From: Polyangiaceae bacterium
GTDB taxonomy: Bacteria; Myxococcota_A; Polyangia; Polyangiales; Polyangiaceae
Reading direction: 5' to 3'
DNA: 36,419 bases
NCBI GenBank assembly: GCA_025353725.1
Contig: JANXOF010000047.1
Span: 1-36,419, forward strand
In this document: piece by piece, positions 1-36,419 of the stretch
Layout of the letters: each line of letters opens with the position of its first letter
How positions within the stretch are numbered: position 1 is the first letter of the stretch
Translations under genes and position numbers: made by a program
The notes under the pieces: generated by a model
What the model was told of the DNA's origin: nothing
The model's database searches: none
What the model saw: the letters and a program-made list of their open reading frames with translations, nothing else

Positions 1-1
1 T

Positions 2-403
2 CAAACGGCGGTAGCCATCACGCTCGGCACCACGGGTATCGCGTTTTCTAGCTTTGGGCAATCCGCGCCAGCTGCAAGCACGAGCACCGCGGGCGTGATT
101 CAGATTGCGACGCAGGCCCAAGTCGACGCCGGCGCCGCGACAAACCTAGCCGTAGTCCCTTCAACGCTTGCAGCGTGGGCGAACCGAAAGCTGAAGTTTG
201 TCCAGAGCATCGGTGACGGTTCATCTACCCAGATTGACGTGACGCACAACCTCGGAACAGCCGACATCGAGATAAGCGTGTTCAACGTTTCGACGGGCGC
301 TGAGGTCAATTGCGACATGACGCGCTTTTCGACCAACGTGGCTCGCTTCAACTTTTCCGCCGCGCCCGCCGCTTCCGCGCTGCGCGTCGTCATCGTCGGC
401 TAA
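2..403 (+). CDS. Tail fibre-type protein, C-terminal part (5' end outside window)
   Basis: The frame is open from the first bases of the window, so the start lies upstream; about 133 residues are visible. The stretch GVIQIATQAQVDAG followed by AVVPSTLAAW matches the short linker found near the C-terminus of many phage tail fibre and tail-collar proteins (A-T-x-A-x-V-x-A-G ... V-x-P-x-T-L). The remaining roughly 75 residues are Ser/Thr/Ala-rich and beta-prone, ending in RVVIVG, which suits a receptor-facing tip domain. The next gene starts 6 bp downstream in the same direction, so this belongs to the late tail operon. The fibre role is by family resemblance; the host receptor cannot be inferred. 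Confidence 0.72.
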   Translation, partial: QTAVAITLGTTGIAFSSFGQSAPAASTSTAGVIQIATQAQVDAGAATNLAVVPSTLAAWANRKLKFVQSIGDGSSTQIDVTHNLGTADIEISVFNVSTGAEVNCDMTRFSTNVARFNFSAAPAASALRVVIVG

Positions 404-409
404 ACGACA

Positions 410-865
410 ATGTCCCGCGAGTTCCTCTCTCCGGTTCGTTTCGTCGTCGTGCCCGCGTTTCCTACGGGCCCCACGGTCGGCGACTCCGTTGTCCTTTTGA
501 GCAATGGTCACCTTCACACGTTCGACGGGACTGCGTGGGTCGACAACGGGAGTGTCGCCGCTGGAGGAAACTCGGGTGTGGGCGAGGTCGACTTCGGCGC
601 CGGGCTGGCGGAGACAAGTCTCGTGGTGACCGGTCAAACGGCCATCACGGCGAACTCACCGGTCGTTGTCAGTCTGCTCGCTCGCGCCACATCCAACAAC
701 ACGGTCGACGACCATAACCTCGCGTCTGAAGACCTTCGCGTTTGGGCTGGCGCCATCGTCGCGGGCGTCTCGTTTACAATATTTGCTAGCACGCGAGTGG
801 ACGCATCGCCAGGCGCTGAGCGACCGGCGCTCGCTGGCCTGCATTCAATTGCGTGGAGGTATTAG
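410..865 (+). CDS. Hypothetical virion protein of the tail operon
   Basis: 151 residues with an ATG start 6 bp after the preceding stop. No family is recognised. The N-terminal third has a run (GDSVVLLSNGHLHTFDGT) like the short beta-hairpin repeats in phage fibre and baseplate proteins that display a value on a loop; the middle is Gly/Ala/Val-rich and the C-terminus ends in IAWRY. There is no signal peptide or membrane segment. It lies between the fibre-like gene and another structural-looking gene with 3-6 bp gaps, so co-expression with the tail genes is very likely. A small fibre-associated or baseplate component is an inference from position. Confidence 0.6.
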   Translation: MSREFLSPVRFVVVPAFPTGPTVGDSVVLLSNGHLHTFDGTAWVDNGSVAAGGNSGVGEVDFGAGLAETSLVVTGQTAITANSPVVVSLLARATSNNTVDDHNLASEDLRVWAGAIVAGVSFTIFASTRVDASPGAERPALAGLHSIAWRY

Positions 866-868
866 CTA

Positions 869-1522
869 ATGGCACAAATAAACGGCTCAGTATCAGGCAT
901 TGGCGTTGACGTGGACCTTACAAGCCGCGCCGCGCGATATACGCTTCGGCCAAACGATATTGGCGCGCTTGGGTCGTACCGCGTAGCGGTCTTTTCTGGC
1001 CTCACCACTGGGCTCGCGGCAGGCGCGCCCGTGTTCGCATTCCGATGGGCTGACGCTACGCGCCTTGCGTTGATGCGTTTTGTCGCCGTGCGCGCTCAGG
1101 TCGTCACTGGGTTCACGGCCGCGCAACAGCTCTCGGCGGACATCGTCATCGCGCGGTCTTTCACCGTAAGCGATACCGCGGGGACGGCGATCGTCTTGGG
1201 CACGGGCAACAAGAAACGCGCGAGCATGGGGAACTCGCTTGTGACGGACCTTCGAATCGCCACGGCCGCCGCTCTTACGGCAGGAACGCGAACGCTCGAC
1301 GCGAACCCGTTCACGAGTTGTATGACCCTCGAACTCGCGGCAGCCGCCACGGTCCCGCGAGCTTCCATGGCCGCAATTGTCGATGCGCGCGACCAGTCGG
1401 ATTACCCAATTGTGCTCGTCGCGAACGAGGGTTTTGTCGTGCGTAACCTGGTCGCGCTCGGAGCGGGCGGCACGGTCGCGTGGTCCGTCGAGTGCGCATG
1501 GGACGAGGTCGCCTCGTACTAA
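869..1522 (+). CDS. Hypothetical phage structural protein
   Basis: 217 residues with an ATG start 3 bp after the previous stop. Composition is Ala/Val/Thr-rich with few charged residues and few Cys, typical of all-beta virion proteins. Segments such as YRVAVFSGLTTGLAAGAPVF and MRFVAVRAQVVTGFTAAQQ read as strands separated by small-residue turns; VARDLRI-like and DEVASY segments close the protein. I recognise no named family. Position after the fibre-type gene and before the terminator makes it a late virion gene, perhaps a fibre tip, receptor-binding or decoration protein. No evidence distinguishes these. Confidence 0.6.
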   Translation: MAQINGSVSGIGVDVDLTSRAARYTLRPNDIGALGSYRVAVFSGLTTGLAAGAPVFAFRWADATRLALMRFVAVRAQVVTGFTAAQQLSADIVIARSFTVSDTAGTAIVLGTGNKKRASMGNSLVTDLRIATAAALTAGTRTLDANPFTSCMTLELAAAATVPRASMAAIVDARDQSDYPIVLVANEGFVVRNLVALGAGGTVAWSVECAWDEVASY

Positions 1523-1542
1523 TTTAGTGAAGGGTGGGAAGG

Positions 1543-1800
1543 ATGAGCGTCAACATTTTGCTTGCGGCTGCCGTGTCGCTCAACGCGACCGCGTGGCTCG
1601 ATTACAACGTCGACGAGAAAGGCTCGCTTCGCTGGTGGTGCACGGCTGGAAACGTCTGCCCGGAGGAGCAGTTCGACACGCCGGAGGCGGCGATTGCCTC
1701 GTTCCTCAGGCAGGAGTTCCAGCGTGCGAGGTCGGAGCGTGAGAGCCTCGAGCAGCGCCTAAACATGGCAGAAAAGGCACTTGCCTCGTGCGAGGGGTAG
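1543..1800 (+). CDS. Small hypothetical protein, last gene of the late operon
   Basis: 85 residues. ATG at 1543 is preferred because a GAAGGG ribosome-binding site lies 8 bp upstream; an in-frame GTG at 1534 is possible but sits on that site. The first 14 residues (SVNILLAAAVSLN) are hydrophobic and could be a weak signal or membrane segment. The C-terminal 25 residues are charged heptad-like helix (RARSERESLEQRLNMAEKAL), a likely coiled coil. Last-gene position after tail genes often belongs to lysis accessory or tail-associated proteins, and the hydrophobic start plus coiled coil would fit a spanin-like or holin-accessory protein, but nothing proves this. Confidence 0.55.
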   Translation: MSVNILLAAAVSLNATAWLDYNVDEKGSLRWWCTAGNVCPEEQFDTPEAAIASFLRQEFQRARSERESLEQRLNMAEKALASCEG

Positions 1801-1849
1801 CCGTCTCTTAGCGCGAGTTCTTCCGCTCTATAAGCGCATAGCTTAGGTC

Positions 1850-1885
1850 GCTAGCCCCATCTGGGGCTGGCGGCTTTCTTCGTTT
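1850..1885 (+). terminator. Rho-independent terminator closing the late operon
   Basis: GCTAGCCCC (1850-1858), loop ATCT, then GGGGCTGGC (1863-1871) form a 9-bp stem (one G-T pair) followed by a T-rich run (GGCTTTCTTCGTTT). It sits 50 bp after the last tail-operon stop. The rest of the 256-bp gap up to 2057 shows no convincing gene; the leftward accessory operon ends on its other side, so this is a convergent junction. Confidence 0.75.
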
Positions 1886-2056
1886 GTGACGAGCGCTTCA
1901 GTCGCGCGTCGCAGCAACGCCGGTCGCCGTGACCGTGTCGATGTGGCGAGCGAAAACGCAGAAGCGCTTTGGGTCGCTCATCGATTCAAGACAGCCGGCG
2001 TGGACAAGGCTCGGTCAATCGACCTCAAGAGAGATAGAGCCGTGCCACGTCATGGT

Positions 2057-2386
2057 TTAGAAGGGTCGCCGACCCGAGAATGCTGAAGGCTTGCCTAGGC
2101 TGACCGCGTCCGTGTCGACCAGGACCAAAGACGCGGCCGTCCGTGCTTTACGCTGCTTTTCTCGCCGCGCACGCATCACGAGCTTTTGACGTTCGGCAAT
2201 CGCGACACGATTGATGGCATAGCGCGCCGCTCGCTTTGCGACGACGAGATGCCTAACGCTCTTATGGTAAATATGATTGTAGAACTTCAGACATAGGTGA
2301 CATTCCTTGATGACGTATGCGTTTCGTGCACGCTTTCTAAAGTCGGAGAACGGCTTGGTCAAAAGGCAAAACCGACACTGGATCAT
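2057..2386 (-). CDS. Small zinc-ribbon protein
   Basis: 109 residues. The N-terminus carries CRFC and CHLC about 26 residues apart, with K-P-F-S-D-F after the first pair. This is the four-Cys zinc ribbon seen at the N-terminus of phage HNH and endonuclease VII-type proteins (C-x2-C-x-x-x-K-P-x-x-x-F ... C-x2-C). After it comes a very basic helical stretch (residues about 40-85, many Arg/Lys) but no HNH or endonuclease VII catalytic His/Asn/Asp cluster is visible, so it looks like a nucleic-acid-binding ribbon without the nuclease. Its ATG overlaps the stop of the methylase-like gene upstream (ATGA), so the two are translationally coupled. Confidence 0.62.
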   Translation of the reverse strand: MIQCRFCLLTKPFSDFRKRARNAYVIKECHLCLKFYNHIYHKSVRHLVVAKRAARYAINRVAIAERQKLVMRARREKQRKARTAASLVLVDTDAVSLGKPSAFSGRRPF

Positions 2387-3306
2387 CGCGCAAGTTCCGA
2401 AAGCTGACGCTTCCGTTCGAGGCGAGCATCGCAGTACGCCGTGAGCGCCGACGTCATGACCGTCTCTATCTCGGGCACTTCAACGATAGGGTTGCCCTTC
2501 TTGTCGAGACCCGTCGTCGACCAATGCGCCCGCGTGACCTGGCTCGCGTCGAGCCCGACGAGCGCGTCTCCAACCTTGAGGTTTTCGTCGAGCCAATCGC
2601 TCGGCATCTTGTCCGCGCGGCACTCAAGCCAGACGGCAAGCTTCGCGCTCTCGATAGCGTGCGCTGAGATGTCCGTGCCGTAGGTGCAATGGATAGCGAC
2701 GAGCCGCTTCGCGACAAGCAAGTCGGGAACGCGACCTTCGCTCATCACTTCGCTCGCTAGGTAGCGAATCATCTCGACGAGGAACGCTCCCGCACCACAC
2801 GACGGGTCGCATGCGTGAAGCGAGAGCACACTGCCATGCGGGTGAGTTTCTCGATGATGCGCGACAGCCGGCGCTAGCGTCTTTCGCACAATCGGCTCGG
2901 TGAGCGAACGGGGCGTGAAGTGAACGCCTCCGCCACGACGTTCCGACGACGGGACAAGCGCGCGGCCTTCGAGCTTCCACCCCGCAAGGTTCTCGTGCAC
3001 GTGACCAAAGTGCTCAGGCGTGAGCTCAGCGCATGGCAGCGAGCGAACGGCCGTGATGTGGCGGATGAGCGACGCGACGGGCAGGAAGACGTGGCCGTGA
3101 CTCGACGGGACGTCCATGCCGTACGCCGCTGCAAACTCGAGAGCGAACGACGTCACCACATCCGAACGAAGAGCTTCGTAAGAAGTGTAGGAGCCTGATT
3201 CGGCTAGGGCGCGAGCGGCTTCAATCGCCGCAGTCCCCACCGCGCGCGACACGTCCGGAGCTTTCTCGCTTTTGACGAGCGGCTTGCCCTCGGAGTGTTT
3301 GCGCAA
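2383..3306 (-). CDS. N6-adenine DNA methyltransferase-like protein lacking the NPP(Y/F) motif
   Basis: 307 residues from a TTG start (GAAGG 11 bp upstream; a GTG at 3252 or 3240 is possible). Residues about 120-240 match the SAM-binding half of Eco57I/type IIG-like N6 methylases: a G-x-H-F-T-P motif, motif I DPSCGAGAFLVE, the L-x-x-YGTDI acidic motif, AKLAVWLE, and WLDENLKVGDALVG. In the family the catalytic NPPY or NPPF follows, but here the protein goes directly to a 60-residue charged tail and no NPP occurs anywhere. It may therefore bind SAM or DNA without methylating, or need a partner. Family membership is firm; activity is doubtful. It lies between an H1-like gene and a zinc-ribbon gene in one operon. 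Confidence 0.78.
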   Translation of the reverse strand: MRKHSEGKPLVKSEKAPDVSRAVGTAAIEAARALAESGSYTSYEALRSDVVTSFALEFAAAYGMDVPSSHGHVFLPVASLIRHITAVRSLPCAELTPEHFGHVHENLAGWKLEGRALVPSSERRGGGVHFTPRSLTEPIVRKTLAPAVAHHRETHPHGSVLSLHACDPSCGAGAFLVEMIRYLASEVMSEGRVPDLLVAKRLVAIHCTYGTDISAHAIESAKLAVWLECRADKMPSDWLDENLKVGDALVGLDASQVTRAHWSTTGLDKKGNPIVEVPEIETVMTSALTAYCDARLERKRQLSELAR

Positions 3307-3312
3307 AGCTCG

Positions 3313-3492
3313 CTACGCCTTCGGGGCCGTTTTTTTCGCAGCAGGCTTTCGACTCGTGGGCTTACGAGCAAGAGCCTTCTTGGCGAGCTTCGGTGCCGCA
3401 GCCTTCGCGCTCTTGACGGTGCGCAGCTTCGCCTTGCTCTTCACTTCGGTCTTTGCCGGTTCGGTTTTCGCAGTCACTTTTGCTTTAGGCAT
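3313..3492 (-). CDS. Histone H1-like lysine/alanine-rich DNA-binding peptide
   Basis: 59 residues, almost entirely Lys, Ala, Pro, Thr and Arg, with KAK, AKKA and KPAAKK repeats. This is the composition of the eukaryotic H1 tail and of bacterial H1-like proteins such as Hc1/Hc2. There are no aromatic or Cys residues and no fold is expected. ATG at 3492 is chosen over an in-frame TTG at 3504 because GGAG sits 6-7 bp before it. It is first in a leftward operon, 6 bp before the methylase-like gene. Likely role: nonspecific DNA binding or compaction (inference). It could instead be a virion-associated DNA-condensing peptide. Confidence 0.68.
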   Translation of the reverse strand: MPKAKVTAKTEPAKTEVKSKAKLRTVKSAKAAAPKLAKKALARKPTSRKPAAKKTAPKA

Positions 3493-3514
3493 AACTATCT
3501 CCAACGGGATAGTT
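3490..3514 (-). promoter_or_regulatory. Inverted repeat over the ribosome-binding site of the H1-like gene
   Basis: AACTATC (3493-3499) and GATAGTT (3508-3514) are perfect 7-bp arms with an 8-nt spacer. The right arm in mRNA ends directly at the ATG of the H1-like gene and the GGAG Shine-Dalgarno lies at the loop/stem boundary. It could act as an RNA hairpin hiding the start site or as a DNA operator. Confidence 0.5.
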
Positions 3515-3588
3515 GAGCCTTACACCACGATTGCGGGTTCGCGCTAATCCTGCGTGCATCGATTGCCAAGCTGGGCGTAGAACGCGCC

Positions 3589-3996
3589 ATGACCGCGCTC
3601 GCTTGGCTCGCCACGCTCTGTCTTACGGTCGTACTCGTCGCAGCGTATCGCGCGGCGTGGCAGCGAGCACGCTTGCGGCGCGACGCCGTCGCCGACTCGC
3701 GTACCGAGGACTCGGTAGCCGCTCCGCCCGTGTCTTTGGACGAGGCGCCCCTCTCATCGCCTCGAGACAGCGATAGGCTCACCACGCTCGACGTCGACGC
3801 GGCGGTGCGCGTCGAGCTCGCTACGCGCGGGTACTCCTCGGCCACGGTGCGCGTCGCAAAGCGCAGGCCGCGCGTCTTTATCGCGGAGGTCGGCGGAGTG
3901 CCGCTTGAGACGCTGCGCTCTGCCGAGGCGCGGCTCGAGGAGTGGCTACCGCCGGATGTCGACTGCGAGCTACGCGTCGGACTGCCGACTCACTGA
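3589..3996 (+). CDS. Single-pass membrane protein of unknown function
   Basis: 135 residues. Residues 3-20 (ALAWLATLCLTVVLVAAY) form a strong N-terminal transmembrane helix followed by a basic stretch (RAAWQRARLRR), so the bulk is predicted cytoplasmic. A low-complexity acidic linker (residues about 33-65) leads to a compact C-terminal domain of about 65 residues with alternating hydrophobic strands (VRVELATRGYSSATVRVAKR). No family is recognised. It is transcribed away from the H1-like gene, and its 3' end overlaps by 7 bp the convergent RHH gene. An isolated gene in an accessory zone near attP suggests a lysogeny-expressed moron gene (inference). Confidence 0.55.
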   Translation: MTALAWLATLCLTVVLVAAYRAAWQRARLRRDAVADSRTEDSVAAPPVSLDEAPLSSPRDSDRLTTLDVDAAVRVELATRGYSSATVRVAKRRPRVFIAEVGGVPLETLRSAEARLEEWLPPDVDCELRVGLPTH

Positions 3997-4166
3997 CGGA
4001 CGGCTACGTGTGCAGTCACCCAACGCGTGACGATTTGAGCGAGAGTGCTTTTCTCCTCCTCCGCAAGGCGGCGAAGCGTCTTTGCGACGTCAGGCGGAAG
4101 GCGAAGCTGCACGCGCTGCGTTGTGCGGTCGCTTTCTGCCTGGGTCGGGCCGCTACGCCGACTCAT
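3990..4166 (-). CDS. Ribbon-helix-helix (CopG/Arc-type) regulator
   Basis: 58 residues from ATG 4166. RVQLRLPPDVAKTLRRLAEE followed by EKSTLAQIVTRWVTAHV is a canonical ribbon-helix-helix: a short strand with alternating residues, helix A, a turn and helix B. Such proteins bind operators as dimers and often serve as autoregulators or antitoxins. Its ATG shares one base with the stop of the upstream 94-residue gene (TGATG), indicating translational coupling, so the two likely act together, as a regulator and its partner or as an antitoxin-type pair with gene order reversed. No target site was identified with confidence. Confidence 0.72.
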   Translation of the reverse strand: MSRRSGPTQAESDRTTQRVQLRLPPDVAKTLRRLAEEEKSTLAQIVTRWVTAHVAVRQ

Positions 4167-4450
4167 CACATCGCCGAAGCAGTCTCGTGACTGCGCCCCA
4201 AGGTGACCACCCAAGCGCCGTGCACGTCTCCGATGGCGATCACATGGTCTCCCCTGCTCATCACGACAACCTCGCTATCGTTCGTGGCAGGCATCTCGAG
4301 CACGCATCCGGAGGCCACGTACGACGCGATGGTGTCTTCCATCGACGTAAGGCCATCCGGCGGAGCGTACCCCTCGCCAGCATCATTTTTCGCCCGGAAC
4401 AAGCGGACGGCCTCTGACATGGTGGCAGGCACGAGCGAGCGAGTAGTCAT
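4166..4450 (-). CDS. Hypothetical protein coupled to the RHH regulator
   Basis: 94 residues; ATG at 4450 with an AGAGGA element about 12 bp upstream. No family is recognised. The N-terminus contains MSEAVRLFRAKNDAGEGY, an acidic central region (TSMEDTIASYVASGCVLEMP), and a C-terminal beta-rich part (VVVMSRGDHVIAIGDVHG then AWVVTLGR). It could be a small toxin-like or regulatory domain, since it precedes an RHH gene with a one-base overlap, but it lacks RelE, HicA, PIN or MazF hallmarks. Called a gene from its start context and the tight coupling. Confidence 0.55.
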   Translation of the reverse strand: MTTRSLVPATMSEAVRLFRAKNDAGEGYAPPDGLTSMEDTIASYVASGCVLEMPATNDSEVVVMSRGDHVIAIGDVHGAWVVTLGRSHETASAM

Positions 4451-4503
4451 GTTGGTGGGTTCCTCTTTGGCCGCGCCGCCGCGTCCGATGATTACATGAT
4501 GAC

Positions 4504-4523
4504 GGCGCGGGGAGCCCCGCGCC
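4504..4523. repeat. Perfect GC-rich inverted repeat between integrase and accessory genes
   Basis: GGCGCGGGG and CCCCGCGCC are 9-bp perfect arms with a 2-nt spacer. No T-run follows on either strand. It lies 120 bp past the integrase stop and upstream of the leftward gene at 4450, so it may be a hairpin that limits read-through or a protein-binding palindrome. Confidence 0.4.
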
Positions 4524-4643
4524 AGTCGACTGTGCCGATTGCTAAAATTGAGTGGGACAGTGCATCACCTGCCTACCGCCTTCGCTACGCACGACCGCCT
4601 CGCAGCCTCGGCACGGACCGTCTTTCGCATTCGTCCACGCGCT

Positions 4644-6074
4644 TCATCGGGCGGCTCCTACGGCGAGCCGCTGCGCCTCTGCCTCTGCCTTGGCCCAGGC
4701 TTCCGCGAAAGCCAGGCCCCGAGCCAGTGCCGTCTGGCGTCCTTCGGCGACCTCGGTGAGGAAGGCCCGCCAGAGCTCCAGGAGTTCGGCGCGCTCTTCT
4801 TCGTAAGCCCACAATCTGCCCAATTCGCCTCCGTTATTCCGATATTTAGGCGGTCGGTGCCGCGTTTGCAAAACCGACATATGTGGGTTCAAATCCCATC
4901 CGCACCTCTCAATGATTTCGCGGGCTTGCACCACTTCTGGCTCCGCTTCAGGTGGGCTTACGATGGGCTTACGTTCCGCCTCGCGCATCGCCTTGGCGGC
5001 ATTGCCCGCGAGCGTTCCGACGGCGTGAGCGTAGCGCTCGGTCACTTTCACGCTTGAGTGCCCCAGCATCTCCTTGACCTCCTCGTACGACCACGGGCGG
5101 TCCCACGCTCCGCTGAGCAGCAGCGTGGCGCACGTATGGCGCAAGTCGTGCCAGCGGACCGGCCGCGTGATGCGAGCCGCTCGCTTCCACGCCTTCCAGT
5201 CGGCGGGCTCGACGACGCGACCTCGGCGTCGGTACCAGCCGGTCGGCGTCGGCAGGACGATGCCGTGCGCGGCCTCCGAGGTCATCGCGCTCAGTGTCGC
5301 GAGCGCCACACCGAAGAGCGGTACGTGACGGATGCGGCCGTTTTTAGTCGGCTTGCTCGGAGACCCGTAGCGCACGACGATGTGCGGCTCGGCGTCGTCG
5401 AGGTGCACGTCGACCCACTCAAGCGACCGGAGCTCGCCGGACCGTAACCCGGTGCCTATCGCCAGAGCGACCGCTGGATCCGTCGCGGCGCCGATGAGCG
5501 CGTTTGCCTCGTCGAGCGTGAGGAAGGTCGACGTCTCGCGTGTGCCTGGCGTCGCCTTCACTTTGAGGTCGCGACACGGGTTCGTTTCGATGAGTTCGAG
5601 GTCGCAGCCGTGAGCGAAGACCGAACGAACGATATTCAAAACATTTCGCCGCGTCTGCGTCGCGAGCGACTTGCCCGTCTTGTGATGGCGCAGATTGGCA
5701 ATGAGCTCGCGGATGTCGCTTCGCTTGATTTGCGATGCCGGTAGACCGGCAAGCTCCCACGTTACGACGTGACGGTCCCACGTATATCGGTCGCCATCGA
5801 CGGAGCGGTAGCCTTCTCGGTCGCGGCGCGCGAGCGTTAGCTCACCGAGGCGGCGAAGCGTCATCCCCCCGACGGGAGCCGCTTTGAGCAGCTCGAGAAG
5901 CCCGTCGAGCGCTCGAGCGGCCTCGTCGGACGTCGCGAACGGACTGCCCTCGATGGCCTCGCGCTTGACGCCATCGAACGCGAAGCGCGCGCGAAAGCGA
6001 CCATCGGGCGTCTTCTCGACGCCTCCCGCTCCTCGTGGCCGGCGAAGCTTGCCTCGAGCGCAGGCGATGTCCAT
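4644..6074 (-). CDS. int: Tyrosine-recombinase integrase containing attP in its 3' coding end
   Basis: 476 residues from ATG 6074 (GGGAGAAG 8 bp upstream). A second ATG at 6095 is coupled to the preceding stop (TGATG) and would add 7 residues. The N-terminus has a basic arm-binding region and an SAM-like core-binding domain (about 75-170). The catalytic domain shows Arg211 (GTGLRSGEL), a Lys near 244, HDLRH (309-313), LGHSS (His339 region) and nucleophile Tyr348 (TERYAH). A further 125 residues follow. Residues about 390-404 are encoded by the tRNA-Cys-like attP core, and the last 72 residues form a charged helix (EEERAELLELWRAF). Integration would exchange that tail. Last gene of the left early operon. 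Confidence 0.93.
   Translation of the reverse strand: MDIACARGKLRRPRGAGGVEKTPDGRFRARFAFDGVKREAIEGSPFATSDEAARALDGLLELLKAAPVGGMTLRRLGELTLARRDREGYRSVDGDRYTWDRHVVTWELAGLPASQIKRSDIRELIANLRHHKTGKSLATQTRRNVLNIVRSVFAHGCDLELIETNPCRDLKVKATPGTRETSTFLTLDEANALIGAATDPAVALAIGTGLRSGELRSLEWVDVHLDDAEPHIVVRYGSPSKPTKNGRIRHVPLFGVALATLSAMTSEAAHGIVLPTPTGWYRRRGRVVEPADWKAWKRAARITRPVRWHDLRHTCATLLLSGAWDRPWSYEEVKEMLGHSSVKVTERYAHAVGTLAGNAAKAMREAERKPIVSPPEAEPEVVQAREIIERCGWDLNPHMSVLQTRHRPPKYRNNGGELGRLWAYEEERAELLELWRAFLTEVAEGRQTALARGLAFAEAWAKAEAEAQRLAVGAAR
4865..4907 (+). other. attP core: 3' half of a tRNA-Cys(GCA) gene
   Basis: Read on the + strand: anticodon loop TTGCAAA (4866-4872, anticodon GCA), stem side ACCGA, variable loop CATAT, T-arm GTGGG-TTCAAAT-CCCAT (4883-4899), acceptor side CCGCACC and discriminator T (4907). 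All spacings fit tRNA positions 32-73. Upstream bases do not form an acceptor (GGTGCGG expected) or D-arm, so this is only the 3' half, the usual form of a phage attP that recreates the tRNA on integration. It lies inside the integrase coding region in antisense. Confidence 0.85.
6016..6072 (-). repeat. Direct repeat copy A (inside integrase 5' end)
   Basis: 57 bp that match 7036-7109 at 53 of 57 positions once a 17-bp block present only in the other copy is left out. It encodes integrase residues DIACARGKLRRP and onwards. The two copies are in the same orientation and flank the DUF6948-like gene and the three Gly/Tyr-rich genes. Confidence 0.8.
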
Positions 6075-6094
6075 GGAACTTCTCCCATGCGCCA

Positions 6095-6277
6095 TCAGTG
6101 TTTTGACTCCGGGTAGCCGTCGCCGTCGCCGTAGCCGCTGCCGTAGCCGCTGCCGTAGCCGTAGCCGTAGCCGTAGCCGGTGCCGTAGCCGTAGCCGCTG
6201 CCGTAGCCGCTGCCGTCGCCGTATCCGTAGTCTCCGACATCGACCGAGTAGTCGCCGTATCCGTCGCCATCACTCAT
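6095..6277 (-). CDS. Gly/Tyr/Asp-rich mini-protein 3
   Basis: 60 residues dominated by GYG, GSG and GDG units (for example GYGSGYGYGTGYGYG), with an acidic N-terminus (MSDGDGYGDY) and a short non-repeat tail (YPESKH). It is intrinsically disordered in prediction and resembles the G[Y/S]G low-complexity segments of phase-separating or adhesive proteins, but no function is known to me. ATG 6277 overlaps the stop of mini-protein 2 (ATGA) and its own stop overlaps an integrase ATG (TGATG). The frame is supported by this coupling and by codons GGC-TAC/AGC/GAC; other frames of this DNA would give Arg-rich or Pro/Ser-rich repeats. Confidence 0.7.
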   Translation of the reverse strand: MSDGDGYGDYSVDVGDYGYGDGSGYGSGYGYGTGYGYGYGYGSGYGSGYGDGDGYPESKH

Positions 6278-6483
6278 ATTGCAAGCTCCTCGGGTATGCC
6301 GAATCCGGCTCCATCGACGTACGAACCTCCGTAGGCAAAGCCGTATCCGTCTCCAGAACCATCACCGCTTTCATTGTCGCCCCTGCCCGACCCGTCATGG
6401 CCTGGGACCCCGTAGCCGGCCCTGTAGCTCACGCAGTAGGCCGAGCCGGCACCGTAGGTGTAGTCGCTGGTCTCTTCGATCAT
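6274..6483 (-). CDS. Gly/Tyr/Asp-rich mini-protein 2
   Basis: 69 residues starting MIEETSDYTYGAGSAY. It is less regular than its neighbours: GYG, GSG and GDG units mixed with single Cys, Arg, Phe, His, Pro and Asn residues, ending FGIPEELAI. The repeat unit has decayed or diversified here, suggesting sequence constraint beyond simple repeat expansion. ATG overlaps the stop of mini-protein 1 by 4 bp (ATGA) and its stop overlaps the ATG of mini-protein 3 in the same way. No family name is known to me. Confidence 0.65.
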   Translation of the reverse strand: MIEETSDYTYGAGSAYCVSYRAGYGVPGHDGSGRGDNESGDGSGDGYGFAYGGSYVDGAGFGIPEELAI

Positions 6484-6602
6484 GTCGCGTATGACCTCTT
6501 GTACTCGTCGCCGTAGCCGTATCCGCTGCCGTCGCCGCTGCCGCTGCCGACGCCGTAGCCGTAGCCGTAGCCGCTGCCGTCGCCGCTGCCGACGCCGCTC
6601 AT
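6480..6602 (-). CDS. Gly/Tyr/Ser-rich mini-protein 1
   Basis: 40 residues: MSGVGSGDGSGYGYGYG and further GSG/GYG units, then a basic-aromatic tail DEYKRSYAT. Too short for routine gene calling, but ATG 6602 overlaps the upstream DUF6948-like stop (ATGA) and its stop overlaps the next ATG (ATGA), exactly the spacing used through this operon. An alternative ATG at 6608 adds two residues. It forms a trio with the next two genes, all between a DUF6948-like gene and the integrase. Confidence 0.62.
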   Translation of the reverse strand: MSGVGSGDGSGYGYGYGVGSGSGDGSGYGYGDEYKRSYAT

Positions 6603-6883
6603 GTCCATGGCATGGCTTCCCATCGCGCCTGGGCGCCCTTGGCAATCTCCGTCACGGACGTCACCTTGCGCAATTCAATATCCGCAGGACGACCGATTCG
6701 GCACTCGGCAGTAGGCCCGGCAGAAGCCAAGCCCATAAAGCCTTTGACGTTGGCGTGCCAGTAAACGCAAAGCTGAGCCGCGCGGAGCTTGATGGTCTCA
6801 CCGCTGGTGTCACTCGCCCATCCGGCAAACACCCCGCGGTATTCCGTTGTCACAAGTACGAATCGTTCTGAATTGTTTGACAT
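6599..6883 (-). CDS. DUF6948-like small phage protein
   Basis: 94 residues from ATG 6883, chosen for AAGGA 8 bp upstream; an ATG at 6919 in frame is less well served. FVLVTTEYRGVFAGWASD, then IKLRAAQLCVYWHA, then IGRPADIELRKVTSVTEIA align by eye with small phage proteins of the type V-V-V-R-T-Y-S-A-G-V-H-x-G ... L-x-x-A-R-R-x-W-x-W ... E-I-x-L-x-x-A-x-E-I-x-P (DUF6948 from memory, unverified). Function unknown; these are found in prophage early regions. The stop overlaps the start of Gly/Tyr mini-protein 1 (ATGA). Confidence 0.62.
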   Translation of the reverse strand: MSNNSERFVLVTTEYRGVFAGWASDTSGETIKLRAAQLCVYWHANVKGFMGLASAGPTAECRIGRPADIELRKVTSVTEIAKGAQARWEAMPWT

Positions 6884-7035
6884 TGCGTTTTCCTTCTTTG
6901 TCTTAGTGACCGTAGTCATCCCACTGATGCAAAGGCTTCTGAAGAGCCCAGCGCCATCCAGCTACCCGCTGGAGGTTGATACTGGCCTCACCGAGGAAAT
7001 CTCTTCTCACTCTCAGGCGGCTTGCACCGCCAGCG

Positions 7036-7109
7036 TCGAGGCCTCCCGCTCCTCGTGTCACGTTGCAATGCCTCGCCGGCGAAGCATGCCTCGAGCGCGT
7101 GCGATGTCC
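7036..7109 (-). repeat. Direct repeat copy B (3' end of the 67-residue gene)
   Basis: 74 bp matching 6016-6072 at 53 of 57 positions, with a 17-bp extra block (about 7058-7074) that contains the stop codon of the 67-residue gene. It codes the C-terminal LDIARARGMLRRRGIAT and continues past the stop. The segment 6884-7035 between this repeat and the DUF6948-like start holds no gene I can support. Confidence 0.8.
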
Positions 7110-7261
7110 AATTCGCTTGGCGGTGCAATCGGCGCCGGGTGCACTTTCACGCGGCGCGTCTTCGTCGGCGCGCTGTCGGAGCTTCCGAACTCGCGCGGCT
7201 CGCCACGTTCGAATTCGTCGGCAAGTTCGCGAAGAAGCATCGCCAAGCGCGCCGTGTTCAT
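7058..7261 (-). CDS. Small helical protein, unknown function
   Basis: 67 residues. An N-terminal amphipathic helix (NTARLAMLLRELADEFER) is joined by a Pro/Ser/Lys linker to a short basic helix SELDIARARGMLRRRGI. This two-helix pattern is common in small phage early proteins, but I cannot name a family. ATG 7261 overlaps the stop of the upstream 78-residue gene (ATGA). The last 19 codons lie in the repeat that also encodes the integrase N-terminus, so the two proteins share nearly the same DIA-ARG-LRR segment. Function unknown; DNA binding is plausible from the basic end. Confidence 0.62.
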   Translation of the reverse strand: MNTARLAMLLRELADEFERGEPREFGSSDSAPTKTRRVKVHPAPIAPPSELDIARARGMLRRRGIAT

Positions 7262-7494
7262 AGCGACGCCTCCACGCGCTCAAGCGCCGCAAGCACACGC
7301 GCTCGCGTTTTCGGCAGAACGCTTCCGTGTGTTCGAAGGGTGGCGAACATCAACTCAGTGAGGCCAAGCGCTTTGCGCGCCCGCGACGCGTTGCCGAACC
7401 TCGGGATGAGCGCCTCAAGGCGGAGCGCTTCAGCCTCCGTAAACCTCGCACTCGAGGACGCAAGCGGCGACGGCGCATGTCTAGTGAGGTTCAC
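7258..7494 (-). CDS. Small HTH-like protein
   Basis: 78 residues from GTG 7494, whose GTGA overlaps the stop of the 37-residue gene. FTEAEALRLEALIPRFGN then ASRARKALGLTELMFATLR then KTRARVLAALERVEA reads as a four-helix unit with a helix-turn-helix (RARKALGLTELMFATLRTHG). Such domains bind DNA or act as small regulators in early operons. No closer family assignment can be made. It is followed by a 4-bp-overlapping gene. Confidence 0.6.
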   Translation of the reverse strand: MNLTRHAPSPLASSSARFTEAEALRLEALIPRFGNASRARKALGLTELMFATLRTHGSVLPKTRARVLAALERVEASL

Positions 7495-7604
7495 GGCTCA
7501 CGCTCGGGAAAGCCGACAAAGATCGGCAGGCCAGCGAGTACGAGGCTGGCCTGCGCCGGAGCGGCCTCGGAAGCAAGCTCGGGCAGGGTGACTTGGGCCG
7601 ACAT
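7491..7604 (-). CDS. 37-residue small gene after recT
   Basis: Very short gene: ATG 7604, two bases after the RecT stop, with a strong purine-rich site GGAGAGGAGG upstream (inside the recT end). The product begins MSAQVTLPELASEAA and ends FVGFPEREP; a hydrophobic middle (SLVLAGLPIFVGF) could be a membrane segment. Its stop overlaps the GTG of the next gene (GTGA). Called on translation signals and operon packing; function unknown. Confidence 0.55.
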   Translation of the reverse strand: MSAQVTLPELASEAAPAQASLVLAGLPIFVGFPEREP

Positions 7605-7606
7605 AG

Positions 7607-8560
7607 CTAGACCTCCTCTCCTGCTCCGAAGTCGCGTTCGTTGAATTCCGGCACGACCTCACCCGTGAGCGGGTCCGTCTCCACGTACGGGATTCGCGGC
7701 CTAGGCGTATCCGCAAGGTCGGGCACGACCGGCCCGGTTGGCGTCGACGCAAGCAAGTCTTGCTCGAGCGCTTTGGTGTCGCCACGCACGCTTGCGATAG
7801 GCAACGCGCCGCCATCGCTCACGCCGATGTCCATGTCGCCGTCGTTGTCCGCGCGGTCGGCCGCCGCAATCGCGGCCTCAAGCTGCGGGTCGAACGGCAA
7901 GTACTTGCACAACCTCCGCACCGCGGACTTTCGCGCCATCTCGTCGTACCAGTTCGCCCATGGGCCGTTCTGCGCGCCGAACCTTCGAATCTTGTCGAGG
8001 TCGCGGCGGTAGAGAATCTCTATCTGCACTTCGCCGCCGGTGAACTCTGCGACGGCATACGCCGCGCGAACCGCGCCAGGGTTCGCCGTCTCCGTCGGGA
8101 CGTGACGAATCGAAGTGAGCGGCGTCCGCTCGACGACGAACTCGTCGGCTTCGTAAACGACGTGCGCTTCGATGCGGCGAATCTTTCCGCTGCGTCGTGC
8201 GACATCGACGAGTCCGCGCCAGCCAGGGTCAAAGTTGCACTCGACGGTGCCGTTCTTTTTGTTCGAGCGTGGGACGAGATAGCCCCTTCCCATCAGGCCA
8301 CCCGGCTTGATGCCGAGCGCCGCGGCGTCCATCAGCGCGCGAAGAACGCTGTCGAACGTGCATCGTGCAAGTTCTGGAGTGCGTGACGCCGCAATCAACG
8401 TGAGGCGCACCAAGTCGTCCGGCTTCATCGCCGAGCCGGCGGCCTCGACGAGCTTGGCGCGCACCGCGGGCAGCGAGAGATACGACTTCAGGTCTCGCGC
8501 CGGGCTCGTCGCCTTAGCGATGCTTGGACCGGTGCCGTTCGTGGTCGCGATGTTGCTCAT
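7607..8560 (-). CDS. recT: RecT-family single-strand annealing protein
   Basis: 317 residues. It catalyses annealing and strand exchange of ssDNA made by a partner exonuclease. Hallmarks: ALMDAAALGIKPGGLMGRGY then LVPR, CNFDPGWRGLVDVARRSG, KIRRIEAHVVYEADEF, HVPTE, and NWYDEMARKSAVRRLCKYLP. These are the conserved blocks of RecT/phage SSAPs in order (residues about 85-230), followed by a disordered acidic tail (about 235-317) typical for interaction with host SSB or exonuclease. ATG 8560 overlaps the stop of a 62-residue gene, and the exonuclease gene is one gene upstream, so this is a RecE/RecT-type pair. Confidence 0.93.
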   Translation of the reverse strand: MSNIATTNGTGPSIAKATSPARDLKSYLSLPAVRAKLVEAAGSAMKPDDLVRLTLIAASRTPELARCTFDSVLRALMDAAALGIKPGGLMGRGYLVPRSNKKNGTVECNFDPGWRGLVDVARRSGKIRRIEAHVVYEADEFVVERTPLTSIRHVPTETANPGAVRAAYAVAEFTGGEVQIEILYRRDLDKIRRFGAQNGPWANWYDEMARKSAVRRLCKYLPFDPQLEAAIAAADRADNDGDMDIGVSDGGALPIASVRGDTKALEQDLLASTPTGPVVPDLADTPRPRIPYVETDPLTGEVVPEFNERDFGAGEEV

Positions 8561-8745
8561 TTGGGGCTCCGCTGGGGCTGGTTGAGGGCGAACGTCACGC
8601 GGTACTTGCCCGCAAGCGCCGACTTGGAAAGCTTGGACTCGAGGATAGTCTCGCAGGTCGTAATGGCTTGCTGAGCGGCCTCACGAACAAGGCCGATGCC
8701 TGTTTCCGGAGGCACTTCGATGTCGAACTGGACGGTGATAATCAT
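8557..8745 (-). CDS. Small protein between exonuclease and RecT
   Basis: 62 residues from ATG 8745, which overlaps the exonuclease stop (ATGA); its own stop overlaps recT (ATGA). The N-terminus IITVQFDIEVPPETG is beta-like, followed by a helix (LVREAAQQAITTCETILESK) and a final strand KYRVTFALN. No family recognised. Location inside the recombination pair suggests an accessory of that machinery, for example an exonuclease or SSB-interaction modulator (inference). The frame runs on upstream, but the overlap decides this start. Confidence 0.62.
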   Translation of the reverse strand: MIITVQFDIEVPPETGIGLVREAAQQAITTCETILESKLSKSALAGKYRVTFALNQPQRSPK

Positions 8746-9569
8746 GCGGCCCACCTTGGTAATTCGAGCGTTTGAATCTCGGTCGCGTAGCCGGGATAGG
8801 CGTCCGCTCGAACGCACTCTGCAAGCGTTCGCATGTGACGCTGCGCACGTTCTTGGCCGCGTTCCACGGCGACGGCATCGAGCTGGTAAAGAGCGACGGA
8901 AAACGGCGCCGTCTTCTCAACGACGACGAAGATAAAAAACTCCAGCGGTTCGCCAAGCGCCGCGAACCCGTCGCGGTAAAACGCGTCTTGAACATGGTAA
9001 CCGAAGTTCGCGACCGACTTTGCAAACGCGGCCGGGCTCGCGTCCGTCGTGGTCTTCACGTCGACGGCCATCTTGTGCTGGCGAACGTAGTAATCCGCTC
9101 GCCCTTTGCACTCGAGACCGGTTGCCTCGTCGCGCCAGCGGAGTGTGAGCTCGGGCTCTCCGCCGGCCATGATGCGCGCCGCGAGCGGGTGATTCTTGAT
9201 CGCGGCCGACATGCCCGCAATCGCGTCGACGTCCTCCTGCTCGAGAAGCTTCGCGCCCGCGTTCTCGGCGCACCACGCGTCGTGCGCCGCCTTGTTGTCT
9301 TTCTTGCGCTTGTCGCCAAACGACGGCTTCACGACGTAACTCCGAGCAAATCGAGTCGGCTCCAGGAGCGCGCAGTGAGATGCCGACCCGAACGCGAGCG
9401 CGGGCGTTTCTTCGCGGTTCGCGCCGTCAAGCCAAGCCTTGTAATGCGCGGGTGAGCGAGCCACGAGCGACAGCGCCGACTGACTTGCGAGGCCCGGGAC
9501 GCGCTCGTGATACGTCACATCGCTGATTTCGGGATGCATCCCGTGGCCGAGAGCGAGGAGGCTGCTCAC
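8742..9569 (-). CDS. RecE-like / PD-(D/E)XK exonuclease
   Basis: 275 residues from GTG 9569 (GTGA overlap with the upstream stop); ATG 9539 is an alternative. It resembles the exodeoxyribonuclease VIII C-terminal nuclease domain: YHERV, SQSALSLVARSPAHYKAW, ALAFGSASHCALLEP, then the active-site part LRWRDEATGLECKGRADYY (Asp159) and AVDVKTT (Asp170-x-Lys172), a conserved NFGYHVQDAFYRDG (Gln194). Degrades dsDNA ends 5' to 3' to give ssDNA for RecT. It lacks the long N-terminal region of E. coli RecE, as is normal for compact phage versions. Confidence 0.87.
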   Translation of the reverse strand: MSSLLALGHGMHPEISDVTYHERVPGLASQSALSLVARSPAHYKAWLDGANREETPALAFGSASHCALLEPTRFARSYVVKPSFGDKRKKDNKAAHDAWCAENAGAKLLEQEDVDAIAGMSAAIKNHPLAARIMAGGEPELTLRWRDEATGLECKGRADYYVRQHKMAVDVKTTTDASPAAFAKSVANFGYHVQDAFYRDGFAALGEPLEFFIFVVVEKTAPFSVALYQLDAVAVERGQERAQRHMRTLAECVRADAYPGYATEIQTLELPRWAA

Positions 9570-10015
9570 TGGCGTATTCCCGAGGCAATCAGCGGCGAGA
9601 CAACCGGATAACGACCGCTTTCCTCTGCGCTTGGCCGCGTGTCGTTGTGACACGTCATTCCTTTGACGGCAGCGAGCAGGCCGTCCGCCATCTTATGGCT
9701 TTGCTCGACCATCACGTGCAGGTTGTCGATGGTGTCCTGCGAGCGAAGCACCATGCTTTGCAGCTCGCCGATGATGGCGTCGCGCTCGGCGAGCGAATCG
9801 CCAAACGATAGGCTGAGCCGTTTCGCCGCCGCGAAGTGTGCGCGGTACAGCGCGCCTAGACGCACCGCTTTTTCGTCGAGCTCGTTCTCGAGGCGAATGC
9901 ACGAATCTTCGGCGCCGAACATGTCGCCGGCTTCCAGGCGAGACCGCTCGACCTGCGCCTCAAGGCGATCAATCTCCGCGGTCAAAGCGTTCAGGTCGGT
10001 GAGGTAGCGTGGCAT
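9566..10015 (-). CDS. Coiled-coil protein, unknown function
   Basis: 149 residues from ATG 10015, whose first base is the last base of the upstream stop (TAATG) and which has AAAGG 7 bp upstream. Residues 5-105 are nearly all helical with heptads (LTAEIDRLEAQVERSRLEA; LAERDAIIGELQSMVLRSQD), then a short hydrophilic tail. No family named. Early-operon position upstream of the exonuclease suggests an accessory scaffold or host-interaction protein, but that is inference. Confidence 0.65.
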   Translation of the reverse strand: MPRYLTDLNALTAEIDRLEAQVERSRLEAGDMFGAEDSCIRLENELDEKAVRLGALYRAHFAAAKRLSLSFGDSLAERDAIIGELQSMVLRSQDTIDNLHVMVEQSHKMADGLLAAVKGMTCHNDTRPSAEESGRYPVVSPLIASGIRQ

Positions 10016-10239
10016 TAGGAGGCCTTTCTCTCCGCGTCGCGGAATTGCTTGTGATTCGGGTAGCTCTCGACAAATGCAAATGTGGTCGACGTGATAATCG
10101 CCATCGGCTCGTGCTCCACAAGCCGCGTGGCATAACGAGTCGCAACCTCGTCGGCTGCGCCTCGTGCGTCCGCGCAGATAGCAAACGACTCGCCTACAAA
10201 AGCAAAGCCGGGACCGAAAACGCGATAGACGAATATCAC
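10015..10239 (-). CDS. Small early protein, unknown function
   Basis: 74 residues from GTG 10239 (GTGA overlap with the upstream stop). VIFVYRVFGPGFAFVGESFA, then ADEVATRYATRLVEHE, then IITSTTFAFVESYPN read as an alpha/beta domain of about 70 residues with aromatic-rich strands. I recognise no family. Its stop overlaps the next start (TAATG). Confidence 0.58.
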   Translation of the reverse strand: MIFVYRVFGPGFAFVGESFAICADARGAADEVATRYATRLVEHEPMAIITSTTFAFVESYPNHKQFRDAERKAS

Positions 10240-10553
10240 TCCGCGACCTCGTCGCATTCGTCGCGGTCGTCACACCCTTCGGAGTCGGATTCGAAGTCCC
10301 TGAGCGCCCATGCGCAGAGGGTGTCCGTCGCGCTTTGGATGTGCTCCTCCGTCAGGCCAGCGGCGTCAGTCGAGACCCAGTCTTGGTTCTCGCGGTAGTC
10401 CGGCGCGAGGCGCATGTTCGCCTCAAGGTCGCCGACGAGGCTTGCCTCGGGGCCGCCGCCAAAGCCGCGCTCGACTCGGATGCGACTGCGCACCGCCACG
10501 ACCGAATGCCCCTCGAAGTCGGCGTCAAAAAGTATCACGTAGAAGTGGCTCAT
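10236..10553 (-). CDS. Early protein with acidic C-terminus, unknown function
   Basis: 105 residues. N-terminal strands HFYVILFDADFEGHSVVAVR, a central section with SLVGDLEANMRLAPD, a helix TEEHIQSATDTLCAWALRDF and a strongly acidic tail (about 12 Asp/Glu in the last 18 residues). Acidic tails are common in DNA-mimic or anti-restriction proteins, but the protein is too short and too poorly known to claim that. ATG 10553 overlaps the stop of the first gene of the operon (ATGA). Confidence 0.58.
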   Translation of the reverse strand: MSHFYVILFDADFEGHSVVAVRSRIRVERGFGGGPEASLVGDLEANMRLAPDYRENQDWVSTDAAGLTEEHIQSATDTLCAWALRDFESDSEGCDDRDECDEVAE

Positions 10554-10693
10554 GACGACACCGCCTTACGTGCGGGCGGAGCGACCGTGAGGGCCGCGAA
10601 TGCCGGAATCCGCGGTGGGGGCGGAAGCGGCATGTCCGCAGACGGGCAGGAGAAAAACGAAGCAGATACGGCGGTCGAGGTCGTTTGCGTCAT
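10550..10693 (-). CDS. First gene of the left early operon: 47-residue Pro-rich protein
   Basis: ATG 10693, stop overlapping the next ATG (ATGA). The product starts MTQTTSTAVSASFFSCPSAD and continues MPLPPPPRIPAFAALTVAPP; it is Pro/Ala/Ser-rich and probably unstructured. No Shine-Dalgarno precedes it; instead a promoter -10 (TACAAC) ends 9 bp before the ATG, so translation is probably leaderless or nearly so. Supported by promoter position and coupling; function unknown, perhaps a leader peptide for the operon. Confidence 0.55.
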   Translation of the reverse strand: MTQTTSTAVSASFFSCPSADMPLPPPPRIPAFAALTVAPPARKAVSS

Positions 10694-10735
10694 CGTTGTA
10701 TTGTTGTATCACTTCAATTGTACAACGCAACCTAT
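10694..10735 (-). promoter_or_regulatory. Left early promoter and operator (pL/oL-like)
   Basis: On the minus strand: TTGCGT, 16 bp, TACAAC, then 9 bp to the ATG at 10693. Overlapping it lie ATTGTACAACG (10717-10727, containing palindrome TTGTACAA) and two direct TACAAC-type half sites (10694-10709). The 10-mer TTGTACAACG recurs exactly at the right promoter (18193-18202), which identifies these as a shared repressor operator. Confidence 0.68.
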
Positions 10736-10820
10736 GGGTGAAAGAAAAGTTCGTTTGGTCCGCTTCGGAGCATCAATCAGGTCGTTGTGAAGCTCGGCAA
10801 ACGCCCCGTAGTCTCGTCGC

Positions 10821-11417
10821 TTGCCAAGCCGCAGGACTAACTCAAGCTCAAGCACTGACTCTCCACTGCGCGCCCTGTTAGTCCTGCTCTCGTTCCCCCT
10901 TGGTGCGCTTTTTTTGACCGGTTGGTTGGTATCCAGCTGCTTCGCCAAAGCGCACGCAGAGCAGGTGGCAAAGGAAGCCCAAGAAGCCCAGGCCACTCGA
11001 ATCGCTGACGCTGAAGCCCGCAAGAAGGATGCTGAGGAGCAGGCCGCCAGGGTCGCAAAAGCGGCGGCCGTCGCCGCGAAAGACAAAGAAGAGAAGGCGT
11101 TGCCGCCCGCCGCTCGTACGGCACGGATTCAGTCGCTCCTCCCGAACTTTTGCGAAGCAAAGCGCCTGCTCCTCAAGGCGCCAGACCCGAAAGCGCGCGA
11201 GCTCAATCGCGCTCGCGCGTTGCTCGACAGCGCGGAACGTAAGCAACTGAGCGAAGAACGGGGCGAGTTCGAAGCCACCCGCGGCCTTGTGTGCCGCGAT
11301 GGGACAGGCTCACCGTCCTGCGTGTGCCCGGGTAAGCATCGAGGGTGCTGCTCGCATCACGGCGGCATTGCTGGCTGTACGCCTTACCCCAACTCGGTAT
11401 CTTGCGGACTTATATAA
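10821..11417 (+). CDS. Membrane-anchored protein with Cys/His-rich (DUF3761-like) C-terminus
   Basis: 198 residues; the only start upstream of the membrane segment is TTG 10821, with no clear ribosome-binding site, so the start is uncertain. Residues about 17-40 (ALLVLLSFPLGALFLTGWLV then SSCF) form a signal anchor; residues 43-90 are a coiled coil rich in Ala, Glu and Lys; a central helical region follows; the end carries CRDGTGSPSC and GCCSHHGGIAGC. The CSHHGG motif is the hallmark of DUF3761-type domains (C-x-D-G-T-x-S ... G-x-C-S-H-H-G-G-V). It is probably exported and cell-envelope associated. It faces away from pL, in a region likely expressed in the lysogen. Confidence 0.65.
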   Translation: MPSRRTNSSSSTDSPLRALLVLLSFPLGALFLTGWLVSSCFAKAHAEQVAKEAQEAQATRIADAEARKKDAEEQAARVAKAAAVAAKDKEEKALPPAARTARIQSLLPNFCEAKRLLLKAPDPKARELNRARALLDSAERKQLSEERGEFEATRGLVCRDGTGSPSCVCPGKHRGCCSHHGGIAGCTPYPNSVSCGLI

Positions 11418-11476
11418 GTCTGATAATCCCGCCTCGATTCGAATGACTCGCGCCGATTTGCAAGTAATCTTGCTTG

Positions 11477-12055
11477 ATGCGCACCACAGCAACGATCGGA
11501 TTCGTTCTCGCGACTGGATTCGGTTCGCTGGTTGCCGCTGCAGACACTCCAAAGTGTCCGGACGCGACGAAGGTGCGTTCAGGCACTGAGTTCTGCGCGC
11601 CCGAAAATCAGCTGGCGAATTTTCCTTCGGTTGCCTACTGCACGAGTGGAGACGACCGTTACCGAAGCGTTTGCCCCACGGAGTGGATTGACGTGATGTG
11701 GCTAGGCCACAAGCAAAGCACCCTCAGTGGGTATCAGTCCGAAGTTGATGAGGCGCTCGCCGAGGTGAATGGTCGAAAGACGAGAAGCCAGCGCACCGAC
11801 AATCCTGATGGTGACGCGGCAGCACCGGGTCGCTTTGCTCGCGACAGCGATAGTCGTTTGCGCGAAATTCTATGTATGCGCGGCCGTCAAATCGCGAGCG
11901 ACCTGACAATGCGTCTCCAGGAATGGCGCATGTACAGCGCAAAAAAGTACGCCCTCGCGAGCATCGCTGAAGCCGATGGGGTCCTGAAAGCGGCCAATAG
12001 ACTTGAGGTCTTTTGTAAGCTCGTCGGGAACGCCGACGCTGGCGCATCTCGATAG
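11477..12055 (+). CDS. Predicted exported protein, unknown function
   Basis: 192 residues from ATG 11477 (a TTG lies immediately before). Residues 1-23 (MRTTATIGFVLATGFGSLVA) are a clear Sec signal peptide with an Ala-x-Ala-type cleavage just before DTPKCPD. The mature part has about six Cys, likely in disulphides (CPDATK, FCAPEN, AYCTSG, VCPTEW, LCMRGR, FCKLVG). No family recognised. Its position after another envelope protein, outside replication and virion modules, suggests a lysogenic-conversion pair. Confidence 0.6.
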   Translation: MRTTATIGFVLATGFGSLVAAADTPKCPDATKVRSGTEFCAPENQLANFPSVAYCTSGDDRYRSVCPTEWIDVMWLGHKQSTLSGYQSEVDEALAEVNGRKTRSQRTDNPDGDAAAPGRFARDSDSRLREILCMRGRQIASDLTMRLQEWRMYSAKKYALASIAEADGVLKAANRLEVFCKLVGNADAGASR

Positions 12056-12159
12056 ACCGACTCAATGCGCCGTGTAGGCCGCAAGCAGGCCGAGAACCGC
12101 GAGCACAAGGCCGACCGAGCCTTGTGAGCGCGACTTGGCGCGTGCACTCGGGTGGCTTC

Positions 12160-13251
12160 CTAAAGAAGGCGCAGTTGAGGCCTAGGGCTTTGAGAGTGCG
12201 CGATGGTCGAACGGTTTCCTTCTACGCCCGTCATGACGAGTCCGAACATGATGGCATCAAGGTCGTGCACGTAAATGCGAAGCTCTCGCGCGACGTCAGC
12301 CTTGGAAAGACCATCTTCCTTCAAAGCCGAAAAAACCTTTTTCAGGATTTGAGAGGCCTCCCTCGTTGCCATCGGATGGGGCTCAGTCGTGCGGTACCCC
12401 AAGTCTCCCATTGCGATGCACGTGCTTCTGTAAAGCCAGTCGGACAACATCTCTAACTTGTGGGCGCGGTGCGCCAGAGCCGCCAAGGAAACCCCCCACT
12501 CGCTTTTCGCCGCCATGAGACCCGCCATGTCGACGCCGCGCGCAATGCGCGCACGAACCGTGGCGCGCGGCATAAGGAAGGCCGACGCGAACGCGTCTGC
12601 TTCGCGTTCGGCGGCGCGGCCGGTAGGTGCGCCATGTCGATGCAAAACGAGATGACCGAGTTCGTGAGCGGCATCGAACCGGCCGTGCTCAACGGACTTG
12701 GTGGTGTTCAAAAAACAGAAGGGCGTAGACCCGTGCCAGAGAGAAAAGGCGTCCACTTCGCGGCATCGCTCGGCGAGTGAATAAACTCGAACTCCGTGCA
12801 GTTCGAGAAGATGCACCATGCTGTGAACACTTTGAAGTCCGAGACTGAATCGGTCTCGAACGGCTTCCGCGGCATCGTCAGGAGCCATCCCCTGCAAGTT
12901 GGGCAAGCCGTTCGCGGGAAGGTCAAAGCGAGCTTCGATCCACCGCGACGCTGCAAAGGCTAGAGCGCCCGAGGCAAGCACTGCGTCCCGCTGGCCGGCC
13001 TTCATCGACGTCAAGGAACGAAAGCTCACCGCTTCGTTGCGAGGAATTTCCAGCGTCGGTCCCTCGAAAAAGGCAATCGGAAACCTCAACGCATTGGAGA
13101 TGCGCGCGACCATATCCTCGCGCGGAACCACGCGGTCTTCCTCCCACTCGGTGACACTCTTCGGCCACACCTCAAGGAGGTCGGCAAGGTCCGCCTTTTT
13201 GAGTCCGCGCCGCATGCGCGCAAGCGTGAGTTGGCCTGACGCAAACGTCAT
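12160..13251 (-). CDS. XRE HTH domain fused to ImmA/IrrE metallopeptidase
   Basis: 363 residues. Residues 5-60 form an XRE HTH (LTLARMRRGLKKADLADLL, then VTEWEEDRVVPRED). Residues 90-230 form the ImmA/IrrE (COG2856) domain with the zinc motif HELGH (196-200) in FDAAHELGHLVLHRHG and the third-ligand motif EREADAFASAFLMP (215-228). The last 130 residues are helical and contain a second HTH-like segment (GLSKADVARELRIYVHD). Such proteins cleave a repressor or act with a partner in TA/defence-like loci. ATG 13251 overlaps the stop of the 118-residue gene upstream (ATGA), so that protein is the likely partner. Confidence 0.85.
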   Translation of the reverse strand: MTFASGQLTLARMRRGLKKADLADLLEVWPKSVTEWEEDRVVPREDMVARISNALRFPIAFFEGPTLEIPRNEAVSFRSLTSMKAGQRDAVLASGALAFAASRWIEARFDLPANGLPNLQGMAPDDAAEAVRDRFSLGLQSVHSMVHLLELHGVRVYSLAERCREVDAFSLWHGSTPFCFLNTTKSVEHGRFDAAHELGHLVLHRHGAPTGRAAEREADAFASAFLMPRATVRARIARGVDMAGLMAAKSEWGVSLAALAHRAHKLEMLSDWLYRSTCIAMGDLGYRTTEPHPMATREASQILKKVFSALKEDGLSKADVARELRIYVHDLDAIMFGLVMTGVEGNRSTIAHSQSPRPQLRLL

Positions 13252-13604
13252 CCAGCCGCCCGCTTCCGCTTCACGGGTATCTCAATAGGTTTAGACGGAA
13301 TGACTCGCTGCAGCTCACTGGGACCTGCCAGGCGTGAGATAACCGGCAGAATGATGCGCTCGCGCCACCTGGTGACTCGGCCCTCATCAATCTCCAGAGC
13401 CAAAGAAAGCTCAGCGCGGAGCTCCGTGGGCGTCGACAACACCAACAAAAGCCAGATGAGCGGCGCGCTTTCCACGTTTCGCGGCTTGTCATCGGTTCGC
13501 TGAACCGCTTCGTAGCCGGGCAGCGACATCTGCCGCCCATTCCCATTGATGGCTCTCTCCAATGCTGCCCCGTAGGTAGGCATAACATCCAGCTTCTTAG
13601 TCAC
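13248..13604 (-). CDS. Partner of the XRE/ImmA protein, unknown function
   Basis: 118 residues from GTG 13604; ATG 13583 is an alternative and neither has a good ribosome-binding site. The centre is a hydrophobic helix (APLIWLLLVLSTPTELRAEL) followed by an HTH-like segment (SLALEIDEGRVTRWRERI); the C-terminus is basic (PIEIPVKRKRAAG), suggesting nucleic-acid binding. I recognise no family. Direct 4-bp coupling to the XRE/ImmA gene points to a two-gene module, perhaps antitoxin-like substrate plus protease regulator. The 243-bp gap upstream (13605-13847) contains no gene I can support. Confidence 0.6.
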   Translation of the reverse strand: MTKKLDVMPTYGAALERAINGNGRQMSLPGYEAVQRTDDKPRNVESAPLIWLLLVLSTPTELRAELSLALEIDEGRVTRWRERIILPVISRLAGPSELQRVIPSKPIEIPVKRKRAAG

Positions 13605-13847
13605 GAACGTGGCAGAAAAAACGGATGTTCGCCACCACTCACCTTAGGGTCCGCTCAATCTTCCGCCGTTGCGCCTCGAAGCCGCGTTTCGTAGCTCTGA
13701 GACCGAAGGCGTTGCGGAGGACGAGGCCGAACGGTTGTGCACTTTCTAACGACGTCGCCCCCGTCCAGGCTGGCTAGGGGCCGGTGCGTGGGTTCAGAAT
13801 CGTCTAGTCAGGTAGACAGACCCATTCCGGCTGCTACAGTTGATGGG

Positions 13848-14057
13848 ATGAAGGCTCGCGAGCTTCTGCAACTCTTGCGTGAGCTCGACTGCGTCGAGAT
13901 TCGACAGAGCGGGTCGCACCGCATCGTGCGCTGCGGGAAGTGTCAGTCCGTGATTCCCGTGCATCCAGGCGAAGACCTCGGGCGCGGGCTCCTGAAGGCG
14001 ATCGAAGACCAGCTCGCGCCTTGCCTCGGAAAGCGCTGGCTACGAAAGGGACGCTAA
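13848..14057 (+). CDS. hicA: HicA-family mRNA interferase toxin
   Basis: 69 residues from ATG 13848. Matches HicA: N-terminal ARELLQLLRELDCVEIRQSG, the catalytic His in GSHRIVR, then SVIPVHPGEDLGRGLLKAIE. HicA uses a dsRNA-binding-like fold to cut mRNA and is neutralised by HicB. All key elements are present, so it looks functional. Two Cys (CGKC) within the sheet are unusual. hicB follows after 1 bp. Upstream, GTCTA and TAGAC arms (13802-13817) may be part of an operator. Confidence 0.88.
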   Translation: MKARELLQLLRELDCVEIRQSGSHRIVRCGKCQSVIPVHPGEDLGRGLLKAIEDQLAPCLGKRWLRKGR

Positions 14058-14058
14058 A

Positions 14059-14469
14059 GTGGAAAAGTCAAAGTATGTGGTCATGGTCGACCGAGACGAA
14101 GACGGTTGGTGGGTTGCCACCGTGCCGTCGCTCCCCGGTTGCCACACGCAAGGGCGTTCCCTGTCGCAGGTGCGGAGTCGCATCCGGGAAGCCATGAACC
14201 TCTTCGACGTGCCTGCCGGGGCAGAGGTGGTCCTTGAAGTAAAAGGCCCAGAAAGGACGAGCGTGGCGCGCGTTCGCGCGGAGCGGTTGCGAGCTGAAGC
14301 CGCCGCTCAAAAAGCTAATGAGGCAACGCAGCGCCTTGCGTCCCAACTTGTGAAGAAGGGCGTCAGCTTGCGCGACATCGGCGATCTTGTCGGGCTCTCG
14401 TTTCAGCGCGTGCAGCAACTGGTTGGCGCTCGCCCGAGTCGAGACGAGCACGTCGCGAAGCAAGCGTGA
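14059..14469 (+). CDS. hicB: HicB antitoxin with C-terminal HTH
   Basis: 136 residues from GTG 14059, 1 bp after the hicA stop. The N-terminal RNase H-like fold is typical: YVVMVDRDEDGWWVATVPSL, PGCHTQG, then REAMNLFDVP. After a charged helical linker (about 70-95) there is a Q-type helix-turn-helix, VKKGVSLRDIGDLVGLSFQR, then VQQLV, which should bind the hicAB operator for autoregulation. The stop overlaps the start of the third gene (GTGA). Confidence 0.88.
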   Translation: MEKSKYVVMVDRDEDGWWVATVPSLPGCHTQGRSLSQVRSRIREAMNLFDVPAGAEVVLEVKGPERTSVARVRAERLRAEAAAQKANEATQRLASQLVKKGVSLRDIGDLVGLSFQRVQQLVGARPSRDEHVAKQA

Positions 14470-14726
14470 CGAACGCGGGACCCGACCTCGGCATTGAGAC
14501 CAGGGTGCTCGCGCTCAAGCGCCTGAGGGCCGCGAACACCGACCCCGAGAGGCTGCCCGAGATTGATGCGCTGATTGCCGAAGCCGTCGACGCCGCTACG
14601 AGCGAGGCACTCCGACTGGCCTACGCCAAGGCACGAGATAACCCGCCTACGCCCGAGGAAACCATGAAGGCCTTCGACTGGATTCACGAGTGGGCACACA
14701 CCCATGGCATTGAGTTCGGCCCGTGA
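14466..14726 (+). CDS. Third gene of the hicAB operon, unknown function
   Basis: 86 residues from GTG 14466, overlapping the hicB stop by 4 bp. Predicted almost wholly helical (LALKRLRAANTDPERLPEID; ALIAEAVDAATSEALRLAYA), ending in FDWIHEWAHTHGIEFGP. No family recognised. The tight coupling to hicAB, which is usually bicistronic, suggests it modulates the toxin-antitoxin pair or merely hitchhikes. Confidence 0.58.
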   Translation: MTNAGPDLGIETRVLALKRLRAANTDPERLPEIDALIAEAVDAATSEALRLAYAKARDNPPTPEETMKAFDWIHEWAHTHGIEFGP

Positions 14727-14744
14727 ACCCGCTGTCGGCGAGCC

Positions 14745-14823
14745 CGCTAGCATGCGAGCAAATGTCACTAGCCTAATTGATGGAGCAATGGGGTGGTATG
14801 CTAGCGATACCTGCGCTAGCATA
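14745..14823 (+). promoter_or_regulatory. CGCTAGCAT inverted repeats upstream of the P63C gene
   Basis: TATGCTAGCG (14797-14806) and CGCTAGCATA (14814-14823) are perfect 10-bp arms with a 7-nt spacer, ending 7 bp before the ATG at 14831. A third copy, CGCTAGCAT, lies at 14745-14753. Three copies of a 9-bp word before one gene indicate an operator or an RNA hairpin at the ribosome-binding site. Confidence 0.6.
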
Positions 14824-14830
14824 TCTAACA

Positions 14831-15859
14831 ATGGACAAAGAACAACGGCGCGAAGCCGGCAGGAAGCGGACTGAAGGACTTTCGACAGAAGAGAGAAAGT
14901 CGTTAGCAACGAAAGCCGCACATGCGCGCTGGCGACGCTCGGGGGACGGCGTCGCGATTGCCACGCACGAGGGAGAAATCACGCTTGGTGCGATGTCACT
15001 GCCGTGCGCAGTTCTGAAAGATGGCCGACGCATCTTCTCCGAGCGGGGTCTATCCAAGGCGTTCACGCACGTTCGAAGCGGCAACGAGTTTAAGAAGCGG
15101 GCGGGCCAACAAGAGAGCGAGAGGTTGCCGGTGTTCATCACCGCGAAGGTCGCGAGCTTCCTCATTCCATCCGACCACGCCAAGCTGATTGCGGCCGTAC
15201 GCTACCGGCGGGGTGGCGCCGATTCGATCCCTGCCTGGGGTGTGGACGCATCGCTCCTTCCAGCGCTCTGTGAGGCATATCTCGCGGCACGCGACGCTGG
15301 CGCACTCGAAACAGACTCCGCCTTACGCAAGGCACGAGCCGCCGAAGTGATGATACGGGCACTCGCCAAGGTCGGCGTCATTGCGCTCATCGACGAGGCT
15401 ACGGGATTTCAAGTCGAGCGCGATCGAGACGAACTTCAAACACTGCTGACGAAGTACGTGTCCGAAGAACATCGCCTTTGGATGCAGAAGTTTCCGACCG
15501 AGTTCTATGTCGAGCTGTTCCGCCTCCGCAACGTCAAGACCGACGACGTTCGTAAACGACCGCGGTACTTTGGCAAGCTTACGAACGAACTAGTGTACGA
15601 GCGACTGCTTCCGGGGATGCTCCCTAAACTCGAGTCGGTGAATCCCATTGCAGACGATGGTCGTCGCGCAAGGAAGCACCATCAACACCTTGTCGACCAA
15701 GGCGAAGAGCATCTCAAAAAGCACCTCACTGGACTGGTCTACCTAATGAAAGCCAGTGCAAGCTGGCCGGAGTTCATTCGCGCACTCGACCGCGCTGCGC
15801 CTATCCAGGTCGCCGAGGTGGAGGAAGGAGCGGAAACAGAAGCCGACACCCTGCGCTAA
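14831..15859 (+). CDS. P63C-domain phage protein
   Basis: 342 residues from ATG 14831 (upstream in-frame codons would place the start inside the inverted repeat). The N-terminus has the R-R-E-A-G-R-K-R ... A-T-K-A-A-H-A-R-W-R-R motif usual in this family, the middle includes a region with FSERGLSKAFTHVRSG, and the C-terminus carries the P63C domain: FPTEFYVELFRLRNVKTDDV, KRPRYFGKLTNELVYERLLPG, MLPKLESVNP, and the HHQHLVDQGEEHLKKHL block. P63C proteins are common in phages and mobile elements; the activity is unknown. Inverted repeats precede it, so it may be autoregulated. Confidence 0.82.
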   Translation: MDKEQRREAGRKRTEGLSTEERKSLATKAAHARWRRSGDGVAIATHEGEITLGAMSLPCAVLKDGRRIFSERGLSKAFTHVRSGNEFKKRAGQQESERLPVFITAKVASFLIPSDHAKLIAAVRYRRGGADSIPAWGVDASLLPALCEAYLAARDAGALETDSALRKARAAEVMIRALAKVGVIALIDEATGFQVERDRDELQTLLTKYVSEEHRLWMQKFPTEFYVELFRLRNVKTDDVRKRPRYFGKLTNELVYERLLPGMLPKLESVNPIADDGRRARKHHQHLVDQGEEHLKKHLTGLVYLMKASASWPEFIRALDRAAPIQVAEVEEGAETEADTLR

Positions 15860-15902
15860 TCAATCAATTGGAACCTGCCCCCCACGACTACTGAGGCATC
15901 AA

Positions 15903-16169
15903 GTGAAAACCAAAGGCAAATCCGCTCGCGCTCGCGTGGCGCTATCGCCCGGGGCAATGGTCCGAGTTACGCGAGAGCTCCAGGAGATGACGCAGGCCGA
16001 ATTGTCAGCAACGAGCGGACTGTCGCAGCCGACGATCTCAAGCCTCGAGAGCGGGCGCCTTACGCTTGGCGCCGACCGGGCCGAAAAGTTCGCACGTGCG
16101 CTCAAGGTTCACCCGGCCGTGCTGCTTTGGCCGAATTGGGAGGTGGGCACGAAGAACCACGTCGCGTGA
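15903..16169 (+). CDS. Small XRE-family HTH regulator
   Basis: 88 residues from GTG 15903, with GAGG 7 bp upstream. Residues 20-75 are a standard XRE domain: GAMVRVTRELQEMTQAELSA, TSGLSQPTISSLESGR, and LTLGADRAEKFARALKVHPA. There is no C-terminal effector domain. The 3' end overlaps the convergent ImmA-like gene by 68 bp. It may be the target repressor of that ImmA-like protease, as in ImmR/ImmA pairs, though such pairs are usually co-directional. Confidence 0.82.
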   Translation: MKTKGKSARARVALSPGAMVRVTRELQEMTQAELSATSGLSQPTISSLESGRLTLGADRAEKFARALKVHPAVLLWPNWEVGTKNHVA

Positions 16170-16503
16170 TTGGAGCGCCGAGAAGCGCCGCCGCGAGGTA
16201 ATCCGCCGCCTGTTCCTCGTTGTCGGAGCCCGCTAGCCCGTGGCGAATCAGCAACCAGTGGGCGAGCTCGTGAGCCACAGCGTCGAGGGCTTGGGCGGGC
16301 GTAAGCGCGCGAGCAATGACAATCGTCCAGACGTCACCGTCCCGCGTGAGCGCGGCAGGACCGACAAACGGCCGCGAACCGCGCACGATGGCGCAAGGAC
16401 CGAGCAGCGCGCGCGCCAGTCGAGGCACGTGACCCTTCGTCGCGTCGAGTCCGGCCGTCGCGTAAGCGTGGGCGGCGATGCCCTCAAGCGCGGCGATGTC
16501 CAT
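16102..16503 (-). CDS. ImmA/IrrE-like zinc metallopeptidase
   Basis: 133 residues. A compact COG2856 domain: VAHELAHWLLIRHGL with zinc motif HELAH (78-82) and EEQAADYLAAALLG supplying the third ligand (Glu/Asp 96-101). There is no HTH, matching stand-alone ImmA anti-repressor proteases that cut a partner repressor. It is the last gene of a leftward cluster headed by the HTH repressor at 18130, after a frameshifted RelE-like gene. Its C-terminal 22 residues are encoded opposite the XRE gene 3' end. Confidence 0.83.
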   Translation of the reverse strand: MDIAALEGIAAHAYATAGLDATKGHVPRLARALLGPCAIVRGSRPFVGPAALTRDGDVWTIVIARALTPAQALDAVAHELAHWLLIRHGLAGSDNEEQAADYLAAALLGAPITRRGSSCPPPNSAKAARPGEP

Positions 16504-16609
16504 GCCGAGGCATGCGACAGGTGCGGCCGGTTGTCACTTTTTCAGGGTGCGAATGTTCAGTGCTGGCGCGTTCAAGCTGAGCAGGGCTGCCTTTCAATTG
16601 GCAGTGACG

Positions 16610-16865
16610 TCAGTAGGCGTCGCGGCGGTCGACGATGTCCGTAACGACGACCCGTTTTTCAGCGTCATAGATCATGAACTTGATGCGGATGTCGCCGGTT
16701 CGCATTCGATATGCCAACCTCAGGGCGCGTTAGTTTGATGACGCCGTAGCACCGCGGTTCGGTGGCGACCGCATTGAGCACTTCATAGACTCTCGCGCGC
16801 GTCTTCGTTTGCAGCGCCGCGAGCTGCTTTGCCGCTTTTTTCTCCACCTCGACCCGATACGTCAA
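16610..16865 (-). pseudogene. RelE/ParE-type toxin broken by a single-base frameshift
   Basis: From TTG 16865 (overlapping the upstream stop as TTGA) the frame gives YRVEVEKKAAKQLAALQTKT then RARVYEVLNAVATEP and IKLTRPE, the first two thirds of a RelE/ParE toxin, then runs out of frame and stops at 16665. In the +1 frame, directly after PE, the expected end appears: LAYRMRTGDIRIKFMIYDAE, then KRVVVTDIVDRRDAY, stopping at 16610. Dropping one G from the GAGGTTGG stretch near 16720 restores a full toxin of about 84 residues. It may be a genuine inactivation or a sequencing error. Confidence 0.83.
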
Positions 16866-17413
16866 GGGGTGGCCGACGTCTCGCCTTCAAGCTCTCGCCT
16901 AAGGTCGGCAAGAGGAATGGTCTCTTCGTCTCCGCGAAGCGGGGTGGCATTTAGCGACCAGGCTTCTGCCGCGACATCCTCTCGCTCTTCGTCGGCGAGG
17001 CGCTCGGCTATCGCGGCAGCGCCGTCGAGCATTGTGCGTACCAGTTTTGTGAGCGCATCGTTCCTTGAGCGAAACCAGAACGGAAATGACTGAAAAAACA
17101 CGTCAGCCTCGGGGAGATGCAAGCTCGCAAACTTGGGCGCGAATTCACGAAAATGCGCCTCGATTCTTGCGAACGATTCCCGCTCGGGAACGCTGAGATA
17201 GCGGTCAATGTCGCAGATAGACCGAACGTCGGTCTTCAGTCGCTCTTCGAGAGCCAGAAACGAAACGCAACCGTCTTGAATCACCTGGAGATACGAGGTG
17301 ACGTTGGCACCGGCTCTTGAAACGTCGTGACCTCCGACAGGCACAAAACGCACTTCTGCCGCTGCACTTCGGAGGCGCGCGGCGATGTCGTTGAAGTCGT
17401 CGGTAAGGAACAT
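16862..17413 (-). CDS. Hypothetical protein upstream of the broken RelE, possible antitoxin-like tail
   Basis: 183 residues from ATG 17413 (no strong ribosome-binding site). Mostly helical; a segment RYLSVPERESFARIEAHFRE and an aromatic patch FFQSFPFWFRSRNDA are distinctive. The last residues, EETIPLADLRRELEGE, resemble the C-terminal toxin-wrapping tail of small RHH/Phd-type antitoxins and directly precede the RelE-like gene with a TTGA overlap, so this may be an enlarged antitoxin. The main domain is not recognised. It is in the leftward immunity operon, 87 bp after the repressor gene. Confidence 0.6.
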   Translation of the reverse strand: MFLTDDFNDIAARLRSAAAEVRFVPVGGHDVSRAGANVTSYLQVIQDGCVSFLALEERLKTDVRSICDIDRYLSVPERESFARIEAHFREFAPKFASLHLPEADVFFQSFPFWFRSRNDALTKLVRTMLDGAAAIAERLADEEREDVAAEAWSLNATPLRGDEETIPLADLRRELEGETSATP

Positions 17414-17500
17414 GTCAGTACGCCGCCAACTTCAAAGATAAAGACCCGCTCACCCTTCGAGCCTAGCTCGCGTCGGAACGTGGGGCCAACTTGCCATGCT

Positions 17501-18130
17501 TCACCGCCTCCCTCCTCGGTCCGGTACCTTTGGCGGCAGGTCGCTCGCTCCACCTCGGAAGTCATCCAGAGGGTCATCCGTGCCCGCGTCATGCACCACG
17601 GTAGGCGCGATGCGCTTCGCGTTGCCGCGAAGTTCGAGGCGCGTCAGCCTCAGGAGTTCGTCCTCCCAAAACGCCGCCGGCAGCGCGTCTTGGAGCTTGC
17701 CGCGTGCGTCTCGAGCGGTGGCCCGGATGCGCGCCATCTGCTCGGCCGAGGGCGACTCGGGGCGCCACCACCGAACGTCACTCGCGAGCACGTCCTCAAG
17801 GCCGTCGCATCGCTCCAGCGGAGTGATTGTCGGCTGCGGTGAGTCGATAACGACCATGGCGTCATCGGCCGTATTCTCCGGCGCAATGGCGACCCCGTTG
17901 GCGATAAGGAATCGCTCGCGGGTTGTCTTTAGGTGCGCGTACAAGGCTTCCGCCACTACCCGACCTGCACGCAGCTGCGCTGCTTGGCTAATCGTCTGCT
18001 GAGCCGAGCCGAACGGAAACCCGAGCTCAAGGCCAACTGCTCTCCACGTACGAAGCTCCGCCCTTAGCCTTCGGAGCTCGGCTTGGACGAGCCGATTCTC
18101 TTCGTCGGACAGGTCTTTTCGGCGAGTCAC
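17501..18130 (-). CDS. HTH protein, candidate phage repressor
   Basis: 209 residues from GTG 18130 with TAAGG 8 bp upstream. Residues about 25-75 read as an XRE-like HTH: RTWRAVGLELGFPFGSAQQT then ISQAAQL, followed by RVVAEALYAHLKTTRERFLI. The C-terminal two thirds are acidic/Pro-rich and helical (ESPSAEQMARIRATARDARG) with no LexA/S24 Ser-Lys peptidase motif. It is divergent from the Cro-like gene across 77 bp containing the operator palindromes, the position of lambda cI. The ImmA-like protease lies in the same operon, suggesting inactivation by that protease rather than self-cleavage. The repressor role is inferred from fold and place. Confidence 0.68.
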   Translation of the reverse strand: MTRRKDLSDEENRLVQAELRRLRAELRTWRAVGLELGFPFGSAQQTISQAAQLRAGRVVAEALYAHLKTTRERFLIANGVAIAPENTADDAMVVIDSPQPTITPLERCDGLEDVLASDVRWWRPESPSAEQMARIRATARDARGKLQDALPAAFWEDELLRLTRLELRGNAKRIAPTVVHDAGTDDPLDDFRGGASDLPPKVPDRGGRR

Positions 18131-18153
18131 CGGGCCGACCTTAGCTTGTGCGA

Positions 18154-18207
18154 GTACAACGCGTTGTGAGGGTTGCCGTTAGACTGTACAAGTTGTACAA
18201 CGTTTGA
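18154..18207 (+). promoter_or_regulatory. Right early promoter and operators (pR/oR-like)
   Basis: Operators: GTACAACGCGTTGTGA (core palindrome ACAACGCGTTGT, 18156-18167) and TGTACAAGTTGTACA (18185-18199, perfect 7-1-7), followed by CG to give GTTGTACAACG. Promoter: TTGCCG (18172-18177), 18 bp, TACAAC (18196-18201), then 6 bp to ATG 18208, so the transcript should be leaderless. The same TTGTACAACG word is at the left promoter. Confidence 0.72.
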
Positions 18208-18510
18208 ATGCGTAATTTGTCCGTGGCTGCTCGGAGACTGAAGTCGATTGTCCGTCCGTCGCAGGCCGTGACCCAAAAAAGCGTCGCCGACTACCTCGGA
18301 TGCACTCAACAAGCGGTGTCCGCCTGGCTCAACGGCATTACGAAACCCGAGCCTGGTCATCGCGAAAGCCTGTTTGCGCGATTCGGTATACGTCCCGACG
18401 AGTGGGCCGACGACCCTGCTGAATCGGGTCGCAGCGTTGTCAGCAAGGCAGACGAATCGGGCACCAACGCGATAGTCGAGGAAACGCCGACGGGAACGGG
18501 CGGTCGATGA
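18208..18510 (+). CDS. Cro-like XRE regulator, first gene of the right early operon
   Basis: 100 residues. Residues 20-65: VTQKSVADYLGCTQQAVSAW then LNGITKPEPGHRESLFARFG, a compact HTH of the Cro/CII/YdaS kind. The C-terminal 30 residues are a disordered Ser/Glu/Thr tail. There is no Shine-Dalgarno: the ATG is at the predicted transcription start, so it is probably translated from a leaderless mRNA. Located directly downstream of the operator cluster and divergent from the candidate repressor, it matches Cro in place and size. Confidence 0.8.
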   Translation: MRNLSVAARRLKSIVRPSQAVTQKSVADYLGCTQQAVSAWLNGITKPEPGHRESLFARFGIRPDEWADDPAESGRSVVSKADESGTNAIVEETPTGTGGR

Positions 18511-19148
18511 GCGCCGACGTCACACTCTTCGACGGATGGGAACTCAACACATCTGACGCGGACGAGCCGCGAGCGCGCGATATCGATATTGCGATGCGCG
18601 CGGGGCTTGCTGAGCCGGCGAACATTCGACGAATCATCGAAAGAGGTTGGGAAGATCTCACGCCGTACGGGGAAATTAGGGTTATGGCGCTTAGCGCCAA
18701 AACCTCGGGAGGCCGGCCGGGCACCGAGTACTGGCTGAACGCGGAGCAGTCCGTGGCTCTCATAGCGAAGCTTCGTACGCCATTGGCGCGCAAGCTTCGC
18801 GTCACGATGACCAAGCTTTTCGTGGCGTACCATCGACGCCAGGTCGTCCCGCCACCGCCTCCCGTCGAATGCACGCCAGGCACGGCGCCGGTGCAAGCGC
18901 GCATCAGCGACGACCCGCGCGCGGTGTCGATGCTCCGCTCGTGGGTGCGCATGGCGGCGCAGCAAACGGGGCGGTCGAACCAAGGCATCCAAGGCGAGCT
19001 CCGTCGCCACTGGGGGACGTCGAGTCTCTACCGCATTCCGCTGGTCGCCTACGACAACACGGTCTCGCGAATTCAGACGATGCTTACCGAACACGGCAAT
19101 CGTCGCCGGCTCTCCGGCACGCCAAAACAGACCACGATGTGGTCGTGA
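18507..19148 (+). CDS. Antirepressor-like (Rha/BRO-type N-terminal) protein, full-length copy
   Basis: 213 residues; ATG overlaps the Cro-like stop (ATGA). VTLFDGWELNTSDADEPRAR then DIDIAMRAGLAEPANIRRII is the short DNA-binding N-terminal domain; EYWLNAEQSVALIAKLRTP then LARKLRVTMTKLFVAYHRR is the 'x-Y-x-L-N-x-E-Q ... K-x-F' ending found in Rha and antirepressor proteins. The C-terminal 90 residues include SMLRSWVRMAAQQTGRSNQG and a segment similar to phage ORF6N/Ant partners. It likely counteracts repression or redirects the lysis decision. A shorter paralogue lies at 20449. Confidence 0.72.
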   Translation: MSADVTLFDGWELNTSDADEPRARDIDIAMRAGLAEPANIRRIIERGWEDLTPYGEIRVMALSAKTSGGRPGTEYWLNAEQSVALIAKLRTPLARKLRVTMTKLFVAYHRRQVVPPPPPVECTPGTAPVQARISDDPRAVSMLRSWVRMAAQQTGRSNQGIQGELRRHWGTSSLYRIPLVAYDNTVSRIQTMLTEHGNRRRLSGTPKQTTMWS

Positions 19149-19237
19149 ACCTCCCCTCATAAGCAACCTTGGTGCCGCGGTAGGCCTTACGCAAATGGCT
19201 AATCGCGCACCACTGCACGCACGTCACGGAGTCCTTT

Positions 19238-19444
19238 ATGCATCAATTGAAGACCTTGAAGTGGAGCGTTAGCGGGATTCGCGAATGGGCGCTGTACGGC
19301 ACCGGCATTCGCGTGGTGGGTCGCGAGGACTGTTTCGTCGTTTTCTCAGGCCGCGAGGTGAGTTCCGTGCACGCCGATTTTTTGAACGCCACGCTTGCCG
19401 CCGAAGCCCTGGCCACTGTGAAGCGTCCTTCGGTGATGACGTGA
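19238..19444 (+). CDS. Small early protein, unknown function
   Basis: 68 residues; ATG 19238 has GGAG 6 bp upstream, an excellent site. KTLKWSVSGIREWALYGTGI and CFVVFSGREVSSVHADFLNA alternate hydrophobic strands with a helix at the end (ATLAAEALATV). No family recognised. The 90-bp gap before it, after the antirepressor-like gene, holds no gene. The stop overlaps the next GTG (GTGA). Confidence 0.6.
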   Translation: MHQLKTLKWSVSGIREWALYGTGIRVVGREDCFVVFSGREVSSVHADFLNATLAAEALATVKRPSVMT

Positions 19445-19641
19445 ATTCGCGACCGCTGCGAGCTTGGCCCGCGTGGCTGCTTCGCCTCGTGCGCCGTACG
19501 CGATGGGCGCATCACGCGTCAGTGGAGCTTTGGGAGCGTGAGCACGTCGAAGAGGCTTCGTGGCCGGACCTCGACGCGTGCGCGGACGAGTCGGACGGCG
19601 ACACGTGGCCTTGGAGCCTTTCCTCGCGGAGCGACCATTGA
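19441..19641 (+). CDS. Trp-rich small early protein
   Basis: 66 residues from GTG 19441 (GTGA overlap). Unusual for its seven Trp: RAWPAWLLRLVRRTRWAHHA, VELWEREHVEEASWPDLDA and DTWPWSLSSRSDH. An N-terminal basic amphipathic helix is followed by an acidic C-terminal half. No family named. It could bind membranes or protein surfaces; this is only a composition argument. Confidence 0.58.
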   Translation: MNSRPLRAWPAWLLRLVRRTRWAHHASVELWEREHVEEASWPDLDACADESDGDTWPWSLSSRSDH

Positions 19642-19649
19642 GGTGGCCG

Positions 19650-19967
19650 ATGCGATGTGTCGGCGACCGGCTTGCGCCAGCTCTCTCTCCGCGTGTGCGG
19701 ACCGAGGCCGAGCGGCTCTCTGAGGTCCGTCTTGTAGACGACCTCAAAGACGAGACCGCCGAAGACCTGGTGCTCGTCGCGTTGCCGGGCGTCTCGTTCT
19801 TTGACGAAGGCGACGCCGACGAAGCCGTTTGCGACTTCATCTGGTCGATGTTTGCCAAAGACAGCAATCAGCGTGGCTTTGATTGCCGCTCTCAATCTTC
19901 GATAAGCGCCACTCAGCGCGTTGCCAAGAGCAAGGCGATTACACCGAAAGGAACGTTCCGTTGCTGA
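19650..19967 (+). CDS. Small early protein, unknown function
   Basis: 105 residues. ATG 19650 is chosen because GAGG sits 6 bp upstream; a TTG at 19638 overlapping the previous stop is also possible. The core VRLVDDLKDETAEDLVLVAL then PGVSFFDEGDADEAVCDFIW is acidic and alpha/beta in look; the C-terminus is basic and polar (RSQSSISATQRVAKSKAITP). No family recognised. It ends 4 bp inside the next TTG-started gene. Confidence 0.55.
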   Translation: MRCVGDRLAPALSPRVRTEAERLSEVRLVDDLKDETAEDLVLVALPGVSFFDEGDADEAVCDFIWSMFAKDSNQRGFDCRSQSSISATQRVAKSKAITPKGTFRC

Positions 19968-20452
19968 TTCTGTTTGCCATTCTCGGCTGGATGAACTCGC
20001 TTGCGCCCGGACGCGACCACATGGAGAACGCGCTCGCGATTACGCGCGTCGTGCTTGAAGAGCCTCCCTTGTTTCGCGATGACGAGAGCAAGATGAAGAC
20101 GGGGGCGTACCTCGTTGCCGTCGCTTTCCGTGAATCTTCGCTGAAGAACGATGCCGTTGGCGACAACGGGCGCGCTCGGTGCCTCTTCCAGCTCTGGGCT
20201 ACGTCGGATGCGGTACGGACCGATCCTGAGCTTTGCGCGCGCATAGCGCTCACGAGGCTTCGCGAGTCCGCGCGCATCTGCGGAGCGAGCAACATGCTCG
20301 GGATATATGCCTCGGGCCCGAAAGGATGCTCGAGCGAAACGGCCAAACGCATCTCGCGAGACCGTCTTGCACTCAGCTCGAAGCTCGCGAAGTCCGCGCC
20401 GAAGATTCCCGCCGACGTGCCCGACGACGAGAGCGAAGGAGATGGCCAATGA
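19961..20452 (+). CDS. Lytic transglycosylase/lysozyme-like protein in the early operon
   Basis: 163 residues from TTG 19961 (AAAGGA about 8 bp upstream). The N-terminus LLILFAILGWMNSLA is a hydrophobic signal or anchor. The domain follows: GAYLVAVAFRESSLKNDAVG with Glu in RES as likely catalytic acid, GRARCLFQLW, CARIALTRLRESARICGASN, and GIYASGPKGCSSETAKRISR. This matches the lysozyme-like SLT fold (E-S-S ... G-x-x-x-Q-x-W ... Y-x-S-G-x-x-C). It should act on peptidoglycan outside the cytoplasm. Its early-operon location is unusual for a lysis gene; entry-associated muralytic or superinfection-exclusion roles are possible. The stop overlaps the antirepressor paralogue (ATGA). Confidence 0.72.
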   Translation: MLILFAILGWMNSLAPGRDHMENALAITRVVLEEPPLFRDDESKMKTGAYLVAVAFRESSLKNDAVGDNGRARCLFQLWATSDAVRTDPELCARIALTRLRESARICGASNMLGIYASGPKGCSSETAKRISRDRLALSSKLAKSAPKIPADVPDDESEGDGQ

Positions 20453-20826
20453 ATACGAATAATAGCGTGACGTTGTTTGAGGGGTGGGACTTGGACACCT
20501 CGGACGAAGAGGAGCCGCGGGCCAGAGACACGGACATCGCGAGGCGAGCGGGACTTGCACAACCCAGAGACGTGCGTCGCATCATCGAGAAGAACATTGA
20601 GGAACTGACAGCGTATGGGTCGGTAACGTGCCGCGCGCAGAGTGCGCGCATCGAGAAAAATAGTGGTTTCGTAACAGGCACTGAAGAGCGCACCGTCAAC
20701 GAGTACTGGCTGAACGCGGAGCAATCGGTCGCTCCCCTTTCGCTTCTTCAAACCACGGATGTGGAGTCAGCGGAGTCGAACGGCGACGTTCAAGTGGTTG
20801 ATTGCTTGCGCGGAGTGAGCTCGTGA
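20449..20826 (+). CDS. Antirepressor-like protein, shortened paralogue
   Basis: 125 residues; ATG 20449 overlaps the previous stop (ATGA). The first 105 residues are a clear copy of the 18507 gene product: VTLFEGWDLDTSDEEEPRAR, DTDIARRAGLAQPRDVRRII, NEYWLNAEQSVA. After SVA the two diverge completely (here PLSLLQTTDVESAESNGDVQ), so the C-terminal effector half is missing. The DNA around the junction is nearly identical up to that point, a sign of recent duplication followed by recombination. It may act as a DNA-binding competitor of the long form, or be decaying. Confidence 0.7.
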   Translation: MNTNNSVTLFEGWDLDTSDEEEPRARDTDIARRAGLAQPRDVRRIIEKNIEELTAYGSVTCRAQSARIEKNSGFVTGTEERTVNEYWLNAEQSVAPLSLLQTTDVESAESNGDVQVVDCLRGVSS

Positions 20827-21029
20827 GCCTCGCTCTTGGCTCGCGGGCCATCGTTCAATCGTCGTGGTCGTACTTCAGCGGCCAGCACGGAGAGGTCGTC
20901 GGGTTTGACGACTTCGGCTGTCCGACGGTGCGGCTCGATGGAGAGCGCCGCGCGTTGCCGTTCGATTGGACGTGTTTGGTGGCGGATGAGGAACCGGTTT
21001 CAGAAACGACAGCAGGAGGTGCAACGTGA
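20823..21029 (+). CDS. Small SH3/KOW-like protein
   Basis: 68 residues from GTG 20823 (GTGA overlap with the antirepressor paralogue). GSRAIVQSSWSYFSGQHGEV then VGFDDFGCPTVRLDGERRAL is a KOW/SH3-like beta barrel of about 45 residues, a fold used for RNA- or protein-binding. The C-terminus is acidic and Thr-rich. Its stop overlaps the next start (GTGA again at 21026). No specific family. Confidence 0.6.
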   Translation: MSLALGSRAIVQSSWSYFSGQHGEVVGFDDFGCPTVRLDGERRALPFDWTCLVADEEPVSETTAGGAT

Positions 21030-21412
21030 AAGTTAAAATCGACTTACGGTTTCTAAGTCACGCAAGTTCTTTTGAAGCCGGTGCGGCAGCCATGGGCCTT
21101 TGGCTTTGGGGGCTCGTTCATGCCAGACGACATCGGACGGGCGGCAAGCTGGCGCGAAAGTCCGCCCTCGGCGCCTGGGGAGGAGAGGGGAACGAAGTCC
21201 TAGCTGAGCGACTTGTGGCGGCCGGCTTGTGGCGGCTCCTGGCCGACGGAGACTGGCAAATTCTCAACTACGATCCAGCCACCGGAAAGGTCAGCCCATG
21301 CCATGCGTTGCAGGTGACATCAGGTGCGTTGCAGAACGTTGCGCAGGCATTTCCGGCCTCCTCAACCACCCACTCAACGAGTGCGTTGCGTGGGCCTCGG
21401 AGCTTCAATTGA
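21026..21412 (+). CDS. Truncated replication-initiator paralogue
   Basis: 128 residues from GTG 21026 (GTGA overlap). Residues 1-85 match the N-terminus of the next gene product: FEAGAAAMGLWLWGLVHARR, ALGAWGGEGNEVLAERLVAA, GLWRLLADGDWQILNYDPATG. This is the winged-helix-like region at the start of many phage replication initiators and primosome proteins. The remaining 43 residues are unrelated and their DNA holds several CGTTGC iterons. Either a regulatory short form or a degraded duplicate. Overlaps the next gene by TTGA. Confidence 0.68.
   Translation: MKVKIDLRFLSHASSFEAGAAAMGLWLWGLVHARRHRTGGKLARKSALGAWGGEGNEVLAERLVAAGLWRLLADGDWQILNYDPATGKVSPCHALQVTSGALQNVAQAFPASSTTHSTSALRGPRSFN
21305..21390 (+). 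repeat. GCGTTGC iterons, upstream cluster
   Basis: GCGTTGCA at 21305-21312 and 21326-21333, CGTTGC at 21337-21342 and GCGTTGCG at 21383-21390, all same orientation, inside the 3' part of the truncated initiator gene. They match the repeats of the cluster at 21829-21994. Confidence 0.6.
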
Positions 21413-22383
21413 AGCTCGGCTTTCAGTTTGTGGCCGTCGACGTCATCATCGAAACGCACCCCAAGGTTTGGGCCGCCGGTGCCGCAGCCATGGGCCTTTG
21501 GACTTGGGGGCTCGTTCACGCCAAGCGGCATGACTCGAAGGGGTTTCTACCTCGCCAACTTGCCCTCGCCATGTGGGGCGGGTCCGGCAACGAGGAGCTC
21601 GCCAGGCGGCTCGTCGACGCTGGGTTGTGGGCTGCGTGTGAAGAAGGGTGGAGAATTCTCAATTACGAAGCAAAAACGATGGGTTCGGTCTCCAGGAACG
21701 CGAATACGGAGCGCTCCCGACGGTATCGTGAGCGAGCCAAGGCCAGGGCGTTAGAGGCCTCCGAAGTAAAGGCTGAGCCTGTCACTGAGTCGGTTGGTGA
21801 GGCGCCAAAAACCGATTCCGAGAGTGGGGCGTTGCATGGTGCGTTGCGTAGCGTTGCTGCAACGCGTTGCCCTCTATCTCTATCTCTTTCCGTTGCACCT
21901 CCTGGATCTTCTTCTGATTTTCCCTCTGATCTTCCTTCAGATCCCTTTTTGGATCTCGTCACCGAGAGGGTTAACTTAAGCGTTGCAGCAACGCGCGCGG
22001 CGGTGGCGGCCGACCCTCCGAGGGTTCTCGGGATGGATGGCGAGAACGGCGAGGCCTTCGCGGCCTGGCGCCGAGGCATCACCGCGGTGACGGGCAAGCC
22101 GGTGTCGCAGCTGGCGCCTGGCGAACGCCAGGATGTGGTTGAGCTTGCCAACGCTCACGCGGGGGGCCAGCGGGGCGAGCCGCTCATGACCTGGCTTACG
22201 GCGACCGCGGAGCGCTGGGCGCGCCAGCACGACCCGGCGTTTGGCGGCTACAAGCCTCGCGGCTGCCGAACGTGGCTCGACGCTGGCGAACCTGCGCCGC
22301 CGTCGCAGACACGGTTTTCGGGCCGCCACCTGATTCAATCCTCCGAGAATCGGCAGTGGATTGTTCCAGAGGGGCTCGGATGA
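21409..22383 (+). CDS. Phage replication initiator protein
   Basis: 324 residues from TTG 21409, which overlaps the previous stop (TTGA) and has GGAG 6 bp upstream; an ATG at 21298 would overlap the previous gene widely. N-terminal winged-helix region: AAGAAAMGLWTWGLVHAKRH, ALAMWGGSGNEELARRLVDA, GLWAACEEGWRILNYEAK. Basic helix ERSRRYRERAKARA, then a Ser/Pro-rich linker (about residues 125-185) whose DNA carries the iterons, then a C-terminal domain (GENGEAFAAWRRGITAVTGK; PLMTWLTATAERWAR). The gene order initiator then DnaC-like loader matches phage replication modules such as lambda O-P. Confidence 0.8.
   Translation: MKLGFQFVAVDVIIETHPKVWAAGAAAMGLWTWGLVHAKRHDSKGFLPRQLALAMWGGSGNEELARRLVDAGLWAACEEGWRILNYEAKTMGSVSRNANTERSRRYRERAKARALEASEVKAEPVTESVGEAPKTDSESGALHGALRSVAATRCPLSLSLSVAPPGSSSDFPSDLPSDPFLDLVTERVNLSVAATRAAVAADPPRVLGMDGENGEAFAAWRRGITAVTGKPVSQLAPGERQDVVELANAHAGGQRGEPLMTWLTATAERWARQHDPAFGGYKPRGCRTWLDAGEPAPPSQTRFSGRHLIQSSENRQWIVPEGLG
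21829..21994 (+). other. Candidate replication origin within the initiator gene
   Basis: Iterons GCGTTGCA (21829), GCGTTGCG (21841), palindrome GCGTTGCTGCAACGC (21851-21865), CGTTGCA (21891), and a second palindrome GCGTTGCAGCAACGC (21980-21994, perfect 7-1-7). Between them, 21871-21979 is a pyrimidine-rich stretch with noticeably lower GC than its surroundings, a possible unwinding element. The design follows lambda ori, which lies inside gene O. Confidence 0.66.
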
Positions 22384-23183
22384 CGGGAAAGCTCCCACTA
22401 TGCCCTCAGGCGCCTCCGGACTGCCCGGACGTAACCGAGCCAGGCTTCGACCCTGAAACCGATTCTGAAGGCATCCTCGCCGAAGCGAATACGGTTGCCG
22501 AGGTCGACCGTCCGCCTGACGCGCCGGCTCCCCGGTCCGTGGGCTTCGCGGACATCCTTGGACCCGAGCCAACGTGGCATCGTTGCGACTGCGGAGCGAT
22601 GTGCTCTCGCGTCCCGTGCTGGGACTGCGACCAGGCGGCTCTCGAGCGTGCGGACGCCGCTCGCGCGATTCACGACGCGGGCCTAAGCATCCCTCGGCGC
22701 TACGACTGGGCCACCGTGGACGCGCCGGAGCTCGTGGCGCGAGCGAAGGTAGCGGGACCTCTCGCGGACATCATCGAGCGCGTGCTCGGTGCGACGCGCG
22801 TGGTGTTCTACGGTTCGGCGGCTACCGGCAAGACATCGCTGGCCACGGCCTGCCTTCGCAAGCGACTACCGAAGGGCATGTTTGTTTCCTCTCTTCGCTT
22901 AGGCACGGCGCGAATTCAGCATGCCGCGGGCGGCGGAGAGGCTCCGCTCGTGCAGCGCGCGATGCGGGCCAAGCTGCTTTTGCTCGACGACTTTGGGCAA
23001 GAGGGGCAGACGTCCACCAACGCGGTTCGGGACATCATCTTTGAGCGCCACGATTTGGACCTTCCGACGTGGATAACGACGGCGTTCAAGACGAGCGAAC
23101 TTGCGAAGTTTTACGGCGACGGTGTGGCGAGGCGCATCTCGGAAGGCGCGTACGTTGTGTCGATGGGCGGAGGTTCAAAGTGA
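22380..23183 (+). CDS. DnaC/IstB-like AAA+ helicase loader
   Basis: 267 residues; ATG overlaps the initiator stop (ATGA). A disordered N-terminus (1-60) precedes a Cys cluster (C69, C71, C75, C80, C83 in WHRCDCGAMCSRVPCWDC), a likely zinc finger. AAA+ ATPase: Walker A GSAATGKT (145-152), Walker B LLLLDDFG (199-206), sensor-type ITTAFKTSEL, and arginine-finger region GDGVARRISEG. It loads the host replicative helicase at the origin; no phage helicase or primase is seen in the window, so the host enzyme is presumably used. It ends 53 bp before the convergent higA. Confidence 0.88.
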   Translation: MTGKLPLCPQAPPDCPDVTEPGFDPETDSEGILAEANTVAEVDRPPDAPAPRSVGFADILGPEPTWHRCDCGAMCSRVPCWDCDQAALERADAARAIHDAGLSIPRRYDWATVDAPELVARAKVAGPLADIIERVLGATRVVFYGSAATGKTSLATACLRKRLPKGMFVSSLRLGTARIQHAAGGGEAPLVQRAMRAKLLLLDDFGQEGQTSTNAVRDIIFERHDLDLPTWITTAFKTSELAKFYGDGVARRISEGAYVVSMGGGSK

Positions 23184-23235
23184 GGACAACCAAGGATACC
23201 GCGGAGAGCCTCAAGCCATGACCACGGCGTTTGCG

Positions 23236-23535
23236 CTACGCGGTTCGCGGGATAGGCACGATAGTCTTCAGCGCGGGGCCAAGCTCACGTTCGGCCGAAC
23301 GAAGCTCGTAGGCCTGCTGAAGGTTCATCCAAAACTCCGGCGACGTGTCAAAAACGCGACTGAGCCGCCACGCCGTATCCGCCGTGATGGCGCGCCGCTC
23401 GCCGACGACCTCCGTAATGCGGTTCGGGGGTACACCGATAGCCGTCGCAAGCCGGCTTGCACTGAGGTTCAGGGGCGCAAGAAACTCTTCGCGAAGAATC
23501 TCCCCTGGGTGAATGGGGCGCATCTTGTTCTTCAT
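23236..23535 (-). CDS. higA: HigA-type XRE antitoxin (orphan)
   Basis: 99 residues from ATG 23535 with GGAG 7 bp upstream. RPIHPGEILREEFLAPLNLS is the HigA/VapI signature, followed by the HTH ASRLATAIGVPPNRITEVVG, ITADTAWRLSRVFDTSPEFW and MNLQQAYELRSAE. Complete and probably functional. It is oriented against the surrounding rightward operon. Only the last codons of its toxin partner remain upstream, so it may now serve as an anti-toxin against host HigB or as a regulator. Confidence 0.9.
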   Translation of the reverse strand: MKNKMRPIHPGEILREEFLAPLNLSASRLATAIGVPPNRITEVVGERRAITADTAWRLSRVFDTSPEFWMNLQQAYELRSAERELGPALKTIVPIPRTA

Positions 23536-23547
23536 TGCCAATCTCCT

Positions 23548-23604
23548 TCAGTGGCAGTCGACGACTTCGACGTCGGCCGGACCCCTCGCGGTCCAGCGAA
23601 GCAT
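23548..23604 (-). pseudogene. Remnant of the HigB toxin C-terminus
   Basis: Directly upstream of higA, in the right frame and spacing, an open frame reads MLRWTARGPADVEVVDCH and stops 12 bp before the higA ATG. The pattern R-W-x-x-x-G-x-x-D-V-E-x-V-D-x-H is the C-terminal strand of HigB/RelE-type toxins. The upstream 60 bp up to the divergent RusA-like gene do not continue a HigB, so about four fifths of the toxin is deleted. Confidence 0.72.
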
Positions 23605-23657
23605 GACGCCTGTACGCGGTACGTCAAGCGTACGATAAACAATCTCCTGAGGTCGCT

Positions 23658-24110
23658 ATGACGCCAACTGTTCAGCATCACGAAGGCGCGCTTGTGGTCA
23701 CCCTTCCGCTGCGTACGACGAATCCGCTCAATGGCTCCCAATCCGGCTGGCGCGCCAAGGCTCGCATTCGCAAGCGTCAGCGCGCTTTCGTCGCCTTGGT
23801 GATGCGCCCGCATGCCGCCGGCCTCGCGTTGCCGTTGAGCATTGCTGTGACTCGTATCGCTCCGCGGTCGCTCGACGCGTGGGACGGATTAGGCGCCTCG
23901 CTCAAAGCCGTCATCGACGGCGTCGCCGACGTGCTCGGCATTCGAGACGATGACAAGCGCGTCACCTGGCAGGTCGAGCAGCGTCGAGGCCGGCCAAATG
24001 AGTACGCCGTCGAGGTCAGCGTCTGTCCGTGGCAGCAAGCCAAGAGCACTCCTTGTGCCACGGTGCGTCAAGACTCCATTCCGTCACCGTCACCGCTTTC
24101 GAATTCGTAG
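23658..24110 (+). CDS. RusA-like Holliday-junction resolvase
   Basis: 150 residues from ATG 23658 (GAGG upstream). VVTLPLRTTNPLNGSQSGWR, PLSIAVTRIAPRSLDAWDGL, GASLKAVIDGVADVLGIRDD then D-K-R-V-T-W match the RusA/phage resolvase pattern (P-P ... N-x-x-x ... D-x-D/W-x ... K-x-x-x-D-x-x-A-D-x-L-G-x-x-D-D). The Asp residues of LDAWD and RDDD are the likely metal ligands. Resolves branched replication and recombination intermediates before packaging. Divergent from the higA locus; follows it in the rightward early operon direction. Confidence 0.78.
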   Translation: MTPTVQHHEGALVVTLPLRTTNPLNGSQSGWRAKARIRKRQRAFVALVMRPHAAGLALPLSIAVTRIAPRSLDAWDGLGASLKAVIDGVADVLGIRDDDKRVTWQVEQRRGRPNEYAVEVSVCPWQQAKSTPCATVRQDSIPSPSPLSNS

Positions 24111-24156
24111 CTCACTTAGGTGCTTGAGCCGGTCTCAAGTGGGAGGTTTCTCGCCG

Positions 24157-24774
24157 ATGAAATTCAGCGCTTCCGATACCGAACTGGTGGAGTTCTTTAC
24201 GTCCTCGGTGGGCCTGAGTGCCATCCGCTACGAGCCTCGAGGAACGGGAGGCGAGTTCAGTGGCGACGAGACGATGCTCGACCCGCGCAACACACGCGCC
24301 ATGTCCGTCTACGTCGCCGCCTCGTCCACCCTGGCAAGCCTCGAGGCCGAGCCGCGCAACGTGCTCACGGCCGTCTACGCGCCGCACGGCGCAGGCTCGA
24401 CGTTGCTCTCCATCGGCCTTCAGCCGACCTCAGGAGGCGGCAGCTTCGTGCGCGTTGCGCTTCGCACCTCGCGGGTCAGAAAGGCCTACCTGAGGCGTTA
24501 CCCCGGCAAACCCGTCCCCTCCCCGTCCGCGCTTCTCGCGTTCCTCACCGCCGAAGCGGGACACGGTGACGACCGAGCGTCGTGGTTTTCCGCTCTGCGC
24601 GAGGAGTGCGAAGAACGACGAACGGTTGCGCTTGGAATCTATGATGCTGCCCGAATCGAGCGGCTCTCCCGTGAGCGGGACCATCGGCGCGAACGGAAGC
24701 GACGGCTCGACGACCTTTTTCGGTTTGACCGCCTCGCAACCGGCGGCGTTACCCCACGAACGAGGTCCCTTTGA
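24157..24774 (+). CDS. Hypothetical phage protein
   Basis: 205 residues from ATG 24157 with GGGAGG 10 bp upstream. It opens MKFSASDTELVEFFTSSVGL; middle blocks VYVAASSTLASLEAEPRNVL, TAVYAPHGAGSTLLSIGLQP, RKAYLRRYPGKPVPSP; the C-terminal 50 residues are a highly charged helix (RERDHRRERKRRLDDLFRFD). No family named; the position between the resolvase and an HTH protein near the terminase suggests a late-regulation or DNA-metabolism role. Stop overlaps the next TTG (TTGA). Confidence 0.6.
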   Translation: MKFSASDTELVEFFTSSVGLSAIRYEPRGTGGEFSGDETMLDPRNTRAMSVYVAASSTLASLEAEPRNVLTAVYAPHGAGSTLLSIGLQPTSGGGSFVRVALRTSRVRKAYLRRYPGKPVPSPSALLAFLTAEAGHGDDRASWFSALREECEERRTVALGIYDAARIERLSRERDHRRERKRRLDDLFRFDRLATGGVTPRTRSL

Positions 24775-25160
24775 TTCGCATCTCGAGGCTCAATCGTCCA
24801 ATGACGATCCGGGAGGTCGCCGAGCTCGCAGGCTGGACGTACGACCGAATGAAAGCGCACCTGCTGCGCCTCGACGCGAAGTCCGGAGGCACCTTGCTCC
24901 GCAAGTCGGCCGCGCTCAATCGCCGGTATACGCTTCTCCTACCTGCACTGCGGAGGATGGACGCAGACATGTTTGAGCCGATTGAGAATCTTGAAGCTCG
25001 CGTCGAGGCTCTCGAGGAGGCGCAGAAGTGCCATGAAACAAGGGCAAAGCTTATCGCGCAGCAGGTCTCGGAAATCACGCGCGAGGTCATGGCGTCAAAG
25101 TATCGTCGCGGCATGTCGCGGGATGTCGCGCCGTCGATAGCCTCTTTGCGCAAGGGGTAG
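24771..25160 (+). CDS. HTH plus coiled-coil protein
   Basis: 129 residues from TTG 24771 (TTGA overlap, GAGG upstream); ATG 24801 is an alternative. MTIREVAELAGWTYDRMKAH then LLRLDAKSGGTLLRKSAALN is a MerR/excisionase-like winged HTH; IENLEARVEALEEAQKCHET is a coiled coil. Possible activator of late genes, or a DNA-recognition accessory for packaging, since the terminase follows after 47 bp. No excisionase is evident elsewhere in the window. Confidence 0.62.
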   Translation: MIRISRLNRPMTIREVAELAGWTYDRMKAHLLRLDAKSGGTLLRKSAALNRRYTLLLPALRRMDADMFEPIENLEARVEALEEAQKCHETRAKLIAQQVSEITREVMASKYRRGMSRDVAPSIASLRKG

Positions 25161-25207
25161 AGGTTACGCGGCGATGAGTCGCTGCGACGGGCCGGCAAAG
25201 CGAACGC

Positions 25208-25717
25208 ATGGCCGGCGAACACATGCAGAAGTCCGCCAAGCAGCAAACGAAGATTATCGCGACCGCGGAAGCCGTTTCAAAGGCGCTCGATATGCGCCGC
25301 GAAGGTCACACCATACGCGAAGTCGCGGCCGCCCTCGGGCGAAGTCCAACATGGGTCCATGAATCCATAAAGGCCTACATCGAAGAGCACCCGCTCCCGA
25401 ATGCCGACGCGTATCGAGCGGTAGTTTTAGAGCGGCAAGAGGGCCTCATTGCGACGCACTGGCCGCTGCGGTTCGACCCGGAAAGCGCCAAGGTTATCCA
25501 AGCGGCCGACAAGATTATCGTCTCCGTGACGGGCGCTGCTGCCCCCGTACGCGCGGAGCTTTCGGGGCCGAACGGCGGTCCCGTGGAAACGTTCGACCTC
25601 TCGAAATTGACCGATGCGCAACTCGATAAACTCGCCCGTGGCGACACGTCAGTCGTCTCCGGCGGAGATACTTGCGCACCTACGATGGAAGGCGAAACGG
25701 GAACTCGCGAGGCGTGA
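25208..25717 (+). CDS. Terminase small subunit
   Basis: 169 residues; ATG 25208 (or 25223). The N-terminal HTH (RREGHTIREVAAALGRSPTW then VHESIKAYIEE) is followed by a helical oligomerisation region (VLERQEGLIATHWPLRFDPE; AKVIQAADKIIVSVTGAAAP) and the terminal motif ELSGPNGGPVETFDLSKLTD-AQL, common at the end of small terminase subunits that bind the large subunit. It recognises phage DNA for packaging. Its 3' end overlaps the large-subunit gene by about 100 bp. Confidence 0.8.
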   Translation: MAGEHMQKSAKQQTKIIATAEAVSKALDMRREGHTIREVAAALGRSPTWVHESIKAYIEEHPLPNADAYRAVVLERQEGLIATHWPLRFDPESAKVIQAADKIIVSVTGAAAPVRAELSGPNGGPVETFDLSKLTDAQLDKLARGDTSVVSGGDTCAPTMEGETGTREA

Positions 25718-27212
25718 GTTCGGTCGCCAGTGGCGAACCAGCTTCGAGGCCTTCTGCGGCGGCATCGACATCGTCACCAAGTCGGGCGAGCGCACGAAGC
25801 TTGACCTGAATCCGATTCAGCGACGTTACTGCGCGGCACGAACGCCGCGCGACATCGTCCTCAAACCGCGTCAGATTGGCTTCACGACCCTCGAGCTAGC
25901 GCGTGACGTCTGGACGCTCCTGACGCGGCCTGGCGCGCGCGTGGTGGTCGTCGTGCAGTCGCTCACGGGTCACGGTCCGCTAAAGCAATTGTCCGGCGCG
26001 CTTCGCGTCATGTTTGAAAGTTTGCGCAACGAAGGCCTCGAGATTCGATTCCGCACCGAGTCCCTCGCCGAATGGGTGCTTGCAGACGGCGACGGCTCGC
26101 TTCGTATCGTCGAAGCCGGAGCCAGCGAAGCCGCGGCCGAAAAGAAAGGCCGAAGCGGTACCATCACTCGACTCCATCTCACGGAAACCGCGTTTTACGA
26201 ATACGCCGACGAGACGCTCAACGCGCTCCTGGAATGCGTTCCGTCTGCAGACTTCGGCTCTGAGATTGTCGTCGAGTCGACGCCCAACGGCGCAGGTGGC
26301 TGGTACTTTGAGCAATACGTGAGCGCCACCAAGGGCGATAACGGCTACCGCGCACATTTCTTTCCGTGGTTTGACCAGGCCGAGTACGGAACGCCTCTTG
26401 AGCCAGGCGAGACCATTGAGCCGCGCACGGAGCGAGAAACGGAGCTCTTCGCGAAGCACGGCATCTCGCCCGAACAGCTAAAATGGTACCGCGCCAAGCT
26501 CGCAGCCAAGACCGCAGACCTTACGGACCAAGAATATCCAACCGATTCCGAACGCTGCTTTCTGGTGTCGGGCCGAGGCTTCTTTGACAAGGCCATCACG
26601 GCGGCTCTCATGAGCCAAACGCGCGAGCCTATTCGCGTCGAGCTCGCAGGCGCGCTTCGCATCTGGGAGATGCCTCGCGCAGGCGCCTCTTACGTCGTCG
26701 TAGCGGACCCTTCCGAGGGCACCGGCGGCGACCCTGGTGCGGCTATCGTTTTCGACCGTCAGGGCAAGCACGTGGCGACGGTGCACGGACAATTCCAACC
26801 GTGGCCGTTTGGCGAACTGCTCGTAAAAACCGCGCTGATGTACAACGGCGCCACCGTCGTCATCGAGCGAAACAACCACGGGCACGCCGTCATCCAATCC
26901 GTGCTCGCAGGGCAGAAGTATCCGCAGGAACGCGTCTATCGAGCGCCGGATGGAAAGTTTGGTTGGCTTACCAACGAAGTCGCTCGCTCGAGTGCTCTCG
27001 ACGCGCTCGAAGAGGCGCATCGAACCGGATTCTGGGTATCGCCTGACGCTCGCGTCGTGGCCGAGCAGCGCACCTTCGTCGTCACCAAGCACGGCAAGGC
27101 CGAGGCCTCTCGCGGCTCGCACGACGACTTGATTCTGGCCTCCGCGATTGGCTGGGACGTGCTTCGAAAACCTCTCGCTCGTCGCAACCTTAACAACCTC
27201 CCAGCCGCTTAG
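25614..27212 (+). CDS. terL: Terminase large subunit
   Basis: 532 residues if ATG 25614 is used; GTG 25638 is equally possible and neither has a clear ribosome-binding site. ATPase: adenine/Walker A region IVLKPRQIGFTT (81-92), Walker B with catalytic Glu ITRLHLTETAFYEY (184-197), ESTPNGAGGWYFEQ. RNase H-like nuclease: YVVVADPSEGTGGDPGAAIV with Asp365, VVIERNNHGHAV with Glu418, SHDDLILASAI with Asp504. Length is in the normal 450-600 range. Packages DNA into the prohead and cuts it. Confidence 0.95.
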   Translation: MRNSINSPVATRQSSPAEILAHLRWKAKRELARREFGRQWRTSFEAFCGGIDIVTKSGERTKLDLNPIQRRYCAARTPRDIVLKPRQIGFTTLELARDVWTLLTRPGARVVVVVQSLTGHGPLKQLSGALRVMFESLRNEGLEIRFRTESLAEWVLADGDGSLRIVEAGASEAAAEKKGRSGTITRLHLTETAFYEYADETLNALLECVPSADFGSEIVVESTPNGAGGWYFEQYVSATKGDNGYRAHFFPWFDQAEYGTPLEPGETIEPRTERETELFAKHGISPEQLKWYRAKLAAKTADLTDQEYPTDSERCFLVSGRGFFDKAITAALMSQTREPIRVELAGALRIWEMPRAGASYVVVADPSEGTGGDPGAAIVFDRQGKHVATVHGQFQPWPFGELLVKTALMYNGATVVIERNNHGHAVIQSVLAGQKYPQERVYRAPDGKFGWLTNEVARSSALDALEEAHRTGFWVSPDARVVAEQRTFVVTKHGKAEASRGSHDDLILASAIGWDVLRKPLARRNLNNLPAA

Positions 27213-27222
27213 CCCGAAAGAT

Positions 27223-28860
27223 ATGCCCGCTTCATCGCCCGCTCCTGCCTCGATTCCGTACGCCATCGCCACGCAGTGCCATGAGCACTACGCGGCGAAC
27301 GTCGACGTTTGGAGCGAGCTAAGTGAGCTTTACAAGGGCGGATATGCCCTTGCGGCGAACGCGCAGAGATTCCTTCCTCGGCTCGTCGGCGAGCATGACG
27401 CGCGCTACGCCGACCGCCTCAAAGCGGCCGCGTACATCAATTACCTCGGGCAGATTGTCGACTACTTCGTGTCGGCGCTTTTCGCTCACGACCTCAACGT
27501 GACGGAAGCCGGCGACGCGAGCGACACGGGCACCGTGGGCTCGACCGGAGACCCCGTCTTCTGGTCTTGCTTTGCCGCGAACGCCGACCGTCGAGGCGGC
27601 GCCATCAACGACGTTTTGAAAACGGCTTTCCGCACTGCGCTACTCAAGCAGCGTGCGTACGTGGGCTGCGACTTGCCGAGGCCGGACGCCGTTGCGCCAC
27701 CCGTGAGCGCGCTTGACGAGGAACAGCTCGGGCTTACGCGCGGCTACGTTTACGAGATTCCGGTCGAGCAGGTCATCAACTGGAAACGCGACGACGAGAC
27801 CGGCGTGTTTCAATGGTGCGTGCTCCGTCGCAGCGAGCACGCGGCAGAGTCGCCCTTTCGTGCGCGAGGCAACGTCGTCGAGACGTTCAAAGTGTGGACG
27901 CGCGACGCGGCTAGCGTCGTGCGCTGGGACGTTTACGCAATTGAGTACGAGCCGAGCAAGCCGCCGAAACCGGAGGCTATCGTCTCGTGGGTGAGAGGGG
28001 ACGAGACGTCGTTCCGATCGATTCCCATTCACGCGCTCGAGTTGTCCGATGCGTTTTGGGTCGGCAACAAGGTCGGGCCGCTCGCAAAAGAGCACTACCA
28101 GCGACGCTCGACGCTCGTCTCGTCCGAGAACAAGAACCTTTGCGCGATTCCGGTCTACAAAGCTGGTCCTGAAGTCCCGTCTGTCGGCGGAAGTATCTCG
28201 CTCAATAGCGAGGACCCTGAGCGCGGGCATGACTTTACGACACGCGCCGAAGCGCGCGGCTACGTCGTGACGGGCGCTCAAGACGAGATTTACTACGCGG
28301 AGCCGTCGGGCACTTGCTACGAGCTGGTCGACAAGCAAATCTCCGCTCTCAAAGATGAAATGTTCCGCGTCGTCCATCAGATGGCCGCGTCCGTCTCCAA
28401 CAACCGCTCGGCTCTCGGCCGGTCGGGATTGTCCAAGCAGCAAGACCGCGCCGCGGAAGCGATTGTGCTCGGCGAGTTTGGCAGCATCGTCCGCGGGTAC
28501 GCCAAGCAGCTCTACGAGTGCGTGGCCGAGATGCGCGGCGAGAGCATCGTGTGGGTCACAAGTGGCCTCGATGAGTACGACGCGCAGGACCGCGAGTCGC
28601 TCGTGACCGAAGCTGCGCAGATGGACCTCGTGTCCATCCCGTCGCGCACGTTCAAGATTGAATATAAGACGAGCATCGCGGGCAAGCTTTTGCCGACACT
28701 GAATCCGCAGACGAAGAAAGTCATTCGCGACGAGATCGAAGCCGGCGTCGAGAACGAGCAAGAAATGAGCTCGCTCTTGCGGTCACCCTTGTCGTCCGTC
28801 GAAGCCGCAGCGCCGGCTTCCAACGAGTCGGACGGTGAAGCCCCGGCCGATGCCGCGTGA
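27223..28860 (+). CDS. Portal protein
   Basis: 545 residues from ATG 27223, 10 bp after terL. It resembles the DUF4055-type portal of many temperate phages: YAIATQCHEHYAANVDVWSE, LAANAQRFLPRLVGEHDARY, YLGQIVDYFVSALFAHDLNV; the clip and stem regions with RGYVYEIPVEQVINWKRDDE; and the C-terminal helical crown DEMFRVVHQMAASVSNNRSA, GRSGLSKQQDRAAEAIVLGE, and SIAGKLLPTLNPQTKKVIRD. Forms the dodecameric ring for packaging and head-tail attachment. Followed by the head protein with GTGA overlap. Confidence 0.87.
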   Translation: MPASSPAPASIPYAIATQCHEHYAANVDVWSELSELYKGGYALAANAQRFLPRLVGEHDARYADRLKAAAYINYLGQIVDYFVSALFAHDLNVTEAGDASDTGTVGSTGDPVFWSCFAANADRRGGAINDVLKTAFRTALLKQRAYVGCDLPRPDAVAPPVSALDEEQLGLTRGYVYEIPVEQVINWKRDDETGVFQWCVLRRSEHAAESPFRARGNVVETFKVWTRDAASVVRWDVYAIEYEPSKPPKPEAIVSWVRGDETSFRSIPIHALELSDAFWVGNKVGPLAKEHYQRRSTLVSSENKNLCAIPVYKAGPEVPSVGGSISLNSEDPERGHDFTTRAEARGYVVTGAQDEIYYAEPSGTCYELVDKQISALKDEMFRVVHQMAASVSNNRSALGRSGLSKQQDRAAEAIVLGEFGSIVRGYAKQLYECVAEMRGESIVWVTSGLDEYDAQDRESLVTEAAQMDLVSIPSRTFKIEYKTSIAGKLLPTLNPQTKKVIRDEIEAGVENEQEMSSLLRSPLSSVEAAAPASNESDGEAPADAA

Positions 28861-29762
28861 CGCCGTACGAGCGGACTGCGCGGGCAAGCGCCGGCGCGAT
28901 GCTGAAGGTCGAGCGTGACGCGCTTGTCGACTTACGACGGGAGGTTCGCAGCACGCTCGGAGAGTTGGTCCTCACGGTCGGCGGGCTATGGCCACGAAGT
29001 GAAAACGCGGACGCGAGAGTTCACGCTCTTGCCTCCGTCGGGACCGCCACCAAAGACGTTAGCGCTCGGGTCGCACGAGGCATTCGTTCCGCCCGCTCTG
29101 CCGCTCGAGACGCGGCGCTTGCCCGACTGAAAGCGGAAACGCTCGCCGCTGGCGTCGACGTCGCCTCCCCTGCGCGCTCCGACGGCGCCGAGGATGCGGG
29201 CCTCTCGGACATGACTGGCGCAAGCTACGCCGCGGCCTGGGGCGGCGCCATGATGCGCGAGGTCGTCCGCTGGACCAACGACGGCACCACGCCTCGCCTC
29301 GTGGCCGTAAGCCTCGCTCAAGACCACCGCCTCGCTCGCATCGCGGCCACCGAAGTTTCGCAAGCCTACAGCGACGAACATGCCGAAGCGGCGCTGGAGC
29401 TGGCGCGCCTCTACCCGGCTCTCAAAGGTCGCCTTTGGCGACGCTGGGACGCCATGCTCGACAGGCATCTCTGCCCGGTATGCAAAGCGATGGACGGCCA
29501 GGTAGTCCCCCTCGGGAAACCCTTCTTCGATATCGCGCGGAAGAAAAAGCTCGAGCCAGGTTTCGTGCATCCGCTCTGCCGGTGCATCGAAGTCGTCTTT
29601 GATGACGCCCCCGTCGTGCGGCCCATCCTGCCACCTCCCGAGACTCGGCCCGCTTTGAGCCCGAAAGTGTTCGCTAAAACACCCGGCGTCTTCGCGGCGC
29701 GACCTGGTTACCGCGGTGGCGGCGGTCGCTCAGGCGGCGGCGGGTCGACCGATTCCTTCTGA
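28857..29762 (+). CDS. Phage head morphogenesis protein (SPP1 gp7/Mu gpF type)
   Basis: 301 residues from GTG 28857 (GTGA overlap with portal). The C-terminal minor-head domain is clear: RRWDAMLDRHLCPVCKAMDG, then QVVPLGKPFF, then PGFVHPLCRC with its Cys/His set (C-P-x-C ... H-P-x-C-R-C). An N-terminal helical part and a Gly-rich tail (RGGGGRSGGGGSTDSF) complete it. Minor capsid protein acting with the portal in assembly or ejected with the DNA. Confidence 0.87.
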   Translation: MTPYERTARASAGAMLKVERDALVDLRREVRSTLGELVLTVGGLWPRSENADARVHALASVGTATKDVSARVARGIRSARSAARDAALARLKAETLAAGVDVASPARSDGAEDAGLSDMTGASYAAAWGGAMMREVVRWTNDGTTPRLVAVSLAQDHRLARIAATEVSQAYSDEHAEAALELARLYPALKGRLWRRWDAMLDRHLCPVCKAMDGQVVPLGKPFFDIARKKKLEPGFVHPLCRCIEVVFDDAPVVRPILPPPETRPALSPKVFAKTPGVFAARPGYRGGGGRSGGGGSTDSF

Positions 29763-29775
29763 CGCGGAGCTCCCT

Positions 29776-30249
29776 ATGTCCCTCGCCTTATTCAAGTTTA
29801 TCGAAACTGCTCCGTCCGCTCCAGGCACGGCCATAAGTTCGCAGTCGGTGCAAGGCTCCGGCAAGGCCGCGGGCGTCGCCGGTCCCCTCGACGACTACGA
29901 GGCGGTGACCGTCATCGCCGAACTCGCGGGCAACACCGGCGGCACGCTCGACGTGTTCGTCCAGGCGTCGTTTGACGAGGGCGCGTCGTGGTTTGACTTC
30001 GCGCACTTTGCGCAGCTCGCGCCGGCGGCCGCACCGACTCAGTACCTGCTCAACGCTTCTCTTTCGTCGAACCTTACCTCGCCCGTCGTGGTCGGGAAAA
30101 ACACAACGCCGCTCCTTGCCGCCGGCACGTGCGTCAATGGAGCGTTTGGCGACCGGATGCGCCTCGTGATGGTTTCCGGCGCAGGGACCACCGTAGGCGC
30201 GGCTGTGAAGGTCTCCGTCATCGGTCAACGCGTCTTCCCGCGGTCGTAG
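29776..30249 (+). CDS. Hypothetical head/virion protein
   Basis: 157 residues from ATG 29776 with GGAG 5-6 bp upstream. All-beta, low-charge sequence (LDDYEAVTVIAELAGNTGGT; LDVFVQASFDEGASWFDFAH; KVSVIGQRVFPRS), similar in style to phage decoration or Ig-like proteins (the 'D-x-F-V-Q-x-S-x-D-x-G-x-x-W' run occurs in many small virion proteins). Located between minor head protein and scaffold genes. Confidence 0.6.
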   Translation: MSLALFKFIETAPSAPGTAISSQSVQGSGKAAGVAGPLDDYEAVTVIAELAGNTGGTLDVFVQASFDEGASWFDFAHFAQLAPAAAPTQYLLNASLSSNLTSPVVVGKNTTPLLAAGTCVNGAFGDRMRLVMVSGAGTTVGAAVKVSVIGQRVFPRS

Positions 30250-30253
30250 CCGC

Positions 30254-30622
30254 GTGTTTGACGCGCTGCTGGTGCTCCTCGTGCTCGCGCAAGGACTGGT
30301 ACTCGCTCACTTTTTGACCAAACGCGTCGACGAACTATCCAAACGAAAGCCCACTCTCATGATTAACCTCGAAGAACTCACCGCAGCCCTCGACGCAGAG
30401 ACCACGGCGGTCGCTATTCGCATCGAAGCGCTTCTCGCAGACCTCATCTACGCGCAGAACAACAACCAGGCTCCTAAGCCTGAAACGCTGGCCGCCCTCA
30501 CGGCGATATCCGCGCGCCTCAAGGTGCTCGGCGCCAATCCGGCCGACCCGATTCCTTCAGGCACGTCTGCCGCTGGCGATAAGCCCACGACGGTCGCTGA
30601 CGTCCCGCCCGCTCAGACCTGA
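30254..30622 (+). CDS. Small protein with N-terminal membrane helix
   Basis: 122 residues from GTG 30254; FDALLVLLVLAQGLVLAHFL is a strong transmembrane helix. A second start, ATG 30359, gives an 87-residue soluble helical protein (INLEELTAALDAETTAVAIR; IEALLADLIYAQNN), so two forms may be made from one frame. The C-terminus is Pro/Thr-rich. Function unknown; a dual-start holin-like arrangement or just a structural protein. The gap 30623-30741 contains no gene. Confidence 0.55.
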   Translation: MFDALLVLLVLAQGLVLAHFLTKRVDELSKRKPTLMINLEELTAALDAETTAVAIRIEALLADLIYAQNNNQAPKPETLAALTAISARLKVLGANPADPIPSGTSAAGDKPTTVADVPPAQT

Positions 30623-30741
30623 GCGCGCTCTCTTTCGTCACGTCTTTTCTTATCACCCATTCACCGGCGCGCGGACGTTCCGCGTACACCCGAAACACTT
30701 GATGCGAGCCACGGCGGCGAGCGTCGAGCACGGAGGTCTTT

Positions 30742-31464
30742 ATGGACCCAATTCAGCCGCAGGGTAACGGTTCACCCCAAGAACCGCAGGGCGGCACGCC
30801 CTCAAGTGTCAACGAAGAACGCGTCGCTGAGATTGTGAACAGGGCTATCAGCGCGCGACACAAAAGCTTCCAAGAGCAATTCAACAAGCAACTTGAAACG
30901 TCGCTCAAAGGCATCACGGAGAGCATCTCGGTCCTCGCCGAGCGCTCCGCACCGTCGCCTTCGCCTTCGCCACAAGGCAACGGCGAAGCGCCCAAACGAA
31001 ACCGCGACGAGACGGTCGACGAGAGCCCCGCGTTCAAGAGCCTTCAGCGGCAGTTTGCCGACCTGAAAGCCGAAAACGAACGCAACGCGCAGGCCGCCAA
31101 TGCGGAGCGGTTGAAGACGCGCGACACCGTGTTGCGGCAACGCGTCTCGGAGTCGCTCGCGGAGATAGGCATTCGAGAGCCCGCGCGAATCAAGCAAGCT
31201 ATCCACCACCTGGTCGATGGCGAGAAGCGAATCGCGTACGACGAAGACAGCAACAGCCTCGTGTTCCGTGACTCGGACGATGCCGTTTTAGACCTTACGA
31301 CAGGCCTCAAAAGCTGGTCAAAGAGCGACGACGGAAAACACTTTCTACCCCCCACCGGCGCGCGCGGATCAGGCGACGGACGGGGACCAAACGCTCCCGC
31401 CCAAAGAGGTCCCGTCGACCAAGATGCCGTATGGCATGCGTTGACGGCCAACCTCTTGGGCTGA
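30742..31464 (+). CDS. Scaffolding protein
   Basis: 240 residues from ATG 30742 (GGAGG upstream). It has a Pro/Gly-rich start, helix NEERVAEIVNRAISARHKSF then QEQFNKQLETSLKGITESIS, Ser/Pro linker, a long coiled coil (SLQRQFADLKAENERNAQAA), a folded segment ARIKQAIHHLVDGEKRIAYD, and a flexible end. Directly before the capsid gene, helical and charged, it fits the internal scaffold that guides capsid assembly. No protease motif is seen. Confidence 0.75.
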   Translation: MDPIQPQGNGSPQEPQGGTPSSVNEERVAEIVNRAISARHKSFQEQFNKQLETSLKGITESISVLAERSAPSPSPSPQGNGEAPKRNRDETVDESPAFKSLQRQFADLKAENERNAQAANAERLKTRDTVLRQRVSESLAEIGIREPARIKQAIHHLVDGEKRIAYDEDSNSLVFRDSDDAVLDLTTGLKSWSKSDDGKHFLPPTGARGSGDGRGPNAPAQRGPVDQDAVWHALTANLLG

Positions 31465-31502
31465 GCGTTCCTACACGCTGATTCAAGAAGGAAGAATCGA
31501 AC

Positions 31503-32567
31503 ATGGCAGCGGAAAATCTCGCGTCGATTAGCGCGGCGCTCAGTCAAATCTTTGCCCCCGAACTCAAGCGGCAGTGGAACCGCTCGGCGGTCACGGCGGC
31601 GTTTGTGTCCGCGACTGCGGGCGCCGGCAAGAACGCGGCGTGGGACGTCGAGTTTGGCGGAGCCACGGCCGCCACCGTCGCGGAAGGCTCCGACGTGCTT
31701 CCCGGCGAATTCAACTCGGACGTGAATCAGCCGGCCATCCTGCCGTGGGCACACTACCGGTCGTCGTTCTCGATTACCGAGACTGAGCTTGACGCAGCCG
31801 CGTCATCTACAGGCATCCCGCAAGCCTTGCAGGACCTCTTCGGCGACCGCGTCTTCGGCGCGGCGGCAAAGATTGCCCGGCTCATCAACACTGACATGTT
31901 CACAGGCACGGGCCTCGACGGCTCGAGCAACCCGACCCTCGTCGGGTTCTTCGGCGGCGCAGTGGACGCTACCGGCGTCTATGGCGGACTGTCGCGCGGG
32001 ACCTATCCCGAGTGGGCCGGCAACGTTCTGTCCAACGGCGGCATTGCGCGCCCCCTCACGCTCGACTTGCTCGCGCAGATGGATGCGAACATCTTCACGG
32101 CCTCACGAGAGCCCTGGACATGCCTCATCACGTCAGCGGGCGTTCTTCGCAAGTACGAAGGCCTCTTCGAGCCGAACCGTCGCCTTCCCGGCGGAGGTAA
32201 CGCCATGCCTGCGTACGGCTCTGGCGCCGTCAACGACGCGCAGATGCAGCCCGACGCCTGGTACAAGGGGAAGCCCGTCTTCCGGGACCCGTCAGCGCCC
32301 GCAGGCACGTGCGTCTTCTTCAACGCCAACAACGTCAAGGCGAAGTACCTGCCGCGCATCGCAACGCCGCAGGACGCAGTCATGATGCGCATGCTCAACC
32401 TGCAAGGGTCGAGCGGCTCTGTCACCGACGTCACGAGCATCCCCGCTCGTATCGCCGTGCTCGCCAAAACCGGAGACTCGGTCAAGGTGAGCATCAAGAC
32501 TGTCCTTCAGATGCTTGTCATGCGCCCGAACTCGTTCGGAATTGTGCGCGACATCAGCGAGAGCTGA
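31503..32567 (+). CDS. Major capsid protein (HK97 fold)
   Basis: 354 residues with AAGGA 9 bp before ATG 31503. The N-arm and E-loop region AWDVEFGGATAATVAEGSDV then LPGEFNSDVNQP is followed by YRSSFSITETELDAAASSTG; the P- and A-domain blocks include LINTDMFTGTGLDGSSNPTL and RPLTLDLLAQMDANIFTASR; the end PNSFGIVRDISES is typical of capsid C-termini. Right after the scaffold, before a putative decoration protein. Most abundant late protein expected. Confidence 0.85.
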   Translation: MAAENLASISAALSQIFAPELKRQWNRSAVTAAFVSATAGAGKNAAWDVEFGGATAATVAEGSDVLPGEFNSDVNQPAILPWAHYRSSFSITETELDAAASSTGIPQALQDLFGDRVFGAAAKIARLINTDMFTGTGLDGSSNPTLVGFFGGAVDATGVYGGLSRGTYPEWAGNVLSNGGIARPLTLDLLAQMDANIFTASREPWTCLITSAGVLRKYEGLFEPNRRLPGGGNAMPAYGSGAVNDAQMQPDAWYKGKPVFRDPSAPAGTCVFFNANNVKAKYLPRIATPQDAVMMRMLNLQGSSGSVTDVTSIPARIAVLAKTGDSVKVSIKTVLQMLVMRPNSFGIVRDISES

Positions 32568-32575
32568 GGCCTACC

Positions 32576-33139
32576 ATGTCTATCATTACCAGGCAGATTT
32601 CGGACCTCATCCCTTTCGCGCTGACGCTCGCGTGGAACCAGTGGCGCGGAGGCGCGGCGCAGGTCGGCGCGTCCTTCCACGCGGACGCTACGAGCTCCAC
32701 GACGGGCGACGCCACCACGCCAGTGACCGCGGCGCTGACCGTAAGCGCCGCGAACGCGTCCGACCTCCCGACGTGCCTTGTGCTCGCAAACCAAGTCCAG
32801 GGCGTCCTGCAGACGCATTGGGCAGACGGCATATCGACGAACAAGTACGCGTCGGGAGCTCATAAAATACCAGACACGACAAACGCCACGGTGCGGCCGA
32901 CTGCGGTGGACCTCGCGACCACCGTAGCGCTCGCCAATTTCCTCAAAGTGCAGCTCAACGCGCACCTTGGGCAGGCCGGCGTGCACTACACCAACGACGC
33001 CACGAACACTGTAGCGGCCGCCAACGCCTCGGACCTCGCTACGTCCATCACGCTCCTAAACGCCCTCAAGACTGCGACGAACGCGCATATGGCAAGCGCG
33101 CCCGCGGCCTCGTCGATGATTAACGTCGTCGGCGCCTGA
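32576..33139 (+). CDS. Capsid-associated protein with three helical repeats
   Basis: 187 residues from ATG 32576. It contains about three copies of a 45-residue unit of form S-D-L-x-T-x-x-x-L-x-N-x-L-K-x-x-x-N-A-H followed by x-V-H-x-x-x-D-x-T-N; copies start near ASDLPTCLVLANQVQGVLQT, AVDLATTVALANFLKVQLNA and ASDLATSITLLNALKTATNA. This repeat is seen in phage head-decoration and virion proteins. Position after the capsid gene agrees. Confidence 0.68.
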   Translation: MSIITRQISDLIPFALTLAWNQWRGGAAQVGASFHADATSSTTGDATTPVTAALTVSAANASDLPTCLVLANQVQGVLQTHWADGISTNKYASGAHKIPDTTNATVRPTAVDLATTVALANFLKVQLNAHLGQAGVHYTNDATNTVAAANASDLATSITLLNALKTATNAHMASAPAASSMINVVGA

Positions 33140-33145
33140 TTCAAT

Positions 33146-33175
33146 GAACGAAGTTCGCTTGCGCGGGCTTCGTTC
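33146..33175 (+). repeat. Inverted repeat after the capsid genes
   Basis: GAACGAAG (33146-33153) and CTTCGTTC (33168-33175) are 8-bp perfect arms with a 14-nt loop, followed by CCTCACC with no T-run. It sits 6 bp after the decoration-like stop and may be an mRNA-stabilising or partial-termination hairpin separating head from connector genes. Confidence 0.45.
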
Positions 33176-33196
33176 CTCACCTCCGAGAGTTTCCTG

Positions 33197-33631
33197 ATGC
33201 CTTTGCCCTTTCCGAATCAACCCGTCGTCCAAACGTTCACAACGTGGACGAATCCAACCGACGCGGCCGTCTATCTCGATATCCACGTAGGCGCAACGTT
33301 CTCGAATCCTTCGGGGCGCTTTCGCTACGTCGTTCCGGCGCACGGCGAAGTGCAGATTCCTGGCGAGTACGATCTCGCGGTGCACGACACGCGTGACGGC
33401 GTCATCGTAGGCGGCCTTGGTCCGCAGTTGCGACGGAAAGACCGCGTCGAGCAGCTTCACCAGTCGCTTGACGCGAACAAGTCGGCGGAAAAGGAAGCCC
33501 AGGCAGAAGCCGAGCAGGCGCTCATCGCCAAGCAGGCGGCCGAGCAAGCCGTGATGCTGGCCGTGTCGAAAAAGCAGGCCGCGGTCGAGGCGCAAGCGCG
33601 CGTGTCCACGACTGAAAAGTTGTCCAAGTAA
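33197..33631 (+). CDS. Hypothetical virion/connector protein
   Basis: 144 residues from ATG 33197. The N-terminal 75 residues are beta-rich (DAAVYLDIHVGATFSNPSGR; YVVPAHGEVQIPGEYDLAV), resembling small capsid-linking domains, and the C-terminal 60 are an Ala/Glu/Lys/Gln helix (AEKEAQAEAEQALIAKQAAE), a likely coiled coil. No exact family. In the head-to-tail segment of the late operon. Confidence 0.6.
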   Translation: MPLPFPNQPVVQTFTTWTNPTDAAVYLDIHVGATFSNPSGRFRYVVPAHGEVQIPGEYDLAVHDTRDGVIVGGLGPQLRRKDRVEQLHQSLDANKSAEKEAQAEAEQALIAKQAAEQAVMLAVSKKQAAVEAQARVSTTEKLSK

Positions 33632-33660
33632 ACCAAAGCCGAAGGGAGCGAGGCGCGAGC

Positions 33661-34077
33661 ATGGCATTCATCGAATCCGATCGCGTTGCGCTTCGTCACT
33701 TTCTTGGCTTCTCCGCCATCTTCTTGCAAGCCGACTCACGGCTCGAGTCGGCCATCTCTTCGGTCCAATCGATAGCCGACGGCGGCACGCGGCCGACGAA
33801 CGACACTGAACTCGCCATCAAAGCGATGGTCGTAAACCTCTTCGCGCTTGAAAAGCAGATGATGTGCCTTTGGGCGCAAGCGTCGGTCAGCAAAGCTGAC
33901 GAGATTACCATCGACGCGTATCGGGGGCGGCAGATGCTCTGCGCCGAAGGGCGTCGGCTTGTTCGCGGCCTCGAGGTGGCGCTCGCGACGCGGCGTCGAG
34001 GCGACGTGTTTGGCCAAGGGCACAGTCATCCGAACGGCGATGCGTTTGACGCCTTTACGGCCGGGCCAAACTGGTAA
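33661..34077 (+). CDS. Head-tail connector-region protein
   Basis: 138 residues from ATG 33661 (GAAGGGAG upstream). Mostly helical: RLESAISSVQSIADGGTRPT, TELAIKAMVVNLFALEKQMM, CLWAQASVSKADEITIDAYR. The size and helix content fit gp6/gp15-type connector proteins, but no signature is decisive. Its stop shares a base with the next ATG (TAATG). Confidence 0.58.
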   Translation: MAFIESDRVALRHFLGFSAIFLQADSRLESAISSVQSIADGGTRPTNDTELAIKAMVVNLFALEKQMMCLWAQASVSKADEITIDAYRGRQMLCAEGRRLVRGLEVALATRRRGDVFGQGHSHPNGDAFDAFTAGPNW

Positions 34078-34577
34078 TGGCCGGCTGTCCGTCCGAATGC
34101 GGAACGAGCTTACGCGATTCCCTTTTGCCCATGCTCGACGCCATCCGAGGCATTCCGGGGATGCTAGGTCTGCGGCAGTTTTCTGTGCAAGTCGTGTCAC
34201 GCAAGTGGACCGGCACCCGCCCGGGTCTCGGCACGAAGTCAGACTCGACGAGCGACGTCGTGGTCGACCTCGGAACCTACGCGCCGAAAGTCACGCTCGT
34301 CAGCGCGAAAGAAATAGCCTCAAGCGGCGGTCTCTACGTCGACCAAGACTTGCGCGTCGGTCCTTTGACGCCAGAGTTTCAGACGTGGCTCTGCGAAGGA
34401 ACGCACATCAATCTCTTTGACCCGCCGGTTACGCCTGGCAAAGGGTTCGAGCTTTTCTTCAAGGTCACGGGCCCGGGCTATCCGGACTCAGGCGCCTGGT
34501 TTAAGAAGCTCTCCCAAGACACGACAAAAAACTTTTCCTATTCTTTCGTGCTTCGCAAAACGGCGCAGCTCCCATGA
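34077..34577 (+). CDS. Hypothetical head-tail joining protein
   Basis: 166 residues; ATG 34077 overlaps the previous stop by one base. A helix-rich start with MLDAIRGIPGMLGLRQFSVQ, then a beta-rich body including DVVVDLGTYAPKVTLVSAKE, LYVDQDLRVGPLTPEF and FELFFKVTGPGYPDSGAWFK. It resembles unnamed proteins between connector and gp10-like genes in contractile-tail prophages. Followed by an ATGA-overlapping gene. Confidence 0.6.
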   Translation: MAGCPSECGTSLRDSLLPMLDAIRGIPGMLGLRQFSVQVVSRKWTGTRPGLGTKSDSTSDVVVDLGTYAPKVTLVSAKEIASSGGLYVDQDLRVGPLTPEFQTWLCEGTHINLFDPPVTPGKGFELFFKVTGPGYPDSGAWFKKLSQDTTKNFSYSFVLRKTAQLP

Positions 34578-35035
34578 GCGGCGTCGCGGCTGTCGTCACG
34601 CACGGCAATCTGTTTTCGCAGCTCAACGACCTCGTCGCAGGCGTGCAGAATAACGCGTCGCAAGCCGTCAAGACTGCGACGCATATCGTGTACAGCGACG
34701 CCAAGAACACGCCGCTCTTCAAAGACCGCACGGGTTTTCTCCGTGAGTCGATTCAGGAGAGCGTCGACGGCTTAAAAGGCAAAGTCGTTCGCACCCGAAA
34801 GCTTTACGCGACCTACCTCGCGAACGGCACAGTGGCTCACATCATCGAGGCACGAAAGCCGGGCGGAATGCTTGCGTTTCGCGTCGATGGCGTGCTCGTG
34901 TTTCGGCGCCGCGTGCGTCACCCCGGCACGCGAGCGAGGCCCTTTATGCAGCACGCTTACGATATCGGCGTGCGCGTGCTGCCGCAGCTCACCGAGCGCT
35001 ATGTCGACGCGGCCATTCGTCAGTTCAACAAATGA
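34574..35035 (+). CDS. HK97 gp10-like tail-completion protein
   Basis: 153 residues (ATGA overlap). Hallmarks: helix VKTATHIVYSDAKNTPLFKD, then RTGFLRESIQESVDGLKGKV, RTRKLYATYLANGTVAHIIE, and RPFMQHAYDIGVRVLPQLTE. The pattern x-T-G-x-L-x-x-S-I ... Y-A-x-Y-x-x-x-G-T ... R-P-F-M is the HK97 gp10 family's. It joins or completes the tail at the head interface. Confidence 0.82.
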   Translation: MSGVAAVVTHGNLFSQLNDLVAGVQNNASQAVKTATHIVYSDAKNTPLFKDRTGFLRESIQESVDGLKGKVVRTRKLYATYLANGTVAHIIEARKPGGMLAFRVDGVLVFRRRVRHPGTRARPFMQHAYDIGVRVLPQLTERYVDAAIRQFNK

Positions 35036-35751
35036 GCGAGTTCTCTTCTTTCAAGTACGGCGGCACCGTCTACCCGCTGCCGACGAGCTCGCCGAACTCG
35101 CTTCTGCGCGACGCCGACCCTGCGGTCTATTGGCTCCTCGAGTACTTCTCTGCAATTCTCACGACGCACCTCGGCGCTCGGCTCGTCGCGGAGGCCATCG
35201 CCGCAGGCGCCCCCGTCGCGGAAGCCGTGGCGTACAAGACGCCGCTCGACCCGCTTCCGTGGCTCCTCGAAGAGCACTTCACGTTTCCGTTGCTCGCCGT
35301 CTATCGGATGTCCAACGCCATCACGCGGAAGAGCACCAACTGGAGTCAGGACACGTGCAAACTCGGCGTGGCTTACGTCCTGCCGCCTCTTACGCCAGGG
35401 CAGGCCGAAGTCCTGATGCCCGTGTTGACGTCTGTGTCGCGCATCCTCGCGAGCCGAATTGAGCAAGGCTTCGACCCCAGCTTTCTGAACGGTGCTCGCG
35501 TGCTTTCAGCGGCGTATGCAAACCTCGACACGGCGAGCTTCCCCGCCGATGGTTCGTTCGGTGTCTTCCAAGGGATGGGCAACCTTGAGTTCCCGTCGTG
35601 GACCGGCACCCTCACCATCACGGAGCGCCAAATGCCGGCGCCCGAGCTCGTCGCCCTCACGGGCACTGACAACCAGATTGACCTAAACAATTCGGACGAC
35701 ACATCGGTCGTGAATTTCGTCGCCTTCAAAAGCGACATCGTCGTGCCCTAA
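35032..35751 (+). CDS. Tail terminator-like protein
   Basis: 239 residues (ATGA overlap with the gp10-like gene). Contains LPWLLEEHFTFPLLAVYRMS, WSQDTCKLGVAYVLPPLTPG, VLMPVLTSVSRILASRIEQG, and FPSWTGTLTITERQMPAPEL. The arrangement strand-helix-strand of a small alpha/beta protein, its size and its position between gp10-like and sheath genes fit tail terminators of Mu-like or P2-like myophages. Assignment is by position and pattern. Confidence 0.62.
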   Translation: MSEFSSFKYGGTVYPLPTSSPNSLLRDADPAVYWLLEYFSAILTTHLGARLVAEAIAAGAPVAEAVAYKTPLDPLPWLLEEHFTFPLLAVYRMSNAITRKSTNWSQDTCKLGVAYVLPPLTPGQAEVLMPVLTSVSRILASRIEQGFDPSFLNGARVLSAAYANLDTASFPADGSFGVFQGMGNLEFPSWTGTLTITERQMPAPELVALTGTDNQIDLNNSDDTSVVNFVAFKSDIVVP

Positions 35752-35817
35752 CCGGACACGGCTCGCACACAAGTCACCCAAAGAGCGCGCGCTAACCCCG
35801 CGCGAACGGAGTCGGTT

Positions 35818-36303
35818 ATGGCAGGTAAAGTTTTGAGCGTGCTCGCACGCGGAACCGCAAGCGTACCGCTGCATTCGGCGCACGCGCGAGGCATTGCGCG
35901 CTTTGTCGGACGCGTCGACGACGTGGAGCTCGGGACGCCGTTCGTGTCCGTCGACGAGACCGGGCAAAAGACGCAAGCCGTCATGCCCGCACGCGTGTGC
36001 TCAGCCGATCCCACGGTCTTCGCTCGCGACAACGACTCGCAGGAATTCGCCGAGCTTCTCAAGGCGCTCGCGGAGGGCGACCTATGGCCGTTTGACGAGG
36101 CAAGTGCTCGCATAGCCGGCGTCGCGTTCGACCCGACTTACGGTGGCGAGTACGAGCTGACAGGTGGCGGAAAGCTCGTGAACGTCGCCCATCGCGACGC
36201 GCTCGCAGCGTTGAAAAAAGAAAGGGTCGGAACCGTGTTTCAGCCCTCGCCTTCGATTCCAGATCTCATCGTCAAACCAGTGTCACGCAACGGGGAGAAG
36301 TAG
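35818..36303 (+). CDS. Hypothetical tail-region protein
   Basis: 161 residues from ATG 35818. VLARGTASVPLHSAHARGIA, RFVGRVDDVELGTPFVSVDE, VVNVAHRDAL-like and VFQPSPSIPDLIVKPVSR segments; mixed alpha/beta with a basic end. Small proteins of this kind (sometimes DUF2635-like) precede the sheath in Mu-type phages, but it is longer than those and I cannot confirm a family. Ends 6 bp before the sheath-like start. Confidence 0.58.
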   Translation: MAGKVLSVLARGTASVPLHSAHARGIARFVGRVDDVELGTPFVSVDETGQKTQAVMPARVCSADPTVFARDNDSQEFAELLKALAEGDLWPFDEASARIAGVAFDPTYGGEYELTGGGKLVNVAHRDALAALKKERVGTVFQPSPSIPDLIVKPVSRNGEK

Positions 36304-36309
36304 AGAATC

Positions 36310-36419
36310 ATGGGCGACATCGTTCTTACCGGCATTCCGGCAGATTACGCACTCCCTGGCAACTACATTGAAACGAACCTCGGCGTAGGTCCATCGAGCG
36401 GCAACGACACGAGCTACCC
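36310..36419 (+). CDS. Tail sheath protein, N-terminal fragment (3' end outside window)
   Basis: Starts at ATG 36310 with GGAGAAG upstream and is cut by the window after about 36 residues. GDIVLTGIPADYALPGNYIE then TNLGVGPSSG matches the start of Mu gpL-type contractile tail sheath proteins (I-x-x-x-G-I-P-A-x-x-R-x-P-G-x-Y-x-E). If right, the phage is a myovirus. The fragment is short, so this rests on the N-terminal motif and on gene order. Confidence 0.66.
   Translation, partial: MGDIVLTGIPADYALPGNYIETNLGVGPSSGNDTSY

Follow-up and report, generated by a model that had tools for sequence, protein, structure and literature searches.

An Integrase Gene with a tRNA-Derived attP Core in Its Reading Frame and a Predicted Exchange of the Integrase C-Terminus on Integration

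The Window and Its Integrase Gene

The window, meaning the whole stretch of 36,419 bp that was analysed, is one entire contig (C61) of the 98-contig, 6.6-Mb assembly of a Polyangiaceae bacterium. It carries genes for RecT, an exonuclease, replication proteins, the large terminase, the portal, and head and connector proteins, and is phage DNA of a soil-type bacterium. The contig is not closed: its ends share no repeat with each other and have no match elsewhere in the assembly. Chance ORFs of considerable length are frequent here, the window having 251 ORFs of at least 60 amino acids. The minus-strand ORF at 12160–13251 codes for a protein with a helix-turn-helix and an IrrE-like M78 peptidase domain, a candidate lysogeny regulator. 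The DNA adenine methylase gene that an earlier reading of the sequence alone (hereafter the sequence-only reading) had placed near the integrase gene is not confirmed: the ORF at 2383–3306 matches MmeI_Mtase only weakly, below the Pfam cut-off.

The integrase gene int lies on the minus strand at 4644–6095 and codes in its phage form for a tyrosine integrase of 483 amino acids. It had been taken to begin at 6074, which is the internal Met8; the longer start is favoured because the upstream ORF ends at 6095 with its stop codon overlapping the int start (TGATG). That ORF (6095–6277, minus strand) codes for a Gly/Tyr-rich polypeptide of 60 amino acids with GYGYG repeats and sits at the position of uoi in Mx8. 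The next ORF upstream (6274–6645, minus strand) has a similar Gly-rich stretch at its end.

Tyrosine integrases share a catalytic pattern of conserved Arg, Lys, His-x-x-Arg and Tyr, all of which are present in the PF00589 catalytic domain of the window Int (E 1.1e-18; residues 199–358, coded by 5022–5501 of the minus strand). Tyr355, invariant in an alignment of 23 sequences, is presumably the catalytic Tyr. Foldseek matched the predicted structure of the Int body to Tn1549 Int, lambda Int and XerA (E 4e-9 to 6emz, 2e-8 to 1z1b), and the predicted fold is that of the lambda Int and Tn916–Tn1549 architecture. In the AlphaFold2 model built from the 23 sequences the body has mostly high confidence. 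Confidence falls below 50 for residues 399–422, which make up most of the tRNA-encoded linker described below and the residues just beyond it, and two predicted helices follow (424–450 and 455–482) at low to moderate confidence (block means 50–71). The model of an IMG/VR relative (L079) likewise has a low-confidence linker (395–465) and a helical tail at 48–72, so that the confidence for the tail is low in both models (pLDDT about 50–72).

The attP Core, the Host attB, and the Predicted Product of Integration

The 3′ half of a tRNA-Cys(GCA) gene, in sense orientation on the plus strand and thus antisense to int, is embedded in the coding region at 4864–4908. The sequence-only reading had recognised this piece, which is real and exact, but its extent (4865–4907) has to be widened and its position in the protein (residues about 390–404) corrected: the core starts at the third position of codon 396 and ends at the second position of codon 411. 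It includes an in-frame ATG at codon 406. All 45 bp are identical to tRNA positions 29–73 of the intact tRNA-Cys(GCA) gene of the host (L003 4971–5043, contig C98). A chance match of 45 bp is excluded, since a 161-bp query across the core finds only two places in the 6.6-Mb assembly, the window and the tRNA-Cys gene of contig C98. ARAGORN identified no complete tRNA in the window. The assembly thus contains attP intact and attB unoccupied, from which we infer that the majority form captured by the assembly has no phage integrated at the host tRNA-Cys.

The catalytic domain ends at residue 358 and the core begins at 396: the catalytic part stays joined to the N-terminal part whichever form is made. 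Beyond the core, int continues for 72 codons, as had been counted. This post-attP tail (residues 412–483, coded by 4647–4862 of the minus strand, with 10 Arg, 2 Lys and 11 Glu and the C-terminus ...VGAAR) belongs to the phage form only, bears the two predicted helices and resembles the tails of relatives. The computed integration product restores the tRNA-Cys gene and yields a lysogen Int of 413 amino acids (...SVLQT-DA-stop), in which residues 1–411 are followed by Asp-Ala and a stop codon; 72 residues are lost, two are gained and the catalytic domain remains intact. The proposal that attP lies inside int and that integration would replace the C-terminus of the enzyme is supported by the host attB and, as described below, by arm-like repeats flanking the core, by the junction of a relative at tRNA-Cys and by the far junctions of 12 of 13 relatives.

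The repeat search identified two direct copies of TGGGCTTACG inside int on the plus strand (4953–4962 and 4964–4973) and, beyond the core, an inverted copy in the code for the tail (4802–4811, minus strand). These copies are placed about symmetrically around the core; a fourth exact copy is found at 3357–3366. The inverted copy and the direct copy at 4953–4962 form part of a perfect 12-nt inverted repeat (4801–4812/4952–4963) that exceeds those of all 20 shuffles, inverted repeats of at least 12 nt being found at 1.2% of random sites in the window. Among nine attP sites compared (window included; those of G172 and G173 are near copies), the flanking repeat was longer than in all 20 shuffles in six, tied in one and not longer in two. 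The repeats look like arm-type sites located within the int code to either side of the core.

Distribution of the Arrangement among Relatives

Among 317 genomes of the class, 53 gave matches (the window's own genome being one of them), at 63 places, from which 40 ints were examined (30 loci, the window among them, plus 10 others). In 36 of the 40 the frame contains a tRNA piece downstream of the catalytic Tyr region and ahead of the stop codon, 31 times in antisense and five times in sense orientation (L007, L008, L021, L023, L032); with the latter orientation int would sit at the other junction. L020, counted among the 36, has a decayed int. The four ints without a tRNA piece in frame are L009, which stops 35 nt before a tRNA, G286c35, which reaches the contig end, L016, where a tRNA-type peptide is visible but had no library match, and L013. 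Eight of the 12 best IMG/VR loci also carry the in-frame piece (L075, L076, L083 and L084 do not), while it was found in none of the 68 more distant IMG/VR loci among the matches listed (best 80). Scans for close relatives with the window protein alone yielded one weak Acidobacteriota locus in genome contigs and none in viral contigs.

A quick tree without bootstrap was computed from 87 integrase bodies (40 class rows, the best 12 IMG/VR loci, 34 of the 68 distant ones, and Mx8). It groups 52 rows in one clade (SH-aLRT 100), 44 with the arrangement, six without and two unclear; the nearest row to the window is L074 (98). The int-internal tRNA core is thus, by sequence comparison, the usual state of one clade and not a one-off. 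The suggestion of an independent instance has to be corrected accordingly: the window is not a single case, and Mx8 Int falls outside its clade in the quick tree. The six clade members without the arrangement imply that it is dispensable. All three antisense frames through the tRNA are used (21, 9 and 6 of 36 ints scored), and no argument was therefore built on the choice of frame. The 36 include L009, with a frame that ends ahead of the tRNA, and G146c57, for which an adjacent tRNA was scored; the count started from 47 ints, four of which lacked the mark used and seven an antisense match.

The tRNA targets of the relatives are those for Arg, Thr, Gly, Lys, Asp and Asn. Integration of relatives elsewhere than at tRNA-Cys, which the sequence-only reading had expected to count against its proposal, is therefore what is found, but the idea is unhurt because the tRNA piece stays inside int at those targets.

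The Other Junction

In 24 of 26 contigs fetched with their flanks an antisense tRNA is found at or just beyond the int end. The attR was located in the same contig for five elements (G173 has two copies), and for three more after six contigs were extended. For five further elements we infer a pairing with an attR on a different contig of the same genome, which carries an identical core of 43–49 bp. No attR was found on the remaining contigs tested. Across the core, the int frame stays open for 46–138 codons in 12 of the 13 elements for which an attR was located. Only G220 is out of frame; its int has no RYAH-type Tyr motif in any frame and is for this reason considered decayed. Eight elements have both ends in a single contig and measure 5.3 to 60.7 kb, a range that implies that small integrative elements share the design. 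A 15-nt repeat taken at one stage as the attR of G284c178 was dropped as a chance match, a better partner being found on contig C17. In L041 (G173, contig C149) two tRNA-Thr cores lie ~1.15 kb apart upstream of one int, each followed by its own Cys-rich tail ORF, which looks like a tandem or remnant element. At attR ends such as L205, L207 and L210, a tail ORF without int body is open through the core.

A relative in G287 provides the int 3′ junction at tRNA-Cys that the sequence-only reading had proposed to look for. Its int is 56–58% identical to that of the window over about residues 282–410. Contig C233 stops in the anticodon loop of the tRNA-Cys core and has an exact 141-bp overlap with the start of contig C167, which runs on into a complete tRNA-Cys. 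Across the joined contigs int ends in ...GWDSNPRMTVLQTVA-stop (...MTVLQTVA-stop), inside the tRNA gene. This element is apparently integrated at tRNA-Cys with a lysogen-type junction. Only residues 283–410 of its int are recognisable, so the copy may be decayed. The fixed overlap of C233 and C167 (L184/L239) at the crossover suggests two continuations in the sample, a fork in the assembly at which integrated and free forms would coexist. No second tRNA-Cys fragment, and hence no attR, was seen in G287. Contig C39 of the same genome was dropped as a partner of the tRNA-Cys element as its tail follows a different tRNA type.

Conservation of the Post-attP Tail

In 16 of 19 tails, the int frame runs longer than either of the other two forward frames (binomial 7e-6), a count that includes related rows, which are not all independent, and leaves aside four in-frame cross-contig tails. 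Among 120 pairs of tails, 11 scored better than shuffles at p < 0.01, four of them between close copies; the window tail and that of G191 have a z of 6.1. Three tails located later also match several others. A profile made from nine tails finds at least 74 places in at least 48 of the 317 class genomes, and hits at least 15 of 377 genomes in an even sample of the phylum (12–15 candidates were scored per genome, so misses are possible). Every genome found in either search belongs to the order of the window, Polyangiales, which speaks against a mere alanine-rich pattern. The profile matches seven places in G165 and six in G166 (genus g64), which may reflect numerous integrated elements or attR remnants in each of these genomes.

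Thirty of the 74 places were fetched. A tRNA piece lies upstream of the tail in 19 and downstream in none. Seven of the 30 are seeds of the profile; of the other 23, 13 have an upstream tRNA piece, 12 of these antisense within the tail's own ORF. At least four of the 11 loci without an upstream tRNA match display tRNA-type peptides by eye that were missed by the library. Differences between the L077 and L082 tails over 64 codons are distributed 20/21/42 among first, second and third codon positions, a pattern that shows purifying selection on the tail in this one pair. Codon bias is weak or absent in the G172/G173 tails (3/6/10, 8/5/11 and 7/8/8) and in G283/G284 (4/5/7). In the three G172/G173 comparisons the similarity ends at the stop codon, as expected for an ORF rather than for a longer DNA site.

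The tails are not of one kind. Those of G172 and G173 are Cys-rich without clear similarity to the helical type, and those of L078 and L081 also scored little similarity. Searches of Pfam, PHROGs and NCBIfam with the tail gave stray matches at most, and comparison with the PDB gave one match of E 6e-5 over 32 positions (chain named RBL4) and weaker ones mostly to designed helical proteins. Many tails share a recurring helical region, seen in the order of the window only.

Possible Role of the Tail

We favour the reading that int is a compact integration module, whose tail works in the integrating enzyme and is lost on integration (probability about 0.7). A putative arm site, the core and a second putative arm site would all be contained in the 3′ coding region of int. 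From phage DNA the gene would code for a three-domain integrase followed by a tRNA-encoded linker and the helical tail. Recombination with tRNA-Cys would restore the tRNA gene, leave the catalytic part at attL and strand the tail code at attR, so that the lysogen would make only the 413-amino-acid enzyme with a stop codon supplied by the tRNA 5′ half. The tail might act, for instance, in the assembly of the attP–attB complex, and its loss might make the lysogen enzyme poor at excision or differently regulated for it, so that integration would lower its own reversal. Transcription of int in the lysogen would also converge on the tRNA gene, with transcriptional or antisense repression as a possible further effect. 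That the tail helps integration and its loss favours staying integrated is a direction we put at slightly below even odds; it is preferred because the lysogen form of Mx8 Int is reported to be the less active one. Somewhat more tentative is the wider proposal that the post-attP region is a built-in directionality module, removed by integration and kept across the phages and small elements of the order despite tRNA swaps; the targets would then have been exchanged while body, core and tail were kept in one frame. The tail ORF stranded at attR may also be expressed alone in lysogens and act in trans; the in-frame ATG at codon 406 lies within the window's core itself.

The effect of the tail could be the reverse if it were a brake or degradation signal, the phage form being unstable or inhibited and the lysogen enzyme being stabilised or freed by its loss. 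The repressor of mycobacteriophage BPs, according to passages of PMC4557955, behaves in this manner: integration removes 33 C-terminal residues that include an ssrA-like tag, and it is the shortened repressor that is stable and active. The window int has the same geometry. Against this speak the tails of 46–138 amino acids, which exceed the length required of a degron and have a recurring helical region, the window C-terminus ...VGAAR, and the lysogen form of Mx8 Int, which is less active and not more in the account of PMC4701971. We regard this explanation as unlikely. A second alternative, quite improbable in our view, is that only the DNA matters, the post-core region being retained because it serves as P′ arm of attP, with the open frame a by-product. 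Arm-like repeats do flank the core within the coding region and the G172/G173 tails have little codon bias, but the third-position excess in the L077/L082 pair, the likeness at the protein level among tails joined to different tRNA cores and the frame open in 12 of 13 elements all speak against it. Least credible is a neutral leftover, in which the crossover moved into tRNA genes overlapping int and the ORF ends anywhere beyond: long chance ORFs are indeed frequent in the window and six of 52 clade members manage without the arrangement, but in 16 of 19 tails the int frame exceeds the other two in length, and the profile of nine tails finds more tails, again behind tRNA pieces.

If our preferred reading of int as a compact integration module is correct, the clade provides a comparative handle on an integrase that encodes its own irreversibility, with at least a dozen natural pairs of phage and lysogen forms for testing. 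A caution also follows for annotation: an int taken from an integrated element of this group represents the shortened form that ends in a tRNA antisense peptide, and is not the enzyme that performed the integration.

Comparison with Known Systems

Phage Mx8, whose target is tRNA-Asp, has an integrase that resembles that of the window in having attP inside int and a C-terminus replaced on integration. The Mx8 protein has a tRNA-type peptide ahead of its tail (judged by eye). It differs in that tblastn finds no similarity between the two integrases, that Mx8 Int lies outside the window clade on a very long branch (3.1 in the quick tree, its exact place being unsure), and that its tail has no convincing similarity to the seven tails compared with it. 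The window system would work like Mx8 Int; descent from Mx8 is not claimed. Passages of PMC4701971 report that integration swaps 112 C-terminal residues of Mx8 Int for 13 and that the lysogen form is less active, while PMC6070905, in the part consulted, places attP within int, mentions a changed specificity of the lysogen form and notes a similar principle in Mx9. The Islander paper, as far as its relevant passage goes, states that the Mx8 and SSV integrases extend across attP (PMC4383910).

Other systems share single traits. The archaeal suicidal integrases (SSV1, pTN3, pT26-2) also have the att site inside the integrase gene in a compact module, but integration separates their N-terminal and catalytic parts (passages of PMC8371274), whereas the window Int would lose its tail only. 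In rumA-integrated streptococcal ICEs attR is likewise inside the integrase gene and the excised form has another length and C-terminus (passages of PMC4701971); these elements use a serine recombinase, in contrast to the tyrosine integrase of the window. In the immunity system of mycobacteriophage BPs a phage protein similarly loses C-terminal residues on integration and then behaves differently (passages of PMC4557955), but that protein is the repressor and attP lies in its gene, while the window attP lies in int.

According to the passages of a 2016 paper, att sites inside the cognate integrase gene occur in very few integrative elements, Mx8 being the tyrosine-integrase case named there (PMC4701971). 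Our search of titles, abstracts and passages, which covered literature other than the primary Mx8 and Mx9 papers, returned no description of a clade-wide arrangement or of a post-attP tail. The precedent is Mx8, and what is new is the clade-wide use of the arrangement together with a conserved post-attP tail.
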